A stretch of 64,000 nt of DNA from Turicibacter sanguinis (lineage in GTDB: Bacteria > Bacillota_I > Bacilli_A > MOL361 > Turicibacteraceae), in NCBI RefSeq assembly GCF_013046825.1, contig NZ_CP053187.1, forward strand, positions 1,167,501-1,231,500. Direction: 5' to 3'. Both the position numbers and the translations under genes were made by a program. How positions within the stretch are numbered: the stretch's first letter is position 1; every line of letters starts with the position of its first letter. Shown here one piece after another: positions 1-64,000 of the stretch. The notes under the pieces are model-generated. The model was not told the origin of the DNA and ran no database searches. It saw only the letters and a program-made list of their open reading frames with translations.

Positions 1-803
1 TCTACTGCTTTGATTAATCCCATATTTCCTTCTTGAATTAAATCAAGGAATAACATTCCGCGTCCGATATGACGGCGAGCAATACTTACAACTAATCGTA
101 AATTCGATTCAACCAGACGTTTTTTAGCGTATTCGGCTTCGTGAAGAACACGATCAGCTTCTTCTTCTGTTAATTCAGTAATTCCAACTAATAATTCATT
201 TCCATCATGAGCTTCACCGGCATCTTGAATAAGTAAATCGATACGATCTATTAATTCTTGAGGTAATGCTTCATTTTGACGACGGTATTTTAATATTTCT
301 TCTAAAATATCTCCGCGTTCGATTTTTTTAGCAAATTTGATTTCTTCTTGGCTTGATAATAACTCAACGCGTCCGATTTCTTTTAAATACATGTGAACTG
401 GATCGCTAAGTTTTAATTGTGAAGTAATCTCGAATGCGTCAAATGGTTCTTCATCTTCTTCTTCAATTTTAAAGTCTGCTGGAATATTTTCCTCTTCCTC
501 ATTTTCTTCAAAATCAGCTTCTTCAGTTGTTGTTTGTTCCTCTTCAGTGTTTTGCACTTTTGGTGTTTCTTTAACTTCTTTTTTGACTTTAGGAGTCTCA
601 ACCACTTTTTTGGCTTTTACGATATCAATTTGTTCAGATTCGTATAAATCTAAAAATGAACTAATCATTTCAGGATCTAATTGTACTTCCGCAAAACTAT
701 TATTAATTTCATCGTACGTTAAATAACCACGTTTTTTACCTAATTTAATTAACTTATCGTTAATTTCAAGAATTTTTTTCTCGTCAAATACCGGCATTGA
801 CAT
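1..803 (-). CDS. rpoD: Primary sigma factor RpoD/SigA (C-terminal part missing)
   Basis: Housekeeping sigma subunit that directs RNA polymerase to sigma-70 promoters. The gene runs off the left edge; 267 codons are present from the ATG at 803, which is preceded by AAAGGAG. The visible protein has an N-terminal region 1.1-like segment, a very acidic Glu/Lys-rich linker (about residues 70-125), then the region 1.2 signature [13 protein letters not shown] (about residue 131) and region 2.1/2.2 text [11 protein letters not shown] and LIQEGNMGL near the edge. Conserved regions 2.3-4.2 lie outside the window. The gene upstream on the same strand is a TetR regulator rather than dnaG, its usual partner in Firmicutes. 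Identity is certain from the sigma-70 motifs. Confidence 0.97.
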
Positions 804-1083
804 AAAACCACTCCTTTTACTTACCTAACTGCTAGTAGATCTAGTTGTTTTTTATGATATGGAATGACAGATAGAGTTTTTCTAAGTAGTCATCCTTAGT
901 ATCGCTCAAATGGGTGCGTATCATTTGATTCATTGTGCTTTTATTTTTGTTTTTTTAAATCCGAATGATTACATAGCTTAATTATGGATGTTTTTTAGTT
1001 TGTATAAAAAGAAATAAGTATTTTTTTGTTAAATTTCTATCTTTCAAAACTAAATAAAGTCCGTTTTTAGGTCACTGAAACAT

Positions 1084-1728
1084 TTAGAGGCGTACCTCTA
1101 AAATAGAATTGATGATTTGTGTGAATCCATTTTGTAAAAATTGTTCAACTGTTATGTTTAATTCTGAGGAGATAAATTCACCTTTGTTATGAGTAAGTGT
1201 GATTAGAGATGAAAGGTTAGCCCATAGAATATAAACAGCTTGTTGTGGATTTACATTTTTTTGAATGATTCCGTCTTCCTGTCCTTGTTTTAAGAAGTTC
1301 TCAAGAAGTTGATTCGTTTCAGTTCCGCTTGCAAAGATTTGCATTAAAGTAGGGGGAATTTCACTTAGGTTGATATCTGAGTTTTTCATTGTATTAACGG
1401 AATCGAATGAATAAGGGTATGTTTGATAATAAGTGGTCATTGCTTTACAAATCGCGTAGTACTTTGTTAAAAAATCTCCTTCAATATTCAAGACGTCAGT
1501 TAAATCCTGATTAAGTGAGGTTAATCCCTTTAAAACGATGTTGTATAAAATATCTTCTTTGTTTTCGAAATAGGTGTAAATTGTTCGACGACTATAAGAT
1601 GAAGCTTTTGATAAGTCTTCAATCGTCGTTGCATAGAATCCTTTTTCATAAAAGACTTGTTCTGCAGCATCTAATATTGTTTGACGATGAAGGGCCGCTA
1701 TGGCTTCTTTTTTATTTGGTCCGCCCAT
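1084..1728 (-). CDS. TetR/AcrR family transcriptional regulator
   Basis: Probable ligand-responsive repressor. The N-terminus shows a TetR helix-turn-helix (TILDAAEQVFYEKGFYATTI followed by SRRTIYTYFENKEDIL); the C-terminal 150 residues are helical and would form the ligand and dimer domain. I take the ATG at 1728 as the start because AAAGG lies at good spacing before it; a TTG three codons upstream abuts the ribosome binding site and is unlikely. A perfect 9-bp inverted repeat 21 bp upstream suggests autoregulation. The nearest genes (rpoD, a radical SAM gene) are on the same strand, so the regulated partner is not obvious. A hairpin (1083-1102) overlaps its stop codon but lacks a U-tract. 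Confidence 0.9.
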   Translation of the reverse strand: MGGPNKKEAIAALHRQTILDAAEQVFYEKGFYATTIEDLSKASSYSRRTIYTYFENKEDILYNIVLKGLTSLNQDLTDVLNIEGDFLTKYYAICKAMTTYYQTYPYSFDSVNTMKNSDINLSEIPPTLMQIFASGTETNQLLENFLKQGQEDGIIQKNVNPQQAVYILWANLSSLITLTHNKGEFISSELNITVEQFLQNGFTQIINSILEVRL

Positions 1729-1748
1729 TTTATACAACCTTTCTATTT

Positions 1749-1767
1749 AGTATACTATTAGTATACT
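1749..1767. promoter_or_regulatory. Palindromic operator upstream of the TetR gene
   Basis: AGTATACTATTAGTATACT is a perfect 9-bp inverted repeat around one central base. It lies just upstream of the TetR start, where an autoregulatory operator is expected. Assignment to this TetR protein is inferred from position. Confidence 0.65.
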
Positions 1768-1795
1768 TTTTTTGTTAAAAGATATCAATACCTAA

Positions 1796-1828
1796 AATAA
1801 ATTACAAAAGACAGCGTAACGCTGTCTT
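1796..1828 (-). terminator. Intrinsic terminator of the radical SAM gene
   Basis: AAGACAGC, a 5-nt loop, then GCTGTCTT followed by TTTTG on the minus strand. The stem begins at the stop codon of the radical SAM gene. Confidence 0.75.
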
Positions 1829-2516
1829 AGTCTCCGACTCCAAAGTCAGTATTATTCCAAAGAACTTCCAAGTGTTTTACATCGTCTAACCATTTATATT
1901 CATCAAGGAACCATTCTTTTAATTTTGGGTCTGGTTTGATGATAGTTGTGTTTTCACAGTAGACGTTAACCGTTGCATGATCGAATTGATTTAAGACAAT
2001 ATCGATATCTCTTTTTATCATGTCCTTTGTTTGTCCTTGCACACCAACCATGATGCATGCCGAATCAAAGTATTGCTTAAGTTCATCAACACTTTTAAAA
2101 GGTGCTCCTTTTTTTAAGACTTTTTCCCTGAAATCGTAGTCAAAAGATTCAACTCCTGTTTTGAACATCATATCAATTTCAAATCGTTGACGCATTTTAT
2201 GAAGATGCTCTCGGTAAATCCAATGTGCTTCTGCAAAAAGTTTTTTGAATTCGTGTTCATCGATTGTTTGTTTAATCATATTTAATGTTTCTTTTGGAAG
2301 GTCGAATATGTTACCTGAATTAATGACCTCAAATGTATCATATAGACCTTTAACGTTTGAGAGAACTTCCTTGTTTAGCGTGTTCATTTCTTCGACGTTT
2401 GTAGAATTATCTCCGATATAGTCACAAAATGCACATTTTCCATAGGCACAAGGTCGACTTTTTAAAAGGACTATTTCACGAGGAAATTTTTCCGTTATTA
2501 TATTGTATCTTTCCAT
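1827..2516 (-). CDS. Radical SAM superfamily protein with CX4CX2C cluster motif
   Basis: A 229-residue protein whose N-terminus has CAYGKCAFCDY (residues 23-33), giving cysteine spacing CX4CX2C instead of the classical CX3CX2C radical SAM motif. The rest (NSGNIFDLP, FAEAHWIYREHL, KTGVESFDYDFREKVLKKG) resembles the beta-strand framework of radical SAM barrels, including the glycine-containing SAM-binding strands. It is short for the superfamily, so the barrel is probably partial. The spacing recalls the archaeosine-type (COG1244/RaSEA-like) Fe-S oxidoreductases, but the substrate is unknown. ATG at 2516 with AAAGGTGAT; single gene with its own terminator. Confidence 0.75.
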   Translation of the reverse strand: MERYNIITEKFPREIVLLKSRPCAYGKCAFCDYIGDNSTNVEEMNTLNKEVLSNVKGLYDTFEVINSGNIFDLPKETLNMIKQTIDEHEFKKLFAEAHWIYREHLHKMRQRFEIDMMFKTGVESFDYDFREKVLKKGAPFKSVDELKQYFDSACIMVGVQGQTKDMIKRDIDIVLNQFDHATVNVYCENTTIIKPDPKLKEWFLDEYKWLDDVKHLEVLWNNTDFGVGD

Positions 2517-2655
2517 TTATATCACCTTTTTTAAGTATATCATAGTGCTTATACGATGACTCGTAATGTGTCTTAATTTTATAGTTATTTTTTGGTAAAC
2601 GTCGGATGTTTTTGTGGTAAAATGAATGTATTCAATTGAGCTTGGGTGGGATGAT

Positions 2656-5031
2656 ATGTTAACAAAATCAGAAGTGTTGAGAAAAACTTTTACTTATATT
2701 TGTATTATCTTTGTAATTATTTTCTTTGGTTTCATTTTTTCAGGTAATTTTATTTATGCTATATCAGGGCAGTTTGTTGAAAATTATTTGACGATTTATA
2801 CGAATTCACATGATTTATTACTTCAGGGACAGATGCCGATGTGGTCCTGGAACTTTTTCCTTGGTGGAAATTTTTTAGGAGCTCAGAATGTTTATTCGAT
2901 ATATAACCCATTCTTTTTGATTACGATGTTGTTTTCAACTAGTAATTTGTCGTTTTTATATTTTCCATTGCTATTTTTAAAGACGTGCTTAGCAGCGGGG
3001 GCTTTATATTTGTATATGAAGGAAACGAAGTGGTTTTCACTTCATACGACGACCATTGCTAGTTTGCTCTTTATTTTTAATGGCTGGTATTTAACTAATT
3101 TAAATGAGTTTATTACGATTGACTTGCTTGTTTTTGTTCCACTAGTTTTATATGGCGCCGAGAAAATGCTCGCGTCGGGTAAGAAGCGGTACTTTGTTGC
3201 TACATTTACATTGTTATTAATCTCTCATTTTACATTTTTATTATTGTTCTTACCGTTCTTATTCATTTATATCTTAATTCGAATTTATGTCATGCATCAT
3301 TCACAGAAAGATAATTTGTATAAAGATATCAAAAATTTTATTTTGTCTATCTTTATTATTATCGGAGTCAATATGGTCTTTATTTTACCGCTGGTGATGG
3401 CTTCAAATACGGTTCAAATTGAATTGCAAAATGGATTGACGTTATCATCTGTATTAGCTTTAGCGGTTCAAGGATTATTCCCACCTCTTCATGAAAATTA
3501 TAAGGGGGTGGCTAATTTTATTAATCATTCTCATTATTTATCGTTATATCAGTCTGTTCTAGTTGTTTTACTAGCCCCACAGTTTGTGAAATTGATTAGT
3601 AAGGGAGCTCGCAGGCTCACGATTTTAAGTTACATAGGGTTACTTTTGATTGTATTTTTGACGCAGTCGATGCAACTTGTTAATGTAACGTCACTGGCAA
3701 CTTTAAATATGAATGTATTATCGATACTGTTAATTTTATTTAACTCATTATTAGTGGCTTATGTATTAAATGATACGCATAAATTGGATTTAAAGTTATT
3801 AAAGAAAACGAAATATGGATATAAATTTCTATTATTACTGGTATTAGTGTTTATTTTTGTTTATGAGTATAGTTTCAATAATCAAGGATTCACGAATTTT
3901 ACAACTGAGGCTGTTTTCTCTCAATTAATCGCTATTACGCCGTACTTAATGATTTTTTTATTAATGAATTTATTGATTTCTTTGTATTGTTTTATTTTAG
4001 ATGAGATTGTAAAGGAAGAGCATCAGTTAAGAGGGAAGGTTATCTTTGTTATTTTGATGCTTGAGTGTCTATTTACGGCATATATGTATTTTGAAACGAA
4101 TAGTCAGAAATCGAATGCCGTTGTGGAGTATGTACAGGATAATGATTATATTGTGAATGAAACTTATGCGGTAGCAGACTATATTCAGACCATTGATCCG
4201 GAGTTTTATCGCATTATTAATAGTTATGAGACGCAGTATAATGAACCGATTTATCGAGGTTATAATGGCTTCTCGATTGGAAATAAGGCGCTTTTGGGAG
4301 ACGATGAGTTTTCTTGGATGTTAAATGAAAATGTAACAAATGGCTTATCTATTTCAGCTACGGATTATATGATTACGACTGCGTTATCAGCGAAGTATTA
4401 TTTTACGCCAGATTACGAAGCCTCTTTGCCAGGGTATGAGTATTATGATCGTATTGAAGGGATTACGATATACAAGAATAATTATTTTGTCCCAGTAGCC
4501 TCAAGTATGAATACCTATGTATTGGATACAGATTTTGAAAAGTTAAGTCGTGAACAAAAACAATATGTTTTCTTGAATTGTATGATTTTAAATAAGGAAC
4601 AGGTAGAACATTTGGCTTTAACATATCGTCTTGAGGCTTATGATTTGAGTACTCTTCCAAGCTATCTAGGTGAGATTCAATATTATCAAGCGGCTCAGAC
4701 CAGACAAAATAAAGGCGTTAAGAATGTAACCTATACCCAAAATGGAATTTCTCATGATTATGTGGCATTAAGTCCAACACTGCTTTCTTATTCGATTCCT
4801 TATGACGAAGGATGGAAAGCTTATGGAGATGGGGAATTATTAGAAGTACATAATGTAAATGGCGGATTTATTGGAATTGAAATTCCGAGTGCAGGTCAAT
4901 ATGAAATTACACTTGAATATAAATCGCCTGGTTTTGATATCGGATTCTCAATTTCTAGTATTACAGCACTGATTATTTTAGGGTGCTTCTATAAGTATTA
5001 CGAAGATAAAAAGAAAATTGCCTCGAAATAA
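2656..5031 (+). CDS. YfhO family multi-pass membrane protein
   Basis: Large polytopic membrane protein of 791 residues related to Bacillus YfhO, a GT-C-fold family linked to glycosylation of teichoic or lipoteichoic acids with undecaprenyl-linked sugars. The N-terminal two thirds hold about a dozen hydrophobic segments; the first loop carries the family-like text NFFLGGNFLGAQNVYSIYNP, and the last 300 residues form a soluble extracellular domain followed by one C-terminal transmembrane helix and a Lys-rich tail. I start at the ATG at 2656 (MLTKSEV), preceded by GGGTGGG; an in-frame extension upstream has no ribosome binding site. No CsbB-type glycosyltransferase partner is adjacent. Family certain, sugar and acceptor unknown. 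Confidence 0.88.
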   Translation: MLTKSEVLRKTFTYICIIFVIIFFGFIFSGNFIYAISGQFVENYLTIYTNSHDLLLQGQMPMWSWNFFLGGNFLGAQNVYSIYNPFFLITMLFSTSNLSFLYFPLLFLKTCLAAGALYLYMKETKWFSLHTTTIASLLFIFNGWYLTNLNEFITIDLLVFVPLVLYGAEKMLASGKKRYFVATFTLLLISHFTFLLLFLPFLFIYILIRIYVMHHSQKDNLYKDIKNFILSIFIIIGVNMVFILPLVMASNTVQIELQNGLTLSSVLALAVQGLFPPLHENYKGVANFINHSHYLSLYQSVLVVLLAPQFVKLISKGARRLTILSYIGLLLIVFLTQSMQLVNVTSLATLNMNVLSILLILFNSLLVAYVLNDTHKLDLKLLKKTKYGYKFLLLLVLVFIFVYEYSFNNQGFTNFTTEAVFSQLIAITPYLMIFLLMNLLISLYCFILDEIVKEEHQLRGKVIFVILMLECLFTAYMYFETNSQKSNAVVEYVQDNDYIVNETYAVADYIQTIDPEFYRIINSYETQYNEPIYRGYNGFSIGNKALLGDDEFSWMLNENVTNGLSISATDYMITTALSAKYYFTPDYEASLPGYEYYDRIEGITIYKNNYFVPVASSMNTYVLDTDFEKLSREQKQYVFLNCMILNKEQVEHLALTYRLEAYDLSTLPSYLGEIQYYQAAQTRQNKGVKNVTYTQNGISHDYVALSPTLLSYSIPYDEGWKAYGDGELLEVHNVNGGFIGIEIPSAGQYEITLEYKSPGFDIGFSISSITALIILGCFYKYYEDKKKIASK

Positions 5032-5047
5032 TTTGAGGCAATTTTTT
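5017..5047 (+). terminator. Intrinsic terminator after the YfhO-like gene
   Basis: ATTGCCTC, 10-nt loop, GAGGCAAT, then a T-run. The stem overlaps the last codons of the gene. Confidence 0.85.
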
Positions 5048-5087
5048 GTAGCAATAAGTCATATACTAAGACAAGGTAGGTGATGAG

Positions 5088-5723
5088 ATGAGAAGGTTAA
5101 GGGTGTTAAGTGCGTTTATGTTAGCATGCCTCGTTTTTATTGGTGGTATTTTAGAAGTTCATGCAGAAGATTTACTCACTACTTTGGAACAATCACATAT
5201 GATTGAAGTGAAGCAGAGTTGGTTTTCACTGAATAAATCGTATAAGGTTTATGTGGATGGGAACAAAGTAGGAAAGGTTGAGGGACTTTATTTTAATTTA
5301 TTTGGTGAACGACTTGTTTTATCTGATTTAAATGGAGACGTTTATGGCTCAGAACAACAAATTAAACGTTGGAACATTCGTTTAAATCGATTAGCACAGG
5401 TTTATAATAGTAGTAATGAGACAGTTGGATTTATTGGTGAAGAAGTAATTGAGGATTTCTTTAGATGGGGAAAAACATTTCATTTTTATGATGAAAATCG
5501 AAAAGAAATAGCTATTTCAAAACAAAAGATGTTTAGAATCTTTCCTGAATATATTATCGAAGACAAAAGTGGGAATGAATTGTATAAAATAAAGAAAAAA
5601 TTCTCACTATTTAAAACAACATATGAAATTACAATTTACGACACGAATGTAGTACCTGTTGAGCAAAGTATTTTTCTGACTTCTATATTAGATGCGATAA
5701 AAGAAGCAGAAGATGAAAAATGA
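5088..5723 (+). CDS. Secreted LURP-one-related/tubby-C-like protein
   Basis: A 211-residue protein with a clear signal peptide (MRRLR, a hydrophobic core, then EVHA before ED at about residue 26, a plausible signal peptidase I site). The mature part consists of repeated beta-strand pairs such as SYKVYVDGNKVGKVEGLYFN, FHFYDENRKEIAISKQKM and YIIEDKSGNELYKIKKKFSL, the pattern of the LURP-one-related/tubby C-terminal beta-barrel (DUF567-like). In bacteria these domains are mostly cytoplasmic and poorly characterised, so secretion is unusual. ATG at 5088 with AGGTGATG. It follows the YfhO gene but both have terminators, so it is probably its own transcript. Function unknown. Confidence 0.75.
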   Translation: MRRLRVLSAFMLACLVFIGGILEVHAEDLLTTLEQSHMIEVKQSWFSLNKSYKVYVDGNKVGKVEGLYFNLFGERLVLSDLNGDVYGSEQQIKRWNIRLNRLAQVYNSSNETVGFIGEEVIEDFFRWGKTFHFYDENRKEIAISKQKMFRIFPEYIIEDKSGNELYKIKKKFSLFKTTYEITIYDTNVVPVEQSIFLTSILDAIKEAEDEK

Positions 5724-5756
5724 GATGAGATTTTTAGGATTTCATCTCATTTTTAT
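5717..5756 (+). terminator. Intrinsic terminator
   Basis: AAAATGAGATGA, a loop, then TCATCTCATTTTT. It overlaps the stop codon of the secreted protein gene. Confidence 0.85.
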
Positions 5757-5888
5757 TGATTATTTGCCAATATTGAAAAGAGTTTTTAGGCATTAATTGT
5801 AAAAGTTAGTTTTTTTATGTTAGACCCTTAAATTTTATGGACGATTGTCATATAATAGTAAAGACTATAGTTTAGGAGATGATGGACG

Positions 5889-6650
5889 ATGTTCATTAAG
5901 ATAGATGATTTAAATGTTTATTATGAAGTTGAAGGGGAAGGGCATCCTCTTCTTTTATTGCATGGATGGGGGCAGAAGGTTGAAGCATTTCGACCGATTA
6001 TCGAACCATTAAAAAAAGAATTTAAAGTTTATACGTTAGACTTTCCTGGTTTCGGTCGAAGTGAAGAACCGAAAACTATTTGGTCAGTTTATGATTATGC
6101 TGACATGGTTGAGAAGTTTGTAAAGCAGTTAGATATTAAAAATCCAACTATTTTTGGCCATTCATTTGGTGGGCGTGTTGGAATTATTTATGCTGGGCGC
6201 CAAAATGAGTTAAATAAATTAGTGTTAATTGATAGTGCTGGAATTAAACCAAAACGTGGTATTGATTATTATGCTCGTGTTTATAGCTATAAATTAGGTA
6301 AAAAGGTTTTGAGTTTACCAGGTTTAAGTGCTTATAAAGAACAGATGATGGCGAATGCCGGTTCATCGGATTATAAAAACGCATCACCTGTGATGCGTCA
6401 GATTATGAGTAAGGTTGTGAATGAAGATTTACAGCATTTAATGCCTTCTATTAAAGTGCCAACTTTATTAGTATGGGGAGATAAAGATGATGCGACGCCT
6501 TTGAGCGATGCTAAAATTATGGAGAAAAAAATTCCTGGAGCGGGACTGGTTGTGTTTGAGGGCGCTGGTCATTATTCATATCTAGACTGTTTAGGTCAAT
6601 TTTTACGCGTGATTGACGTGTTCTTACAAGAAGAAAGAGGTGAGAAGTAA
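5889..6650 (+). CDS. Alpha/beta hydrolase
   Basis: Cytoplasmic alpha/beta-hydrolase-fold enzyme of 253 residues. Visible elements are the oxyanion strand LLLLHGWGQ, the nucleophile elbow GHSFGG (Ser about residue 95), the acid in LLVWGDKDDATP and the catalytic His in GAGHYSYLD. Substrate unknown; it could be an esterase, a C-C hydrolase or a peptidase-like enzyme. ATG at 5889 after TTAGGAGATG. Its TAA overlaps the ATG of the Mur ligase gene by one base (TAATG), indicating translational coupling and suggesting a role in cell wall or precursor metabolism. A TATAAT-like -10 (around 5860) precedes the gene. Confidence 0.88.
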   Translation: MFIKIDDLNVYYEVEGEGHPLLLLHGWGQKVEAFRPIIEPLKKEFKVYTLDFPGFGRSEEPKTIWSVYDYADMVEKFVKQLDIKNPTIFGHSFGGRVGIIYAGRQNELNKLVLIDSAGIKPKRGIDYYARVYSYKLGKKVLSLPGLSAYKEQMMANAGSSDYKNASPVMRQIMSKVVNEDLQHLMPSIKVPTLLVWGDKDDATPLSDAKIMEKKIPGAGLVVFEGAGHYSYLDCLGQFLRVIDVFLQEERGEK

Positions 6651-8281
6651 TGGCATTACCTTATATAATCATGGGGCTTTTAGCGGTACTTTCTATCATT
6701 TTATGTTTTACTTTATGGGGGCGAATGAAACACGCCTTACAAATGTTACAACAGTGTCATTATATGAATGATCGTTTTACGAATTGGATAGCAGGGCATC
6801 GATTGAATTCGTTCCCGACTGTTTTATCTGTATTTGTTATTGCCTATTGGGTAGTTATTGTTTTAAGTTTATTGATGCCTTTATCGTTTATGACGATTAC
6901 AATTCCACTTTTAATAATTACGGCTATTGGGGCATTTTTATCTAATTTAACAAGTTTTAAGTCAAAAGAATCAAAGTTACCGTTAAAAATTACGGCACGT
7001 GTTTGGCGCTTAATTGGAACGGCAGTCTTAGTAATGCTAGCAATCTCTGGTGTTGCAATGGCCTTTGTCCCACTTAACCTGTTACTTCAGTTGCCTGGAT
7101 GGGTATTAACATTCAATTTATTTGCGTATATGATTGTGTTGTTTGCAAATAAGTTAAATAAGCCATTAGAGACGCAGATTCGTTTAGGATTTATTAATGA
7201 TGCACGTCGCATTGTGAAGTCTTCGAAAGATTTAGATGTAATCGGAGTAACCGGAAGTTATGGTAAAACGAGTACGAAGCATGCATTGAATGCGATTTTA
7301 TCAGAGCAGTTTAACACATTAATGACGCCTGAAAGCTATAATACCCCGATGGGGATTACGATTACGATTCGTAACTTCTTGAAGCCAATTCATAGTAAGT
7401 TTATTGCTGAGATGGGAGCTTATAAAGTTGGTGAAATTAATGAGTTATGTGAAATTGCTTATCCTAAGTACGGTGTTTTAACATCGGTTGGACCGCAACA
7501 TTTAGAAACATTTAAAACAATTGATAATGTTAAACAAACAAAGTTTGAGTTGATTGAGTATTTGCCTGAAGACGGAATTGGATTTATTAATATTGATGAT
7601 GAAAATATTCGTGATTACTATGAAAATAAATTCCAAGGTAAGTGTAAAGTTTATACGTATGGGATTGAACGTGAAGCAGATTATCGTGCAAGTGATATTG
7701 AAGTCAGCGAAAAAGGAACAACATTCAATGTTCACTTTAAAGATGGACGTGTTGAAACATTCCAAACAAAACTTTTAGGATTGCATAATATTTATAATAC
7801 GTTAGCAAGTATTGGGTTAGGGTATGAGTTAGGAATTCCAGTTGAGAAAATGCAAATGGCAGTTCGTAAAATGAAACCTGTCACTCACCGTTTAGAACTA
7901 CGTCGTAACGGTAACTTTACAATTATCGATGATGCTTTCAACTCAAATCCAGTAGGATCTAAAATGGCACTTGAAGTATTAGGACAAATGAATGGGAAAC
8001 GAATCGTTATCACACCAGGTATGGTCGATTTAGGTACAGCTCAATATGATTTAAACAAAGCATTTGGGACATACATGAAAGATAACTGTGATTATGTCAT
8101 TCTAGTTGGAAAAAAACAAACAGAACCAATCTATGCTGGATTAATGGAAGTTGAATACCCAACAGAAACAATCTACGTAGCAGAAAACCTACAAGATGCC
8201 TTTGCCAAAATGCACGAAGTCGTGGAACCAGGTGCCTTCGTATTACTAGAAAATGACCTACCGGAACTATTTGCAGAGTAA
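6650..8281 (+). CDS. Membrane-anchored Mur ligase family protein (MurF-like)
   Basis: A 543-residue protein with about four N-terminal transmembrane segments (first 170 residues) fused to a Mur ligase. The ATP loop GVTGSYGKTSTK lies at residues 199-210, followed by NTPMG, EMGAYKVGEI, the central-domain text LTSVGPQHLETF and the C-terminal domain (HRLELR, IDDAFNSNP). MurF adds D-Ala-D-Ala to the UDP-MurNAc-tripeptide and is normally soluble at about 450 residues, so membrane anchoring is unusual. A ddl gene 1.7 kb downstream supports a role in D-Ala-D-Ala or a related peptidoglycan ligation. Translationally coupled to the hydrolase upstream. The stop codon is followed at once by a structured RNA array. 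Confidence 0.88.
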   Translation: MALPYIIMGLLAVLSIILCFTLWGRMKHALQMLQQCHYMNDRFTNWIAGHRLNSFPTVLSVFVIAYWVVIVLSLLMPLSFMTITIPLLIITAIGAFLSNLTSFKSKESKLPLKITARVWRLIGTAVLVMLAISGVAMAFVPLNLLLQLPGWVLTFNLFAYMIVLFANKLNKPLETQIRLGFINDARRIVKSSKDLDVIGVTGSYGKTSTKHALNAILSEQFNTLMTPESYNTPMGITITIRNFLKPIHSKFIAEMGAYKVGEINELCEIAYPKYGVLTSVGPQHLETFKTIDNVKQTKFELIEYLPEDGIGFINIDDENIRDYYENKFQGKCKVYTYGIEREADYRASDIEVSEKGTTFNVHFKDGRVETFQTKLLGLHNIYNTLASIGLGYELGIPVEKMQMAVRKMKPVTHRLELRRNGNFTIIDDAFNSNPVGSKMALEVLGQMNGKRIVITPGMVDLGTAQYDLNKAFGTYMKDNCDYVILVGKKQTEPIYAGLMEVEYPTETIYVAENLQDAFAKMHEVVEPGAFVLLENDLPELFAE

Positions 8282-8284
8282 TAT

Positions 8285-8394
8285 AAAAGGCTGAGAGGTG
8301 CGTTTAGAAGATCGTAAAAGTTCCACTCACTATTAACTCGCTCTTTGAGTTAATATGGGAGTGGAACTTTATAGAGCTTCTGCACCTCGAAGCT
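8285..8394 (+). ncRNA. Structured RNA module type 1, copy A (3' UTR of the Mur ligase gene)
   Basis: Starts 4 nt after the stop codon. Pairings seen: GGCT (8289-8292) with AGCT (8391-8394); GA/GA tandem mismatch (8293-8294 and 8389-8390); 7-bp helix GAGGTGC (8295-8301) with GCACCTC (8382-8388); 5'-side bulge GTTT (8302-8305); helix AGAAG (8306-8310) with CTTCT (8377-8381). Inside is a long hairpin GTTCCACTC with GAGTGGAAC, nesting TATTAACTC with GAGTTAATA. The conserved strands GTAAAAG and ACTTTATAGAG flank the hairpin. Three other unrelated copies keep the same helix lengths and bulge with different bases. No open reading frame of note. Confidence 0.8.
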
Positions 8395-8403
8395 AGATTG
8401 AAT

Positions 8404-8629
8404 AAAAGACTGAATCGAGCGGTTAATTCGACGTAGAAATGAAAAGAAAGCGTAATGGTCGGTTTATGACCATGAAGACTTTATTGAATTTCATAGACGA
8501 ATTGCTCGATGAAGCTGGATTGAATAACCCTGAGAAAAATTATTCTAATTCTCATAGAGTTCGAAAAGAATAATTAAATTCACAGGATAAGATGGTCTAA
8601 ATTTCGCAAGAGCTCAATTAGAACCATCT
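8404..8629 (+). ncRNA. Structured RNA composite repeat B1 (module 1 plus module 2)
   Basis: Module 1 (8404-8520): GACT/AGCT closing helix (one mismatch), GA/GA, 7-bp ATCGAGC (8414-8420) with GCTCGAT (8504-8510), bulge GGTT, helix AATTCG (8425-8430) with CGAATT (8498-8503), inner hairpin ATGGTC with GACCAT. Module 2 (8521-8629): CCTG with CAGG, 9-bp AATTATTCT (8538-8546) with AGAATAATT (8567-8575), and GATGGT (8591-8596) with ACCATC (8623-8628) closing a TTCGCA-containing loop. First of three near-identical tandem units. Confidence 0.8.
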
Positions 8630-8856
8630 AAAAGGCTGAATCGAGCGGTTAATTCGACGTAGAAATGAAAGGAAAGCGTAATGGTCGGTTTATGACCATG
8701 AAGACTTTATTGAATTTCATAGACGAATTGCTCGATGGAAGCTGGATTGAATAACCCTGAGAAAAATTATTCTAATTCTCATAGAGTTCGAAAAGAATAA
8801 TTAAATTCACAGGATAAGATGGTCTAAATTTCGCAAGAGCTCAATTAGAACCATCT
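8630..8856 (+). ncRNA. Structured RNA composite repeat B2
   Basis: Second tandem copy, 227 bp, almost identical to the unit before. It has GGCT instead of GACT in the closing helix, restoring pairing with AGCT, and one extra G beside the 3' GA dinucleotide. All other helices are unchanged. Confidence 0.8.
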
Positions 8857-9083
8857 AAAAGGCTGAATCGAGCGGTTAATTCGACGTAGAAATGAAAGGA
8901 AAGCGTAATGGTCGGTTTATGACCATGAAGACTTTATTGAATTTCATAGACGAATTGCTCGATGGAAGCTGGATTGAATAACCCTGAGAAAAATTATTCT
9001 AATTCTCATAGAGTTCGAAAAGAATAATTAAATTCACAGGATAAGATGGTCTAAATTTCGCAAGATCGCAATTAGAACCATCT
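8857..9083 (+). ncRNA. Structured RNA composite repeat B3
   Basis: Third tandem copy, 227 bp. It differs from the second mainly in the module 2 loop, where GATCGCAATTAG replaces GAGCTCAATTAG. Helix-forming sequences are unchanged. Confidence 0.8.
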
Positions 9084-9205
9084 AAAAGGCTGAATCGAGC
9101 AGGAACTGCTTGTAAAAGTCGTTTCGAATGACAGTGACTTGTCCTTTGAGTTTCTAGGCATTAGTAGACTTTATAGAGAGATTGCTGTCCGAACCTAGAT
9201 TTACT
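9084..9205 (+). ncRNA. Structured RNA module type 1, copy E (probably chimeric)
   Basis: Begins with the same AAAAGGCTGAATCGAGC as the B repeats but then diverges. It keeps TAAAAG, ACTTTATAGAG and a GA-ACCTAGATT 3' end, yet the 7 bases before the 3' GA (GCTGTCC) no longer pair with ATCGAGC. This is best read as a copy whose 5' strand was replaced by recombination with the B repeats. A local hairpin GTCGTT with AATGAC remains. Confidence 0.55.
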
Positions 9206-9265
9206 AACAAAGATTCAGAAATGATGTGCTAAGTAGAAATAACGTTAAAAAGGGAGAAAACAACG

Positions 9266-9868
9266 ATGAGCGATAAAGTATTAGAGTTTATTAAAAAAGT
9301 TCAATCTATTTCACAAATTGGCTTATCCTTTTCAACAGATCCCTACGCAATTGATAACTACAACGAATTAAAAGAGTTAAGTCTTGAAATGTTACATTCA
9401 TATACGGGATTACCTAAGGCAGAATGTGACTTATATAAAGATTATCATTATCCAACACCGCAACCTGCAGTTAGAGCAATGGTTTTAAAAGATGGTAAAG
9501 TGTTGCTAGTCAAGGAAAAGGATAGTGGTGAATGGTCATTACCGGGTGGTTGGTGTGATATTGATTGTACACCCAAACAAACTGCAATTAAGGAAACATT
9601 CGAGGAATCAGGATACGTTATTGAATGCCCTAAATTATTAGCTGTATTCGATAGAAGAAATTATACACAAAAGTCTATCTATGATGTTTATTGTCTTTAT
9701 TTCCAGGGCAATGTCGTTTCAGGTGAGGCAAAATGTAATCATGAAACTTCCGAAGTAGCATGGTTTGAATTAGATAATTTACCGGTCTTATCAAGAAAAA
9801 ATTCAATTGAAGAAATTAAAAAGGCATATAAAGTTTATGCTGAACAATTAGAAACATATTTTGAGTAA
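9266..9868 (+). CDS. Nudix hydrolase with N-terminal helical domain
   Basis: Hydrolase of nucleoside diphosphates linked to another moiety, 200 residues. The first 60 residues resemble the helical N-terminal domain found in front of some Nudix enzymes; the Nudix core starts near PAVRAMVLKDGKVLLVKE. The Nudix box reads GGWCDIDCTPKQTAIKETFEESGY: the REUXEEXGU half is intact apart from Arg to Lys, but the first Glu of GX5E is Cys. Metal ligands in the second half are present, so activity is likely. ATG at 9266 after AAGGGAG. It lies directly downstream of the RNA array with no terminator between. Confidence 0.88.
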   Translation: MSDKVLEFIKKVQSISQIGLSFSTDPYAIDNYNELKELSLEMLHSYTGLPKAECDLYKDYHYPTPQPAVRAMVLKDGKVLLVKEKDSGEWSLPGGWCDIDCTPKQTAIKETFEESGYVIECPKLLAVFDRRNYTQKSIYDVYCLYFQGNVVSGEAKCNHETSEVAWFELDNLPVLSRKNSIEEIKKAYKVYAEQLETYFE

Positions 9869-9989
9869 TTTACACAAAAAAAGATTTATAATGATAGTCA
9901 TTTATTGATAAAATAGACGTATGTTTTTACTGTAAATTACGGTATACTTTACAATAGATACTAAACTTAAATTAAAAGGGGGCTTCCTC

Positions 9990-11201
9990 ATGAAGTTAAA
10001 AGTTGGTGTGTTCTTTGGTGGTGAATCGGTAGAGCACGAAATCTCAATTATTTCTGCTAATCAAGCAATGCATGCTATCGATAAAGAGAAATACGATGTA
10101 GTACCAGTTTACTTATCAAAAAAGCGTGAATGGTATACAGGTGAAGCGTTATTCGACGTGAAAGAATATAAAAATATGGACGAATTGTTCAAAAAATGTC
10201 AACGTATTACCATTGTAGCTAACAAAGGTAAAATCCAAGTTGAACGTTATCCAAGTAAATTATTTGGAAATAATATTTTAAATACAATCGATGTAGCAAT
10301 TCCAGTTATTCACGGAACAAATGGTGAAGACGGTGCCCTACAAGGATTCTTCGAATTAAACGGAATTCCTTACTCTGGATGTGATGTTGCTGCAGCGGCC
10401 GTTGGACAAGATAAAGTGTTCATGAAAAATATTTTACGTGATTCAGGATTACCTATCACAAATTATGTTTGGTATTATTCTTCTGATTGGTTTGCGAATC
10501 CAGAGGCATGTTTAGATGCGATTGAATCTAAATTATCTTATCCATTAATGGTTAAACCAGCTAGTCTTGGATCAAGTGTTGGGATTTCAAAAGCGAAAGA
10601 CCGTGCATCATTAGAAGAAGCTATTACAGAAGCAATTAGCTACGATAATAAATTTATCGTTGAAGAAATGGTAACTCAATTAGTTGAAGTTAACTGCTCA
10701 GTAATTGGAGATTTCTCTGGTGCCAAAGCTTCTGTACTAGAAGAAGTAATGGGATCTGATGAGTTTTTAAGTTATAAAGATAAATATGAAGGTGGTGGAG
10801 GTTCTAAAGGTGCTAAAACCGGAGGAACTAAATCACAAGGTATGGCAAGTACTAACCGTATTATTCCTGCTCGTTTGACAGATGAAGGAACTAAATATGT
10901 TCAAGATCTTGCATTACAAACATTCCGTGTACTTGGTAGTGCAGGGGTTGCTCGTATTGACTTCTTAATTAATGCTGAAAACAATAATGTTTATGTAAAT
11001 GAAATCAATACAATCCCAGGATCATTATCATTCTACTTATGGGAAAAAACAGACCGTGACTTTACAGGTTTAATGACAAGTCTTGTTGAATTAGCTTTAA
11101 AACGTCAACGTGAACGTGAAAACTTAACATTCTCATTCGACTCAAACGTTTTAGCATTACAAGGATCTGGAACAAAAGGGGCAAAAGGAACAAAAGCCTA
11201 A
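9990..11201 (+). CDS. ddl: D-alanine--D-alanine ligase
   Basis: ATP-grasp enzyme that joins two D-Ala residues for peptidoglycan precursors. Family marks are GGESVEHEISIISA at the N-terminus, HGTNGEDGALQGFFEL, GCDVAAAAVGQDK, KPASLGSSVGISK and the metal-binding VNEINTIPGSLSFYLWE. At 403 residues it is 30-50 longer than usual. The extra length sits in a Gly/Lys-rich insertion in the omega-loop region (EGGGGSKGAKTGGTKSQG, about residues 268-285) and a similar C-terminal tail (GSGTKGAKGTKA). ATG at 9990 after AAAAGGGGG. It is downstream of the Mur ligase and Nudix genes and has a strong terminator. Confidence 0.96.
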   Translation: MKLKVGVFFGGESVEHEISIISANQAMHAIDKEKYDVVPVYLSKKREWYTGEALFDVKEYKNMDELFKKCQRITIVANKGKIQVERYPSKLFGNNILNTIDVAIPVIHGTNGEDGALQGFFELNGIPYSGCDVAAAAVGQDKVFMKNILRDSGLPITNYVWYYSSDWFANPEACLDAIESKLSYPLMVKPASLGSSVGISKAKDRASLEEAITEAISYDNKFIVEEMVTQLVEVNCSVIGDFSGAKASVLEEVMGSDEFLSYKDKYEGGGGSKGAKTGGTKSQGMASTNRIIPARLTDEGTKYVQDLALQTFRVLGSAGVARIDFLINAENNNVYVNEINTIPGSLSFYLWEKTDRDFTGLMTSLVELALKRQRERENLTFSFDSNVLALQGSGTKGAKGTKA

Positions 11202-11211
11202 TTAAATATAT

Positions 11212-11245
11212 AAAAAGGAGCTATCATTTGATGAGCTCCTTTTTA
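11212..11245 (+). terminator. Intrinsic terminator of ddl
   Basis: AAAAAGGAGCT, 11-nt loop, AGCTCCTTTTT. Confidence 0.9.
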
Positions 11246-11293
11246 TATATCAAATAGTTGAATAGGTTTGTAAAAAATATATAAGTTCTGATG

Positions 11294-11416
11294 AGTTTTT
11301 CATACATGGAAAACCTAACATAGGGACGTCATGATTTAATACTACCTTTGTTGGGGAGGCTCTGAATTATAAGATGTCCTAATAGCAAAAAGGTTTAGCA
11401 ACTGAACTCTAAAAAT
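11294..11416 (+). ncRNA. Candidate structured leader upstream of a HAD phosphatase gene
   Basis: The 330-bp gap after ddl holds nested complementary segments on the plus strand: GTTTTTC/GGAAAAC (11295-11314), a long hairpin in which GGGACGTCATGATTTA pairs with TGAATTAT-AA-GATGTCC (about 11332-11380), and GTTTAG/CTGAAC (11393-11407). The apical loop contains CTTTGTTGGGGAGG. I recognise no known riboswitch consensus. This could be a leader RNA or a small RNA. Confidence 0.35.
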
Positions 11417-11533
11417 AGAAGAAATATTGATGGTTATATATGAGAAGTTATTTATTTTATTGAAAATCTAACATTGTTAACTTAAAATTAAAAGGTTAAA
11501 ATGATAATAGTTACAAAAAAGGGGGACAGAGCT

Positions 11534-12325
11534 GTGAAAAAGGCGATATTTTTTGATATTGATGGTACTTTAATTGAAGCTAAGGACGGAATTAAAGAAA
11601 TTAGACCGAATGTTCAGTCTGCGATTCGTTCTTTACAGGAAAATGGACATTATGTTTTTATTGCAACGGGAAGACCTTATGCTTTTTTAAGCCAGGCAAT
11701 TTTAAATTTCGGTTTTGATGGTTTTATTTTAGCTAATGGTGCTCATGTTGTGGTTAAGGATGAGTTGTTACATAGTGAACCTCTTGATAAAGAATTTGTT
11801 AAAGAATTTACGTCGAAGCTTGAGGCAATGAATGTACAGTATATTTTAGAGGGAGAAAAACAATCCTATTTAAAAGAAACTCATAAAGAGTTTTATGAGT
11901 TTTATGATCGTGTGGGTATTTTAAATGACCTTTTTGAAAGTAATTATTCGTTAGATGAAGTTGATATTCACAAGATTGAGATGTTATGTATGACTGACGA
12001 AATTTATCAAGCTTGCCTAGAATTATTAGCAGGACATGATGAGTATGATCATGTGAGCAGTATTGATTTTGGTGTTTGCGAGCTATATTCAAAAAAGAAT
12101 ACGAAGGCAACTGGAATTATTAAAGCATTACAACATTTAAATATTCCAATTGAAAATAGTTATGCATTTGGTGATGGTAAGAATGATATTGAAATGTTAT
12201 CAACAGTTGGATGCGGTATTGCTATGGGAAATGCATCTGATGAGGTGAAGAAGTATGCACACCAAGTAACAGAAACAGTTCATAATGATGGAGTGGCTTT
12301 CGGAATTGAAAAATTTGTGGTCTAA
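11534..12325 (+). CDS. HAD superfamily (Cof-type, IIB) phosphatase
   Basis: Haloacid dehalogenase-like hydrolase, 263 residues from the GTG at 11534, preceded by GGGGGACAG. Motif I is FFDIDGTLIEA, motif II is the Thr in FIATGRPYAF, and motifs III/IV are the Lys in KNTKATGI and FGDGKNDIEML. The C2B cap between motifs II and III places it with Cof/YbjI-type phosphatases, which act on sugar phosphates or pyridoxal/flavin phosphates. An in-frame ATG further upstream lacks a ribosome binding site. Single gene with its own terminator. A second Cof-type gene is at 41701. Confidence 0.88.
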   Translation: MKKAIFFDIDGTLIEAKDGIKEIRPNVQSAIRSLQENGHYVFIATGRPYAFLSQAILNFGFDGFILANGAHVVVKDELLHSEPLDKEFVKEFTSKLEAMNVQYILEGEKQSYLKETHKEFYEFYDRVGILNDLFESNYSLDEVDIHKIEMLCMTDEIYQACLELLAGHDEYDHVSSIDFGVCELYSKKNTKATGIIKALQHLNIPIENSYAFGDGKNDIEMLSTVGCGIAMGNASDEVKKYAHQVTETVHNDGVAFGIEKFVV

Positions 12326-12334
12326 ATATTAGAT

Positions 12335-12363
12335 AAGATGTGACATAATCACATCTTTTTTTT
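12335..12363 (+). terminator. Intrinsic terminator
   Basis: AAGATGTGA, 5-nt loop, TCACATCTT and a long T-run. Confidence 0.9.
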
Positions 12364-12427
12364 ATCAGAAGATGAGAAAAATCCGTTTTATTCGTATTTT
12401 TTGTCGTAATTAGCAGAAAATAATAAA

Positions 12428-12457
12428 TAAAAAAAGTGAGGTTATTTTCCTCACTTT
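12428..12457 (-). terminator. Intrinsic terminator of clpP
   Basis: On the minus strand AAAGTGAGG, 7-nt loop, CCTCACTTT followed by a T-run. Confidence 0.9.
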
Positions 12458-12462
12458 AAAAA

Positions 12463-13062
12463 TTATTTTGTAACGTCAGTTGGACGAGTTACAACTTGGT
12501 CTACAAGTCCATAAGCTACTGCTTCATCAGCAGACATGAAGTTATCACGTTCTGTATCTTGTTCGATTTTTTCTAATGGTTGACCTGTTTGTTCAGCTAA
12601 GATTTTATTTAAACGATCACGAGTTTTTAAGATGTGTTTTGCAGCAATCGCAATTTCTGTAGCTTGACCTTGTGCTCCACCAAGTGGTTGGTGAATCATG
12701 ACTTCACTATTTGGTAAAACATAACGTTTTCCTTTAGTACCAGCTGTTAATAAGAAGGCACCCATTGAAGCGGCCATTCCAACACAGATAGTTGAAACAT
12801 CACATTTAATATAGTTCATTGTATCAAAAATAGCTAGACCTGCTGTTACTGATCCACCAGGACTGTTGATATAGATATTAATATCTTTGTCTGGATCTTC
12901 TGCTGCTAAAAATAAAAGTTGAGCAACAACAATGTTAGCTGTGTGGTCATTAATTTCCCCACTTAACATGATGATACGATCTTTTAATAAGCGAGAATAA
13001 ATATCGTATGCACGCTCACCATGAGCTGTTTGTTCAATGACTGTTGGTACTAAATAACTCAT
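12463..13062 (-). CDS. clpP: ATP-dependent Clp protease proteolytic subunit
   Basis: Serine peptidase that forms the double-heptamer chamber used by ClpX, ClpC and related ATPases for regulated proteolysis. Length (199) is typical. The catalytic Ser is in [11 protein letters not shown], the His in [16 protein letters not shown], and the Asp in the [10 protein letters not shown] region. The N-terminal handle ([22 protein letters not shown]) needed for ATPase docking is present. ATG at 13062 after GAGGGGTGG. Single gene; the upstream region has AT-rich promoter-like sequence but I see no clear tandem CtsR box. Confidence 0.97.
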
Positions 13063-13223
13063 AAGGCCACCCCTCTTTTTATAAAAAATTTATATAGCAC
13101 ATTTTACCACAGTTCAACAAAAAAATATAGCGTTGAGTCCGGTATACTCTATTTTAATATAGTTGAAGGTAATATATTCATTTTTATGGAAATTTCTTAT
13201 GTTTATTTTTGTTAGTCAACTAA

Positions 13224-13238
13224 TTATAAACGCTTACA
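13224..13238. promoter_or_regulatory. Possible cre (CcpA) site upstream of gap
   Basis: TTATAAACGCTTACA matches the cre consensus WTGNAANCGNWNNCW except at one position. It lies 13 bp upstream of the gap -35 box, a position compatible with activation. Confidence 0.35.
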
Positions 13239-13250
13239 GTAGTTTAAAAC

Positions 13251-13279
13251 TTGATTATCATGGTACAAATTGTTAGAAT
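13251..13279 (+). promoter_or_regulatory. Sigma-A promoter of gap
   Basis: TTGATT, 17-bp spacer, TAGAAT. The leader is about 90 nt and contains a CGGTTACACGGG stretch that could be an operator. The 310-bp gap between clpP and gap otherwise holds nothing recognisable. Confidence 0.6.
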
Positions 13280-13373
13280 AAAAATGTAGTAATTTTTCAC
13301 AATATATATGTGTACTCGGTTACACGGGTTGTGACAAATAACATATTTATTATATTCTAGGAGGAATCTTCAC

Positions 13374-14381
13374 ATGGCTGTTAAAGTAGCGATTAATGGA
13401 TTCGGGCGTATCGGACGCTTAGCTTTACGTTTAATGATCGAAAACAATGAATTTGAAGTTGTTGCAATCAACGACTTAACTGATGCTAAAACATTAGCTC
13501 ACTTATTCAAATACGATTCAGCTCAAGGTCGTTTCAACGGAGAAATCGAAGTTAAAGACGGAGCTTTCGTAGTTAACGGTAAAGAAATCAAAGTTACTGC
13601 TGAGCGTAACCCTGCAGACTTACCTTGGGGAGAATTAGGAGTAGATGTAGTATTAGAATGTACTGGATTCTTCACTTCTCAAGAAAAAGCTGGATTACAC
13701 TTACAAGCAGGAGCTAAAAAAGTAGTTATCTCTGCACCAGCTACAGGAGATATCAAAACTGTAGTTTACAACGTAAACCAAGATATTTTAGACGGAACTG
13801 AAACAGTTATCTCAGGAGCTTCTTGTACAACTAACTGTTTAGCTCCAATGGCTAAAGTATTAAACGATAAATACGGTGTACAAAAAGGATTCATGACTAC
13901 AATCCATGCTTACACTAATGACCAAAATACATTAGATGCTCCTCACGGAAAAGGTGACTTACGTCGTGGACGTGCAGCTGCTGCATCAATCGTTCCTAAC
14001 TCAACTGGAGCTGCTAAAGCTATCGGTTTAGTAATTCCTGAATTACAAGGAAAATTAGACGGTGGAGCTCAACGTGTTCCAGTAATCACTGGTTCATTAA
14101 CTGAGTTAGTATGTACTTTAAACACTAAAGTAACTGCTGCTGAAATCAACGAAGCAATGAAAGCTGCTGCTAACGAATCATTCGGATACACTGAAGATGA
14201 AATCGTTTCTGCAGACGTAATCGGAATTTCTTACGGATCATTATTCGATGCTACTCAAACAAAAGTTATGGAAGTTAACGGAGAGCAATTAGTTAAAGTT
14301 GCTGCTTGGTATGACAACGAAATGTCTTACACTAACCAATTAATCCGTACTTTAGGATACTTCGCTTCTTTAATTAAATAA
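13374..14381 (+). CDS. gapA: Glyceraldehyde-3-phosphate dehydrogenase
   Basis: Glycolytic enzyme converting glyceraldehyde-3-phosphate to 1,3-bisphosphoglycerate with [16 protein letters not shown] is the NAD-binding start, [17 protein letters not shown] carries the catalytic Cys (about residue 150), and [12 protein letters not shown] the C-terminal signature. Length (335) is normal. ATG at 13374 after AGGAGG. Codon use is strongly biased, as in pgk and tpiA, implying high expression. It has its own promoter and terminator and leads the cluster gap-cinA-pgk-tpi. No CggR gene precedes it. Confidence 0.98.
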
Positions 14382-14406
14382 TTTTAATTAACGCGAACTT
14401 TTTTGT

Positions 14407-14439
14407 AAAAAAAGCTATCTCTTTGGAGATAGCTTTTTT
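14407..14439 (+). terminator. Intrinsic terminator of gap
   Basis: AAAAAAGCTATCTC, 4-nt loop, GAGATAGCTTTTTT. Confidence 0.92.
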
Positions 14440-14492
14440 CATTAGTGCATAAAAATAGGAGAGATGGTCATTTTAAAATGAGAGGTGAAAAT

Positions 14493-15716
14493 ATGAAGGT
14501 TGCGATTTTAGCGATTGGGAATGAAGTGCTTTGTGGAAAGACAATTAATACGAATAGCGCATTTATTGCAAAAGAGGTTGAGCAATTAGGTGGGAAAATC
14601 GTTCACCAACAAGTGGTTCCTGACGTATTAGAAGAGATTGTGGAAGGACTTAACGTTGCTTATTCTTATGCGGATATTGTGCTGACAATTGGTGGTCTTG
14701 GACCAACAGTTGATGATTTATCACGTGATGGTGTGGCGATGTATTTTAACGAAACGCTTGTGTATGATGAAGAGATTTATCAAGGAATTGTTGAGTACTT
14801 TAAACGCACGAATAGAGCGATTCCTAGTAATAATGCTAGACAGGCTTATAAATTTAAAACAGGGCTTGTTTTAACGAATAATAATGGAACGGCACCGGGA
14901 TTGTTTTTAGAAAAAGATAATAAGTCTGTATTTTTATTGCCAGGACCTCCAGCTGAGCTTCAGGCAATGTTTTATGAAAGTGTGACACCATATTTCTTGA
15001 CAGAAATTAAAGAGCGTAAAATTAGCAACAGTTATCGCCTTTGTGGTATTGGTGAGTCGTATGCAGAGGAAATGATTTTATATTTATATGATAAATATCC
15101 TCATTTAAATATTGCTCCTTATTGTGCGGTTGATCATGTGGATTATATTGTTTCAACCACAGAAAGTTATGAAACAGAGTTGCGTGAGTTTGATGAAGAG
15201 TTTAAAAATCTTATGACGGATTACTATATTGGAGATCAGAATACCGATCTCCCGACGGAAGTGGTTCGTTTGTTAAAAGAAAAGCAGTTGACGATTGCAA
15301 CCGCTGAAAGTTGTAGTGGTGGATTGCTATCTTCTGAAATTGTGAATGTAGCGGGTGTTTCTTCTGTTTTCTTAGAGGGTATCGTGACGTATAGTTATGA
15401 ATCAAAGATGAATCGACTTCATATTGATCGTGATCGTTTAATGGAGCATGGAGCAGTTTCAGAGGAAATTGCATATGACATGGCGAATAATTTAAAAGAG
15501 TTAACAGGTGCTGATGTTACGATAGGTGTAACAGGAATTGCAGGACCAGATGGTGGTTCAGAGTTAAAGCCTGTTGGATTAGTTTATGTCGGACTTAATG
15601 TATGTGGCAAAAATATTATTAAATCTTACATTTTTAATGGTAATCGCGAAAAAATAAGACAGCGTACTGTCGCAGAATCTTTATATTTGTTGCACTACCA
15701 TTTAAAAGCGCTTTAA
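14493..15716 (+). CDS. cinA: CinA/PncC family protein (competence-damage inducible)
   Basis: Two-domain protein: an N-terminal MoaB/COG1058-type domain (ILAIGNEVLCGKTINTNSAF, TIGGLGPTVDDLSRDG, LPGPPAELQAMF) and a C-terminal nicotinamide mononucleotide deamidase domain (ATAESCSGGLLSSEI, GVTGIAGPDGGSE). The family hydrolyses ADP-ribose and deamidates NMN in pyridine nucleotide recycling. Length from the ATG at 14493 (407) is normal; that ATG follows AGAGGTG, while an upstream in-frame ATG has no ribosome binding site. Its codon use is ordinary, unlike the glycolytic genes on both sides. Its position between gap and pgk is unusual, though NAD recycling beside GAPDH makes sense. Confidence 0.95.
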   Translation: MKVAILAIGNEVLCGKTINTNSAFIAKEVEQLGGKIVHQQVVPDVLEEIVEGLNVAYSYADIVLTIGGLGPTVDDLSRDGVAMYFNETLVYDEEIYQGIVEYFKRTNRAIPSNNARQAYKFKTGLVLTNNNGTAPGLFLEKDNKSVFLLPGPPAELQAMFYESVTPYFLTEIKERKISNSYRLCGIGESYAEEMILYLYDKYPHLNIAPYCAVDHVDYIVSTTESYETELREFDEEFKNLMTDYYIGDQNTDLPTEVVRLLKEKQLTIATAESCSGGLLSSEIVNVAGVSSVFLEGIVTYSYESKMNRLHIDRDRLMEHGAVSEEIAYDMANNLKELTGADVTIGVTGIAGPDGGSELKPVGLVYVGLNVCGKNIIKSYIFNGNREKIRQRTVAESLYLLHYHLKAL

Positions 15717-15740
15717 AAATATGATGTCAGACGGTAATGT

Positions 15741-15769
15741 TTGAATTATATGTAAAAAAGCGTTAAAAT
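15741..15769 (+). promoter_or_regulatory. Sigma-A promoter of pgk
   Basis: TTGAAT, 17-bp spacer, TAAAAT, ending 37 bp before the pgk start. It suggests that pgk-tpi is transcribed separately from gap. Confidence 0.65.
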
Positions 15770-15806
15770 AATATTGTGAAAAAATTTTTTAAGGAGGACT
15801 CATCAC

Positions 15807-17018
15807 ATGAACAAAAAAACTGTTAAAGATGTTGAGTTAAATGGAAAGAAAGTCCTTGTACGTGTTGATTTCAACGTACCAATGAAAGATGGAAAAATTA
15901 CTAACGACAATCGTATCGTAGCTGCATTACCTACAATCAAATACATCTTAGAAAATGGTGGACGTGCTATTTTATTCTCTCACTTAGGGAAAATCAAATC
16001 TGAAGAAGATAAAGCGTCTAAATCATTACGTCCAGCTGCTGAGCGTTTAGCTGAGTTATTAGGACAAGACGTTAAATTCATCCCGCAAACTCGTGGAGCT
16101 GAATTAGAAGCTGCTATCGCTGAATTAAAAGACGGTGAAGTATTAATGTTCGAAAACACTCGTTTCGAAGATTTAGATGGTAAAAAAGAATCTAAAAACG
16201 ATGCTGAATTAGGAAAATACTGGGCTTCTTTAGGAGATGTATTCGTAAACGATGCATTCGGTACAGCTCACCGTGCTCATGCATCAAACGTTGGAATCTC
16301 TGCTAACTTAGAAGCAGTAGCTGGATTCTTATTAGAAAAAGAAATCGAATTTATCGGTGGAGCAGTTGATGCACCACAACGTCCAATGGTTGCTATCTTA
16401 GGTGGAGCAAAAGTATCTGATAAAATCGGTGTTATCGAAAACTTATTAGACAAAGCTGACAAAGTATTAGTTGGTGGAGGTATGATGTTCACATTCCTTA
16501 AAGCACAAGGGAAAAACATCGGTAAATCTTTATGTGAAGAAGATAAATTAGAATTAGCAAAAGCTTTATTAGAAAAAGGTGGAGACAAATTAGTTTTACC
16601 TATCGATACAGTTGCAGCTAAAGAATTCTCTAACGATACTGAATTCCGCGTTGTTTCAGTTGATGAATTAGCTGACGATGAAATGGGATTAGATGTTGGA
16701 CCTGCTACTGTTGAGTTATTCTCTAATGTATTAAAAGATGCTAAAACTGTAGTATGGAATGGACCAATGGGTGTATTCGAAATGTCTAACTTCGCTAAAG
16801 GAACTATCGGAGTATGTGAAGCTATCGCTAACTTAGAAGGAGCTATCACTATCATCGGTGGTGGAGATTCAGCTGCTGCTGCAATGCAATTAGGATACGC
16901 TGATAAATTCTCTCACATCTCAACAGGTGGAGGAGCTTCTTTAGAATATTTAGAAGGTAAAGAATTACCAGGTGTAGCATCATTAAGCAACAAATGCTGT
17001 GGATGCGGATGCAAATAA
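15807..17018 (+). CDS. pgk: Phosphoglycerate kinase with a cysteine-rich C-terminus
   Basis: Transfers the acyl phosphate of 1,3-bisphosphoglycerate to ADP. Signatures: [56 protein letters not shown] and GGGDSAAA. Length is 403 against about 394 usual. The excess is a C-terminal tail ending NKCCGCGCK, with four cysteines in the last seven residues, and no other enzyme domain. The codons are clean (TGC TGT GGA TGC GGA TGC), so it is not a frameshift. ATG at 15807 after AAGGAGG. Highly biased codon use; followed by tpiA. Confidence 0.98.
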
Positions 17019-17034
17019 TTTTTAAAAACTAGTC

Positions 17035-17074
17035 TTTAAATAGGGAATTCACCTTTTGTGAGTTCCTATTTAAA
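17035..17074 (+). other. Stable hairpin between pgk and tpiA
   Basis: TTTAAATAGGGAATTCAC and GTGAGTTCCTATTTAAA pair almost perfectly around a short loop. No T-run follows, so it is more likely an mRNA-processing or stabilising hairpin than a terminator. Confidence 0.6.
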
Positions 17075-17101
17075 CTTAAAATTTATATAGAGGTGAACGT
17101 T

Positions 17102-17848
17102 GTGAGAAAACCAATCATCGCAGGAAACTGGAAAATGAACAAAAACTATGATGAAGCATTAGAATTCATCAAAGCTGTAGCGGATAAAGTACCAAGCTCA
17201 GATAAAGTAGAAACTGCTATCTGTGCTCCAGCATTATACTTACGTTCATTAGTTGAACATCAAGGAGAAAACTTACGTATTGGTGCTCAAAACATGCACT
17301 TTGAAGCTAATGGAGCTTTCACTGGAGAAATCGCTCCAGGTATGTTAAAAGACTTAGGAGTAACTTATGTTATTTTAGGTCACAGTGAACGTCGTGAAAT
17401 GTTCAATGAAACTGATGAAACAGTTAACAAAAAAACTCATGCAGCATTTGCTAATGGATTAGTTCCAATCGTTTGCTGTGGGGAATCTTTAGAGCAACGT
17501 GAAAATGGAACAACTAACCAAGTTGTAGATTCTCAAATCGTTCGCGCTTTAGAAGGATTATCATTAGAGCAAGTTAAAGAAACAGTTATCGCTTATGAAC
17601 CAATCTGGGCTATCGGAACTGGATTAACTGCTACTGATGAGCAAGCTAATGAAACTATCGGATACATCCGTAAAGTTGTTGCTCGTGAACACGGACAAGA
17701 AGCTGCAGATGCAATCCGTATCCAATATGGTGGATCAGTTAAACCTAGCACAATTGCTGGTTTAATGGCTCAACCAGAAATCGATGGAGCTTTAGTTGGT
17801 GGAGCTTCATTAGATGTTGAATCATTCTTAGGATTATTGGAATTCTAA
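17102..17848 (+). CDS. tpiA: Triose-phosphate isomerase
   Basis: Interconverts dihydroxyacetone phosphate and glyceraldehyde-3-phosphate. Visible are the N-terminal [11 protein letters not shown] (catalytic Lys), the His in [12 protein letters not shown], the catalytic Glu in [11 protein letters not shown] and the phosphate-binding QYGGSVKP and [10 protein letters not shown] start at the GTG at 17102, which has GAGGTG at good spacing; an in-frame GTG at 17093 falls inside that ribosome binding site. Length is then 248, typical. It lies 83 bp after pgk, separated by a hairpin without U-tract, so both probably share a transcript. Terminator follows. Confidence 0.97.
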
Positions 17849-17878
17849 TATTAATTTAACAAGCACACACACATGCTT

Positions 17879-17917
17879 AAAACAGTCATCTTTCTTTTGA
17901 AGATGGCTGTTTTTTTA
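17879..17917 (+). terminator. Intrinsic terminator of the pgk-tpi unit
   Basis: AACAGTCATCTT, short loop, AAGATGGCTGTT and a T-run. Confidence 0.88.
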
Positions 17918-18109
17918 TGGATTAAATTGTGGATAACCTTGTTTTTGAAATTTTTATTTGGTAGAAAGTATATTTCTGGTTCTCTATAGATTTTTAGAAC
18001 CTAATTCTTATTATCTTAGCTATCATTCAAATCGCCTAATTTCTACATAATAAGCAAGATATCGTGAATAATAAGTGTAAGATTTTGATTTTTTGTAGAG
18101 GTGGTTGGG

Positions 18110-20908
18110 ATGAAGTTGAAGGAATTTTTAATGGTCATTATTGTGTTTATTAGTTTGATTCTGACTCTAGTAATTGGAGATATGAATGTTTCGGCTAGTG
18201 AGCAGAAGGTGAAAAGTGTTAATAAAAATATTCAATCTACGAGTGACATTCCGTTTATTCCTGAAAATTATGCTTATCGGGATTGGCGAGCTGTTGCAAT
18301 GGATTTTAATCGGATGCTATTCAATTTTGATGAGTATCACTATGGTTATATTGATCGTAGTTATCGAAATACAGGACGTGAGTCATTAGGTTTTTTGACT
18401 TATACCTCTGATGAACAGGATATAAATCAGGCTCAGGCTATTACGGCAATAGGAGCTTTATTGTCTGCAAATTTGATTGGTAGAGATGAAATTGGTGAGG
18501 AGTTTTTAAGTAAACTTGTACCGTTAGTGGAGTCTTATTATAATGTTGAGAATGGTGAGGGGATTCTTTTAAATTATGAGAATGGTAGTAGTCTTGAACT
18601 ATCATTTTGGGAACAGGTATATCCTGGAATGCTGTATTTTATGTTGATGGATCGATATGAGGCAACACTTGATTCGGAGCAGATTTTGAGAAGCATAGCA
18701 GATAACTGGTACGATGTGGTGATGGATTTAGGTGGAAGTCAGGGAATGGTTGATTTTGCTTATACGGGATATGATTTTAAGCAGAAGGTTCCTTATGATA
18801 ATGGAGAATGGACAGAACCAGGTGCAGCAGCTGGGGTTGCGATGATTCAATATTTTGCGTATGAGCGTTTTGAAGATCGTAAATATATGAAAGCAGCCAC
18901 CGAGTGTATGAAATATTTAGAAGAGTTTCAGCGAAATCCGGGATATGAGGTAGTTTATTTATATTTACCTTATTTATCGGCACGTTTGAATGCAATGGAA
19001 AATGGTCATTTTGATACGGCAAAATATATGGAGTTTTTCTTTACTGAAAGTGATTATCGTCATGAGTACGGGATGTTTAATGGGGAATATGGAACGGGAT
19101 TAATTGGTTCAAGAACTGAATATGGTGGAACACCAGAGTCATTTGCTAGTATTGTTGCAGCAACAGCGTTAGTTCCGATGCTAAAATATGATCAACGTTA
19201 TGCAATTGAGGTTGGACGCTATATTTTACATCTAACACAGAGTTTGAATTTATTTTATCCTAATAATACTGTGATTCCATTTGATAGAGTTTCACGGATG
19301 AATGAGACAGAAAATCAAAAACAATCGATTTTAAGTGGGGCTTATTTAGGATTGTTGGCGGCAATGATTGAACAAACGAATGTTGAGGGGATCTTGAAGG
19401 TAGATCTTAATACAAATGATTATTACGTGGATGAAGAGAAGAATCTGCCTATGTACTTGTTGTTTAATCCTTATGATAGTAAGCAAGAGGTACAATACAA
19501 GATTCAGTCAGAGGGAACGGTCAACTTATATAATGTAATGACGCAAGAGTTTATAACTAAAAATGTTAGTGATCAGACTAGTATTACAATAAATGCGACC
19601 GATGCAGTAATTTTGGCTGAGGTTCCTGTAACTGAAGGTGAAAATAAGTATGATGAACAACGTAAGATTGAAAATAGTGTAAATGCTAAAGTATTAGGAG
19701 CTGTTAATTTTGTAGGGTTATCTCAATATGAACCGATTTCTGATAATTATTCGCTTGATCTAGATATTAAAACAATGGAGGACGATGCAGTTTCTAATAT
19801 TAATATTTATATGGATGGGAATGCAATCTTTCAAAATGTTAATTACTCGAAACCTTATGTTGTGGATGTTAGTAAGTTGGCAAATGGATATCATTTGATG
19901 AAAGCTGAGATTATTACTTCGAGTGGACTTAAGGATTATGCATATGCTCGCATTTTTATTCAAAAAGATGAGAATCCTTACTTATTGAATGAACTTCCAA
20001 ATAATTTGATTAATTGGACACCAGTTAATGATGGTAGCGTGGAGTTTATTAATGGTGATAGCGAGGTTCGTGTCAGAGGTGGAATTGAGAGTCAGCCATT
20101 TAATCTTGATTTTAGTCAGGTCCCAATGATTGCGATGGAGATTGCTGATTTTACAGAGCCTTGGTCTTTATTCTTAAAGGTGAAGGAGACAGGAGAACGG
20201 TTCTATATTTTTGAGAATTCAACTGAAGCGGGAAGAATTAAAATGAGTTTGAATTATGCTTTACATCAATTAAATCCTAAGAATTATCATTTATTAGGTG
20301 AGCATGAAGTGTCTTTAGAGCTTGAGACTAATGGTGAGATAGATGTGAAAAAGGTTCGTTTATTTAATCAAGGGTTACAGCCAATGAAAGAGCGAGCTTG
20401 GAAAACGGCATTTACAACACAAGAGATTACACATTGGCAGGCAAGACTAAATGCTTTAGGAAAAGTGAATTATTATGATGGTAGTGCAGTAGTTAAAAAT
20501 TTAAATAAAGAGGGGAGTGGCGGAATTCAGACGTCTTACTTTGAAGTAGATTTAGAGAAAAATCCAAAGTTTACAATTAATGTTAAAGATGTTGATGAAC
20601 TTTGGTCATTACTTGTTTATGTAGAAGGTGATCAACGAGGATATTATCTTCAATATCCAACGAATAAGACAGGCGTGTTTTCATATGATATTTATGATAC
20701 CTTAAAAACCGTTTATCAAACGAATGAGATTCCAGGACGACATAATCTTCAGTTTTGGATTGTAAGTAATGGGGCGTATGGAGCTCAGGTTGATTTAGAA
20801 TCTTTAAAGTTGGAGTACTCTAAGTCATGGATTGAATGGACTGTGATTGGAACAGTAGCCTTTTTAAGTGTTGTTGCAATTTTTGTGAATGTGAATAAGG
20901 ATTTTTAA
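18110..20908 (+). CDS. Large surface-anchored protein with glycosidase-like toroid domain
   Basis: A 932-residue protein I cannot assign to a named family. It starts with a signal peptide (about 30 residues, ending near VSASEQ) and ends with one transmembrane helix (WTVIGTVAFLSVVAIFV) and a short NVNKDF tail, so it is probably membrane-anchored and exposed. The first 400 residues are helical with FWEQVYPGMLYFMLMDRY, EPGAAAGVAMIQYF and GTPESFASIVAATAL, the pattern of (alpha/alpha)6-barrel glycosidases. Then follow an Ig-like region (YSLDLDIKTMEDDAVSNINI) and two related beta-sandwich domains (about 640-770 and 775-900) sharing PWSLFLKVK/ELWSLLVYVEG text. A role in extracellular carbohydrate processing is inference. 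ATG at 18110 after GAGGTGG. Confidence 0.75.
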   Translation: MKLKEFLMVIIVFISLILTLVIGDMNVSASEQKVKSVNKNIQSTSDIPFIPENYAYRDWRAVAMDFNRMLFNFDEYHYGYIDRSYRNTGRESLGFLTYTSDEQDINQAQAITAIGALLSANLIGRDEIGEEFLSKLVPLVESYYNVENGEGILLNYENGSSLELSFWEQVYPGMLYFMLMDRYEATLDSEQILRSIADNWYDVVMDLGGSQGMVDFAYTGYDFKQKVPYDNGEWTEPGAAAGVAMIQYFAYERFEDRKYMKAATECMKYLEEFQRNPGYEVVYLYLPYLSARLNAMENGHFDTAKYMEFFFTESDYRHEYGMFNGEYGTGLIGSRTEYGGTPESFASIVAATALVPMLKYDQRYAIEVGRYILHLTQSLNLFYPNNTVIPFDRVSRMNETENQKQSILSGAYLGLLAAMIEQTNVEGILKVDLNTNDYYVDEEKNLPMYLLFNPYDSKQEVQYKIQSEGTVNLYNVMTQEFITKNVSDQTSITINATDAVILAEVPVTEGENKYDEQRKIENSVNAKVLGAVNFVGLSQYEPISDNYSLDLDIKTMEDDAVSNINIYMDGNAIFQNVNYSKPYVVDVSKLANGYHLMKAEIITSSGLKDYAYARIFIQKDENPYLLNELPNNLINWTPVNDGSVEFINGDSEVRVRGGIESQPFNLDFSQVPMIAMEIADFTEPWSLFLKVKETGERFYIFENSTEAGRIKMSLNYALHQLNPKNYHLLGEHEVSLELETNGEIDVKKVRLFNQGLQPMKERAWKTAFTTQEITHWQARLNALGKVNYYDGSAVVKNLNKEGSGGIQTSYFEVDLEKNPKFTINVKDVDELWSLLVYVEGDQRGYYLQYPTNKTGVFSYDIYDTLKTVYQTNEIPGRHNLQFWIVSNGAYGAQVDLESLKLEYSKSWIEWTVIGTVAFLSVVAIFVNVNKDF

Positions 20909-20936
20909 AAATCTCTCTTTTGAGAGATTTTTATTT
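20906..20936 (+). terminator. Intrinsic terminator
   Basis: AAAATCTCTC, 4-nt loop, GAGAGATTTTT, overlapping the end of the surface protein gene. Confidence 0.88.
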
Positions 20937-21008
20937 TGGGCGGGAAAGGGGAAATGCCTCATCAGAGGAATCGATAGTTTTTGATACAATATGACTTAAT
21001 TTTCGAAA

Positions 21009-21085
21009 GTGACAAGTTTTGATAATTAAAGATAATTATTTCAAAAATATTATCAAAATTGATCGAGCGAAATTTCGTTCGTCAC
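21009..21085. other. Folded element in a 400-bp intergenic gap
   Basis: GTGAC (21009-21013) and GTCAC (21081-21085) enclose two further inverted repeats: TTTTGATAAT with ATTATCAAAA (21017-21058) and GAGCGAAA with TTTCGTTC (21065-21080). Together they predict a three-way junction of 77 nt. It may be a small RNA, a processing site or the remnant of a small repeat. The rest of the gap (20937-21300) is AT-rich with nothing else recognisable. Confidence 0.4.
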
Positions 21086-21299
21086 AGTATTTCATATTTA
21101 CTATTTATTTAACAGTATCAATGATTTAAATACAACAAATCGTAAATGTAAACAAAGTCTTATTTTAAATCTGAAAAGAAGTGTTAATGATATAAAAAAA
21201 GAGTATATCCTGGGAAATAATTTAAAATTATAGATATAAATATAAAAATTTTGATTTATCCACAGAACTTCTAAAAATGATTTAAAATTATATAAAAAG

Positions 21300-21337
21300 A
21301 AAAAAGTATCTGCAAAAAATTGCAGATACTTTTTTTA
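21300..21337 (-). terminator. Intrinsic terminator of the RNase J gene
   Basis: AAAAAGTATCTGCA pairs with TGCAGATACTTTTT; T-runs on both sides make it usable in both directions. Confidence 0.88.
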
Positions 21338-22999
21338 AACTTCCATGATGATTGGGAAGATGCTAGGTCTTCTTTTTGTTTGTTCGTATAGATAACGTTC
21401 TAATGATTTTTTAACGCGAGTTTTCATGACCATAATTTCGTTTGTATCGTTTTCGAGTAGCATTTGAAGCTCATTTTTAGCGATTTCTTTGATATTGTTC
21501 ATTAGTTCTTCTGCTTCTTTGACATAAACAAAGCCACGAGTTAGAATGTATGGCTCACTAATGAGTTCTTTTGATTGTTTATCAATAGTGGCAACGATGA
21601 TAATCATTCCACCTTCAGCAAGCATTTTGCGGTCTCTTAAGACGATGTTTCCGACATCTCCAACACCAATTCCATCGACAAGAATGGCTCCTGTACGTAC
21701 GCGGCCATTGATTTTTGCTGAGTTATTTGTTAATTCAAGAATTTGTCCTGTTTCTAAGACTTTGATATGGTCTTTTGGAATTCCAACACTGACGGCTAAA
21801 TTTTTATGGTGTACAAGGTGACGATATTCACCATGAACCGGCATAAAGAATTTTGGATGGGTAAGACGTAGGATAAGTTTTAGTTCTTCTTGGCAAGCAT
21901 GTCCTGAAACATGGACTGATTCTAAGTCTTTATAGATGACTTCCGCACCTTTTTTATAGAGTTGGTTAATGACACGGCCAACGAGTTTATCGTTACCTGG
22001 AATTGGTGAAGCCGAGATGATGAATAGGTCATTAGGTTGTAATTTAAGTTGACGATGTGTAGAGAAGGCAATACGGGCAAGTGCTCCCATTGGTTCTCCT
22101 TGACTACCAGTTACGATTAAGGTCAATTCATTTTCTGGTACTGTATTAATCTGATTAATATTAATCAACATATCGTCATCTATGTGAAGATATCCTAATT
22201 CCATTGCTACTTTAGAGATGTTTTCCATACTACGTCCGCTGAAGGCTACTTTTCGATTAAATGCACGGGATGCATCGATGATTTGTTGCATGCGGTGGAT
22301 ATTTGAAGCGAAAGTAGCGACAATAATGCGACCTGTTGCACGATCAAATAGTTTCATGAAGGTATCGCCAATCGCCTTTTCAGACATGGTGTATCCTTTG
22401 CGTTCGACGTTTGTGCTATCTGACATTAAAAGTAGAATTCCGGCTTGTGCAAGTTCTGAAATGCGTTCTAAATCCATTGGTTGATTGTCAATTGGAGTAT
22501 GATCAACTTTGAAGTCTCCAGTGTGGAACAGAATTCCTACTGGGGTATGGATTGCAAGGGAACAGGCGTCTGCTATGCTGTGAGTTGTTCGAATAAATTC
22601 AATGGATAAATGATTAAATGCAATAACATCACGAGGATTGACGACGTGAAGTTTAGTTGTTTGTAGTAATCCATGTTCTCTTATTTTATTTTCCACCAAA
22701 CCTAAGGTAAGTTTCGTCCCGTAAATTGGCATGTTAAGTTGTTTTAGAATGAATGGGATAGCTCCGATATGATCTTCATGACCATGAGTTATGAAGAGCC
22801 CTTTAACTTTGTCTTCGTTTTCGAGTAGATAATTAATTTCTGGAATGATTAAGTCTACTCCGTACATATCTTCATCGGGGAAGGCAATCCCACAGTCAAT
22901 TACAATAATTTCATCATCGTATTCAATAGCAGTCATGTTTTTACCGATTTCACCTAAGCCACCGAGTGGAATAACCTTTAATTTTATATTTTCCTCCAA
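21335..22999 (-). CDS. rnj: Ribonuclease J
   Basis: Metallo-beta-lactamase/beta-CASP ribonuclease with endonuclease and 5'-3' exonuclease activity, central to mRNA decay in Firmicutes. FITHGHEDHIGAIPF holds the zinc ligands, HTGDFKVDHTP and LLMSDSTNVE the following motifs, and SGHACQEELKL and FFMPVHGEYRHL the beta-CASP and motif C residues. The C-terminal domain ends KRRPSIFPIIMEV. Length (554) equals B. subtilis J1 and J2; I cannot decide which paralogue this is. The start appears to be TTG at 22999, with AAGGTG nine bases upstream and no better ATG nearby. Single gene with a bidirectional terminator. Confidence 0.96.
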   Translation of the reverse strand: MEENIKLKVIPLGGLGEIGKNMTAIEYDDEIIVIDCGIAFPDEDMYGVDLIIPEINYLLENEDKVKGLFITHGHEDHIGAIPFILKQLNMPIYGTKLTLGLVENKIREHGLLQTTKLHVVNPRDVIAFNHLSIEFIRTTHSIADACSLAIHTPVGILFHTGDFKVDHTPIDNQPMDLERISELAQAGILLLMSDSTNVERKGYTMSEKAIGDTFMKLFDRATGRIIVATFASNIHRMQQIIDASRAFNRKVAFSGRSMENISKVAMELGYLHIDDDMLININQINTVPENELTLIVTGSQGEPMGALARIAFSTHRQLKLQPNDLFIISASPIPGNDKLVGRVINQLYKKGAEVIYKDLESVHVSGHACQEELKLILRLTHPKFFMPVHGEYRHLVHHKNLAVSVGIPKDHIKVLETGQILELTNNSAKINGRVRTGAILVDGIGVGDVGNIVLRDRKMLAEGGMIIIVATIDKQSKELISEPYILTRGFVYVKEAEELMNNIKEIAKNELQMLLENDTNEIMVMKTRVKKSLERYLYEQTKRRPSIFPIIMEV

Positions 23000-23084
23000 G
23001 TTTGGTCACCTTCTTTTTACATAGTTAAACTTAGTATGAATCTAAAAAAGAAAGCTATACGATTAGGTTTTTGTAGGAAAATTA

Positions 23085-23093
23085 TGGTATAAT
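23085..23093 (+). promoter_or_regulatory. Extended -10 promoter before the broken SdpI-family gene
   Basis: TGGTATAAT is an extended -10 element (TGNTATAAT). About 130 nt of leader separates it from the ATG at 23233. No strong -35 is visible. Confidence 0.45.
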
Positions 23094-23232
23094 CTGCGAA
23101 GGTGAATCCGACATTATTATGATTCTAATTTGTGTGTTAAGCTTGTTTTAAAAGAGTTAGGACTATGTTAAATGTAGGTTAATCTTATGTAATAGAGTGT
23201 ACGTAATTAGATTCTAAAGAAGGAGCGAGGAT

Positions 23233-23574
23233 ATGGAAGTTTTCTTTTGGGTTACTGATTTGTTAATTCCAGTGATGATGATTGTTGTAGGATATTTCTT
23301 TAAAAAGCATCCACCAACTACTATTAATTCGGTTTATGGGTATCGTACTAAGCGTTCTATGGCATCTAAGGAGGTTTGGGTATTTGCTCAGCGTTATTTT
23401 GGTGGATTATGACTTAAGGTAGGATTAGGATTGTTATTTATCATTATTTTAGATAAGCTGTTAATTCCGATTGCAGCAGAGAATTTGTCATTGATTAATG
23501 CCATCATTAATTTGATAGGATTAATAGTTCCAATTTATTTTGTTGAGAGAAAATTAAAAGATGATATTAATTAA
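23233..23574 (+). pseudogene. SdpI/YfhL family membrane protein, interrupted by an in-frame TGA
   Basis: Reading from the ATG at 23233 (preceded by AAGGAG), the frame gives MEVFFWVTDLLIPVMM, the family signature NSVYGYRTKRSMASKEVWVFAQRYFGG, then TGA at codon 60, then LKVGLGLLFIIIL through to TAA at 23572. SdpI-family proteins usually have a Trp at this position (GKLW), so a TGG to TGA change is the simplest explanation. SdpI gives immunity to the SDP toxin in Bacillus; most relatives are of unknown role. Other genes here stop at TGA, so recoding is unlikely. An intact relative lies at 39553. Sequencing error cannot be excluded. Confidence 0.8.
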
Positions 23575-23581
23575 ACTAAAA

Positions 23582-23613
23582 AAAAGAGAGTTTGTTATGA
23601 ACTCTCTTTTGCT
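23582..23613 (+). terminator. Intrinsic terminator
   Basis: AAAAGAGAGTT, 7-nt loop, AACTCTCTTTT, directly after the SdpI-family pseudogene. Confidence 0.8.
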
Positions 23614-23744
23614 TTTCTTTATTGTCTAGCAACAGTCGCAACACACTGGTAAAATTCAAAGACACTGCTCAATCTGATGATTGATTCGTGCCTTTTTCAT
23701 TTTCAGCGTGTGAAAAACGCGCCTTATTGCTTTTCTTTATTATC
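23609..23744. repeat. 18-bp direct repeats flanking a 100-bp segment
   Basis: TTGCTTTTCTTTATTGTC (23609-23626) recurs as TTGCTTTTCTTTATTATC (23727-23744). The segment between carries no gene and is less AT-rich than its surroundings. It could be a small insertion that duplicated its target or a recombination scar. Confidence 0.5.
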
Positions 23745-24471
23745 AAACTGTTAATTCTACTACGTATTTATATTTATCTGATCGGTAGTATGTTGTAGTA
23801 TATTCTACATTACGGTTGTATTGGTCTTGACTGATACGTGTACGTTTTAAGACAGCTGCATTAAGTGGTATTTCAAGTTCTCTACTGATTTCCTCATCTG
23901 CAAGCATGGCTTCGATGTATTCTTCTGCATGAGAAATTTGGATGTTTTGAGTTGATAGTAATTGGTATAATGATCCGTAAAGTTCAGCGTCAAATGGTAG
24001 ATCTAAAAATCCTGGAACGTATGAGATACTGTACATGATGATATCGTTGTTAACCATACGAATACGACTTAAACGTAATACTTTATCTGTTGGTTCAATG
24101 TTGAAGGCTGCGACAACGGCAGGGTCTGGAGTAACTAATGAAATGTTGATTTGTTTATTTTTTAAGATGTATCCTTGTTCTTGCATTTTTTGTGTAAAAC
24201 TTTTAACTGTTGATAATTTGTCCGCGATTGCATTTGATAAAACGACTGTACCTTTTCCGCGTCCGCGCTCTTTTCTTAATAATCCTTCGTTTACTAATTC
24301 ATTAACGGCCTGGCGAATAGTCATACGACTAACTCCAAATATTTCTTCTAGTTCATTTTCCGATGGAATAGTACTTCCGACTGCATATTCGTTGTTGATA
24401 ATCTTATGTTTTAGAATATCTTTTATTTGTAAATATAAAGGTTTAGAATCTTTTGAGCGATCAAGAACCAT
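23743..24471 (-). CDS. GntR/HutC family transcriptional regulator
   Basis: One-component regulator of 242 residues. The N-terminal winged helix is typical GntR (PLYLQIKDILKHKIINNEYAVGSTIPSENELEEIFGVSRMTIRQAVNELVNEG, residues 11-63) and the C-terminal part is a UTRA ligand-binding domain (RLSRIRMVNNDIIMYSISYVP through TTYYRSDKYKYVVELTV). HutC-type members usually sense sugar phosphates such as GlcNAc-6-P, or amino acid intermediates; the ligand cannot be told here because no metabolic gene is adjacent. ATG at 24471 with GGAGGAGG upstream. An imperfect inverted repeat just upstream may be its operator. Closest relatives in style are YvoA/NagR regulators. Confidence 0.92.
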   Translation of the reverse strand: MVLDRSKDSKPLYLQIKDILKHKIINNEYAVGSTIPSENELEEIFGVSRMTIRQAVNELVNEGLLRKERGRGKGTVVLSNAIADKLSTVKSFTQKMQEQGYILKNKQINISLVTPDPAVVAAFNIEPTDKVLRLSRIRMVNNDIIMYSISYVPGFLDLPFDAELYGSLYQLLSTQNIQISHAEEYIEAMLADEEISRELEIPLNAAVLKRTRISQDQYNRNVEYTTTYYRSDKYKYVVELTV

Positions 24472-24498
24472 TATATGAAACGCCTCCTCCTGTTTTTA

Positions 24499-24534
24499 AA
24501 AACGTTATCATGTTTAATAATATCATAATGTTTT
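24499..24534. promoter_or_regulatory. Candidate operator of the GntR regulator
   Basis: AAAACGTTATCAT (24499-24511) and ATCATAATGTTTT (24522-24534) are inverted repeats with 11 of 13 matches, 28-63 bp upstream of the start. Autoregulation is inferred. The rest of the 24472-24785 gap is AT-rich and holds only the terminator of the potassium channel gene. Confidence 0.45.
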
Positions 24535-24689
24535 TAAGCCGTATTTTCAATAGCTTAGATGATTAAAGTTAAAAGATATGGATGTTTTTTCCTGTTAATA
24601 GATTACTAATAGTTTAATAATAAACTATAATCGTTAAAACATCTTACAAAATGCACTGTAACTATACTCCTGTTATTATTACTTTTATT

Positions 24690-24736
24690 CGAAAATAAAA
24701 AGATAGAAACTTATTTAAAATAAGTATCTATCTTTA
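24690..24736 (-). terminator. Intrinsic terminator of the potassium channel gene
   Basis: AAAGATAGATACTTATTT and AAATAAGTTTCTATCTTT form a long stem on the minus strand, followed by TTTTATTTT. Confidence 0.75.
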
Positions 24737-24785
24737 ATTTAACATATGAAAACAATTTCATTGTACAAAAATGTACAAATTTGTT

Positions 24786-26150
24786 TTATCCAATTATAAT
24801 ATCAACTTTTGGGTATCTAACTTTAGCAGGATGCACATTTGCTCTGAAAATCATTAAGAACGCAATAATTCCGATACGACCGATGAACATTGTGGCAATA
24901 AGCACGAGTTTTGCAAATGATGTTAGACTACCCGTGATCCCCATTGAAAGACCAGTTGTTCCGAATGCCGAGCAAACTTCGAAGAAAATTTCCATTAATG
25001 GAAACTGGTCACTCATACAAATTAAAAGAGTAGAGAGTGAAACGATAAATGTTGCTACAATGTAAATCATAAATGATTTATAAACGGTTTGAGTTTCAAT
25101 TTCGCGTCCATAAATGTTGACATACTGTTTTCCACGTGCGAATGAAAGAATAGCAAGAACCATTAAGGCAAATGTTGTGGTACGAATTCCACCACCAGAT
25201 GAGTTAGGCGACGATCCCACAAACATTAAACCACAGAACATAGTTAGTGTTGCAGTCGAGAAGGCGTTCATATCAACAGTTGCAAATCCTGCATTACGTG
25301 TTGTTAATGAGTTAAATGTTGCATAGAAGAATCCTTCTATTAAACCTTTGTCTGCTAAGAAGTGATTCCATTCAAATAGGTAGAATCCAACAATACCCAC
25401 AACCCATAATATAATCGTTGTAACCATCGTCAATTTTGTGTAGATTGAAAATTTAAAACGCTGTTTTGTCCTACGACACTGAAAGTATTTTTTAATATCT
25501 AAAATCACTGGGAATCCCATGGCACCAAAGAACATTAAAAACATGTGAAGTGTTTGAACGAAATAATCCTTTTGAAACGGCATTAATGATGAGCCAGTTA
25601 TATCGAACCCAGAGTTTGTAATAGCTGATACAGTTGTGAAGAATCCTTGAAGCATAGCTTGCCAATAGATTGGATAATAACCTGCGAAATAATAGTAGTT
25701 TCCAAGTATGAGCATAAAAACTAATTCAATGGCCAAGAAAGAGATTAAAACGGATTTAACGAGTTTAACTACACCACTTAAGTTAATCTGATTCTGGTCA
25801 GTCATAATTAAGGCTCTTTCCCGTGTTGAAATTTTATGGCCTGCTAGTAACCAAATAGCAGTTGAAATCATCATTAACCCAAGTCCCCCAATTTGTAGGT
25901 TAAGAGCAAGAATTAAAATTCCTGGTATACTAAATGTATCAACTGGTGATACGGGGGATAGCCCTGTATTACTAAGACCACTTGTTGAAATAAATAAAGC
26001 ATCTAGAAATGATAATGAGACACCTTCATTTAAACTAAATGGTAACCATAATAAGAAGGCAAATCCTATGGTAAACATGAAATAGTATCCTACAATTAAC
26101 CTTGTTGGCGTTGAATGGATAAAATTCCTTAATTTCTTAACAATAAACAT
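24786..26150 (-). CDS. ktrB: KtrB/TrkH-type potassium uptake channel subunit
   Basis: Integral membrane subunit of a Na+/K+-coupled uptake system. The 454 residues contain four repeated M1-P-M2 units; each pore loop ends with a glycine of the selectivity filter, seen in STSGLSNTGLSPV, TVSAITNSGFDITG, LTTRNAGFATVD and SAFGTTGLSMGIT. Length fits KtrB. The partner, a cytoplasmic KtrA (RCK/TrkA-N) subunit, is not in the window, so it must be encoded elsewhere as in several Firmicutes. ATG at 26150 preceded by GGGAG and AAGG. Single gene; neighbours are unrelated. Confidence 0.93.
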   Translation of the reverse strand: MFIVKKLRNFIHSTPTRLIVGYYFMFTIGFAFLLWLPFSLNEGVSLSFLDALFISTSGLSNTGLSPVSPVDTFSIPGILILALNLQIGGLGLMMISTAIWLLAGHKISTRERALIMTDQNQINLSGVVKLVKSVLISFLAIELVFMLILGNYYYFAGYYPIYWQAMLQGFFTTVSAITNSGFDITGSSLMPFQKDYFVQTLHMFLMFFGAMGFPVILDIKKYFQCRRTKQRFKFSIYTKLTMVTTIILWVVGIVGFYLFEWNHFLADKGLIEGFFYATFNSLTTRNAGFATVDMNAFSTATLTMFCGLMFVGSSPNSSGGGIRTTTFALMVLAILSFARGKQYVNIYGREIETQTVYKSFMIYIVATFIVSLSTLLICMSDQFPLMEIFFEVCSAFGTTGLSMGITGSLTSFAKLVLIATMFIGRIGIIAFLMIFRANVHPAKVRYPKVDIIIG

Positions 26151-26270
26151 CCTTAGGCACTCCCTTTAAAATAAACGCATTGAACTTATATATCATTCAA
26201 AATTGATTATAACACTAATGACTGTAAAATATATGCAAAATTTTAACAAAGTAAGTCAAATTCCTCATCG

Positions 26271-27989
26271 CTATTTCACAATATAATATTGTGTAGTTTG
26301 ATTTGGTAAATAGATGACGATTAAATAGTGTAATTCTTTTGATGGTTTTAACTGATTATCTAGATAAACAGGTTCTAGAACAGCATATTTAAAGATATCA
26401 GGTAAATTAATTTTATGTGTATTTAACAATTCTTTCATTTCATCTGATGATTCTGCTAATTGATTAATGATTGCTCGGCGCTCCTCTTTTTGTAGGCGAT
26501 CTTGCCACCAAATTTTCGGTTTAATTTTACTATTCGTTAAATAGTCTACTTTCATGTATGAAAGTATGGTTGGCATTTGGTTATAATCGATGCTCTCTAA
26601 GAAATCATATAGTCTTGTAAATAAATCGCTAAGTTGATAACGAATCCAAGGGTATCTTTCATTCCAATACACTCCAAATCGATACATGAAGTCAAATGGA
26701 GAAGTCTTGAAGTCGTTGTCTACTAAGAATTTCATGGTGTAATCCATACGATGAGCATTCCAATAACGCTCTAAAATTTCTTCTGCTAAGTGGATTTTCT
26801 CAACATCACTTTCAGATAGTTTATCGTTGCGTTTCATTTCGTATGGGGCGAATTCATCATAAACGTATCCAAATTCATCGGCTTGTTTACGAAGTCCTGT
26901 TCCACGTAGCATTTTTAAGAATCCAAGTTGTAATTCTTCTGGACGAAGCGCGAAGACATCATTGAATGATTGCTCGAATCGATCGTACGGTTCTTCGGGA
27001 AGTCCAGCAATTAAGTCGAGGTGAAGAATGATTTTTCCACCTTGTTTAATACGTAGGATATTTGTTGTTAATTTGTCGAAGTTTTGACGACGTTTAACGA
27101 GTTTATTTGTTAATTCATATGTTGATTGAATTCCAATTTCAAAACGGAATAATCCTTCAGGGGCATGTTCATTTAAATAATCGATTAACTCGGTTGGCAT
27201 GATGTCTGCTGTAATTTCAAATTGAAATTGAGTGCCAGGGAGATGTTCTTCAATAATAAAGTCGAAGATGTTTAGAGCATATGTTTTGTTAATATTGAAC
27301 GTACGATCTAAGAATTTGAACGTTTTAGCACCATGCTTCATCAGATAACGAATTTCGTTTTTTACATTTTCGATATCAAAGTAGCGTACTTTATTATCAA
27401 CTGATGCTAAACAGTATTGGCATGAATAAGGACACCCGCGTGATGTTTCAATATATTGAATTCGATTTGGCAGATGAGGAATATCTTCTTCGAAGTAGAA
27501 GGGAGATAAGATTTCCTTTGGATCCAAAATTGGAGCTTCCGCTGCTTTGATTAACTCGCCTGTTACTAAGTTTTTATAAACAATTCCACGTACTGTGGTG
27601 ATATCTCTTTGCCCATGCAATGCTTCCATCAGTTCACGGAAAGATAGTTCTCCTTCACCGTAGATGATGTAGTCGATAGCACATCTTGAGAACCAAACAT
27701 CAAAATCATATGAAACTTCAGGTCCACCCATCAAAATTGTAAGGGTTGGATCTTTTTCTTTTAACATATTGATTAAGGTTAAAGTTTTTTCAACATTCCA
27801 AATATAAACACTGAATCCGATGATTTTTGGATTTGTTGCAAGTAAATCGTTAGCAATGTTTTCTAATGTATCTTTTAATGTGTATTCCTTTAATTTAATA
27901 TCAAAGGCTGGTGCATTCGCTTTTAAATATCGAATGGCTAAGTTTGTATGAATGTATTTTGAATTTAACGTAGTTAACGTAATTGACAT
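26271..27989 (-). CDS. B12-binding domain radical SAM protein (DUF4080-type C-terminus)
   Basis: A 572-residue enzyme with an N-terminal cobalamin-binding Rossmann domain (IGFSVYIWNVEKTLTLI, LMGGPEVSYD), a central radical SAM domain with ETSRGCPYSCQYCLASVDN (CX3CX2C at about residues 187-194) and a long helical C-terminal region matching DUF4080-type proteins. Such enzymes usually methylate unreactive carbons or modify tRNA, but the substrate of this group is unknown. I start at the ATG at 27989 because GAGGTG sits seven bases before it; an upstream ATG lies in that ribosome binding site. Single gene. The B12-binding motif DXHXXG is degenerate, so cobalamin binding is not certain. Confidence 0.87.
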   Translation of the reverse strand: MSITLTTLNSKYIHTNLAIRYLKANAPAFDIKLKEYTLKDTLENIANDLLATNPKIIGFSVYIWNVEKTLTLINMLKEKDPTLTILMGGPEVSYDFDVWFSRCAIDYIIYGEGELSFRELMEALHGQRDITTVRGIVYKNLVTGELIKAAEAPILDPKEILSPFYFEEDIPHLPNRIQYIETSRGCPYSCQYCLASVDNKVRYFDIENVKNEIRYLMKHGAKTFKFLDRTFNINKTYALNIFDFIIEEHLPGTQFQFEITADIMPTELIDYLNEHAPEGLFRFEIGIQSTYELTNKLVKRRQNFDKLTTNILRIKQGGKIILHLDLIAGLPEEPYDRFEQSFNDVFALRPEELQLGFLKMLRGTGLRKQADEFGYVYDEFAPYEMKRNDKLSESDVEKIHLAEEILERYWNAHRMDYTMKFLVDNDFKTSPFDFMYRFGVYWNERYPWIRYQLSDLFTRLYDFLESIDYNQMPTILSYMKVDYLTNSKIKPKIWWQDRLQKEERRAIINQLAESSDEMKELLNTHKINLPDIFKYAVLEPVYLDNQLKPSKELHYLIVIYLPNQTTQYYIVK

Positions 27990-28110
27990 ATGTAAGCACC
28001 TCATTTTTTATCTTTTTCATTTTAGCACAATAATGAGTAGGATACCTATAGGTTTTCATCAGGATAGAGTGGTTGTATTGCTATTATTTGAATTTTAAGA
28101 CAATTAAAAC

Positions 28111-28153
28111 TATTAAAAGTATAAAATTCCTTTTTATGCTAATACTTTTAATA
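28111..28153. other. 12-bp inverted repeat upstream of the ABC exporter
   Basis: TATTAAAAGTAT (28111-28122) and ATACTTTTAATA (28142-28153) are perfectly complementary around a 19-nt loop, 35 bp before the ABC ATPase start. It could be an operator or a leader hairpin. Confidence 0.5.
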
Positions 28154-28187
28154 TGCAAGATGCTAAAACTGAGGTAGGTGAGTCATT

Positions 28188-28889
28188 GTGTTAATTTCTA
28201 TTCGTGATGTTTCAAAAAGTTATAAAGTTGGTGAAATTCAAACTGATGCATTAAAGAATATAAATCTCAATGTAGAACAGGGAGAATTTGTCGTGATCTT
28301 AGGTCCATCAGGATCAGGGAAGTCAACACTTCTTCATGTTAGTGGAGGACTTGATGAGGTAAATCAAGGAGAAATTTTGGTGAATGGCCAACAGATTACA
28401 AATATGACCTCATCACAACTGACTTGTTTTAGACGTCAAGAGTTGGGATTTGTATTTCAACAGTATAACTTGATGCCAAATATGACTGTTCTTGAGAATG
28501 TAGAGGTTGGGGCAAGACTTAGTCAAAATCATTTAGATGTTCATGAAGTTTTAAAAGAAGTTATGCTAGAGGAGTATGTCGGACAATTTCCATATCAATT
28601 ATCAGGTGGACAACAACAACGTGTAGCAATCGCACGAGCAATTGCTAAAAATCCATCTATTTTATTTTGTGATGAACCAACAGGGGCTTTAGATGAAGAA
28701 ACAGGAAAAACAGTTCTTGAAGTGTTACAACGTATTAATGAAGAATTTAAAACAACGATTTTCTTAATTACGCATAATTTAGGAATTGCAGAGATTGCTG
28801 ATAAAGTTGTAAGAATGCGTTCCGGAGAAATTATTGATGTAACTCAAAATCAAGATAAAAAACGAGCTAAAGAAGTGAGTTGGGTATAA
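28188..28889 (+). CDS. ABC transporter ATP-binding protein (MacB/LolD-like)
   Basis: ATPase of 233 residues: Walker A GPSGSGKSTLL, Q-loop FVFQQYNLMPNMTVLENV, signature LSGGQQQRVAIARAIA, Walker B ILFCDEPTGALDE and H-loop LITHN. The LMP-TVLENV text and TGALDE are typical of the MacB/LolD/BceA group, whose members power mechanotransmission-type permeases rather than classic transport cycles. Start is GTG at 28188. Its TAA overlaps the ATG of the permease by one base (TAATG). No two-component system is adjacent, so a bacitracin-type resistance role is not supported by context. Confidence 0.93.
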   Translation: MLISIRDVSKSYKVGEIQTDALKNINLNVEQGEFVVILGPSGSGKSTLLHVSGGLDEVNQGEILVNGQQITNMTSSQLTCFRRQELGFVFQQYNLMPNMTVLENVEVGARLSQNHLDVHEVLKEVMLEEYVGQFPYQLSGGQQQRVAIARAIAKNPSILFCDEPTGALDEETGKTVLEVLQRINEEFKTTIFLITHNLGIAEIADKVVRMRSGEIIDVTQNQDKKRAKEVSWV

Positions 28890-31267
28890 TGATATTTAAA
28901 AATGTATTAAGGACGATTCAGCAAAAGCCATTACAATTTTTTTCATTGATGATTCTCATTATGATGTCTTCTTTTACATATGTTTCATTAGAAACGGCAA
29001 TCTCATCTGTTTCTTATTTTTTAGATGATTATGCCTCAAAAACAAATCAGGAAGATTTTTTAGTTGTTCTTTCCTCACCAACAGAACAGGCTATTCGTTC
29101 GATGATTGCACAAAAAGGAGTTAGTGTATCTGAATTAGCGAATTTAAGTAAATCTGAAATGATGAAACAGTATGAGTATAGTTTAGTTGATTATTATGAG
29201 GATAAGGTAGCGGCACTTGGTGAGCGATTTAATGCAACGATTGAAGGCCGATTTTATCGCGATGTCGTCCAAGAAACCGATGATGGAACCTATACTTATC
29301 GAGTTGTAAAACAGACTGATTCGGTAAATTCAACTTATGTTGTAGCAGGTAAAATGCCTGAAAGTAGCTCGGAGATTGCAGTATTTAAACAATATGCAGA
29401 TGCTAATGATCTCGCACTCGGAGATTCAGTTAAAATGAATGATGCTGAATATCAAATTTCAGCATTTATTGCAGTACCAGATTATATTTATCCTGTTTTT
29501 AGTTATGATAATCCGCTTTATGAAGCGGATCGTGAAACCATTGCGGTTGTCACAGATGATGTCTATGATACACTTTCACAAAAACAATGGGTTTTATACA
29601 GTGGTTATTTTAATGATGATGTGGATGTTGAAGAAGAAGTAGAAAAGATGGCTGGGATTTCTGGGGTTTCTCACGTGTTAAGCAAAAATCAAAATGTCCG
29701 TATTAGCACTGTATCTGGCGAGTTAATCGGAAATAAATTACTTTCTGCTACGTTTTCATCATTACTCTTAGTCATGTGTGTGGTTGTCATCGTTTTAATT
29801 TTGAAAAAAAGAATTAATGCAGATCGTATGCAAATTGGTGTTTTAAAAGCGATGGGATATAGTCGTTTAACAATTAGCTTAAATTATTTAACGTATCCGC
29901 TAATTGCCGCTTTATTTGGAACAGTTATTGGAAGTTTATTTGGTATTGGAGTTTCAGGTTATATTTCTTCTTCGTATATGGTGCATTATGTTGTGCCAAA
30001 GATTAGCACTTATTTTACGCCCCAAATTTTACTTGGGGGCATTGTTTATCCTATATTAATGGTCGCAGTCTCAAGTTTTATCATTTTATTGTTTTTACTT
30101 AGAGAAGCTCCACTAGATTTAATGAAAGAAAGCAGTCATTTAAAATTATCTAGAACTTCAAAAATTCTAGCGAAGCTATTATCTCCGTTATCATTTGAAA
30201 CTCGTTTTAAATATTCTCTAGCTTTTAGAAACATGGGGAAAATTTTATCATTATTCATCATCGTATTTGTAGCGAGTATTTTCTTAGTTTTCGCTTCTAT
30301 AGTATTTAAGTCAGTTGAAAATATTGTGGATAAAGCATTTGGTTCTGTTAATTATAATTATCAAGTTAAGTATAGTAAGTTAATAAATGAACCGCTGGGC
30401 ATTACAGAAAGTCCGTTTATTGAGTATAATGCAATGCCTCTTAGCATGAAAAATAGTGAAGGAGAAGTGATGTTTGATGTCACAACTTCTTTTGTTGTCT
30501 ATGGTATTGATAGTTATAACATTATTAATCCGTTATATAACGCAGCGGGTGAAAATATTACAAGAAAATCTCAACAAGGTTTAATTATTAATGAATTTAT
30601 CGCAAGGGCCTATTCTTTAGAAATTGGCGATGTGCTAACGTTTGAAGCAAAAAATAAACAGATTAGTTATGAGGTTGTCGATGTTGTAGACCACTATAAT
30701 GGTCCGATGATGTATGTAGATATGAACTTATTAGCTGATGATTTACACTTAGTCGAAGGATATTATAATGGAAAATGGACTGGGGATAGACCAAGTACAG
30801 AAGAAAATATTTCTTATATTTTTTCAATTAACGATTTAGAGCGTAATATTGAAATTGGAATGGAAATGATTCAAGTTTCTTTAAGTATCATGCTCATTAT
30901 CTCAGTCGTGCTTGGAAGTATTATTATGATTGTAATTACTAACTTTATAATTGATGAAAATCAAAAACAAATTTCTATATTAAAGGTAATGGGATATACG
31001 AAAAAAGAAGTTTCTAAAATGGTTTTAACAATTTATCTACCATTTGTAATTGTTGCTTATTTAATTAGTATTCCAGTCACTCGTGGGACGATAGATTATA
31101 TAATGAATCAAATTGCAGCTAGTCTTCCAATGGCGATTCCAACTGATTTTACGATGATACAGGCTATAAGTGGATTATTCATTATTTTATTTACCTACTT
31201 TATTGCAATGGGATGCTCAAAAGCTCAACTTGATCGTATTTCGTTACATGAAGTTCTTAAATATTAA
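28889..31267 (+). CDS. FtsX-like ABC transporter permease
   Basis: A 792-residue permease with a TM segment at the N-terminus, a large extracellular domain (about 40-275), three TM helices (about 290-405), a second TM plus extracellular domain (about 450-650) and three final TM helices. The two cytoplasm-proximal repeats (KKRINADRMQIGVLKAMGYS and DENQKQISILKVMGYTKKEV) are the duplicated FtsX/MacB core motif. With the coupled ATPase it forms a type VII ABC system of unknown substrate, perhaps acting on an envelope lipid, peptide or lipoprotein. ATG at 28889 overlaps the ATPase stop; an upstream TTG in frame is not needed. Confidence 0.9.
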   Translation: MIFKNVLRTIQQKPLQFFSLMILIMMSSFTYVSLETAISSVSYFLDDYASKTNQEDFLVVLSSPTEQAIRSMIAQKGVSVSELANLSKSEMMKQYEYSLVDYYEDKVAALGERFNATIEGRFYRDVVQETDDGTYTYRVVKQTDSVNSTYVVAGKMPESSSEIAVFKQYADANDLALGDSVKMNDAEYQISAFIAVPDYIYPVFSYDNPLYEADRETIAVVTDDVYDTLSQKQWVLYSGYFNDDVDVEEEVEKMAGISGVSHVLSKNQNVRISTVSGELIGNKLLSATFSSLLLVMCVVVIVLILKKRINADRMQIGVLKAMGYSRLTISLNYLTYPLIAALFGTVIGSLFGIGVSGYISSSYMVHYVVPKISTYFTPQILLGGIVYPILMVAVSSFIILLFLLREAPLDLMKESSHLKLSRTSKILAKLLSPLSFETRFKYSLAFRNMGKILSLFIIVFVASIFLVFASIVFKSVENIVDKAFGSVNYNYQVKYSKLINEPLGITESPFIEYNAMPLSMKNSEGEVMFDVTTSFVVYGIDSYNIINPLYNAAGENITRKSQQGLIINEFIARAYSLEIGDVLTFEAKNKQISYEVVDVVDHYNGPMMYVDMNLLADDLHLVEGYYNGKWTGDRPSTEENISYIFSINDLERNIEIGMEMIQVSLSIMLIISVVLGSIIMIVITNFIIDENQKQISILKVMGYTKKEVSKMVLTIYLPFVIVAYLISIPVTRGTIDYIMNQIAASLPMAIPTDFTMIQAISGLFIILFTYFIAMGCSKAQLDRISLHEVLKY

Positions 31268-31393
31268 GTTAAATAATTTGTTGAAATATTCAAAAACATA
31301 CTATATTATGATATTCTAATGATAAAAGGCCGTTTATCACAAAGTTATGAAATGTGATGAGAGAGTTTCTAAGTAGAAGGAAGGGGTCTCTTG

Positions 31394-31927
31394 ATGGAAA
31401 AAGTGTTATTTGATCATGATACGATTACGCGATCATTAAAACGTATCGCACATGAAATTTTAGAAAAAAACGACAATTTAAATGATGTTGTTATTATAGG
31501 AATCCGTACACGTGGAGCTTACTTAGCTCAACGATTAGTAAAGTTAATCGAAGTTTTTGAAGGGGTAGAAGTGCCACTTGGTGAATTAGATATTACAAAA
31601 TATCGCGATGATATTACACGCGAAATGAAAGAAGTCATTATGAACCAAAGTTCAGTTCCAATGATGTTAAATGGAAAAACGGTTATTCTAGTTGATGATG
31701 TTTTATATACAGGACGTACTGTACGCGCCGCTTTAGAAGCTGTTTTAGAATATGGGCGCCCTAAAAATATTCAACTCGCAACATTAATCGATCGAGGACA
31801 TCGCGAACTTCCAATTCGTGCAGATTATGTAGGTAAAAACATCCCGACTTCTCATAAAGAAGTAGTTAAACTATATCTAACAGAACTTGACGACAAAGAT
31901 GCCGTAATCCTATCAAAAGGCGAGTAA
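31394..31927 (+). CDS. pyrR: PyrR bifunctional pyrimidine regulator / uracil phosphoribosyltransferase
   Basis: RNA-binding attenuator of pyrimidine genes that also has uracil phosphoribosyltransferase activity. The PRPP loop VILVDDVLYTGRTVRAALE is diagnostic, with IGIRTRGAYLA and LIDRGHRELPIRADYVGKN also typical. Length from the ATG at 31394 (177) is normal; AAGGAAGGGG precedes it, and a TTG one codon earlier is ignored. It stands alone: no pyr biosynthesis genes follow and the 126-nt leader has no clear PyrR-binding loop. Instead the stop codon is followed at once by a structured RNA array. Confidence 0.95.
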   Translation: MEKVLFDHDTITRSLKRIAHEILEKNDNLNDVVIIGIRTRGAYLAQRLVKLIEVFEGVEVPLGELDITKYRDDITREMKEVIMNQSSVPMMLNGKTVILVDDVLYTGRTVRAALEAVLEYGRPKNIQLATLIDRGHRELPIRADYVGKNIPTSHKEVVKLYLTELDDKDAVILSKGE

Positions 31928-31930
31928 TAT

Positions 31931-32045
31931 AAAAAGCTGAGACAACTGTTTTGATACTTGGAAAAATGCAAGGAAGAGATGAAAAGGATTGTTTGAAATC
32001 CGGTCAGCACTTCCGATTTTTCTCAAGTATCAGGTTGTCGAAGCT
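31931..32045 (+). ncRNA. Structured RNA module type 1, copy F (3' UTR of pyrR)
   Basis: Begins 4 nt after the pyrR stop. AGCT (31935-31938) with AGCT (32042-32045); GA/GA (31939-31940 and 32040-32041); 7-bp GACAACT (31941-31947) with GGTTGTC (32033-32039, one G-U pair); bulge GTTT (31948-31951); 9-bp TGATACTTG (31952-31960) with CAAGTATCA (32024-32032). The interior differs from the other copies and lacks ACTTTATAGAG. Base identity of the helices is unlike copy A, but lengths and bulge are the same. Confidence 0.8.
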
Positions 32046-32054
32046 AGATTGTAT

Positions 32055-32283
32055 AAAAAGCTGAAAAGACCGCTTAAATGCGACTAAAAGTGCTTAGCCA
32101 CCGCGTGTTTTAAAAACACAAGAGTGGATAAAACTTTATAGAGCATTTGGTCTTTGAGGCTAGATTAATAAAATCCCCCTGCATCAAATGTTTCTACCTT
32201 TCCTGTTAGTTAAGGAGAAACATTAATGCGCAGGATAATATGGATTAAAACTTCGCATAGCTCAGTTAGAGCTATCTAAAAAT
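32055..32283 (+). ncRNA. Structured RNA composite unit G-H (modules 1 and 2)
   Basis: Module 1: AGCT (32059-32062) with GGCT (32158-32161), GA/GA, 7-bp AAAGACC (32065-32071) with GGTCTTT (32149-32155), bulge GCTT, helix AAATGC (32076-32081) with GCATTT (32143-32148), and conserved TAAAAG and ACTTTATAGA. Module 2: CCTGC with GCAGG, 9-bp AATGTTTCT (32187-32195) with AGAAACATT (32216-32224), then CAGGATAA, ATGG, TTCGCA, AGCTCA and TTAGA at the same places as in the 8.5-kb array, ending ATCTAAAA. Same module order as the B repeats. Confidence 0.8.
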
Positions 32284-32335
32284 TTTCACGAAAAAACATA
32301 AAAAAGGTCTAAATACGAAGAATTATACATATTAT

Positions 32336-32394
32336 GTAGAGAAGTGAGATGTGGCGTCACTTTCCCTTAAAGAGATTTTCTCTACTAGGGGGAA
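32336..32394 (+). ncRNA. Possible pseudoknot element downstream of the pyrR array
   Basis: GTAGAGAA (32336-32343) pairs with TTCTCTAC (32378-32385) and encloses GTGA/TCAC; TTCCC inside (32362-32366) can pair with GGGAA outside (32390-32394). That is a pseudoknot topology or a pair of competing helices. The terminator at 32529-32571 could end a long RNA made of all these modules. The remaining 32395-32528 shows nothing recognisable. Confidence 0.4.
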
Positions 32395-32528
32395 TGAGTC
32401 ATTTTCTTACCTCGATATCTCTCTTTTTGTATCATACAGTCCCTTTTGTTTTTTCAAGATTTTTAATGAAAGTTGTTAGTTGTTCAATTAGTCATTCTTT
32501 TTTGTTTCTGATTGATGGCTAACAAATA

Positions 32529-32571
32529 AAAAACACGCAAGTCGCTGGTCACGATTTGTGTGTTTTTTTTT
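32529..32571 (+). terminator. Intrinsic terminator before the IS30 element
   Basis: AAAACACGCAAGTCG, 7-nt loop, CGATTTGTGTGTTTT (with G-U pairs) and a run of nine or more T. It ends just before the IS30 target duplication. Confidence 0.8.
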
Positions 32572-32574
32572 AAT

Positions 32575-33633
32575 GACAGATTGTAATATTAAGTGCGACA
32601 CATAAAAAAAAGCTCATAAATAGAATCTTTGTTATAGAATGAAGTTACCACACCCAATTCTTAACAAGGAGATCTATTTATGAGTTATAAACATCTTAAC
32701 ACATTTGAGCGCACACGTATAGAAGTTCTTTCAAAAATGGGCTATTCAACGAGACAAATCGCTCAACAACTAAATCGTCATCATTCAACGATTGCTCGTG
32801 AACTGAAACGAAATACTCAAAAGACGTATCAGGCTGAGTTAGCAGAAGAATTAGCTGGACAACGTCGATTAAGTTGTCGTTGTCCAGAGAAGAAATCTGA
32901 ACAAGTCATTCAGACCATCCAACATTATTTAAAGTTAACCTGGTCGCCTGAACAAATTTCTAATACCGTTTTAAAGGGTGTTCTTTCATTTAAAACCATT
33001 TATCGTTGGATTTATGATGAAACCATTTTGTTAGGAGATTTAAGTTGTTTAAGACAAAAAGGAAAGCGACGAAAACCACGAGAAACACGCGGACGATTTA
33101 ACATTGGAACGTCGATTCATCAACGTCCCAAAGAAGTAAAAAGACGTGAAACGTTTGGGCACTGGGAATTAGATACGGTTGTTTCAAGTCGTGGAAAGAG
33201 TAAAGGTTGCTTGGCGACCTTTGTTGAACGTCAAACACGTTTTTATGTGGCCATTAAAATAGAAAATCGCTCAGCAACAGAAATGTACCGAGCGATTAGT
33301 GAGTTATATAAACTCTTTCCTAAAGACACCTTTAAAACTTATACGGTTGATCGAGGAAAAGAGTTTGCTTGTTATTCCAAAGTAGAAGCTGATTTAAAGG
33401 TTCCTGTTTACTTCGCAGATGCCTATTCGTCTTGGCAAAGAGGAAGTAATGAAAATGCCAATGGTCTTCTTCGAGAGTTTTTCCCGAAGAAGACAGATTT
33501 AGCACGAGTCAGTGACGAAGAGATTAATGAGGCACTCTGCCTCATTAATCATCGACCACGAAAATGTTTAGGGTGGAAAACTTCATTCGAGCTATTTCAT
33601 GAGAAACTGTCGCATTTGTATTGACAATTCGTC
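32575..33633 (+). mobile_element. IS30 family insertion sequence, complete
   Basis: About 1,059 bp. The left end (GACAGATTGTAATATTAAG, then TGCGACA to 32600) and the right end (33608-33633, read in reverse GACGAATTGTCAATACAAA then TGCGACA) are imperfect inverted repeats of about 26 bp. TAAT flanks both sides (32571-32574 and 33634-33637) as a probable target duplication. The single transposase gene is intact and its 3' end overlaps the right repeat. It landed directly after a terminator. Confidence 0.88.
32680..33624 (+). CDS. IS30 family transposase
   Basis: DDE transposase of 314 residues. The N-terminus carries the IS30 helix-turn-helix (YKHLNTFERTRIEVLSKMGY then STRQIAQQLNRHHSTIARE). The catalytic triad is visible as the first Asp in FGHWELDTVV, the second in YTVDRGKEF and the Glu in NENANGLLREFFPK, followed by the INHRPRKCLGWKTSFE tail typical of the family. 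Full length and without frameshifts, so the element may be active. ATG at 32680 after AAGGAGATC. Confidence 0.96.
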   Translation: MSYKHLNTFERTRIEVLSKMGYSTRQIAQQLNRHHSTIARELKRNTQKTYQAELAEELAGQRRLSCRCPEKKSEQVIQTIQHYLKLTWSPEQISNTVLKGVLSFKTIYRWIYDETILLGDLSCLRQKGKRRKPRETRGRFNIGTSIHQRPKEVKRRETFGHWELDTVVSSRGKSKGCLATFVERQTRFYVAIKIENRSATEMYRAISELYKLFPKDTFKTYTVDRGKEFACYSKVEADLKVPVYFADAYSSWQRGSNENANGLLREFFPKKTDLARVSDEEINEALCLINHRPRKCLGWKTSFELFHEKLSHLY

Positions 33634-33737
33634 TAATGCTTAAATTTATAGTATTAATTATGGAATTTTGCAAGATAAAATCATTTGTTGTCAGTATTTG
33701 TGAGTAATTAAGACTAGCATTTTGTGTTGAAAATAGA

Positions 33738-33843
33738 TATAATCTTTATTAAAGGTAATTGTAGTTGGGGTAAAAATGCTACAATTTATCATTTAATTCC
33801 TACAAAATTTAAAAAGCACCGGTTTCCTGCCAGGTGCTTTTTC
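33738..33843 (+). ncRNA. Candidate small RNA between IS30 and mutY
   Basis: A TATAAT box (33738-33743) is followed after about 7 bp by a 94-nt region with no reading frame, containing a hairpin ATTGTAG/CTACAAT and ending in an intrinsic terminator (33811-33843). Promoter, hairpin and terminator with no gene are the layout of a small RNA. The -35 region is poor. Confidence 0.4.
33811..33843 (+). terminator. Intrinsic terminator without an upstream protein gene
   Basis: AAAAAGCACC, loop with CCTG, AGGTGCTTTTT. The only gene upstream on this strand is the IS30 transposase, 190 bp away. Confidence 0.8.
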
Positions 33844-33928
33844 TTTGTTTAAAATGCGAATTTTGTAGTATATTGTGTTTAAATTCAGAGTGTATCTGAT
33901 AGACTAATATTATAAGTAGGTGATTAAG

Positions 33929-35017
33929 ATGACTCAAAATTATATAGAGCATTTAAATATAGAACAATTTCAAAAGGATTTAATTGATTGGTATTATATT
34001 GTGAAGCGTGATTTGCCTTGGCGTATTAATCGTGATCCGTATCGTATTTTAGTTTCAGAGATTATGCTACAACAAACTCAGGTTGTTACAGTGATTCCGT
34101 ATTATGAACGTTTTATGAAGCTTTTTCCAACCACAAAGGAGTTGGCAGAGGCGGATGAGCAAACATTGTTAAAGGCATGGGAAGGATTGGGGTATTATTC
34201 TCGTGCTCGTAATTTACAAGAGAGCGCAAAGATGATTGAAGCGATGGGTGGGTTTCCAACGACTCATGAAGAAATTTTAAAGTTAAAAGGCGTTGGTCCT
34301 TATACAGCGGGGGCTGTTAGTAGTATTGCTTTTGGTATCCCGGCTCCTGCGGTTGATGGGAATGTTTTTCGAGTAATGAGTCGAGTTTGTTGTATTTTTG
34401 AGGATATTGCGAAACCTAAAACTCGTAAAGTTTTTGAATCTGTGGTGACTGACGTGATAAGTCATGAGGATCCAAGTGCCTTTAATCAAGGATTAATGGA
34501 GCTTGGAGCGACAATTTGTACACCTAAATCTCCTAAGTGTTTGGAATGTCCAGTTCAAAAACATTGCCAGGCTTTTAAACAAGGGATTGATGATTTATTA
34601 CCTGTTAAAACTAAGGCGAATGCTCAAGTTAAAACTAAGTTAGTAGTGGCCATTGTTGAAAACCAATACGGTGAGTATTTGGTAAATAAGCGACCGGATA
34701 AAGGACTGCTAGCAAATTTTTATGAGTTTATGAGTTTTGAATATGATGGGACGCTAGAACCTGCTGAGTTCTTGTTAGAAAAGTTATCCCCAGTTTGTAA
34801 AAATGTTGAGTCCATTCAAGCGATTGGAACATTTAATCATGTTTTTTCACATCGAATTTGGGAAATGGAAAGTTATTCAGTTAAAGTAACAACGGATATT
34901 ACCTTGAGTGATGAGGTGGCAGAAAATAGTGGATTGTGGATAAGTTCTACAAGTTTACATGAGTATCCACTTGTAGCTGCACATCATAAGATTTTATCAG
35001 AGTATGATAAGTTATAG
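33929..35017 (+). CDS. mutY: A/G-specific adenine DNA glycosylase
   Basis: Base excision repair enzyme removing adenine mispaired with 8-oxoguanine. It has the N-terminal WYxxxKRDLPWR start, the catalytic Glu in SEIMLQQTQV, the helix-hairpin-helix LKGVGPYTAGAV with catalytic Asp in PAVDGNVFRV, and the 4Fe-4S cluster ligands in CTPKSPKCLECPVQKHC (CX6CX2CX5C, about residues 197-213). The C-terminal half is the Nudix-like 8-oxoG recognition domain (FNHVFSHRIWEME). ATG at 33929 after AGGTGATTAAG; length 362 is typical. Single gene. Confidence 0.96.
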   Translation: MTQNYIEHLNIEQFQKDLIDWYYIVKRDLPWRINRDPYRILVSEIMLQQTQVVTVIPYYERFMKLFPTTKELAEADEQTLLKAWEGLGYYSRARNLQESAKMIEAMGGFPTTHEEILKLKGVGPYTAGAVSSIAFGIPAPAVDGNVFRVMSRVCCIFEDIAKPKTRKVFESVVTDVISHEDPSAFNQGLMELGATICTPKSPKCLECPVQKHCQAFKQGIDDLLPVKTKANAQVKTKLVVAIVENQYGEYLVNKRPDKGLLANFYEFMSFEYDGTLEPAEFLLEKLSPVCKNVESIQAIGTFNHVFSHRIWEMESYSVKVTTDITLSDEVAENSGLWISSTSLHEYPLVAAHHKILSEYDKL

Positions 35018-35078
35018 TTTTGTCGAGTTGTTTTATTTGACCGAATAGGAAATATGTGTTAAGTTAAAAGTGTTAATG

Positions 35079-35163
35079 ATACTAGGGGTGCCTTACGGCT
35101 GAGAGTGTAGCGATACATAACCCTTTGAACCTGAACTAGTTAGGACTAGCGGAGGGAAGTAGA
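35079..35163 (+). ncRNA. TPP riboswitch (THI element)
   Basis: The plus strand shows the conserved GGGGTGCC, CTGAGA, ACCCTTTGAACCTGA, an ACTAGTTAGGACTAG P5-like stem and GCGGAGGGAAGTA, in the right order and spacing for the thiamine pyrophosphate aptamer. It precedes a thiamine transporter gene by about 90 nt, so ligand binding should reduce expression of thiT. Confidence 0.97.
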
Positions 35164-35218
35164 CAGAATTTTTATTAAATGCTATTTTAATAAAATTATA
35201 TTCTTATACTTTTAATTA

Positions 35219-35255
35219 AGCCGTAAAGCCTCCTTATAACAGGGAGGATTTTTTT
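35219..35255 (+). promoter_or_regulatory. thiT: Expression platform of the TPP riboswitch containing the thiT ribosome binding site
   Basis: CCTCC (35229-35233) pairs with GGAGG (35243-35247), and a run of seven T follows up to the ATG at 35256, so one hairpin is both a terminator and a lock on the ribosome binding site. Just upstream AGCCGTAA (35219-35226) is fully complementary to TTACGGCT (35093-35100) inside the aptamer, the likely alternative pairing partner. Confidence 0.7.
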
Positions 35256-35864
35256 ATGCAAAATTCAAAAACGAAAAAATTAGTGGAAATGAGTATCTTA
35301 GTTGCCTTAGCATTCGTGCTTGACTATGTAGCTAACATTTATTCAGGATGGTTCTGGCCATTTGGAGGATCAATTTCAATTTCATTAGTACCACTTGCCG
35401 TTATTGCATTTCGCTATGGGTGGGTAGCGGGATTTTTAAGTGGATTTACAATGGGATTGTTACAATTGCTAACGGGAGCTTATATCATGCACCCAATTCA
35501 AGTGTTATTTGATTATCCGTTACCATATGCAGTACTAGGATTTGCAGGATTCTTTGCAAGTAAGGTCAATGTGGTTGAAGTGGGGCAACGTAGTCTTTAT
35601 ATTTGGCTTGCCACAGGAATCGGTTCAATTGCAAGATTAGTGTGCCATATTATTTCAGGTGTCGTATTCTTCGCAGACTATGCACCAGAAGGAATGAATC
35701 CAGTTGTATATTCAGTTGGTTATAATACACCATTTGTTTTAGCATCATATATTTTGAGTGCTATTATCTTAGTTGTTTTATATAAACGTTACGCGAATCA
35801 ATTAGTTCGTATACAAAAAGAAAAAGTAGTGACTCCTTCAAGTGAAACAGCTGCATCAGTATAA
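35256..35864 (+). CDS. thiT: Thiamine ECF transporter substrate-binding subunit ThiT
   Basis: S-component of an energy-coupling factor transporter that takes up thiamine together with the shared EcfAAT module encoded elsewhere. Six hydrophobic segments; the family text LVEMSILVALAFVLDY and NIYSGWFWPFGGSISISLVPL matches ThiT, including the aromatic residues of the thiamine site, and GYNTPFVLASYILSAIIL near the end. Length (202) is slightly above the usual 180-190 through a hydrophilic tail. It lies behind a TPP riboswitch, which independently supports the substrate. ATG at 35256 immediately follows the terminator-like T-run. Confidence 0.96.
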   Translation: MQNSKTKKLVEMSILVALAFVLDYVANIYSGWFWPFGGSISISLVPLAVIAFRYGWVAGFLSGFTMGLLQLLTGAYIMHPIQVLFDYPLPYAVLGFAGFFASKVNVVEVGQRSLYIWLATGIGSIARLVCHIISGVVFFADYAPEGMNPVVYSVGYNTPFVLASYILSAIILVVLYKRYANQLVRIQKEKVVTPSSETAASV

Positions 35865-35872
35865 AAAATTAG

Positions 35873-35907
35873 AAAAAGAGCAATTTTAATCAGATTGCTC
35901 TTTTTTA
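35873..35907 (+). terminator. Intrinsic terminator of thiT
   Basis: AAAAGAGCAAT, short loop, ATTGCTCTTTT. Confidence 0.88.
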
Positions 35908-35979
35908 TGTAGATGAATAATACTATTTAATTCGGAGAATGTAAAAAATAAATTTTAAGATAATAAATTTAGGATACTG

Positions 35980-36008
35980 TTGACATTATGTATGAGAGGG
36001 TATATAAT
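35980..36008 (+). promoter_or_regulatory. Consensus sigma-A promoter of the cold shock gene
   Basis: TTGACA, 17-bp spacer, TATAAT: a perfect match to both boxes. It implies a 5' leader of about 140 nt, the size of structured leaders known to control cspA-type mRNAs. Confidence 0.9.
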
Positions 36009-36157
36009 AAGAGTATGTTAAGTAGTTGTCTATAGCTTTTAAAAATCATGAAATTCACATGTTATTAGAGATTATATTCTACCACTCAATGTAATCTGTA
36101 ATAATACGTGAATTTTTTTACTTTCATTACAGAAATAAAATTTTAGGAGGTACCAAT

Positions 36158-36358
36158 ATGAAAGGTACAGTTAAATGGTTTAACGAAGAAAAAGGATTTG
36201 GATTTATCACTGCAGAAAACGGAAGCGACGTATTCGTTCACTTCTCAGCAATTAAAGCTGACGGATTCAAACGTCTTGAAGAAGGACAAAAAGTAACATT
36301 TGAAACTGCTGAAGGACAACGCGGACTTCAAGCTCAAAATGTTGTTGTAAACTTCTAA
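36158..36358 (+). CDS. Cold shock protein (CspA/CspB family)
   Basis: Small OB-fold RNA chaperone of 66 residues. RNP1 is KGFGFITAE and RNP2 is DVFVHFSAI, with the usual [13 protein letters not shown] start and a C-terminal AQNVVV. It binds single-stranded RNA and melts secondary structure, during cold shock or normal growth. ATG at 36158 after TTAGGAGG. It has a perfect sigma-A promoter and a 140-nt leader containing TCACATG and CGTGAATT segments that can pair, suggesting post-transcriptional control. Highly biased codons point to abundant expression. Confidence 0.97.
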
Positions 36359-36382
36359 TTAAGAGATTAATAAGAATTTATG

Positions 36383-36414
36383 AGAGACTTCATGTTTATG
36401 AAGTCTCTTTTTTT
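36383..36414 (+). terminator. Intrinsic terminator of the cold shock gene
   Basis: AGAGACTTCAT, 4-nt loop, ATGAAGTCTCT and a T-run. Confidence 0.92.
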
Positions 36415-36463
36415 GTTTATCATGTATACTAGAGTTAATACTATTAAAATTGAGGGATGACTG

Positions 36464-37561
36464 ATGCGAGATTTAAATGGATTATTAGAGAAGCAGAATT
36501 TAACGTTGCTTGGTTCATTAATTAAGGTAAATCGAATTCGTCAAAATATGAGTCAGCAACATTTAGCACAGGGGATTTGTGTGCCTTCTTATTTGAGTAA
36601 GATTGAGAATGGGGAGGTTGTCCCAAGTCTTGATATTATTGAGTCTTTGTTTGATGAGCTTGATATTAGATACTATAGCGATTCAAATTTTTTAAGAGAA
36701 AGTCGAGAGTTAATTGATGAGTTTTTTGATGAACTGAATTTAAATGGTTTTGTGAAGTCTGGTGAGATTTTTGAACGATTAGTAAAGCAAGAGGATAAGT
36801 TTATTCATTCTCCTTTGATTGTTGACTATTATTTAGTCCATTTTGCGAAGTTTTGTTCAACATCTGAGCGTGATAAGTTTGATGAGGTATTGATGATGAT
36901 TCAATCTATTGAGCATTTATTAACGAATCATCAACGATTTAAGTATTATTTTTATTTAGGGTTAGATCAGTTGCTTTATTATCGCGATGCGACCTTAGCA
37001 CGCGATTTGTTATTAAAGTCTACTAATTATGAAACAACAGGGCATTCTCTTTTGTATTTGGCGATGGCTTATTATAAGTTGTCGAGTTACTATGAAGCAT
37101 TTGAATTTGCTGAAAAGTCGTATCAAACTTATTTGGATGAGGGAAATTTAATTGGGTTGATTGGCTTTTATCATTTTAAGGCGGTACTTTGTTATAAGGT
37201 AGGGAGTACTGAGCGCGCACTTAGACAGTATGAGCGCTCTGTGACTTATATGAAGAAGTTGAATCGTTTGGAGTTTTTGAAGGAGGCACAGGAGGGTCAG
37301 ACTTTTATGTTAAATCGATTGAATCAGTCGGATGAGCCTTTGGTGATTGAGGATACAATTACCTCACAAATCTTAACGCTTTGTGAAAATGGGGATAAGT
37401 CACAGCTTGATGAACTTCAAGATTTAATTACGAAATATAAGGAACAGGGAATGTCTAACTTATTGTATGATGAATGTTTATATGAATCAGTTATAAAGTT
37501 TTATGTACGAAATCGGATGTATAAAGACGCTTATTTATTAACTGGTGAGAATCATTTGTGA
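36464..37561 (+). CDS. XRE-type HTH regulator with TPR-like C-terminal domain
   Basis: A 365-residue protein with an N-terminal helix-turn-helix (LIKVNRIRQNMSQQHLAQGI followed by VPSYLSKIENGEVVPSLDII, residues 18-60) and about 280 residues of helical repeats (ALRQYERSVTYMKKLN, YYEAFEFAEKSYQTYLDEG) resembling tetratricopeptide repeats. This layout is shared by the RRNPP regulators (Rgg, PlcR, PrgX) that sense short peptides. No small precursor-peptide gene is evident next to it, so peptide sensing is only a possibility. ATG at 36464 after GAGGGATG. The adjacent maltodextrinase gene on the same strand could be a target, but nothing proves it. Confidence 0.85.
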   Translation: MRDLNGLLEKQNLTLLGSLIKVNRIRQNMSQQHLAQGICVPSYLSKIENGEVVPSLDIIESLFDELDIRYYSDSNFLRESRELIDEFFDELNLNGFVKSGEIFERLVKQEDKFIHSPLIVDYYLVHFAKFCSTSERDKFDEVLMMIQSIEHLLTNHQRFKYYFYLGLDQLLYYRDATLARDLLLKSTNYETTGHSLLYLAMAYYKLSSYYEAFEFAEKSYQTYLDEGNLIGLIGFYHFKAVLCYKVGSTERALRQYERSVTYMKKLNRLEFLKEAQEGQTFMLNRLNQSDEPLVIEDTITSQILTLCENGDKSQLDELQDLITKYKEQGMSNLLYDECLYESVIKFYVRNRMYKDAYLLTGENHL

Positions 37562-37682
37562 GAAAGTCTTACTTTTAAAAGGTCTTTAATATAAATTTTA
37601 GCCCTTCATTTCTCATTGGCAGTACGATGAATATGAGGACTCTTTTTTGTATAATGAAGAAGTAAGAAGGGGGCAGCTAAAA

Positions 37683-39452
37683 ATGATTAAACAAGCAATT
37701 TACCACCGTGCAAAAAGTGCGTATGCTTATGCATATGACAAAGAAACGCTTCATATCCGTTTAAGAAGTGCTAAAAATGATATAAAGTTAGTCAAGTTAC
37801 TTGGAAATGATCCATATGATTGGCAACCTAATGAGAAAGGTGAATATGAATGGTGCTTAAAATCAACGCCAATGATAAAACAACATTCAACATCAGAGTT
37901 TGATTACTGGTTTATTGAAATCAAGCCAACGTATCGTCGTTTTAAATATGGATTTATTTTAAATGATGGGATAGAAGAATTATTATTTATTGAGCGTGGA
38001 TTTTTTAGTGTTGAGGATGAAGTAATTAAGAAGGATGTTAATAGTTATTTTGCATTTCCGTATTTAAATGCTGAAGACGTATTTAAGGCACCAGATTGGG
38101 TACGTGATACGATGTGGTATCAAATTTTTCCTGAACGTTTTGCAAATGGAGATGATTCAATTAGTCCTGAGAATGTTCTTCCTTGGGGAGAGGGGGAAGT
38201 GACGATTGATTCTTTTTATGGTGGTGACTTGCAAGGAATTGTGGATAAGTTGGATTATCTGCAAGAGCTTGGAATTAATGGACTTTATTTAACTCCGATT
38301 TTTGAATCACCGTCTACTCATAAGTATGATACGGTGGATTATTATAAAATTGATCCTCATTTTGGAGATGATGCTATTTTTAAAACGTTAGTAAATGAAG
38401 CTCATCAGCGTGGAATGAAAGTGATGCTTGATGCAGTGCTTAATCATATGGGATATCATTCACCTCAGTGGCAAGATGTTGTGAAAAATGGTGAGCAGTC
38501 AGTATACAAAGACTGGTTCTTCATTCATGAGTTTCCAGTTGTTGATGAGGAAGGGGCTCCGATTATCGGAACGTACGAAACTTTTAGCTTCACACCGTAT
38601 ATGCCAAAGATTAATACAAATCATAAAGAGGCAAAACAATATTTAATTAATATCGCATTGTATTGGATTAAGGAGTTTGGGATTGATGCCTGGCGACTTG
38701 ATGTTGCCAATGAGATTTCTCATGACTTTTGGCGTGATTTTAGAAAGGCTGTTAAAGAGGCGAATCCCGATTTATATATTGTAGGAGAGACTTGGCATGA
38801 TTCTTATGCCTGGCTTTTAGGCGATCAATTTGATGCGGTAATGAATTATCCATTAACGAAAGCTATTTTAGAGTTTGTGGCGACCAATCATATCGATGAT
38901 CAAGGTTTTGTTGATACAATTGTTGAGGCACTTTATCGATATCCTGCTAATGTGAATGACGTAATGTTTAATTTACTCGATAGTCATGATACACCACGTC
39001 TTGCTACTTTAGCTGATGGATGTGAAGGTAAAATCAAGCTCGCTTATTTATTACTTTATTCGTTAATAGGGTCTCCGTGTATTTTTTATGGATCTGAAGT
39101 GGGACTTGAGGGGGATAATGATACTCGTTCACGTCAGTGTATGATTTGGACTGACGCTGCTTGTGAGATGCCTTATTTTACGCATTTAAAGCGTTGTATT
39201 GAGTTAAGAAAAGAGTATTCTGGGAACTTAGAGTTTATTTATCATCATCAAAATACGTTAATTTATAGAAAGTTTGATGAACATCATAGTATTTATTTTA
39301 TTATTAATAATAATCCTTATCACATAACGATTCCATTAATCCCTGAGCTAAAAAATAAGGAAGTTCATGAGTTGTATGGAAATCAGATTTTGTCATTTGA
39401 TGAGACAGTAAGTTTGGATTCATATGGTTTTATGGTTGTGAAGGCACGCTAA
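37683..39452 (+). CDS. GH13 neopullulanase / cyclomaltodextrinase
   Basis: Cytoplasmic alpha-glucan hydrolase (589 residues) of the GH13_20 type. The N-terminal 120 residues form the CBM34-like domain involved in dimerisation (LHIRLRSAKNDIKLV); the catalytic barrel follows with LDAVLNHMGYHSP, nucleophile Asp in AWRLDVANEISHDFW (about residue 340), acid/base Glu in YIVGETWHDSY and the third Asp in LLDSHDTPRL (about 434). The sequence WYQIFPERFANGD is typical for the subgroup. It would cleave maltodextrins, cyclodextrins or pullulan. Start is the ATG at 37683 after AAGGGGGCAG; an ATG further upstream is not preceded by a ribosome binding site. No maltose transporter is adjacent. Confidence 0.94.
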   Translation: MIKQAIYHRAKSAYAYAYDKETLHIRLRSAKNDIKLVKLLGNDPYDWQPNEKGEYEWCLKSTPMIKQHSTSEFDYWFIEIKPTYRRFKYGFILNDGIEELLFIERGFFSVEDEVIKKDVNSYFAFPYLNAEDVFKAPDWVRDTMWYQIFPERFANGDDSISPENVLPWGEGEVTIDSFYGGDLQGIVDKLDYLQELGINGLYLTPIFESPSTHKYDTVDYYKIDPHFGDDAIFKTLVNEAHQRGMKVMLDAVLNHMGYHSPQWQDVVKNGEQSVYKDWFFIHEFPVVDEEGAPIIGTYETFSFTPYMPKINTNHKEAKQYLINIALYWIKEFGIDAWRLDVANEISHDFWRDFRKAVKEANPDLYIVGETWHDSYAWLLGDQFDAVMNYPLTKAILEFVATNHIDDQGFVDTIVEALYRYPANVNDVMFNLLDSHDTPRLATLADGCEGKIKLAYLLLYSLIGSPCIFYGSEVGLEGDNDTRSRQCMIWTDAACEMPYFTHLKRCIELRKEYSGNLEFIYHHQNTLIYRKFDEHHSIYFIINNNPYHITIPLIPELKNKEVHELYGNQILSFDETVSLDSYGFMVVKAR

Positions 39453-39552
39453 GGCGTGCTTTTTTGTTTGAATTTGAAAGTATTTAAGGGTTAGGTCCAT
39501 TCTCGTGGTATAATGTAATGGAAATATATTGATTTTAAAGGAGGTAGGGGTT

Positions 39553-39903
39553 ATGCTAGAGTTTTCTGTGTTTATTGTTGGATTACTTTCGATGTTAATT
39601 GGTGTGGTTAATGTTTTAGAGTCAGACCAAGATATACGAAGGTTTGGATATCGAGTTAGATCAGTTTTACAAACAAAAGAATCATGGCAGTTTGCGAATA
39701 AAGTTTTTGGTGTGATGTTAGTTAGTATGGGGGCAATTGCTCTTGTGATTGGGATTATATTAAATTCATATATTCGATTACTGAGTCCTTTTGAGGTTGT
39801 GATGATTAATGTTTTGGAGTTAGTTGTGATTGTATTAATTTCAATGGCTGTAACAGAGATTAGAGTTAAACAATTATTTAATAAAGAAGGAAAACAAAAA
39901 TAA
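39553..39903 (+). CDS. SdpI/YfhL family membrane protein
   Basis: A 116-residue protein with an N-terminal TM segment and two further TM helices flanking the SdpI-family signature GYRVRSVLQTKESWQFANKVFGVMLVSMG. SdpI is the immunity protein against the SDP toxin in Bacillus, and YfhL a relative; most homologues have no assigned role. There is no sdpC-like toxin gene here. I start at the ATG at 39553 (MLEFSV) after GGAGGTAGGGG; an upstream ATG has no ribosome binding site. It is an intact relative of the interrupted gene at 23233. A bidirectional terminator separates it from the next gene. Confidence 0.82.
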   Translation: MLEFSVFIVGLLSMLIGVVNVLESDQDIRRFGYRVRSVLQTKESWQFANKVFGVMLVSMGAIALVIGIILNSYIRLLSPFEVVMINVLELVVIVLISMAVTEIRVKQLFNKEGKQK

Positions 39904-39926
39904 TATGATTGATGTAATAAGTTTAA

Positions 39927-39976
39927 TAAAAAGGCCTACACTTAATTAGAGATAATTAAATGTAGGTCTTTATTTT
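39927..39976. terminator. Bidirectional terminator between convergent genes
   Basis: AAAGGCCTACA and TGTAGGTCTTT with inner TTAATTA/TAATTAA pairing; T-runs follow on both strands. Confidence 0.85.
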
Positions 39977-39985
39977 GATTCAATT

Positions 39986-41155
39986 TTATTTCTTAAGATA
40001 TAATTCGCCGTCAATGATACATTGATTTTGTCCTATTTTTTTAGATTCATTTAAAAAATGAGAAGCTTTATTATAATTAATTTCCTTTGAAGTTGTTCTA
40101 TCTATTTGACAGGCACCGACATTAATCGTTATTTTTGGTGTGATGTTAATTTGATCTAGGTCAGAAAAAATATGACTAATAAACTTTTCAAGATTTTTTT
40201 GATTTTTATCCGTAAGAGAACAAAAGATACTTCCATCTAATCTGAAAAATAGCTCTTCTGAATAATTTAAAAGGATTTTTGATAATATTTTTAAATATTC
40301 GTCACCTTGTTGATAGCCATATAAAGTATTAATTAAATCAAGATTACTGAATTCTATTAATACTAAATAGTAATTATATTTAGAATCTTCAAAGATATTA
40401 TTATAAACGGTATTAAATTTTCGGCGATTATACATTTGAGTTAAGGAATCTTCTACTGATAATTTAGTCATATTGATTATTTCTGTTATATCCTTGGCTA
40501 CACATAACACGCCTTGATTTACCTTTTGTTTTAGTACCTGATAAGAGCGTCCTAAAAATACTTCAACGCCTGAGTAAGAACCGTGTAATAAAGTATCATT
40601 ATCTCCACATTTACATTGATAATATAATTCTTCAGAAAGAATTCCCTTACGCACTAAATCCCAATCATTTAATCCTATTAGCTCATTCTCCTTAAGACCG
40701 ACAAAGTCTAAATAACTTTGATTCGCGATAACATAGTTTAAATTCTCATCTTTAAAGAACATATAATCTTTTGAATGTTGTATCAGTTCAGTCAATAGCT
40801 CTTTTTTTCTATCATTAGAAAAATTAATGGATTTTCCCTCAACTAAGAATATGTTTTCGTGTCGGATAATTTTTATTATTAAATGTTGATCTGGTATTTG
40901 ATAATAATTTGGAATGGTAATTTTCTTAATTGGAGAATGGAGTGAAAAATCTTTGATTTGCTTACTTAATAAACAAAATAAGCAAAGCTCTTTTTGACAA
41001 TTTAGATGATGCAAGGACTCACCTAGGATGCTATCTTTATTTATATTAAAGATTTCTTCTGCTACTTGATTCGCATAAATAATTTTAAATTCATTATTAA
41101 TAACTAATATTCCTTTAGATAAATGGTCTAGTATTTTATATTCTGAGTTAGACAT
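39986..41155 (-). CDS. PAS-PAS-GGDEF protein with a degenerate GGDEF site
   Basis: A 389-residue sensor-type protein. Residues 1-110 form a PAS domain (LSKGILVINNEFKIIYANQ) with a Cys cluster (NCQKELCLFCLLSKQ); residues 115-230 a second PAS (MFFKDENLNYVIANQSYLDF); the rest is a GGDEF-type fold (DSLTQMYNRRKF, NTLYGYQQGDEYLKILS). The catalytic signature reads RLDGSIFCSL where RLGGDEFxxL is expected, and the metal-binding IDID region is LIEF, so diguanylate cyclase activity is unlikely. It may bind GTP or c-di-GMP, or act through the PAS domains. ATG at 41155 after AGGAAGTGATT. Single gene. Confidence 0.85.
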   Translation of the reverse strand: MSNSEYKILDHLSKGILVINNEFKIIYANQVAEEIFNINKDSILGESLHHLNCQKELCLFCLLSKQIKDFSLHSPIKKITIPNYYQIPDQHLIIKIIRHENIFLVEGKSINFSNDRKKELLTELIQHSKDYMFFKDENLNYVIANQSYLDFVGLKENELIGLNDWDLVRKGILSEELYYQCKCGDNDTLLHGSYSGVEVFLGRSYQVLKQKVNQGVLCVAKDITEIINMTKLSVEDSLTQMYNRRKFNTVYNNIFEDSKYNYYLVLIEFSNLDLINTLYGYQQGDEYLKILSKILLNYSEELFFRLDGSIFCSLTDKNQKNLEKFISHIFSDLDQINITPKITINVGACQIDRTTSKEINYNKASHFLNESKKIGQNQCIIDGELYLKK

Positions 41156-41343
41156 GGTAATCACTTCCTAAATGATTTCTTTTATGAAATTCTAACACAA
41201 AATAAAAACGTTTTAAATAAAAATACTTTAATAGTATTTATATATACGTAGAAAATACAGAGGAAATTTAAATAGGTAATATATCTGTTATACATTCTTC
41301 ATATTTGCATGACTTTTAATATCTATAAAGAGTATACAGATAA

Positions 41344-41375
41344 AATAAAAAAGAAGATTTCATTTAAAATCTTCT
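41344..41375 (-). terminator. Terminator overlapping the small membrane protein gene
   Basis: On the minus strand AAGAAGATTT, 5-nt loop, AAATCTTCTT and TTTTATTTT; the stem includes the stop codon of the small gene. Confidence 0.7.
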
Positions 41376-41524
41376 TGAGAATCGTGATGTGATGTTTTGG
41401 TGATGAGAGAATAAAGTTTTAAAAAAGTATAAGTTAAAAGTGCTAAGACGATTGTCAACATAATTAATTCGATTGCAATAAATGTAAGAGCCTCAATCGG
41501 TGTTTCGATAAATTCGGTATTCAT
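41360..41524 (-). CDS. Small membrane protein, 54 residues
   Basis: ATG at 41524 preceded by AAAGAGGTGATAG, a good ribosome binding site. The product starts MNTEFIETPIEALTFIAIE, continues as one long transmembrane helix (LIMLTIVLALLTYTFL) and ends in a charged tail (KTSHHDSQEDFK). It has its own terminator. A second small gene at 55846-56004 starts MQVEVIETTGG and has the same layout, so the two may be related. Function unknown; holin-like toxin, regulator of a membrane complex or simple small membrane protein are all possible. The rest of the 41165-41700 gap shows only AT-rich promoter-like sequence. Confidence 0.65.
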   Translation of the reverse strand: MNTEFIETPIEALTFIAIELIMLTIVLALLTYTFLKLYSLITKTSHHDSQEDFK

Positions 41525-41700
41525 TGCTATCACCTCTTTAACCTCATTATGTCACAGATAAATTTTTTCATTCAAAATGACTTTTAAAATTTAGATACCA
41601 ATTATTGTTACGTGTCGAAGAAAGAGTTTAAGTGTAGATTAAATGTCTTTTTTGTAGTATCCTATGTTTATCAACATTAGTTTGTAGGAGGATGGCCAGG

Positions 41701-42501
41701 ATGGAGATTAAGGTTGCTTTTTTTGATGTAGATGGAACGATTGTGGATAATCATTCAACGCATTCGCATAGTTCAGATATGGAGTTAGTACCAGCGTCAA
41801 CGATTGAGGCGATTAAATTATTAAAAGAGAATGGAATCACGCCTTTTATTGCAACAGGACGTTCTCCATTTATGATTGAAGATTTACTTGAGGGATTAGA
41901 AATTGATAGTTATATTTGTACGAATGGTCAATATGCTGTGATGCATGGTAAAGTGATTCATGAGGCACCTTATTCAGAAACTTTACTTGATGAAATTGTA
42001 GATGTTTCTAAGAAGCATGATATTCCACTTTTATGGATGCCAGCAGAGCATTATATTTTATCAGGTGCCAATCAAGAACTTTTATTATCAGGACTTGAAG
42101 CCATGAAGTTGCCTTATCCTAGAATTCAAACAGATTTAGAAAAACCTGATTTTAAGGTGTATCAGATGGTAGCGGGAGTTACAAAAGAGAATGAGCATTT
42201 CTTTGAGTCAATTAAAGAAATTCGCATTGTTCGTTGGCAAGAAAATGGCGTTGATTTATTACCGTTACATGGTTCAAAAGCAACTGCTATTCAAACGATT
42301 TTAGACAAAATCGGGTTGAAACCTGAGAATGCAATTGCGTTCGGAGATGGCTTCAATGATATTGAGATGTTGCAAGCAGTTGGAATGGGTGTTGCAATGG
42401 GGAATGCTCATAAAGATGTTCAAAAGCATGCTAACTATGTCACAAAACCAGTTCATGAAGATGGAATCTACCATGCTTGTAAACATTTTGGGTTAATTTA
42501 A
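41701..42501 (+). CDS. HAD superfamily (Cof-type, IIB) phosphatase
   Basis: Phosphatase of 266 residues with motif I FFDVDGTIVDNHS, motif II in PFIATGRSPF, the Lys of motif III in HGSKATAIQ and motif IV AFGDGFNDIEML, plus a C2B cap domain. It is the second Cof-type protein in the window and likely acts on a sugar phosphate or cofactor phosphate. I start at the ATG at 41701 because GGAGG lies eight bases before it; the ATG at 41692 abuts that site. It converges with the fucosidase gene across a bidirectional terminator, so it is a single-gene transcript. Confidence 0.88.
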   Translation: MEIKVAFFDVDGTIVDNHSTHSHSSDMELVPASTIEAIKLLKENGITPFIATGRSPFMIEDLLEGLEIDSYICTNGQYAVMHGKVIHEAPYSETLLDEIVDVSKKHDIPLLWMPAEHYILSGANQELLLSGLEAMKLPYPRIQTDLEKPDFKVYQMVAGVTKENEHFFESIKEIRIVRWQENGVDLLPLHGSKATAIQTILDKIGLKPENAIAFGDGFNDIEMLQAVGMGVAMGNAHKDVQKHANYVTKPVHEDGIYHACKHFGLI

Positions 42502-42506
42502 TCATA

Positions 42507-42550
42507 TAAAAAAGCATTAGCCGATATCAGGTTAATGCTTTTGATTTTTT
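42507..42550. terminator. Bidirectional terminator
   Basis: AAAAAAGCATTA and TTAATGCTTTT around a 12-nt loop, with T-rich ends on both strands, between convergent genes. Confidence 0.8.
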
Positions 42551-44021
42551 AGTCGAGAATAATTTTGAAAACAACAGGGAGCTCACTATGGATAGTAGTT
42601 GTACTAATCTCAAGGGCATCCGTACTATGATTCCATTTGATTTCCCCATCAAATCCTAGCGCAACAATATCTTTGATAATACCGTGGAAGCATGGGACGA
42701 AACAAGGATCTTTTTGGGCAAAAGAGGTGAGTTTGACTTGTCCATTTTCAGGATAGTTTAGGACCGTTGCGTAGATGGCATTGTTGTTCACGGTGTATCT
42801 AATATCCTTAGGAGTGAACTTTTTGCTCGTTGCATCTGAAAATTGTCCTTCTGATACTTCGGTTGGACCTTCTGATGCGTACCGCCAAACCTTAGAGTCG
42901 TAAATGGCCTCGCCGTTGACTTTTAGCCAGTCTCCAATTTCGAGTAGGAGTTTTTTATCTTCTTCTGGAATTGAGCCATCTCCTTTTGGTCCGATATTTA
43001 ATAGTAGGCATCCGTTTTTACTCACGATATCCACAAGGTCACAAATGATTTCGTTTGCTGTTTTATAGTCATTATCCTCAGTATATCCCCAAGAGTTTCT
43101 TGCAACAGACGTACAACTTTGCCATAAGTTTGGTTTTGGTTCATTAAATTGACCACGTTCCATATCGATAACAGCACTACCAAACATGAACGCATCATTT
43201 TTATAGTTAATGGCAACTTCTTCATTCCATTCATGCGCACGATTGTAGTAGTAAGCAGCGAATTTTTTGAGGTAGGGTTTAACAGCATGATGTTGAATCC
43301 ACCAGTCAAAGTAAATGAGTTTAGGACGATATTTATCAACTAATTCACAACATCTGAGTAACCAATCTTCCAAAAATTCTTTTGTTGGGGTAGGTTCACT
43401 AAATAAATCATAGTGATCAGGCTCAGGCATGGCAGGCCAATAAAAATCGCCACACGCTAAAGGATCATGTATATCACTATCAAATTTTTTCCCCTCTCCC
43501 ATGAAAAACCAATGCTCAATTCGATGAGATGAGGCACAGGCTTTAATACCTCGTTTTTCAAATGCCTGAGATAATTCACCTAAAATATCACGTTTAGGTC
43601 CCATTTCATATGAGTTGAATGGAGAGAGATCACTTTTATACATTTGGAATCCATCGTGATGTTCGGCGACAGGCATGACATATCGCGCCCCAGCTTTTTC
43701 AAATAAGTCTGCCCAAACTTCAGGATCAAATTTTTCAGCCTTAAACATCGGAATGAAATCTTTGTACCCAAATTCTTTTTGCGGCCCATATGTTTTAATA
43801 TGATGCTCGTACTCTTTACTACCTTGAATATACATATTTCTTGAATACCACTCACTTCCAAATGCCGGAATAGAATATAGCCCCCAGTGAATAAAGATTC
43901 CGAACTTCGCTTTTTGATACCACTTTGCTACGTCGTATTGTTCAAGAGATTCCCACGTGTCTTTGAATGGTCCTTGTTCAATGACTTTATCAATTAGTTT
44001 AAGATAAGACTGTTTGTCCAT
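42549..44021 (-). CDS. GH29 alpha-L-fucosidase
   Basis: Intracellular glycosidase of 490 residues that would remove alpha-linked L-fucose. Family marks: AKFGIFIHWGLYSIPAFGSEWYSR (residues 36-59), VMPVAEHHDGFQMYKSDLSPF, and the nucleophile region KLIYFDWWIQHHAVKP; the C-terminus is a beta-sandwich. No signal peptide, so substrates must be imported first. ATG at 44021 after AAAGGGGGG. No fucose utilisation genes adjoin; host mucin glycans are the obvious source in a gut bacterium, which is inference. A perfect palindrome ATAGCGCTAT lies between promoter and start and may be an operator. Confidence 0.93.
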   Translation of the reverse strand: MDKQSYLKLIDKVIEQGPFKDTWESLEQYDVAKWYQKAKFGIFIHWGLYSIPAFGSEWYSRNMYIQGSKEYEHHIKTYGPQKEFGYKDFIPMFKAEKFDPEVWADLFEKAGARYVMPVAEHHDGFQMYKSDLSPFNSYEMGPKRDILGELSQAFEKRGIKACASSHRIEHWFFMGEGKKFDSDIHDPLACGDFYWPAMPEPDHYDLFSEPTPTKEFLEDWLLRCCELVDKYRPKLIYFDWWIQHHAVKPYLKKFAAYYYNRAHEWNEEVAINYKNDAFMFGSAVIDMERGQFNEPKPNLWQSCTSVARNSWGYTEDNDYKTANEIICDLVDIVSKNGCLLLNIGPKGDGSIPEEDKKLLLEIGDWLKVNGEAIYDSKVWRYASEGPTEVSEGQFSDATSKKFTPKDIRYTVNNNAIYATVLNYPENGQVKLTSFAQKDPCFVPCFHGIIKDIVALGFDGEIKWNHSTDALEISTTTIHSELPVVFKIILD

Positions 44022-44037
44022 ATTGATCCCCCCTTTT

Positions 44038-44047
44038 ATAGCGCTAT
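44038..44047. promoter_or_regulatory. Palindrome upstream of the fucosidase gene
   Basis: ATAGCGCTAT is a perfect 10-bp palindrome 17-26 bp upstream of the start, between a TATAAT-like -10 and the ribosome binding site. It is a candidate repressor site. Confidence 0.4.
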
Positions 44048-44352
44048 CATCATTATATGAAAAGCGAATATAAATTTATATGGATTTTTATGACAAGATT
44101 AATATCTAGAGAGGATTTTATTTGAAAAATAATCTTAATTCACTAAAAGAGGATATTCCAGTCTATAGGGTATATAATTACTTATTAGTATAATGATGAC
44201 ATGGAAAGTTTTTCTTCTACATCAATTCGTCTTTTTCTACATATTTTATACAAAGTATTTTAGTATTATGAAAAAGTAATGCAATGAAAAAAAGAGTCAT
44301 AAAGCTTTGATTTATAACATAAGTTGTAGAGAAGTATGTTTAAACCATCACT

Positions 44353-44391
44353 AAAAAAAGAACCGATAGGGAGCTATCGGTTCTTTTTTTG
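44353..44391 (+). terminator. Orphan intrinsic terminator in a 520-bp gap
   Basis: AAAAGAACCGATAG, 4-nt loop, CTATCGGTTCTTTT and T-run. No gene lies upstream on the plus strand within 1.8 kb, while TATAAT-like boxes occur at about 44170 and 44190. It may end a small RNA of about 190 nt. The rest of the gap between fucosidase and LacI-type genes (44022-44544) is AT-rich and shows no gene. Confidence 0.75.
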
Positions 44392-44544
44392 TAGGAATCA
44401 GGATACGATCTAATATTTTATAAATTAGATGGTATTTATTTTTGTTCTTCTATTTAATTAGCATATCAAAGTAGCAAAATATAATCTATAATTAAAGAGA
44501 TAAAACTGTTTTAATTTTTAGTAAGGGTTATTAGGAGGAGAAGG

Positions 44545-45531
44545 ATGAATAAAGCCTTAACAATTAAAGATATAGCTGAAATCGCTGGGGTAGCGAAAAG
44601 TACTGTATCTCGTTACAATGGCAAAGTGAGTGAAGAAACAAAGGAAAAAATCAGGAGAGTTATTGAAGAGCATAATTATGAACCAAACGCTTTTGCACAG
44701 AGTCTAAAAGCAAAAAAAACAAAATTTGTTGGAATCATAGCCCCTGGGTTAGATTCTATTGTTACATCAAAAGTAATTATGGCCATTGATACAACCTTAA
44801 GAGAAAATGGATACAATCCATTAATTATAAATACTAGTTTACGAAAAGATTTAGAAATTGAAAGTATCGAAAATTTAGCACGATTAAAAGTAGATGGAAT
44901 TATTTTAGTAGCGACCGAAATTAAAGATGCTCATCGAGATGTAATTAGTCAGTTAAAGGTTCCATTTTTAATGATTGGACAAGTCTGTGATGGAGTTACT
45001 TCAATTGTTAATGATGATTATCATGCAGGGTTTGAAGTAGGGAGATATATTCAAGAGATGGGGCATCAGGATGTTATTTATTTGGGCGTATCAAAAGATG
45101 ATACTGCGGTAGGAATAAATCGTCGTAATGGGGTTTTGGATGGATTACGTTATCAAAATAATTTGATGAATATTCGTATAATGGAGTCAGATTTCACAAG
45201 TGAACTTTCTGAGAAAATAGTCAACGATGCTTTAAAAGATAGTAAACCAAGTGCAATTATTTGTGCTACAGATCGAATAGCATTAGGGGCTAGAAAAGCT
45301 ATTCAACGACATAATTTAAGTGTACCAGAAGATATATCACTTACAGGTTTTGGAGGATATGATTTGGCAACTTTAGTTACACCACCTTTGACGACAATTA
45401 AATTTGAAAATGAGAAAACAGGACACTTAGCCGCTGAAACGATTATAGACCTAATGGAAGGAAGAGATGTTGCAGAACTACAGGTTATTGGCTATCAGTT
45501 AATCAAATCAAAAAGTGTAAAGCATAAATAA
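44545..45531 (+). CDS. scrR: LacI family regulator of the sucrose locus (ScrR-like)
   Basis: Repressor of 328 residues with an N-terminal helix-turn-helix (LTIKDIAEIAGVAKSTVSRY), hinge and periplasmic-binding-like sensor domain (FVGIIAPGLDSIVTSKVI, EDISLTGFGGYDLATLVTPPLTTI). Divergence from neighbours is minimal: it reads in the same direction as the PTS and hydrolase genes. In most ScrR proteins the recognition region reads SRYLNGG-VSEET; here it is SRYNGKVSEET, two residues shorter. The palindrome GGAACCGGTTCC in front of the PTS gene is its likely operator. ATG at 44545 after AGGAGGAGAAGG. Sucrose specificity is inferred from the neighbours. Confidence 0.88.
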   Translation: MNKALTIKDIAEIAGVAKSTVSRYNGKVSEETKEKIRRVIEEHNYEPNAFAQSLKAKKTKFVGIIAPGLDSIVTSKVIMAIDTTLRENGYNPLIINTSLRKDLEIESIENLARLKVDGIILVATEIKDAHRDVISQLKVPFLMIGQVCDGVTSIVNDDYHAGFEVGRYIQEMGHQDVIYLGVSKDDTAVGINRRNGVLDGLRYQNNLMNIRIMESDFTSELSEKIVNDALKDSKPSAIICATDRIALGARKAIQRHNLSVPEDISLTGFGGYDLATLVTPPLTTIKFENEKTGHLAAETIIDLMEGRDVAELQVIGYQLIKSKSVKHK

Positions 45532-45535
45532 AGAT

Positions 45536-45590
45536 AAAAAAGACAATCTAGTTTTTAAAACCTGATTGTCTTTTTTTTTTTTTTTTTTTT
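45536..45590 (+). terminator. Intrinsic terminator with a 20-T tract
   Basis: AAAAAGACAATC, loop, GATTGTCTTTTT; the T-run is 20 bases (45571-45590), far longer than needed. Confidence 0.85.
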
Positions 45591-45603
45591 GTAAATGCTT
45601 ACT
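45589..45603. promoter_or_regulatory. Possible cre (CcpA) site of the sucrose operon
   Basis: TTGTAAATGCTTACT matches the cre consensus with one mismatch and lies just upstream of the -35 box, consistent with carbon catabolite control. Confidence 0.45.
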
Positions 45604-45611
45604 GAAAGGGG

Positions 45612-45667
45612 TTGCTATATGGTAATTATTGTGTTATATTATTTTCGTAATCGGTGGAACCGGTTCC
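45612..45667 (+). promoter_or_regulatory. Promoter and ScrR operator of the sucrose operon
   Basis: TTGCTA (45612-45617), 17-bp spacer, TATATT (45635-45640); the perfect 12-bp palindrome GGAACCGGTTCC (45656-45667) sits just after the expected start site, where a LacI-type repressor would block transcription. Confidence 0.75.
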
Positions 45668-45690
45668 TATGGTGAGGGGAGAAATGAAAT

Positions 45691-47124
45691 ATGTCTAACA
45701 AAAAAGAAATTTATCAAAAAATTTCAGAAGAATTATTAACGTTAATTGGTGGAAAAGAAAACATACAAGGAGTAGCGCATTGTGCAACACGATTAAGAAT
45801 TGTCTTAGTTGATAATTCATTAGCTGATTTAGATCAAATTGGGCAATTAGAATTAGTTAAAGGGGTCTTTGTGGCAGGAGATCAATTGCAAATTATTTTT
45901 GGCGCAGGAACAGTTAATAATGTTTATGATGTCTTTACAGAAGTTAGTGGAACAGAAAGAATGTCTTTAGGTGATGTTAAAGCTCAATCAGTACAGAAAC
46001 AGAATGCATTTCAAAAAGCTATTAAATCGTTATCTGACGTTTTCGTAGATATCATTCCAGGTTTATTAGCTGCAGCCCTATTGATGGGATTGACAGGTTT
46101 ACTTGGGCAAGAAGGAATTTTTGGTCCTCAATCTGTGATTGAGATGTTTCCATCTTTAGCTGGAATTAATCGCTTCATATCAATTTGTTCAACAGGAATC
46201 TTTACAATATTACCAATGTTAGTTGTTTATTCAGCAACAAGACGTTATGGTGGAACACCTGTTCTTGGATTAGTTATTGGAGCAATTATGTTACATCCTG
46301 ATTTAGCAAATGCTTATTCTGTTGGAAATGGAACAGTTGATCCCGAAGTTATTAATATTTTTGGACTAAATGTAGAATTAGTTGCATTTCAAGGTGGGAT
46401 TATCATTGCTTTAATGATGGGATTCATTACGGCTAAACTTGATATTTTCTTTAACAAAAAAATTCCAGATATGGTTAAATTATTCTTTGCACCATTAGCA
46501 ACAGTAGTGATTGCAGCATTCTTATTATTTACAGTCATTGGTCCACTAGGACGTGCTCTAGCAGATATTATTACTTATTCATTATTATGGGCAACAACAA
46601 ATTTAGGAATTTTTGGTTTCATGTTGTTTGCAGGAATTCAACAAATCATTGTTATTACTGGAATTCATCATGTTATCGGAGCAGTTGAGGCACAATTAAT
46701 CGCAGATACTGGACGTAACTTTATTATGCCATTAATGTCAGTTGCTTTAATTGCACAAGGTGGAGCAGTTCTTGGATTCTTACTTTTAAATTGGAAAGAT
46801 GCTAAAGTTAAACAAATTTGTATTTCTTCATTTGGGTCAATTTTATTTGGAATTTCTGAACCGGCTATTTTCGGAGTAACTTTAAAAAATAAATTCCCAT
46901 TAATTGCAGGATGCTTAGGAGCAACTTTAGGGGGAGCATATGTTTATCTTACACATGTAACAGCTATTGGATTTGGTGCAACAGCTATTCCTGGAATTGC
47001 AATTGTAGCAGCTGAAGGAAATGGACATCTTAATTATATTTTTGCTCATTTAATTGCTTTATCAGCTGGATTTATCTTTACATATGTATATGGAAAAGTA
47101 AAAGTTAAAAGAGAGGTAGCTTAA
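45691..47124 (+). CDS. scrA: Sucrose-type PTS transporter EIIBC
   Basis: Phosphotransferase permease of 477 residues that imports and phosphorylates sucrose. The EIIB domain is N-terminal with the phosphorylated Cys in VAHCATRLRIVL (about residue 31); a linker leads to the glucose/sucrose-family EIIC domain with about ten TM segments (FVDIIPGLLAAALLMGLTG, TGIHHVIGAVEAQLI, SISEPAIFGVTLKNKFP-like region). It lacks an EIIA domain, so a general EIIA-Glc must serve it, as usual for ScrA. Substrate is inferred from the hydrolase downstream. ATG at 45691 after GAGGGGAGA; scrB follows after 2 bp. Confidence 0.93.
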   Translation: MSNKKEIYQKISEELLTLIGGKENIQGVAHCATRLRIVLVDNSLADLDQIGQLELVKGVFVAGDQLQIIFGAGTVNNVYDVFTEVSGTERMSLGDVKAQSVQKQNAFQKAIKSLSDVFVDIIPGLLAAALLMGLTGLLGQEGIFGPQSVIEMFPSLAGINRFISICSTGIFTILPMLVVYSATRRYGGTPVLGLVIGAIMLHPDLANAYSVGNGTVDPEVINIFGLNVELVAFQGGIIIALMMGFITAKLDIFFNKKIPDMVKLFFAPLATVVIAAFLLFTVIGPLGRALADIITYSLLWATTNLGIFGFMLFAGIQQIIVITGIHHVIGAVEAQLIADTGRNFIMPLMSVALIAQGGAVLGFLLLNWKDAKVKQICISSFGSILFGISEPAIFGVTLKNKFPLIAGCLGATLGGAYVYLTHVTAIGFGATAIPGIAIVAAEGNGHLNYIFAHLIALSAGFIFTYVYGKVKVKREVA

Positions 47125-47126
47125 TT

Positions 47127-48605
47127 ATGAGATACAAAGAGCCTAAACATCGAACAATTCTAGAAGCTACAACAGAAGAATTAGTTCAACTTCTAGAAAA
47201 GTCAAAAGATGATAATTGGAAACCAATTTATCATATTCATCCAGAGTTTGGTTTATTAAATGATCCAAATGGATTAGCATATTTTAATGGTTATTATCAT
47301 CTTTTTCACCAATGGTATCCTTTTGGGACAACACATGGAATGAAACATTGGGCTCATTTGAAATCAAAAAACTTAGTTGAATGGACACGTGAAGAAGTAG
47401 CATTAATACCAACTGAAGATTATGAAGCTCATGGAGCATATTCAGGAACAGCTATAGAAATAAATAATCAGTTGTATTTGTATTACACTGGAAACATTAA
47501 ATTAGATAAGTTTAATCGAAGCGCAAATCAGTGTTTAGCTATTATGGATGATAAGGGGAATATTCAAAAACATCCATCAAATGCGTTGATTGAAGGCGTT
47601 CCACAAGGGTATACCGGACATGTTCGTGATCCAAAAGTATTTAAAAAGAATGGTCAATATTATATGATTTTGGGAGCTCAACGATTAGATGAAACAGGAA
47701 CCTTTATTATGTATCAATCCCCAGATGGAGTAGATTGGAGTTTTTTAGGAGAGTTAACGTTAAAAAACTTTAATCAGAATTTAGGGTATATGTGGGAATG
47801 TCCAGACTTTGCTGAGATTGACGGAAAGGATTTATTGATTTTTTCACCACAGGGAGTTGAAGTACAAGGTGAGAAGTATAAAAATTTATTTAATGTAACG
47901 TATGTAATTGGAAAGTTAGATTTAGATCAATTGATATTTGAAGTAGAATCATTTGATGAATTTGAGCGAGGATTTGATTTCTATGCGACTCAAACTTTTA
48001 AAGGAAAAGAAAATCAAACACTACTATTAGCCTGGGCAGGTTTAGGAGAATTTGAATATCCAACTGATATTTTTGGATGGGCTCATTGCTTAACATTCCC
48101 AAGAGAAATTAGAATCAAAGATAATAAGGTTATTCAAATTCCAGCAAAAGAACTTGAGTTATTACGTCTCAATAAAGTATCAGAAGCAGGTCAATGTCAA
48201 GGATTTTCTTTATTAGAAAATGATACAAATACATATGAGTTAAATATGATACTCACCCCAAATGATGCAAATATTTTTGGAATAAACCTATCAGTTTCAA
48301 AAGAGGAACGTCTGGTATTAGAGTTTAATCAGAAAAATCAAACCGTTACACTTGATCGAAGTGAATTAAAACATCAGTTTGTTGAAGAGTTTGGGACATA
48401 TCGTCAAGCAGAATTAAAAATTGGTGAAAAGATTGAAATTAAAGTTTTAATGGATAATAGTATTGTTGAAATCTTTATTAACAATGGGGAGTTAGCCTTT
48501 ACAAGCCGATTATTCCCATTAGAAAATTCAACTAATATAGAGATTTTTAGCGATGGATTAATGTCCTATAAGTATGAGAAGTATCTTTTAAAACATGGTA
48601 TTTAA
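47127..48605 (+). CDS. scrB: Sucrose-6-phosphate hydrolase (GH32)
   Basis: Cytoplasmic beta-fructosidase of 492 residues splitting sucrose-6-phosphate into glucose-6-phosphate and fructose. The nucleophile Asp lies in HPEFGLLNDPNGLAYF (about residue 51), the transition-state stabiliser in HVRDPKVFK, and the acid/base Glu in MWECPDFAEI; the C-terminal beta-sandwich ends near IFINNGELAFTSRLFP. Start ATG at 47127, with AGAGGT inside the last codons of scrA, so the two genes are co-transcribed and probably translationally coupled. No fructokinase gene follows, so one must be elsewhere. Terminator follows. Confidence 0.95.
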   Translation: MRYKEPKHRTILEATTEELVQLLEKSKDDNWKPIYHIHPEFGLLNDPNGLAYFNGYYHLFHQWYPFGTTHGMKHWAHLKSKNLVEWTREEVALIPTEDYEAHGAYSGTAIEINNQLYLYYTGNIKLDKFNRSANQCLAIMDDKGNIQKHPSNALIEGVPQGYTGHVRDPKVFKKNGQYYMILGAQRLDETGTFIMYQSPDGVDWSFLGELTLKNFNQNLGYMWECPDFAEIDGKDLLIFSPQGVEVQGEKYKNLFNVTYVIGKLDLDQLIFEVESFDEFERGFDFYATQTFKGKENQTLLLAWAGLGEFEYPTDIFGWAHCLTFPREIRIKDNKVIQIPAKELELLRLNKVSEAGQCQGFSLLENDTNTYELNMILTPNDANIFGINLSVSKEERLVLEFNQKNQTVTLDRSELKHQFVEEFGTYRQAELKIGEKIEIKVLMDNSIVEIFINNGELAFTSRLFPLENSTNIEIFSDGLMSYKYEKYLLKHGI

Positions 48606-48621
48606 TTTATTTACCATACAT

Positions 48622-48660
48622 AAAAAAAGGTCTGTCAAAAATATGACAGACCTTTTTTTA
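48622..48660 (+). terminator. Intrinsic terminator of the sucrose operon
   Basis: AAAAAAAGGTCTGTCA and TGACAGACCTTTTTTT around a 6-nt loop. Confidence 0.92.
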
Positions 48661-48812
48661 TGTATCATTTTTTGAAAACGTTTAACGAGTTTATAGGTAC
48701 CATTAGCAAGACAAAATCTATCTTTTTAAGTATCTAGTTTTTGGTACTATAAAAAAGCAGTTGAGGCAGAGGTTTAATCAATTGATTACGTATTGATAAA
48801 GTGAGGTCACTT

Positions 48813-49454
48813 TTATTTTAGATGATCAATAACCTCTAATAATGATTCGACAATTTTAACTGTTTTATTGGCAAACTCTTCATCAGGATATTTCATATCT
48901 GGTACGCAGATAACATCTATATTTCCAGCGTGTGCTGCTGTAATGCCGGCTTCACTGTCTTCTAAAACTAACGCTTCCTGAGGAGTTATTCCTAATTTTT
49001 CACAGGCTGTTAAGAAAATTTCAGGATGAGGTTTTCCACAAGTCACTTCATCGCCACAAATCATATCATCAAAATATTGATAGATATTTGCTGTTTTTAA
49101 AATGATATCCGCACGAGCACGAGCACTACTGGTTGCTACAATTGTTTTATAGTTATTTTCTTTTAGAAACGTTAGTAATTCAACGATTCCTTTTTTTAAT
49201 GGTGTGTTAAGTTTTAGGCGGTTATCTAATGAGACATGAACATCATCCCAGACCTCATCTATTGGGAAATCTTCTCCGTAGTGATCTATTAATACTTGAT
49301 AAACGCCTTTTTTATTTTTTCCTAGGCAACGACGATAAAGTGTTTCGTCAAATTTATATCCTAATTGATCTAACTTATGACAATATTCTTCATAAGTCAC
49401 TCTTTCACTATCAATCATTAATCCATCCATATCAAATATTATAGCTTTTTTCAT
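48813..49454 (-). CDS. HAD subfamily IA phosphatase / beta-phosphoglucomutase-like
   Basis: A 213-residue enzyme with motif I IIFDMDGLMIDSE, motif II IVATSSARARAD, the Lys of motif III in CGKPHPEIFL and motif IV LVLEDSEAGITAA; the helical cap lies between residues 15 and 85. It resembles beta-phosphoglucomutases and related sugar-phosphate phosphatases (YniC, DOG-type). The second Asp of motif I (D10) typical of both activities is present, so sequence alone does not decide. It converges on the sucrose operon, which would fit a sugar-phosphate role. ATG at 49454 after GAGGGATTAG. Confidence 0.87.
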   Translation of the reverse strand: MKKAIIFDMDGLMIDSERVTYEEYCHKLDQLGYKFDETLYRRCLGKNKKGVYQVLIDHYGEDFPIDEVWDDVHVSLDNRLKLNTPLKKGIVELLTFLKENNYKTIVATSSARARADIILKTANIYQYFDDMICGDEVTCGKPHPEIFLTACEKLGITPQEALVLEDSEAGITAAHAGNIDVICVPDMKYPDEEFANKTVKIVESLLEVIDHLK

Positions 49455-49547
49455 ATCTAATCCCTCATTCTAAATTTGATAAGTGGATTATAACAATGAA
49501 TATGGCATAAAGCAATGTTATAAGGGAGATTATCTCTCATATCAAAA

Positions 49548-49618
49548 AAGCCCTACTAAGGGAGGAAAGCTACGAATTCGCAAGCTCATTTCCTAGCGTG
49601 GGGGCCCCCCATTTTTAC
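49548..49618. other. Hairpin-rich GC-rich segment upstream of mgtE
   Basis: Contains CCCT/AGGG, GGAAA/TTTCC enclosing AGCT/AGCT, and TGGGGG/CCCCCA followed by ATTTTT on the plus strand. It is notably richer in G and C than its surroundings. It may be a transcription terminator or part of a longer leader. On the minus strand CCCTTAGTAGGG is followed by CTTTTTT, 90 bp upstream of the HAD gene. Confidence 0.4.
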
Positions 49619-49681
49619 GACTGGCTAAACGCTTGATTCAACTTTTTAATAAAACCACATAATTTCTCCATAGTGTTGTCA

Positions 49682-49687
49682 TATAAT
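49682..49687 (+). promoter_or_regulatory. -10 box of mgtE
   Basis: TATAAT in GTCATATAATATCG. The -35 region is poor. It implies a leader of about 145 nt. Confidence 0.45.
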
Positions 49688-49773
49688 ATCGTGGGTTGTG
49701 AATGTACCTACTTTGCCGATGATATTGAAAGGATGTGAGGGTATGGACGGTAGTCCGAGTTGTTGTAAGGATA

Positions 49774-49832
49774 ATAAGATGGGTTCCATATCTGACCATC
49801 TTATGAAGTGGAGGATATGGTAACCAAGGAGG
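49774..49832 (+). promoter_or_regulatory. Predicted H-type pseudoknot in the mgtE leader
   Basis: ATAAGATGG (49774-49782) pairs with CCATCTTAT (49796-49804). The loop sequence CCATATC (49786-49792) pairs with GATATGG (49814-49820), extendable by GGTT with AACC (49822-49825). The second helix ends at the ribosome binding site AAGGAGG (49826-49832), so its formation could control mgtE translation. The sequence does not match the M-box. A small hairpin GGAC-GGTA-GTCC lies further upstream. Confidence 0.5.
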
Positions 49833-49840
49833 ATTGAGCC

Positions 49841-51175
49841 ATGGTTATTGAAATTAAAGAGTTAATTGAAAGAAATAAGTTATTAGAGTTATGTGAGTAT
49901 TTACAAGAATTGAATTCTGTTGATGTAGCGAATCAATTAATGGATCTTGAGGATGAAGAGTTGGTTTTAGTTTTTAGGGTTTTACCTAAGGATATTGCTG
50001 CAGAAGTTTTTTCTTATTTAGATAAAGATTCTCAACAACATATTGTGGGGTCGATTACAGATCGAGAAGTCACACAAATTGTGGATAAGTTATTTTTAGA
50101 TGACACAGTTGATTTTATTGAGGAGTTACCTGCAAATGTTGTTAAAAAGGTGATTCGAAATACATCTCCTCAAAAACGTGAATTAATTAATCAGTTTTTA
50201 CAGTATGCACAGTATTCAGCAGGATCAATTATGACGATTGAGTTTGTTGATTTAAAAGCGTATATGACTGTTAAAGAGGCAATTAATCATACTCGAAAAA
50301 CTGGAACAACTAAGGAAACGTTAGAAACTTGTTTTATCATTGATCAAGCACGTCATCTTTTAGGATCGGTGACACTTAAAGATTTAATTTTAAGCGAAGA
50401 TGATATGATAATTGAAGATATTATGGACACTAATCTTATCTCAGTTCAAACATCGGTTGATCAAGAAGAGGTTGCACATTTATTTAAGGCGTATGATTTA
50501 GTAACGATGCCCGTCGTGGATAAAGAAAACCGTCTAGTAGGAATGATTACGATTGATGATGTTGTGGATATCATTGAGCAAGAAAATACGGAAGATTTTC
50601 AAAAGATGGCAGCGATGGCACCAAACGAGGAACCTTATTTAAAAACTCCCGTTTTATCTTTAGCTAAACATCGTATTATTTGGTTATTAGTTTTAATGAT
50701 TTCAGCAACGGTGACAGGACGTATCATTCAAGGGTTTGAGGAAGTCATTCAATCGGTTGTTATTTTAGCATCATTTATTCCAATGTTAATGGACACAGGG
50801 GGAAATGCTGGTTCTCAGTCTTCTACTTTAATTATTCGAGGATTAGCGCTTGGTGAAATTACGACTCATGATTATTTAAAAGTTATGTTTAAAGAGTTAC
50901 GAGTAGGAAGTGTTGTGGCAATTGTTCTATCTGTTGTCAATTTTTTAAGAATTTATTTTATTGAGCATGTCGAGTTTATGGTCGGAATTACTGTTTGTGC
51001 AAGTTTGTTCTTTACGGTTATTTTAGCTAAAGTGGTGGGAAGTATTTTACCGATTATTGCTAAGAAGTTAAAATTTGATCCAGCTATTATGGCGAGTCCG
51101 TTGATTACAACGATTGTTGATGCCTTTGCATTAATTGTTTACTTTATGTTAGCTCGCACACTTTTAGGAATTTAA
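49841..51175 (+). CDS. mgtE: MgtE family magnesium transporter
   Basis: Mg2+-selective channel of 444 residues. The N-terminal helical superhelix domain (VFRVLPKDIAAEVFSYLD, QFLQYAQYSAGSIMT) and two CBS domains (about residues 130-255, ending LVGMITIDDVVDIIEQENTED) form the cytosolic Mg2+ sensor; five TM helices follow, with the pore region MDTGGNAGSQSSTLIIRGLALGEI. Length and order are typical. ATG at 49841 after AAGGAGG at the end of a pseudoknot-like leader. It is a single gene followed by a terminator. Confidence 0.96.
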   Translation: MVIEIKELIERNKLLELCEYLQELNSVDVANQLMDLEDEELVLVFRVLPKDIAAEVFSYLDKDSQQHIVGSITDREVTQIVDKLFLDDTVDFIEELPANVVKKVIRNTSPQKRELINQFLQYAQYSAGSIMTIEFVDLKAYMTVKEAINHTRKTGTTKETLETCFIIDQARHLLGSVTLKDLILSEDDMIIEDIMDTNLISVQTSVDQEEVAHLFKAYDLVTMPVVDKENRLVGMITIDDVVDIIEQENTEDFQKMAAMAPNEEPYLKTPVLSLAKHRIIWLLVLMISATVTGRIIQGFEEVIQSVVILASFIPMLMDTGGNAGSQSSTLIIRGLALGEITTHDYLKVMFKELRVGSVVAIVLSVVNFLRIYFIEHVEFMVGITVCASLFFTVILAKVVGSILPIIAKKLKFDPAIMASPLITTIVDAFALIVYFMLARTLLGI

Positions 51176-51179
51176 TATG

Positions 51180-51205
51180 AAAAAGCCTACATTGTAGGCT
51201 TTTTC
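51180..51205 (+). terminator. Intrinsic terminator of mgtE
   Basis: AAAAGCCTACA pairs with TGTAGGCTTTT. Confidence 0.88.
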
Positions 51206-51239
51206 TGCTTATAATAAAAGAGAGATTGGAGTTGATGAG

Positions 51240-51908
51240 ATGCGTATTTTAATGGTAGATGATGAAGTAAAGATTTGTGAATTTGTACAGGCGTGTTTAG
51301 ATAATGAAGGGTATCAAACAGAGGTTGCTCATGATGGTAAAACAGCACTTAGTTTATTTCATCAGTATACCTATGATTTGATTCTGCTTGATCGAATGTT
51401 GCCTGATGTGAGTGGAGAAGAAATCTGTAAACAAATTAGACAACAGTCTGATATTCCAATTATAATGCTAACAGCCAAAATAGAAGATGAAGATCGAATT
51501 GAAGGTTTTCAATTAGGTTGTGATGATTATATTTGTAAGCCATTTAATATAATGGAGTTATTACTCCGAATAAAGGCTATTTTAAAACGAACGATAAAAA
51601 AAGATAATCAAGATTTAATTAAATTTGGAACAGATTTTGAACTAAATACTTTATCCCATCAGTTAAAGGTTAAAGGACAGGAGGTTCCTTTAACGAATAC
51701 AGAGTATAAAATTTTATTGGCCCTTAGTTCACATCCTCAAAAAGTGTATACTCGAGAAGAATTACTGGCTTATGCAGTTGATGGATATGTTGAAAAATTT
51801 GATCGTGTGATTGATAGTCATATTAAAAATTTAAGGCATAAGATTGAGATAGATTCAATTATCTTAACCGTGTACGGAGTGGGGTATCGTTTTGGATTAC
51901 AAAAGTAA
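51240..51908 (+). CDS. OmpR/PhoB family response regulator
   Basis: Two-component regulator of 222 residues. The receiver domain starts MRILMVDDEVKICEFV, has the phosphorylated Asp in YDLILLDRMLPDVSG (about residue 51) and the conserved Lys in DYICKPFNIMEL; the C-terminal winged helix has LTNTEYKILLALSSHPQKVYTREELL and IKNLRHKIE. The gene overlaps the sensor kinase downstream, so they form a pair. ATG at 51240 after TTGGAG. Target genes are not visible; no transporter of the Bce type or envelope operon follows directly. Confidence 0.95.
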   Translation: MRILMVDDEVKICEFVQACLDNEGYQTEVAHDGKTALSLFHQYTYDLILLDRMLPDVSGEEICKQIRQQSDIPIIMLTAKIEDEDRIEGFQLGCDDYICKPFNIMELLLRIKAILKRTIKKDNQDLIKFGTDFELNTLSHQLKVKGQEVPLTNTEYKILLALSSHPQKVYTREELLAYAVDGYVEKFDRVIDSHIKNLRHKIEIDSIILTVYGVGYRFGLQK

Positions 51909-53298
51909 AAGAATGCCTATTAATAAAAAAATGATTTTAATTTTTTCATTTGTCATGATTGTGACGATTATTATGATTCGGTTATTTGTTGCAACGCTTT
52001 TTCAACATTCATTTGAACGATATGTAGATGATTCGAATAAAGTAGAGTTATATCATTTAATGAATTTTGACGCTCGAGGGCTCTATCGAAATGATGAATG
52101 GGATATGGATTTTATTAAAAATTTAGGAATTGATGCGATTCAAAAAGGAATTGCGATTAAAGTATATGATCATTCGGGCAAGGAGCTTTGGAGTGTGTTT
52201 TCTGATGAGAAGGTGCTATCCGATTACACGTTAAATGAAATTAGTCAAAATATGCAAAACATTGACAGTGATTGGAGTAATGCACTCGAGGATTATCAAG
52301 TAGATATTTATAATGAGAGAGATGAAGTTGTCGGAAAACTAGATTTAACTCATTATGCTTCGACGTATTATATGAGTAATGATTTAGAGCTATTGAATAC
52401 GGTTAATCAGGTGATTTTAATTATTGGTATTGTGTCAGTGGGCAGTATTGTTGTGGTTTCTGCGATGATTTCAAAATCTATTTCGATTCCTATCGTGAAG
52501 GTGTCCCGAATGGCGAAGTTGATTGAGACTGGCCAATATAAGAAGGAAGTGGAGACTCGTAGCGATATTAAGGAGATTGATGAGTTAATCACATCGATTA
52601 ATAATTTGTCACTGGCTTTAGATGAGCAAGAAATGTTGAGGAAGCAACTGACGACTGATATTGCGCACGAGTTAAGAACGCCTTTAACGACGATAAAGGG
52701 GCATTTGGATGTGATGATTGCGGGAATTTGGGAACCGACGTCTGAGCGTTTGATGAGTATTAATGAGGAAGTCGTTAGGATTAGCCGGATGGTAGATGAA
52801 CTACGCCATCTTTCAAAGTATGATAGCGAAAGGACAAAGCTTGAGTTATCTAAAATACGATTAGATGAGCTGTTAGTGTCTGTCATTTATAATTATCAAG
52901 TTCAAGCCTTTGAAAAAAACATCGAGATTCAATCGCAAATTGAACCAGTAGTGGCTTTAGTTGACGAGAAGAAATTTTCTCAAGTGTTAATCAATCTATT
53001 ATCGAATGCCACTAAGTATACAAATGTAGGCGGAGTGATTACGGTGATGTGTCATTCTGATGAGCAACATATCTATATTAAAGTTGTGGATAATGGTATT
53101 GGAATTCCAGAGGTTGATTTGAAACATATCTTTGAACGATTTTATCGTGTGGATAAGTCAAGAAGTAAGGAAACGGGGGGCATTGGTGTTGGATTAACGA
53201 TTGCGAAATCTATTGTAGAAGCTCACGGGGGATTGCTGAGTGTAAAAAGTGAAGTAGGGATTGGTAGTGAATTTATGATTCAATTAAAAATAATTTGA
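51892..53298 (+). CDS. Sensor histidine kinase
   Basis: Membrane kinase of 468 residues: TM helix (about 14-35), extracellular sensor region (about 36-165), second TM (LILIIGIVSVGSIVVVSAMI), HAMP, then the HisKA box DIAHELRTPLTTIKGH (phosphorylated His about residue 260) and ATPase motifs INLLSNATKYT, VDNGIGI and GGIGVGLTI. The start is uncertain: a TTG at 51892, preceded by GGAGTGGGG and overlapping the regulator gene by 17 bp, fits best; the ATG at 51913 has no clear ribosome binding site. It forms a two-component system with the OmpR-type regulator; stimulus unknown. Confidence 0.93.
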   Translation: MDYKSKRMPINKKMILIFSFVMIVTIIMIRLFVATLFQHSFERYVDDSNKVELYHLMNFDARGLYRNDEWDMDFIKNLGIDAIQKGIAIKVYDHSGKELWSVFSDEKVLSDYTLNEISQNMQNIDSDWSNALEDYQVDIYNERDEVVGKLDLTHYASTYYMSNDLELLNTVNQVILIIGIVSVGSIVVVSAMISKSISIPIVKVSRMAKLIETGQYKKEVETRSDIKEIDELITSINNLSLALDEQEMLRKQLTTDIAHELRTPLTTIKGHLDVMIAGIWEPTSERLMSINEEVVRISRMVDELRHLSKYDSERTKLELSKIRLDELLVSVIYNYQVQAFEKNIEIQSQIEPVVALVDEKKFSQVLINLLSNATKYTNVGGVITVMCHSDEQHIYIKVVDNGIGIPEVDLKHIFERFYRVDKSRSKETGGIGVGLTIAKSIVEAHGGLLSVKSEVGIGSEFMIQLKII

Positions 53299-53336
53299 TA
53301 TTTTATATGATGTTATATCATAAATGTTTTAGATGA

Positions 53337-53370
53337 AAAAAGGTTGAGTCTTGATTGGACTCAACCTTTT
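53337..53370. terminator. Bidirectional terminator
   Basis: AAAAGGTTGAGTC, 7-nt loop, GACTCAACCTTTT between the kinase gene and a small gene on the other strand. Confidence 0.85.
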
Positions 53371-53378
53371 AAAATGCA

Positions 53379-53456
53379 TTATTTTACCAAAAGTAAAAGT
53401 AACATCGCGATAATTAAACAAGTAAAACCACCAATCATGGCTGTTGATTTTTTCAT
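53379..53456 (-). CDS. Membrane peptide of 25 residues
   Basis: ATG at 53456 with GAGAGGATC upstream encodes MKKSTAMIGGFTCLIIAMLL followed by LLLVK, a single predicted transmembrane helix with a basic N-terminus. The terminator at 53337-53370 follows directly, so it looks like a complete minimal gene. Such peptides often act as regulators of membrane complexes or as type I toxins, but no antisense RNA can be shown here. Function unknown; coding status rests on the ribosome binding site and the hydrophobic composition. Confidence 0.5.
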   Translation of the reverse strand: MKKSTAMIGGFTCLIIAMLLLLLVK

Positions 53457-53625
53457 GTTAAAGATCCTCTCTGATTTGTATTTATACATAAATGTTTCAA
53501 AATAATAAGATAACTACTATGATATATTATTATAATTTTGATAAATATAGTAAAAAATTATCCAGAACATAACTATGAAATTTTTTTGTGCTAAAATAAT
53601 ACAGGTGATTAAAGGAGGGGCCAAC

Positions 53626-55812
53626 ATGGAACAGAATTTTATGAATGATTTATATAAGCAAATTGCGAAGCAATTAAACATTACAACGAATCAAATTAAT
53701 GCGGTCTTAAAACTTTTAGAAGAGGGATCAACCGTTCCATTCATTGCTCGTTATCGTAAAGAGGTAACAGGAGCGCTAGATGAAGAGCAGATTCGTGAAA
53801 TTTCTAAGACATATGAGTACGGTGTTAATTTACAACAGCGTAAAGATGATGTCATTCGTTTAATTGATGAAAAAGGGATGTTAACACCAGAGTTAAAAAA
53901 TCAAATTTTAAAAGCAGAGAAATTAACTGAGATTGAAGACTTATATCGTCCATTTAAGGAGAAAAAGAAAACTCGTGCAACGATGGCAAAAGCAAAAGGT
54001 TTAGAGCCATTAGCACAGTATCTTTTAACTTATCCACAATCAGGAATTGAAGTTGAAGCAGCTAAATATGTGAATGAAGAAGTAGCATCTGTTGAAGAGG
54101 CTTTACAAGGAGCTCGCGATATTATCGCGGAGATGATTGCGGATAACGCAGATTATCGTAAATGGATTCGTGAATATACAACGAAAAATGGTGAAATTCA
54201 ATCTAAGGTTCGTGATAAATCATTAGATGAGCGCCATGTTTATGAACAATATTATGAATACTCTGAACCTATCTCACGTATTGTTCCTCACCGTGTTCTG
54301 GCGATGAATCGTGGAGAGTCGGAGAAGATTTTACGTATTTCTATTACAGAGAACGCTGAAGGCGTATACACTTATTTATCAAAGCAATTTATTAAGGATG
54401 CATCAGGGGAAGCTGCCAATCAGGTGATGATGGCAATTGAGGATGCGTATAAACGTTTAATCAAACCTTCAATTGAGCGTGAGATTCGTGCTAGTTTAAA
54501 AGAGGTAGCAGAAAATCAAGCGATTCATATCTTCTCTGAGAATGTGCGTCAATTATTATTACAACCTCCTATGAAAGGAAAAGTTGTACTTGGAGTTGAC
54601 CCTGCTTTCCGTACTGGATGTAAGTTAGCAGTTGTTGATGAGACTGGTAAAGTATTAGATATCGATGTGATTTATCCTCACGAAAAATCAAAAGGGTCAA
54701 CTGCAGACCCTAAATTAGTAGCGGCGGCGCGTGCTAAGGTCATTGATAAAATCAATACTCATAAAGTAGAAATTGTGTCGATCGGTAATGGTACAGCTTC
54801 ACGCGAAACAGAAAGTTTTATTGTTGATGTGTTAAAAGAAATTAAGCATCCAATTTATTATATTATTACGAATGAAGCAGGAGCTTCAGTTTATTCGGCA
54901 TCAGATCTTGCGCGTCAAGAGTTCCCAGATTTACAGGTTGAGGAGCGTTCGGCTGTTTCGATTGCAAGACGTCTTCAAGACCCATTAGCAGAGCTGGTTA
55001 AGATTGATCCTAAGTCTATTGGGGTAGGTCAATATCAACATGACGTAACGCAATCTAAGTTGAATGATTCATTAAACTTCGTGGTTGAAACAACTGTTAA
55101 CCAGGTAGGGGTAAACGTAAATACAGCGTCGCCTGCATTACTTAAATATGTAGCGGGTCTTTCTTCAACGATTGCCAATAATATCGTGAAGCACCGTGAT
55201 GAAGTTGGAAAGTTCACAAAACGTGAAGAGTTAAAGAAAGTTGCACGCTTAGGAGCTAAAACTTATGAGCAAGCAATCGGATTTTTACGTATTATTGATG
55301 GGGTAAATCCGCTTGATAAAACGGGTATTCACCCTGAAAGTTACAAAGTTGCAGAAGAAGTTCTTGAAAGCTTAGGGTGCACAAAAGATGATTTAGGAAC
55401 CGAAGGCTTAAAAGCAGCAGTTGCTAAAGCTGATCGCTTAAAATTAATGGCAACGCTTGGTGTTGGTGAACATACATTAAACGATATTTTAGATGCATTT
55501 GTTGCACCGAATCGTGATCCACGTGATGAGGTGGCAGCACCTTTATTACGTTCTGATGTGTTAAAACTTGAAGATTTAAAACCAGGAATGGAACTTCAAG
55601 GGACAGTTCGTAACGTTGTTGACTTCGGAGTATTTGTCGACTGTGGTGTAAAAGAAGATGGATTAGTTCACTTATCAAAAATGAAAAAAGGATTCGTTAA
55701 ACATCCAATGGATGTTGCCTCAGTTGGGGACATCGTTAAAGTATGGGTAGAGTCAGTTGACTTAAATCGTAAACGATTAGCGTTAACTATGATCATGCCA
55801 GAAGCTAAATAA
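53626..55812 (+). CDS. tex: Tex family RNA-binding protein (YhgF/Tex)
   Basis: Conserved S1-domain protein of 728 residues implicated in transcription-associated processes. Layout: N-terminal helical Tex domain (TVPFIARYRKEVTGALDEEQI), YqgF-like RNase H fold (VVLGVDPAFRTGCKLAVVD, EIVSIGNGTASRETE), helix-hairpin-helix region (NVNTASPALLKYVAGLSSTIANNIV) and C-terminal S1 domain (LQGTVRNVVDFGVFVDCGVK). ATG at 53626 after AAAGGAGGGG; an upstream in-frame ATG (53575) has no ribosome binding site. Length is normal. Single gene with a strong palindromic terminator. Confidence 0.96.
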   Translation: MEQNFMNDLYKQIAKQLNITTNQINAVLKLLEEGSTVPFIARYRKEVTGALDEEQIREISKTYEYGVNLQQRKDDVIRLIDEKGMLTPELKNQILKAEKLTEIEDLYRPFKEKKKTRATMAKAKGLEPLAQYLLTYPQSGIEVEAAKYVNEEVASVEEALQGARDIIAEMIADNADYRKWIREYTTKNGEIQSKVRDKSLDERHVYEQYYEYSEPISRIVPHRVLAMNRGESEKILRISITENAEGVYTYLSKQFIKDASGEAANQVMMAIEDAYKRLIKPSIEREIRASLKEVAENQAIHIFSENVRQLLLQPPMKGKVVLGVDPAFRTGCKLAVVDETGKVLDIDVIYPHEKSKGSTADPKLVAAARAKVIDKINTHKVEIVSIGNGTASRETESFIVDVLKEIKHPIYYIITNEAGASVYSASDLARQEFPDLQVEERSAVSIARRLQDPLAELVKIDPKSIGVGQYQHDVTQSKLNDSLNFVVETTVNQVGVNVNTASPALLKYVAGLSSTIANNIVKHRDEVGKFTKREELKKVARLGAKTYEQAIGFLRIIDGVNPLDKTGIHPESYKVAEEVLESLGCTKDDLGTEGLKAAVAKADRLKLMATLGVGEHTLNDILDAFVAPNRDPRDEVAAPLLRSDVLKLEDLKPGMELQGTVRNVVDFGVFVDCGVKEDGLVHLSKMKKGFVKHPMDVASVGDIVKVWVESVDLNRKRLALTMIMPEAK

Positions 55813-55815
55813 ATT

Positions 55816-55842
55816 AAAAAGGAGCTAGCTAGCTCCTTTTTA
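55816..55842. terminator. Bidirectional terminator after tex
   Basis: AAAAAGGAGCTAG pairs with CTAGCTCCTTTTT; it also serves the small gene on the minus strand. Confidence 0.88.
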
Positions 55843-55845
55843 ATA

Positions 55846-56004
55846 TTATGAATTATTTTTAATATACAACTTTAAACATTTTATGATTAGTATCAGAATA
55901 TAAATAATCAATCCGTACATAACCAGTGGGATTAAAGATGAAATTGAAAATAGTAATTGATTGAAGATATTACCACCTGTAGTTTCTATAACTTCAACTT
56001 GCAT
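55846..56004 (-). CDS. Small membrane protein, 52 residues
   Basis: ATG at 56004, preceded by GGAGACTAA, encodes MQVEVIETTGGNIFNQLLF followed by one long transmembrane segment (LIPLVMYGLIIYILILIIK) and a basic tail (CLKLYIKNNS). It lies 18 bp after the end of the DUF2726 gene on the same strand, so both may share a transcript. Its N-terminus resembles that of the 54-residue protein at 41360-41524 (both have E-x-IET near the start, then one TM helix). Function unknown. Confidence 0.6.
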   Translation of the reverse strand: MQVEVIETTGGNIFNQLLFSISSLIPLVMYGLIIYILILIIKCLKLYIKNNS

Positions 56005-56022
56005 TAGTTTAGTCTCCTTTTA

Positions 56023-56685
56023 TTAATTATAGGGTTTAATTTCTTTACATTTTGGAAAGTTTGAACAACCATAAAACTTTTGTCCAATATGATTGCCTTT
56101 TTTAGTTTCACGTAAAGTCATAGGTATCTGGCATTTTGGACAGATTGGTACATAATCTTCGGAGGTAATACTAGCAATAATAGGATTAGTTTTCATTTGG
56201 GACTGTATTAAATCTGTTAATTCAGAAATTGCGTAGCTATTTTTGACGGGTATATGGAGAAGAGGGAGATTAGCCGCTTTAAAAACTTCATCAACAAATG
56301 CATCTCGTTGTACTCTATTTGATTGCTGATGACTTTTATCATCCAGTTCAATAGCTACCAATGGTTTCAGAGATACATTATCGCAAACTAAAAAGTCTAC
56401 ATGTTTTCGGTTAATTTTATTCCAATAGCTTTGTTTCATTTTAAAATCTTTTATATTAACAAAAAATAAATCTCCTAATGATACTTTAGACAAAATCTTA
56501 AATGGAAGCTCTTTAGTAGCAAGTGACAAGGATTTATAAAAATTAAGTTCTGCTGCTGATAAAAAATCATCCCGTAAAACATATGGAAATATATTTTCTA
56601 TTTTTTTACTTTGTTTGTTATTCTGTTTTGGTAATAGTCCCAGTGCATTAAGAATACTTCCTAAACATCCAATATTTTCGCTCAT
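56023..56685 (-). CDS. DUF2726-like protein with topoisomerase-type zinc ribbon
   Basis: A 220-residue soluble protein. The central part (HVDFLVCDNVSLKPLVAIELDDKSH, about residues 92-116) matches DUF2726, a PD-(D/E)XK nuclease-like fold: Asp in VDFLV and the E-x-D of AIELDD are candidate metal ligands. The C-terminus has a zinc ribbon of the type found after topoisomerase I (CPKCQIPMTLRETKKG through FYGCSNFPKCKE, four Cys). This combination suggests a DNA- or RNA-binding enzyme, but activity is unproven. ATG at 56685 after AGAGAGGATATG. Followed closely by a small membrane protein gene. Confidence 0.8.
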   Translation of the reverse strand: MSENIGCLGSILNALGLLPKQNNKQSKKIENIFPYVLRDDFLSAAELNFYKSLSLATKELPFKILSKVSLGDLFFVNIKDFKMKQSYWNKINRKHVDFLVCDNVSLKPLVAIELDDKSHQQSNRVQRDAFVDEVFKAANLPLLHIPVKNSYAISELTDLIQSQMKTNPIIASITSEDYVPICPKCQIPMTLRETKKGNHIGQKFYGCSNFPKCKEIKPYN

Positions 56686-56826
56686 TATTCATATCCTCTC
56701 TAGTGATTATCTCTCCCTAATTTTAACATTATTTTAAGATAATTGTTTTATTATGTGGTAAAAAATGTATGTTTAATACTAACAAGTAATCAAATAAAGT
56801 TATTTAGGAGTATATTTTTGGGTTGA

Positions 56827-56997
56827 ACTGAATTATCCAAAGTTCAGGTAACGGTGAATAAGGAAGGTTTACCATCAGAGGAGATAGAGATAGGCCTCCC
56901 AACGCTGACTATTTTTGATTTGAATCTCCCTGCAGGAACAGATTATTTTGAAATGGAAGTCAGCTATTTTGATGAGTCAGGAACTGAGATTTTTTAG
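56827..56997 (+). pseudogene. Remnant of a larger protein gene
   Basis: An open frame of 56 codons without a start codon reads TELSKVQVTVNKEGLPSEEI ... FDLNLPAGTDYFEMEVSYFD and ends at TAG. The beta-strand pattern looks like part of a carbohydrate-binding or Ig-like domain. It is richer in G and C than its neighbours (GGCCTCCCAACGCTGAC, CTCCCTGCAGG). Nothing else resembling a gene is seen in the 56686-57141 gap, so this is likely a leftover of a deleted or transferred gene. Confidence 0.5.
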
Positions 56998-57141
56998 GAT
57001 GGTAGATATAGAAAAAGGATTATCTGTGAATTTTTCGATAATCCTTTTGATTGTTAGGATTTAAAGTGTAGCTTTTCTTTACTAAATGGTAAATAAGTAC
57101 TACAATTATGCTATATATGAAACCGAAAGGGTGTACAAAAA

Positions 57142-57861
57142 ATGTCAAAAGTATTAGCTAAAGTTAAAAATTATGAAATCACTGAAGAAATGTTAAATGA
57201 AACAATCGATGCCTTACGCGCACAACAAAATATTAATTTAACAACTGAAGAACAAAAACAAGATTTATTAGATGAATTAGTTGCTCGTCAATTAGTTGTT
57301 GAAGATGCAATTGAGTCTGGATTAACTGAAACTGAAGAGTTCCAAAAATTATATCGCGAATTCATTTTCCAACACAGCATTGGACAAATGTTCAAAACAA
57401 TTAATGTAACAGATGCTGAGTGTGAGGCTTACTATAATGAAAACCAAGATCAATTCAAAGAAGAAACAGTTCGCGCTGCTCATATCTTAGTAGATGAAGA
57501 AGCAAAAGCAGAGGATTTATTAAATCAAATTAATGAAGGTGCAGATTTCCATCAATTAGCAAGCGAACATTCAAGCTGTCCTTCTGGAGCTCGTGGAGGA
57601 GATTTAGGAGATTTCGGACGTGGACAAATGGTTCCTGAATTTGAACAAGCTGCATTCGCTTTAAATATTGGAGAAATTTCTGGGGTAGTTAAATCTCAGT
57701 TTGGATATCATTTAATTAAATTATTAGACAAAAAAGAAACAGTGCCATTTACTGATGTTTTACCACAAATTAAACAATACTTAGTGACGAAAAAACAAAA
57801 TGAGATGTATAGTGCGTTTACTCAAGGTTTAAAATCTAAATATACGGTAGAAAAAGCCTAA
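57142..57861 (+). CDS. Parvulin-type peptidyl-prolyl isomerase (PrsA/SurA-like, cytoplasmic)
   Basis: A 239-residue foldase. The N-terminal helical part (ITEEMLNETIDALRAQQN through FIFQHSIGQMF) resembles the SurA/PrsA chaperone domain; the parvulin domain spans about 112-205 with VRAAHILVDEE, GGDLGDFGRGQMVPEFEQAAF and VKSQFGYHLIKL. PrsA itself is a lipoprotein, but this protein has neither signal peptide nor lipobox, so it should act in the cytosol. ATG at 57142 after AAGGGTG. It precedes acpP by 68 bp; the two may be separate transcripts. Confidence 0.92.
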   Translation: MSKVLAKVKNYEITEEMLNETIDALRAQQNINLTTEEQKQDLLDELVARQLVVEDAIESGLTETEEFQKLYREFIFQHSIGQMFKTINVTDAECEAYYNENQDQFKEETVRAAHILVDEEAKAEDLLNQINEGADFHQLASEHSSCPSGARGGDLGDFGRGQMVPEFEQAAFALNIGEISGVVKSQFGYHLIKLLDKKETVPFTDVLPQIKQYLVTKKQNEMYSAFTQGLKSKYTVEKA

Positions 57862-57929
57862 AAAACTATTTACTTTGTAATTCAAACTAATTATAATAGT
57901 ACTATAGTTAGATGAAGGAGGAAATCAAA

Positions 57930-58154
57930 ATGGTATTTGATCGCGTTAAAGAAATTATTGTAGACGAATTAGGTGTAGATGCAGAAGCAGTAACTATTGA
58001 TTCAACTTTAGAAGATTTAGGTGCTGACTCTTTAGATGCTGTTGAATTAATCATGGCATTAGAAGAAGAGTACGATTTAGAAATCGCTGAAGACGATGCT
58101 AAAGCAATGAAAAGCGTTAAAAACATCGTTGATTATATCGAAAGTAAACAATAA
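57930..58154 (+). CDS. acpP: Acyl carrier protein
   Basis: Carries growing fatty acyl chains on a 4'-phosphopantetheine arm attached to the Ser of GADSLDAVEL (residue 37). The 74 residues are acidic and helical, as usual. I start at the ATG at 57930 (MVFDRVKEII), preceded by AAGGAGG; an ATG at 57912 lies upstream of that ribosome binding site. The gene stands apart from other fab genes, but a FabT-like regulator follows, tying it to fatty acid synthesis. Own terminator. Confidence 0.97.
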   Translation: MVFDRVKEIIVDELGVDAEAVTIDSTLEDLGADSLDAVELIMALEEEYDLEIAEDDAKAMKSVKNIVDYIESKQ

Positions 58155-58165
58155 TTTTTTAAATG

Positions 58166-58194
58166 AACTAGGAGATACTTTCTCCTAGTTTTTT
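58166..58194 (+). terminator. Intrinsic terminator of acpP
   Basis: AACTAGGAGA, 5-nt loop, TCTCCTAGTT and a T-run. Confidence 0.9.
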
Positions 58195-58376
58195 ACCGAT
58201 TATACACAGCTAGTCATAAATCATTTAATTTCGCCCATTCTAATAATAGGTTACTATTTTTTGAAAATTTAAGCAATTTTGCTTTTAATAGATATGTACA
58301 AGAGGATTTTTTTGATCCCTGATATATAAGTCTAGATCATATTTCTATCAGCATATAGAAATGGGAGGTGTTATAG

Positions 58377-58823
58377 GTGGATCGCTCAAGAAAAGTTGTT
58401 AATGAATTATTAACAGATGTTTTTAATCAAATTTTAATTTTAGAGGAACGTAATTTACAAGAGCATGATGCAGTTGATGTAACGATGACGGAGATTCATG
58501 TCATTGAGGCGATTCGTAAATGTGAACCATCAACAATGGGGACCGTGTCTAAACGTTTAATGATTACAATGGGGACTTTGACAACATCGGTTAACCGATT
58601 AGTAGAAAAAGGTTATGTAACACGTAAACGTGATGTGAATGATCGTCGAGTGGTTTTACTAGATTTAACGGAAAAAGGTCAGAGTGTATTTGAAATTCAT
58701 GAAGCCTTTCATGAAGACTTAGTAAATGCTGCTTTAAAAGACTTAGAGTTTCGAGAAGATTTAGTTCAATCATTAGAGAGTATCTATCGATTCTTCAAAA
58801 AATTACAAGAAAAACATCAATAA
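58377..58823 (+). CDS. fabT: MarR family regulator, FabT-like
   Basis: Winged-helix regulator of 148 residues. MTEIHVIEAIRKCEPSTMGT, VSKRLMITMGTLTTSVNRLVEKGYVTRKR and DRRVVLLDLTEKGQSVFEIHEAFH closely follow streptococcal FabT, which represses fatty acid synthesis genes in response to acyl-ACP. Its position right after acpP supports this. The start is GTG at 58377 with GGGAGGTG upstream; no better ATG exists. No clear FabT palindrome is seen in its own leader. I am fairly confident in the family and moderately in the FabT role. Confidence 0.8.
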   Translation: MDRSRKVVNELLTDVFNQILILEERNLQEHDAVDVTMTEIHVIEAIRKCEPSTMGTVSKRLMITMGTLTTSVNRLVEKGYVTRKRDVNDRRVVLLDLTEKGQSVFEIHEAFHEDLVNAALKDLEFREDLVQSLESIYRFFKKLQEKHQ

Positions 58824-58872
58824 GATGTTTTTTGGCGAATTATTTAATAATTTTTTATTAAAATAACAAGGT

Positions 58873-58922
58873 ATCAGCTCCGATTATATGGTTTAATAGT
58901 CGTATAAGGAGCTGATTTTTTT
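58873..58922 (+). terminator. Terminator hairpin that contains the dacA ribosome binding site
   Basis: ATCAGCTCC (58873-58881) pairs perfectly with GGAGCTGAT (58908-58916), and seven T follow up to the ATG at 58923. The 3' arm includes the AAGGAGCTG ribosome binding site of dacA, so the hairpin can terminate transcription from fabT and also hide the site. Confidence 0.7.
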
Positions 58923-59897
58923 ATGTCTAAATGGTTTAATTTAAAAAATATATCGATAGCAGCGATTACTTTATTAGGATTAGCACCAGTTGTCCAAGCA
59001 AGTCCCCTTAAAGAGGACGTTACCATAGAAAAACATTATCGTACTTTTTATATGCCTGATCGCGAGGATTTAATCTTTTCCCTGCATTACGGTTACGGAT
59101 TTAAAAGTGATTATGTTTTAACAGATGATGATGTGAAGGTAGGGATTTATAGTTCCAATGCAATCTTGGTGGATTTAACGGCGAATGAGGTCCTTTATGA
59201 AAGAAATCCTGATGTTATAACATATCCAGCGTCTCTGACCAAAATGATGACAGTGTTAGTTGCGATTGAAAATATGCCAAATACGTCGATGGTTGTAGAT
59301 GTTGATTTTAATAAGTTATATGAAGAAGGAGCCGCGCTTGCCGGATTTTCAAATGGACAAGTTGTGAGTGGCGACGATTTGTTATATGGAACGATGTTAC
59401 CATCAGGTGCTGATGCAGCCCAAACATTAGCTAATTATGTAGCAGGTTCAGAAGAGGCCTTCGTTGAATTAATGAATCAAAAAGCAAGGGAACTTGGCAT
59501 GACGAGCACTCACTTTACAAATGTAACAGGACTTCATGACGATAATCATTACTCAACGGTGCGAGATATGGCCGTATTAGTCAAGGCCGCGCTATATAAC
59601 GATAAGTTTAGAGAAGTTTATTCTGCTAAATCTTATGTCACGAGTACAACGCCAATGTTAGTCTTTACGAGTCGAATGTTTGACCGTTTATCATCACCAA
59701 CATTTGGTCGTGTTGAAATGTTAGGTGGAAAAACAGGTTATACGCATGAGGCGCAACTTTGTTTAGCGAGCTATGCAACAGATGGAAAACACGAATATGC
59801 CCTTGTGACAACGCACGCTGATGGAAGTGCCTATACCCCACAATATCACGTGCTTGATGCTGTTTATTTATATAATTATTTCTTAAATCAATTGTAA
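58923..59897 (+). CDS. dacA: D-alanyl-D-alanine carboxypeptidase (low-molecular-mass PBP)
   Basis: Penicillin-binding protein of 324 residues that removes the terminal D-Ala of peptidoglycan pentapeptides. Signal peptide at residues 1-27 (ends near VVQAS), then the S-x-x-K box in YPASLTKMMTV (about 104), the second motif as SGAD (TMLPSGADAAQTL) where SGN is classical, and the KTG box in LGGKTGYTHEA. There is no C-terminal amphipathic anchor, so membrane attachment probably relies on an uncleaved signal or is absent. ATG at 58923 lies immediately after a terminator-like hairpin. Exact position in the DacA/DacF/VanY-like group is uncertain. Confidence 0.9.
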   Translation: MSKWFNLKNISIAAITLLGLAPVVQASPLKEDVTIEKHYRTFYMPDREDLIFSLHYGYGFKSDYVLTDDDVKVGIYSSNAILVDLTANEVLYERNPDVITYPASLTKMMTVLVAIENMPNTSMVVDVDFNKLYEEGAALAGFSNGQVVSGDDLLYGTMLPSGADAAQTLANYVAGSEEAFVELMNQKARELGMTSTHFTNVTGLHDDNHYSTVRDMAVLVKAALYNDKFREVYSAKSYVTSTTPMLVFTSRMFDRLSSPTFGRVEMLGGKTGYTHEAQLCLASYATDGKHEYALVTTHADGSAYTPQYHVLDAVYLYNYFLNQL

Positions 59898-60043
59898 TGG
59901 AGAATAAGATGAGTCGAAATATTTTCATTATTATGCTATTAATCTTTATCAACATTTTTTAAGTCAATAAAAATACCAAAATCCTGAATGAAAAAGATAA
60001 AAAATGGTAAAATATTGTTATGACTTAAGGAATAGGTGATAAT

Positions 60044-60823
60044 ATGGAATTAACGAAAAGAGTAGCCCATAAACCTTTTATACACGAGGTTCCACATGCT
60101 AAGGGTGTGGTTTTGTTTATTCATGGAATTTTGGAGGGGCCCTATCAATTTAGAGGGTTAGCTGATATCGCCAATCAAAATGGTTACTCAAGTTATGCTA
60201 TTTTATTACCTGGACATGGTGATAGTGCTGAAAGATTTTCTCGTATTGAGAAACAAGTATGGCTAAATTATGTTGAACAGACGATTAGACGATTATCAAA
60301 AGATTATCAACAGATTATTATTGTTGGTCATTCGATGGGGTGTTTACTAGGCCTTTTAACTTCTTTACGTTATCCACAGATAAAAAAAGCTTTTTTAATT
60401 TCAACACCGTTAAAATTAAAATTAAGTTTTAGGGGATTAAGATGTAGTATAAAAGTAGCGCGCGGTAAAGTTGATGAAAAAGATATTTATACGACAGCTA
60501 TTTATCGAGCTTGGAGTATTAAAAGAGCGAAACATCTTATTACCTATTTGAGATGGATTCCACGCTATTTAGATTTATTTTCGCTTGTTAGAGAAACAAA
60601 TAAAAAATTAGGTGAGATTAAAATTCCATTAACTATTGTACATTGTAAAGATGATGAGTTTGTTAGTGATGAAAGTATAAATGTATTTAAACGTCATTTA
60701 ACTTGTAAATATAATGTATTAGAGTTACCTAAATCAGGGCATTTTTACTTTACGGAAGATGAAAAAAGACAACTTAATAGCTATTTCGAAAAATTCATAA
60801 CAAATAAAAAAGTGAGATCTTAA
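60044..60823 (+). CDS. Alpha/beta hydrolase (carboxylesterase / monoacylglycerol lipase-like)
   Basis: Serine hydrolase of 259 residues: oxyanion strand VVLFIHGILEGPYQF, LPGHGDS, nucleophile elbow VGHSMGCLLGLL (about residue 98), acid in HCKDDEFVS and His in PKSGHFYFTED. The shape resembles carboxylesterase Est30 and monoacylglycerol lipases, which act on short acyl esters. No signal peptide. ATG at 60044 after AGGTGAT. The gene ends inside its own terminator and converges with a methyltransferase gene. Substrate unknown. Confidence 0.87.
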   Translation: MELTKRVAHKPFIHEVPHAKGVVLFIHGILEGPYQFRGLADIANQNGYSSYAILLPGHGDSAERFSRIEKQVWLNYVEQTIRRLSKDYQQIIIVGHSMGCLLGLLTSLRYPQIKKAFLISTPLKLKLSFRGLRCSIKVARGKVDEKDIYTTAIYRAWSIKRAKHLITYLRWIPRYLDLFSLVRETNKKLGEIKIPLTIVHCKDDEFVSDESINVFKRHLTCKYNVLELPKSGHFYFTEDEKRQLNSYFEKFITNKKVRS

Positions 60824-60837
60824 GATCTCACTTTTTT
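60806..60837. terminator. Bidirectional terminator
   Basis: AAAAAAGTGAGATCTT and AAGATCTCACTTTTTT form a perfect palindrome between convergent genes, overlapping both coding ends. Confidence 0.9.
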
Positions 60838-61441
60838 ATTTTGTTGCATAGATACTAAATAAGCTATAAGGATGATTCATATCATCGACCATTTTATAAC
60901 TAGAGTAAAATTTACGGCCACTAATATTTTGTAAAGAAGCAGCTTCTAAATACTCTTTCATTTCATTAATAGAGAAGCCGTGATGACCTTTAAAGGTTTC
61001 ACTGTGATTGTGGAAAGTTCCATCGTCTGGTAATAAGTCCACGATGATTAATTTTCCGTTTGGTTTTAAATGACTTGCTAGAAGATTCACAGTAGATTGA
61101 ACATCCTCAATATGATGTAAAACCATTGAAGTGTAGATAACGTCAAATTTAGTATCAGTTTCTAAATCCTTTAATTCACCACAATAAGTCTTCATATTTT
61201 TAAGATCAGACTCATTAATTTTTTGTTCAACTTCCTTAATCCTTCCTTCAGAATTATCGATTAGTAAGAATTGTGCTTTTTTATTTTTAAGATGAAAAGA
61301 AATGAGCCCTGTTCCGCAACCAAACTCCATCATTTCAAGAGGGCCACTTCCTAAATAACTCTCAATCTCAGCACTAATTGCTTCCGCGCGTTTAACTCTT
61401 AAGTCAGTATCCCAGTTTGGTGATAATGCATTGAAGTCCAT
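60836..61441 (-). CDS. Class I SAM-dependent methyltransferase
   Basis: A 201-residue enzyme with the SAM-binding motif I MEFGCGTGLISFHL, acidic residue in LLIDNSEGRI, motif II-like TKFDVIYTSMVLHHIE and post-motif LKPNGKLIIVDLLPDDG. This arrangement matches the UbiE/methyltransferase 11 group that acts on small molecules. The substrate cannot be inferred. I start at the ATG at 61441, with AAAGGGG eight bases upstream; a GTG two codons earlier is too close to it. Single gene. Confidence 0.87.
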   Translation of the reverse strand: MDFNALSPNWDTDLRVKRAEAISAEIESYLGSGPLEMMEFGCGTGLISFHLKNKKAQFLLIDNSEGRIKEVEQKINESDLKNMKTYCGELKDLETDTKFDVIYTSMVLHHIEDVQSTVNLLASHLKPNGKLIIVDLLPDDGTFHNHSETFKGHHGFSINEMKEYLEAASLQNISGRKFYSSYKMVDDMNHPYSLFSIYATK

Positions 61442-61712
61442 ATTCACAACCCCTTTCAGAGTGATTCATCATATTTGTTTTTTTAGCCTTAATGAATATT
61501 CTATCATATTTCTAACATTTTGACATGTCGATGAACGTAAAGATGACAGGGAATCATTTTCCATTATTCTACATCATCCGATGATGATTAGTCTTTTTAA
61601 GTACTAAATTTAACTTTTTAAGCAGATAACATTGCCACAATGAAGTTGAGCATTTATAATAGTAAAGTCTATAAAATCATGTTTAAAGAAGCTTCACAAG
61701 GGAGAAAGAAGT

Positions 61713-62378
61713 ATGAACAAGCGTAAAAAGTTAAAACATAAGATTGTAGAGTATATAGGGGGATTGTGGTTTTTTCTAGCATTGATTTCAACTACTGTCT
61801 TAATTGTTTTAAACTGCACTTCTATTTATGGGTTTATTATTGATAAATATCGATTAACCTCGGTTACAGGACTTTCAAAAGATGCTCTAATGCTAAACTA
61901 TAAAGAAATTGTTTCTTATTTACAGTGTTTTAGTTCAGAGTATTTGACACTTTCAGATTTTAAAATGAGTGAAAATGGAATGATTCATTTTGCGGATGTT
62001 AAAATCATTTTTCAATGGTTATATGTCATTGTTATCTTATTTATCATCGCATTAGCTATCTTTTTAGTGATTAAACATCACGACAAAGATAAAGCCGTAT
62101 TATCTATGTTTAATAAAGGTGTTAATTTAACATTTATTGTATTTGGTTTGTTAATTGTTTCAATTATGGTGAACTTTTCAGCTACTTTTACGATGTTCCA
62201 TAAAATCTTCTTTCGTAATGATTACTGGGTTTTTGATTATCGTACCGATCCAGTTATTTTAGCTCTACCAGAAGAACTATTCTTAATTTTAAGTGTTATG
62301 ATTATTACACTTTTATTTGCTATTTGTATATTAATCAAAATTATTTACCGTAAAAGATTAAAAGCTGACTTGAGATAA
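61713..62378 (+). CDS. TIGR01906/DUF1461 family integral membrane protein
   Basis: A 221-residue protein with four TM segments (LWFFLALISTTVLIVLNCT, LYVIVILFIIALAIFLVI, LTFIVFGLLIVSIMVNF, LFLILSVMIITLLFAICILI). Between them it shows the family text HFADVKIIF in the first loop and FHKIFFRNDYWVFDYRTDPVILALPEELF in the second, characteristic of the DUF1461/TIGR01906 membrane proteins found across Firmicutes. No function is known. ATG at 61713 after AAGGGAG. Single gene with terminator. Confidence 0.85.
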   Translation: MNKRKKLKHKIVEYIGGLWFFLALISTTVLIVLNCTSIYGFIIDKYRLTSVTGLSKDALMLNYKEIVSYLQCFSSEYLTLSDFKMSENGMIHFADVKIIFQWLYVIVILFIIALAIFLVIKHHDKDKAVLSMFNKGVNLTFIVFGLLIVSIMVNFSATFTMFHKIFFRNDYWVFDYRTDPVILALPEELFLILSVMIITLLFAICILIKIIYRKRLKADLR

Positions 62379-62386
62379 AGGAATGA

Positions 62387-62415
62387 AGATGCTACATGGG
62401 TGGCATCTTTTTTAT
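62387..62415 (+). terminator. Intrinsic terminator
   Basis: AAGATGC, short loop, GCATCTT and T-rich tail. Confidence 0.75.
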
Positions 62416-62609
62416 TTGGATTAGATAAGGAACAATTAAACTTCATTTTAGGACTGGGTGATAATCAGTTTGCTAAGGAATTTATATATACTTGAAAGCG
62501 AAAAAGCAATGAAATAATAGATTAAATTTAATTTTTACTTAATATTGCTATTAAATGGAGAATTATAACATAGACTAATGGTAGATAATGCATGCTGCGA
62601 GGTGGCAAA

Positions 62610-63566
62610 ATGAATTTTATGGATCAAAGTCTTTATGATTTGAAGGTTGGCCTAGTTTTAGCTGGTGGAGGAACAAAAGGAGCTTATCAAGCAGGTGTGA
62701 TGCAAGCTTTATGGGACTTAGATTTAATTAATAATATTACAGCAGTCTCTGGTGTTTCAATTGGAACACTTAACTCCTTAATGCTTTGTATGAAGAAGCG
62801 GGATCTTATTGATATTAGTTGGAAGTCGTTAACTTATCAAAAGATTGTCACGAAAAGTGAAGGATTTAAGTTGGCTGATATAGGAGAAATCATCAAATTG
62901 ATTGCTACGGGTCATAAGCCAGATGAAATAGCAGAAAACGTTGATTTAAGTGCTCTTGGACTCATTTCTCAAAAAGGAATTCGTGACTATATCGAGGAAT
63001 TCGTAGATATGCCAACATTAAAAAGTACGAATATTGATATTTACAGTTGTGCCTATAATATTAATGATGGTCATCCAGAATACTTTAAGCTCAATGATTA
63101 CAATGAAGAAGAAATAATTGATATTAGCATTGCTTCATGTGCTGTTCCCTTTATTTTTACTCCAGTGACGTTTAAAGGTAAACAATATGCGGATGGAGGA
63201 ATTAATAACCCTCTATATTCGGGAGCTAGTGCGGATAATGTACCTATTGCTCCAATTATGAATCATGATTTAGATTTAATTATCGTCGTTCATTTAACGT
63301 ATACAGATAAAGTAGATTTAAATCTTTATCCACAGGCAAATATTATAGAAATTTATCCTTCGTTTCCATTAGAAATTGTGAATGGAAGTGGAACTTTAAA
63401 TTTTAATCAAACTTCGATTAAAGAAAGAATTGAAATCGGATATCGAGATGGTGTAGTTACATTAGCACCGATGCTCATTGCTTATTTAAAAGGAAAAAAT
63501 ATTGCTCCATATATTAAACACCACGTAAATTGGAATAATCAGTTTTTAAAGAAATATCGTAAATAA
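62610..63566 (+). CDS. Patatin-like phospholipase
   Basis: Cytoplasmic lipid acyl hydrolase of 318 residues. The oxyanion loop GLVLAGGGTKGAYQAGVM, nucleophile GVSIGTLNSL (Ser about residue 52) and catalytic Asp in KQYADGGINNP form the patatin Ser-Asp dyad. Length and lack of signal or membrane segments fit the RssA/YlbK-type group, which acts on phospholipids or lysophospholipids in the cell. I start at the ATG at 62610 with GAGGTGG upstream; an earlier ATG lies before that site. Single gene. Confidence 0.9.
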   Translation: MNFMDQSLYDLKVGLVLAGGGTKGAYQAGVMQALWDLDLINNITAVSGVSIGTLNSLMLCMKKRDLIDISWKSLTYQKIVTKSEGFKLADIGEIIKLIATGHKPDEIAENVDLSALGLISQKGIRDYIEEFVDMPTLKSTNIDIYSCAYNINDGHPEYFKLNDYNEEEIIDISIASCAVPFIFTPVTFKGKQYADGGINNPLYSGASADNVPIAPIMNHDLDLIIVVHLTYTDKVDLNLYPQANIIEIYPSFPLEIVNGSGTLNFNQTSIKERIEIGYRDGVVTLAPMLIAYLKGKNIAPYIKHHVNWNNQFLKKYRK

Positions 63567-63640
63567 AACGCACATAAATACTTTAAAAACATAAGATACA
63601 AAGGAAATGAAACATAGTTTTATTAAGGAGGACATTCGTG

Positions 63641-63793
63641 ATGAGTTGGCTTTTTAGCTTATTTGCGTTTATCTTTTTCTTTGTTAAATTAGCATGCTAT
63701 TTTACAGTGGTCATGATTCAATATGGTATTCCAGTATTTATTATATATAAGTTATTCAAATGGATAACTAAGCCCTTTCGATATTCGGAATAA
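63641..63793 (+). CDS. Small membrane protein, 50 residues
   Basis: ATG at 63641, preceded by AAGGAGG, encodes MSWLFSLFAFIFFFVKLACY, then a second hydrophobic stretch (GIPVFIIYKLF) and a basic end (KWITKPFRYSE). The ribosome binding site and the following terminator make it a convincing short gene. Two short TM helices or one long bent helix are predicted. It follows the patatin gene by 75 bp and may be transcribed with it. I do not recognise a family. Confidence 0.65.
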   Translation: MSWLFSLFAFIFFFVKLACYFTVVMIQYGIPVFIIYKLFKWITKPFRYSE

Positions 63794-63826
63794 AAAATAG
63801 CACCTCACCACGGTGCTATTTTTTAT
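63792..63826. terminator. Bidirectional terminator
   Basis: AAAAAATAGCACC, 7-nt loop, GGTGCTATTTTTT between the small gene and the gene at the right edge. Confidence 0.88.
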
Positions 63827-63827
63827 T

Positions 63828-64000
63828 CTAGCAGTGCCAATTGATTTTGGCTGGATTGGGTTCATTTTCAATCGCAATAGAGCGTAAAGCTTCTTCTAAC
63901 CTATGAAATTCTTCAGTCGCAATTTCATCATAAGTTTCTTTTGTTTCGAGTAATCCCACTCGATCATAGGCAATTGCTGCTGATCCATAAAATGCAAGTG
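63828..64000 (-). CDS. Unknown protein, C-terminal part only
   Basis: Open frame of 57 codons entering from the right edge and ending TAG at 63828. The visible C-terminus reads LAFYGSAAIAYDRVGLLETK, then TYDEIATEEFHRLEEALRSI and ends NPAKINWHC. It is helical and acidic. I do not recognise a family; the start and most of the gene lie outside the window. A terminator follows on the minus strand, which supports that it is a real gene end. Confidence 0.6.
   Translation of the reverse strand, partial: LAFYGSAAIAYDRVGLLETKETYDEIATEEFHRLEEALRSIAIENEPNPAKINWHC

Follow-up and report, generated by a model that had tools for sequence, protein, structure and literature searches.

The mgtE leader of Turicibacter sanguinis, analysed here within a window of 64,000 nucleotides (contig NZ_CP053187.1), contains an upstream open reading frame (uORF) whose start, M-[D/E]-x-x-P, is conserved in most of the related mgtE leaders compared. 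This leader peptide, together with mutually exclusive helices that reach into the mgtE ribosome binding site, constitutes the strongest conserved signal at the locus. Because the architecture matches that of mgtQ and the Asp/Glu-Pro starts resemble that of MgtL, we consider it likely that attenuation here works by translation abortion, as for mgtQ and MgtL, and that the leader senses Mg2+ in this way. A first-pass annotation of the same DNA had proposed a pseudoknot riboswitch at this site and overlooked the uORF, within which (49743-49823) most of the proposed element lies.

The leader peptide and its conservation

The features that define the locus are as follows.

49658..49687, + strand: probable promoter as read from the sequence, three CATA direct repeats leading to a -10-like TATAAT (49682-49687)
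49729..49740, + strand: Shine-Dalgarno (SD) region of the uORF, AAGGATGTGAGG, assigned from the sequence and the SD duplex ranking
49743..49823, + strand: uORF (leader peptide) MDGSPSCCKDNKMGSISDHLMKWRIW followed by a stop, 26 codons, in which Asp2 and Pro5 are the conserved residues
49841..51175, + strand: mgtE, magnesium transporter of 444 amino acids, with its ATG at 49841

The uORF reads ATG GAC GGT AGT CCG ... TGG TAA, giving a peptide that starts MDGSPSCC, and it stops 17 nt before the mgtE start and two bases before the mgtE SD. As expected of an abortion leader, the ORF is short, has an SD of its own and immediately precedes a gene for a Mg2+ transporter, the identity of which is given by TIGR00400 (492.8 bits; cut-off 232.75) and by PF01769, PF03448 and CBS domain matches.

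Conservation was assessed in 81 leaders, comprising that of the window and those of 80 MgtE relatives from GTDB genomes (Clostridia, Fusobacteria and others). From the stretch between -185 and -75 of every leader, the ORF whose SD formed the strongest duplex was selected without use of the peptide, and a duplex stronger than -6 kcal/mol was required; this unconditioned scan replaced a first uORF count that had been conditioned on a GA[TC] second codon. A uORF passed the cut-off in 62 of the 81 leaders. Residue 2 of these 62 uORFs was Asp in 51 and Glu in 5, whereas Pro occupied residue 5 in 50 and residue 7 in 18. Asp2 and Pro5 occurred together in 45 cases, against a mean of 0.1 (maximum 1) in shuffled leaders, although the leaders are mutually related and such shuffle counts are not strict probabilities. 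Glu replaces Asp in starts such as MESGPL, MEPDSL, METDPG and MEEDPP, and Pro5 is encoded by CCT (22), CCC (18), CCG (6) and CCA (1). Given the exchange of Asp with Glu and the use of all four proline codons, it is the peptide itself that is kept, and the acidic residue(s) and proline in the first codons, which are a mark of abortion leaders, are therefore retained at the peptide level. A small GGA..UCC hairpin could account for part of the Pro5 conservation.

Typical starts are MDSGPLP, MDPGPLP, MDSSPLP, MDTDPEP and MEPDSL. Only about the first seven residues are kept; the remaining peptide is not conserved, and its length varies from 14 to 45 amino acids. Further relatives outside the 81-leader set, which belong to the window's own class and have an MgtE close to the query, start with MDSYPS, MDSGPLP and MDDSPKL. 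The leaders L002, L003 and L005 likewise have a uORF, whereas most of the distant MgtE genes lack one. The uORF is linked near-exclusively to mgtE: a strict DNA pattern covering the SD, start and first codons was found in 5 of 291 Clostridia genomes, in all five before mgtE, and the reversed pattern gave zero matches in the same search. A looser DNA pattern for the uORF start has a single match in the window's genome, which is this leader.

Competing helices at the mgtE start

Four regions of the leader can pair in alternative ways, and a further hairpin had been proposed around the second of them.

49729..49748, + strand: region 1, containing the SD and the start codon of the uORF; forms helix 1:2 with region 2, a duplex of -18.4 kcal/mol with covariation in relatives
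49774..49804, + strand: 9-bp hairpin ATAAGATGG/CCATCTTAT of the first-pass annotation, around region 2; no counterpart in relatives
49782..49803, + strand: region 2, inside the uORF; 49784-49803 pairs with region 1, and 49782-49792 (GGTTCCATATC) pairs alternatively with region 3
49814..49825, + strand: region 3, GATATGGTAACC, in which one T bulges out; forms helix 2:3 with region 2 or, through 49816-49821, stem 3:4 with region 4
49826..49843, + strand: mgtE SD AAGGAGG (49826-49832) and region 4, GCCAUG (49838-49843, including the start codon); within stem-loop 3:4 in the predicted OFF fold

The helices and the accessibility of the mgtE start were evaluated in 53-58 leaders with a uORF from the GA[TC]-conditioned set. 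Region 2 lies about 45-70 nt downstream of region 1 in relatives, inside the uORF, and the whole of it is read by the uORF in 49 of 58 leaders; the uORF stop has a median position of -16 relative to the mgtE start (range -72 to +29). Helix 1:2 has an energy of -20.0 kcal/mol with its own partner and -14.7 kcal/mol with swapped partners, and the best of 2000 permutations reached -16.3. In an alignment of 25 compact leaders, double-sided changes were observed in 10 of its 17 pairs (37 cells), a cell count that was equalled in 0 of 500 shuffles, with slid registers scoring far lower; this covariation is drawn from leaders that are only distantly related to that of the window. Helix 2:3 is also specific to its own partner (-16.9 versus -10.2 kcal/mol when swapped; permutation minimum -12.2), and because its columns are so conserved, its column-wise covariation is modest. 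In the predicted folds, region 3 otherwise turns back over the mgtE SD or start as stem 3:4, which in the window is weak (-5.6 kcal/mol), closing the start codon and leaving the SD unpaired. Since 1:2 and 2:3 exclude each other at region 2, and 2:3 and 3:4 at region 3, the state of the switch would depend on the position of the ribosome. Predicted structures and covariation thus describe exclusive helices that expose or hide a downstream start, as in an abortion leader.

The predicted accessibility of the mgtE start changes with the availability of region 2. Across 58 leaders, opening the stretch from the mgtE SD to its AUG costs 6.15 kcal/mol with region 2 removed and 1.92 kcal/mol with region 2 free and region 1 absent, compared with 6.16 kcal/mol when region 2 is shuffled (Wilcoxon p about 3e-10) and 5.84 kcal/mol in the naked leader. 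The corresponding costs for the window are 5.0 without region 2, 1.7 with region 2 free, 5.2 with region 2 shuffled and 3.0 kcal/mol for the naked leader. Freeing region 2 brought no drop in opening energy in 14 of the 58 leaders.

The first-pass annotation had read the same site as an H-type pseudoknot riboswitch (preQ1-II/SAM-II-like) at the mgtE SD, binding Mg2+ or another ligand. Its strings are all where it placed them, with ATAAGATGG at 49774, CCATCTTAT at 49796, GGTTCCATATC, which includes CCATATC, at 49782, GATATGGTAACC at 49814 and AAGGAGG at 49826, and its second helix, which ends at the SD, turned out to be the conserved helix 2:3. Crossed helices of this size are also rare by chance: a perfect 9-bp stem is present in 2.2% of dinucleotide-shuffled leaders, and about 0.03% of shuffled leaders combine such a stem with a disjoint 7-bp stem that crosses it, so that the pattern locally exceeds chance, though it was found post hoc. 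About eight crossed 9+7 bp places occur in the 64-kb window, against 0-2 in shuffled windows. The 9-bp hairpin, however, is not conserved; its enclosing-helix energy is -4.56 against -4.43 when shuffled, and 6 of 58 leaders have one stronger than -9. That annotation had itself asked for both helices in relatives, and the finding that the second is kept and the first is missing counts against a pseudoknot. Moreover, the conserved core is a coding start and not an unpaired core, and CCATATC pairs equally well with the uORF start region GGTATGG (49740-49746), a pairing of region 2 with the start that relatives keep. Rfam searches of the element at gathering and permissive thresholds gave no relevant family and no riboswitch family match. 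A preQ1-II/SAM-II type pseudoknot was rejected on this result and on the unconserved first helix, and we regard a ligand-binding pseudoknot here as very unlikely. What survives of the proposal is an RNA switch that acts in cis on the ribosome binding site of mgtE and works without an M-box. The M-box was correctly called absent, its covariance model (RF00380) having no gathering-score match in the leader, the window or the 3.0-Mb genome; the reading of the leader as an M-box relic was discarded on the same ground.

As far as seen, the 9-bp hairpin is a feature of this species only. Because CCATCTTA of the window additionally pairs with the uORF SD in helix 1:2, we conjecture that the hairpin is a competitor of 1:2 and might thereby promote the open state. 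Elsewhere in the window, a further crossed 9+7 bp combination at 48617-48676, just 3′ of an ORF ending at 48605, is probably a terminator with alternative arms, and a TPP riboswitch (RF00059, 73 bits) lies at 35074-35174.

Proposed mechanism and alternative readings

Under the proposed mechanism, a ribosome would start the uORF at M-D-x-x-P. When Mg2+ is ample, it would read the whole uORF and cover region 2, with the result that 3:4 pairs and the mgtE start is closed; when no ribosome is present, 1:2 would hold region 2, 3:4 would form and mgtE would be mostly closed. When Mg2+ is scarce, the acidic/proline start would destabilize the 70S ribosome and lead to a pause or drop-off at the first codons, and these first residues are probably what makes ribosomes fall off. 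An aborted ribosome would have opened region 1 while remaining short of region 2, allowing 2:3 to pair and freeing both the SD and the start codon of mgtE. Synthesis of the Mg2+ channel MgtE would then restore Mg2+. Translation of the uORF, abortion on it and control by Mg2+ are presumed in this scheme, and helix 2:3 would be its ON state in vivo.

Most of what has been established about ribosome destabilization comes from E. coli and Salmonella (and from eukaryotes). The MDGSP of the window is a mild start, with one acidic residue and one proline, and abortion by Gram-positive ribosomes is putative. In E. coli, ribosomes drop off the EPDP start of MgtL when Mg2+ is limiting (PMC11282234), and intrinsic destabilization (IRD) is suppressed by high Mg2+ (PMC9718836).

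The same RNA switch could be triggered otherwise, by a ribosome that is slowed or stalled at the early proline codon(s) (through charged tRNA-Pro or EF-P, as reported for mgtP and mgtL) or by the general efficiency of initiation setting the occupancy of region 1. Such a trigger would agree with the comparable conservation of Pro5 and Asp2 (50 and 51 of 62, respectively) and with the second proline at position 7 in 18 of 62, and the Salmonella mgtCBR and mgtA leaders are reported to respond to proline codons or EF-P (PMC8092293; PMC6460261). Yet constraint on the acidic residue 2, where Asp and Glu exchange, is no weaker than on Pro5, all downstream genes inspected encode Mg2+ transporters, and stalling of ribosomes by one proline alone is not known (PMC8092293), which makes a proline or initiation trigger improbable. 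The position of the stop, 17 nt before the mgtE ATG in the window and at a median of -16, would also suit termination-reinitiation, in which ribosomes ending the uORF reinitiate on mgtE and the uORF is a positive coupler instead of an attenuator; we give little credence to this, as coupling would hardly tolerate stops from -72 to +29 and would leave pairings 1:2 and 2:3 unexplained. It is most improbable that the product of the short ORF is a micropeptide with a function of its own, such as a partner of MgtE, and that the ORF precedes mgtE by chance: the conserved N-terminus and own SD would be consistent with one, but only about seven residues are kept, the length runs from 14 to 45 amino acids, and the rest of the peptide is partly dictated by RNA pairing. 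Translation abortion in response to Mg2+ is our preferred reading.

Genomic setting and relation to known systems

The CATA repeats at 49658, 49669 and 49680, with 11-bp spacing, run into TATAAT, and by eye the block CATAATTTCTCCATA..TATAAT is also present upstream of mgtE in L031 and L034-L038, with similar blocks in L032, L033, L040 and L041. From these features we infer a promoter at 49658-49687, which was missed by a consensus sigma-70 scan. The repeats lie over the presumed -35/-10 and are kept, by eye, in relatives having a two-component pair; they look like a candidate OmpR-type binding site. This pair, an OmpR-family response regulator and a histidine kinase, is located 3′ of mgtE at 51240-53298, and the same pair is found downstream of mgtE in L031-L033 and L035-L041 (response regulator identity 61-68%), making it a candidate for the role toward mgtE that PhoP/PhoQ would have, in Gram-positives. 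Between a HAD gene and the mgtE promoter, the segment 49541-49620 is GC-richer and carries inverted repeats (GCCCTACTAAGGGAGGAAAGCTACG...GGGGGCCCCCC), without a match in Rfam. MgtE and the neighbouring two-component genes are closest to those of Peptostreptococcaceae/Clostridium (MgtE 73% in Romboutsia), and four other genomes of the genus have no close MgtE and no such leader, which together suggests that mgtE and its leader were acquired together by horizontal transfer.

The M-box (RF00380, ykoK leader) also controls mgtE-type genes in Bacillota, but it is an aptamer and not a leader peptide. Of the 50 uORF leaders scanned, 12 carry both elements, with the M-box 5′ of the uORF (L044, L045, L052, L053, L057, L059, L061, L062, L064, L069, L081 and L082), and the uORF stands without an M-box in the window, in Peptostreptococcaceae and in most Clostridium loci scanned (L031-L040). 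From the existence of both tandem and uORF-alone loci, the two sensors would appear to be combined or exchanged. We think it somewhat more probable than otherwise that the M-[D/E]-x-x-P abortion leader and its four-region switch represent a widespread ribosome-based Mg2+ sensor outside Enterobacteria, acting on the mgtE mRNA of Bacillota (Clostridia, Bacilli) and Fusobacteria and either replacing the M-box or stacked behind it. If so, one mRNA would in stacked lineages sense Mg2+ twice, by aptamer and by ribosome. Tandem leaders would let the two Mg2+ sensors be compared directly within a single mRNA, and the M-box-free genome of the window offers the uORF by itself. The mgtE uORFs also offer a test case for Mg2+-dependent abortion of Gram-positive ribosomes on acidic/proline starts.

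Two other structured leaders share single traits with this one. The mgtE motif SRC-65-1 is likewise a structured mgtE leader, one stem of which includes the SD and AUG; by its description it is set apart as a riboswitch candidate of Thioalkalivibrio only, with no uORF (PMC11109978). The M-box and uORF2 of Mycobacterium tuberculosis pe20 show a small conserved uORF between the M-box and the main gene, as well as alternative SD/anti-SD/anti-anti-SD pairing, but the peptide is specific to mycobacteria and the controlled gene is not mgtE (PMC12810186).

The closest parallels come from enterobacteria, from which MgtL and MgtQ were reported and where they serve the P-type ATPases MgtA and MgtB. Drop-off on the EPDP of MgtL was reportedly described by Chadani in 2017, as cited in a later paper. 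MgtL, which precedes mgtA in E. coli and Salmonella, shares the acidic/proline N-terminus before a Mg2+ importer gene and the proposed drop-off at low Mg2+ (PMC11282234), and comparable starts occur among the mgtE uORFs (MEPDSL in L090, MDPVPLP in L071); MgtL targets Rho-dependent transcription termination, whereas the predicted target of the mgtE uORF is the translation start of mgtE. The resemblance to mgtQ, located between mgtC and mgtB in Salmonella, extends to Asp2, an own SD, a short ORF before a Mg2+ transporter gene, a region 1 within the uORF and translational control, with 1:2 and 3:4 closing mgtB and 2:3 opening it (PMC8092293). Mutagenesis showed that Asp2 and Glu5 of the 8-amino-acid mgtQ ORF lower its own translation (PMC8092293). 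However, mgtQ is intergenic within an operon, has 8 codons and carries Pro4 and Glu5 (PMC8092293), whereas the mgtE uORFs have 14-45 codons and Pro5, stand in a 5′ leader before an unrelated transporter family and usually contain region 2. Their hosts are Bacillota, Fusobacteria and relatives, and the peptides are too short to establish kinship; the likeness to mgtQ and mgtL is likely due to convergence. Searches of the open-licence literature gave mgtQ and MgtL but no mgtE leader peptide from Gram-positives or Fusobacteria, a description elsewhere being possible; the same logic, on another transporter and in other phyla, is apparently undescribed there. That this logic recurs in other phyla, before the gene of a Mg2+ channel unrelated to MgtA and MgtB, is strongly supported by comparison and suggests that reading intracellular Mg2+ through ribosome stability may be a general strategy that is either repeatedly evolved or old.
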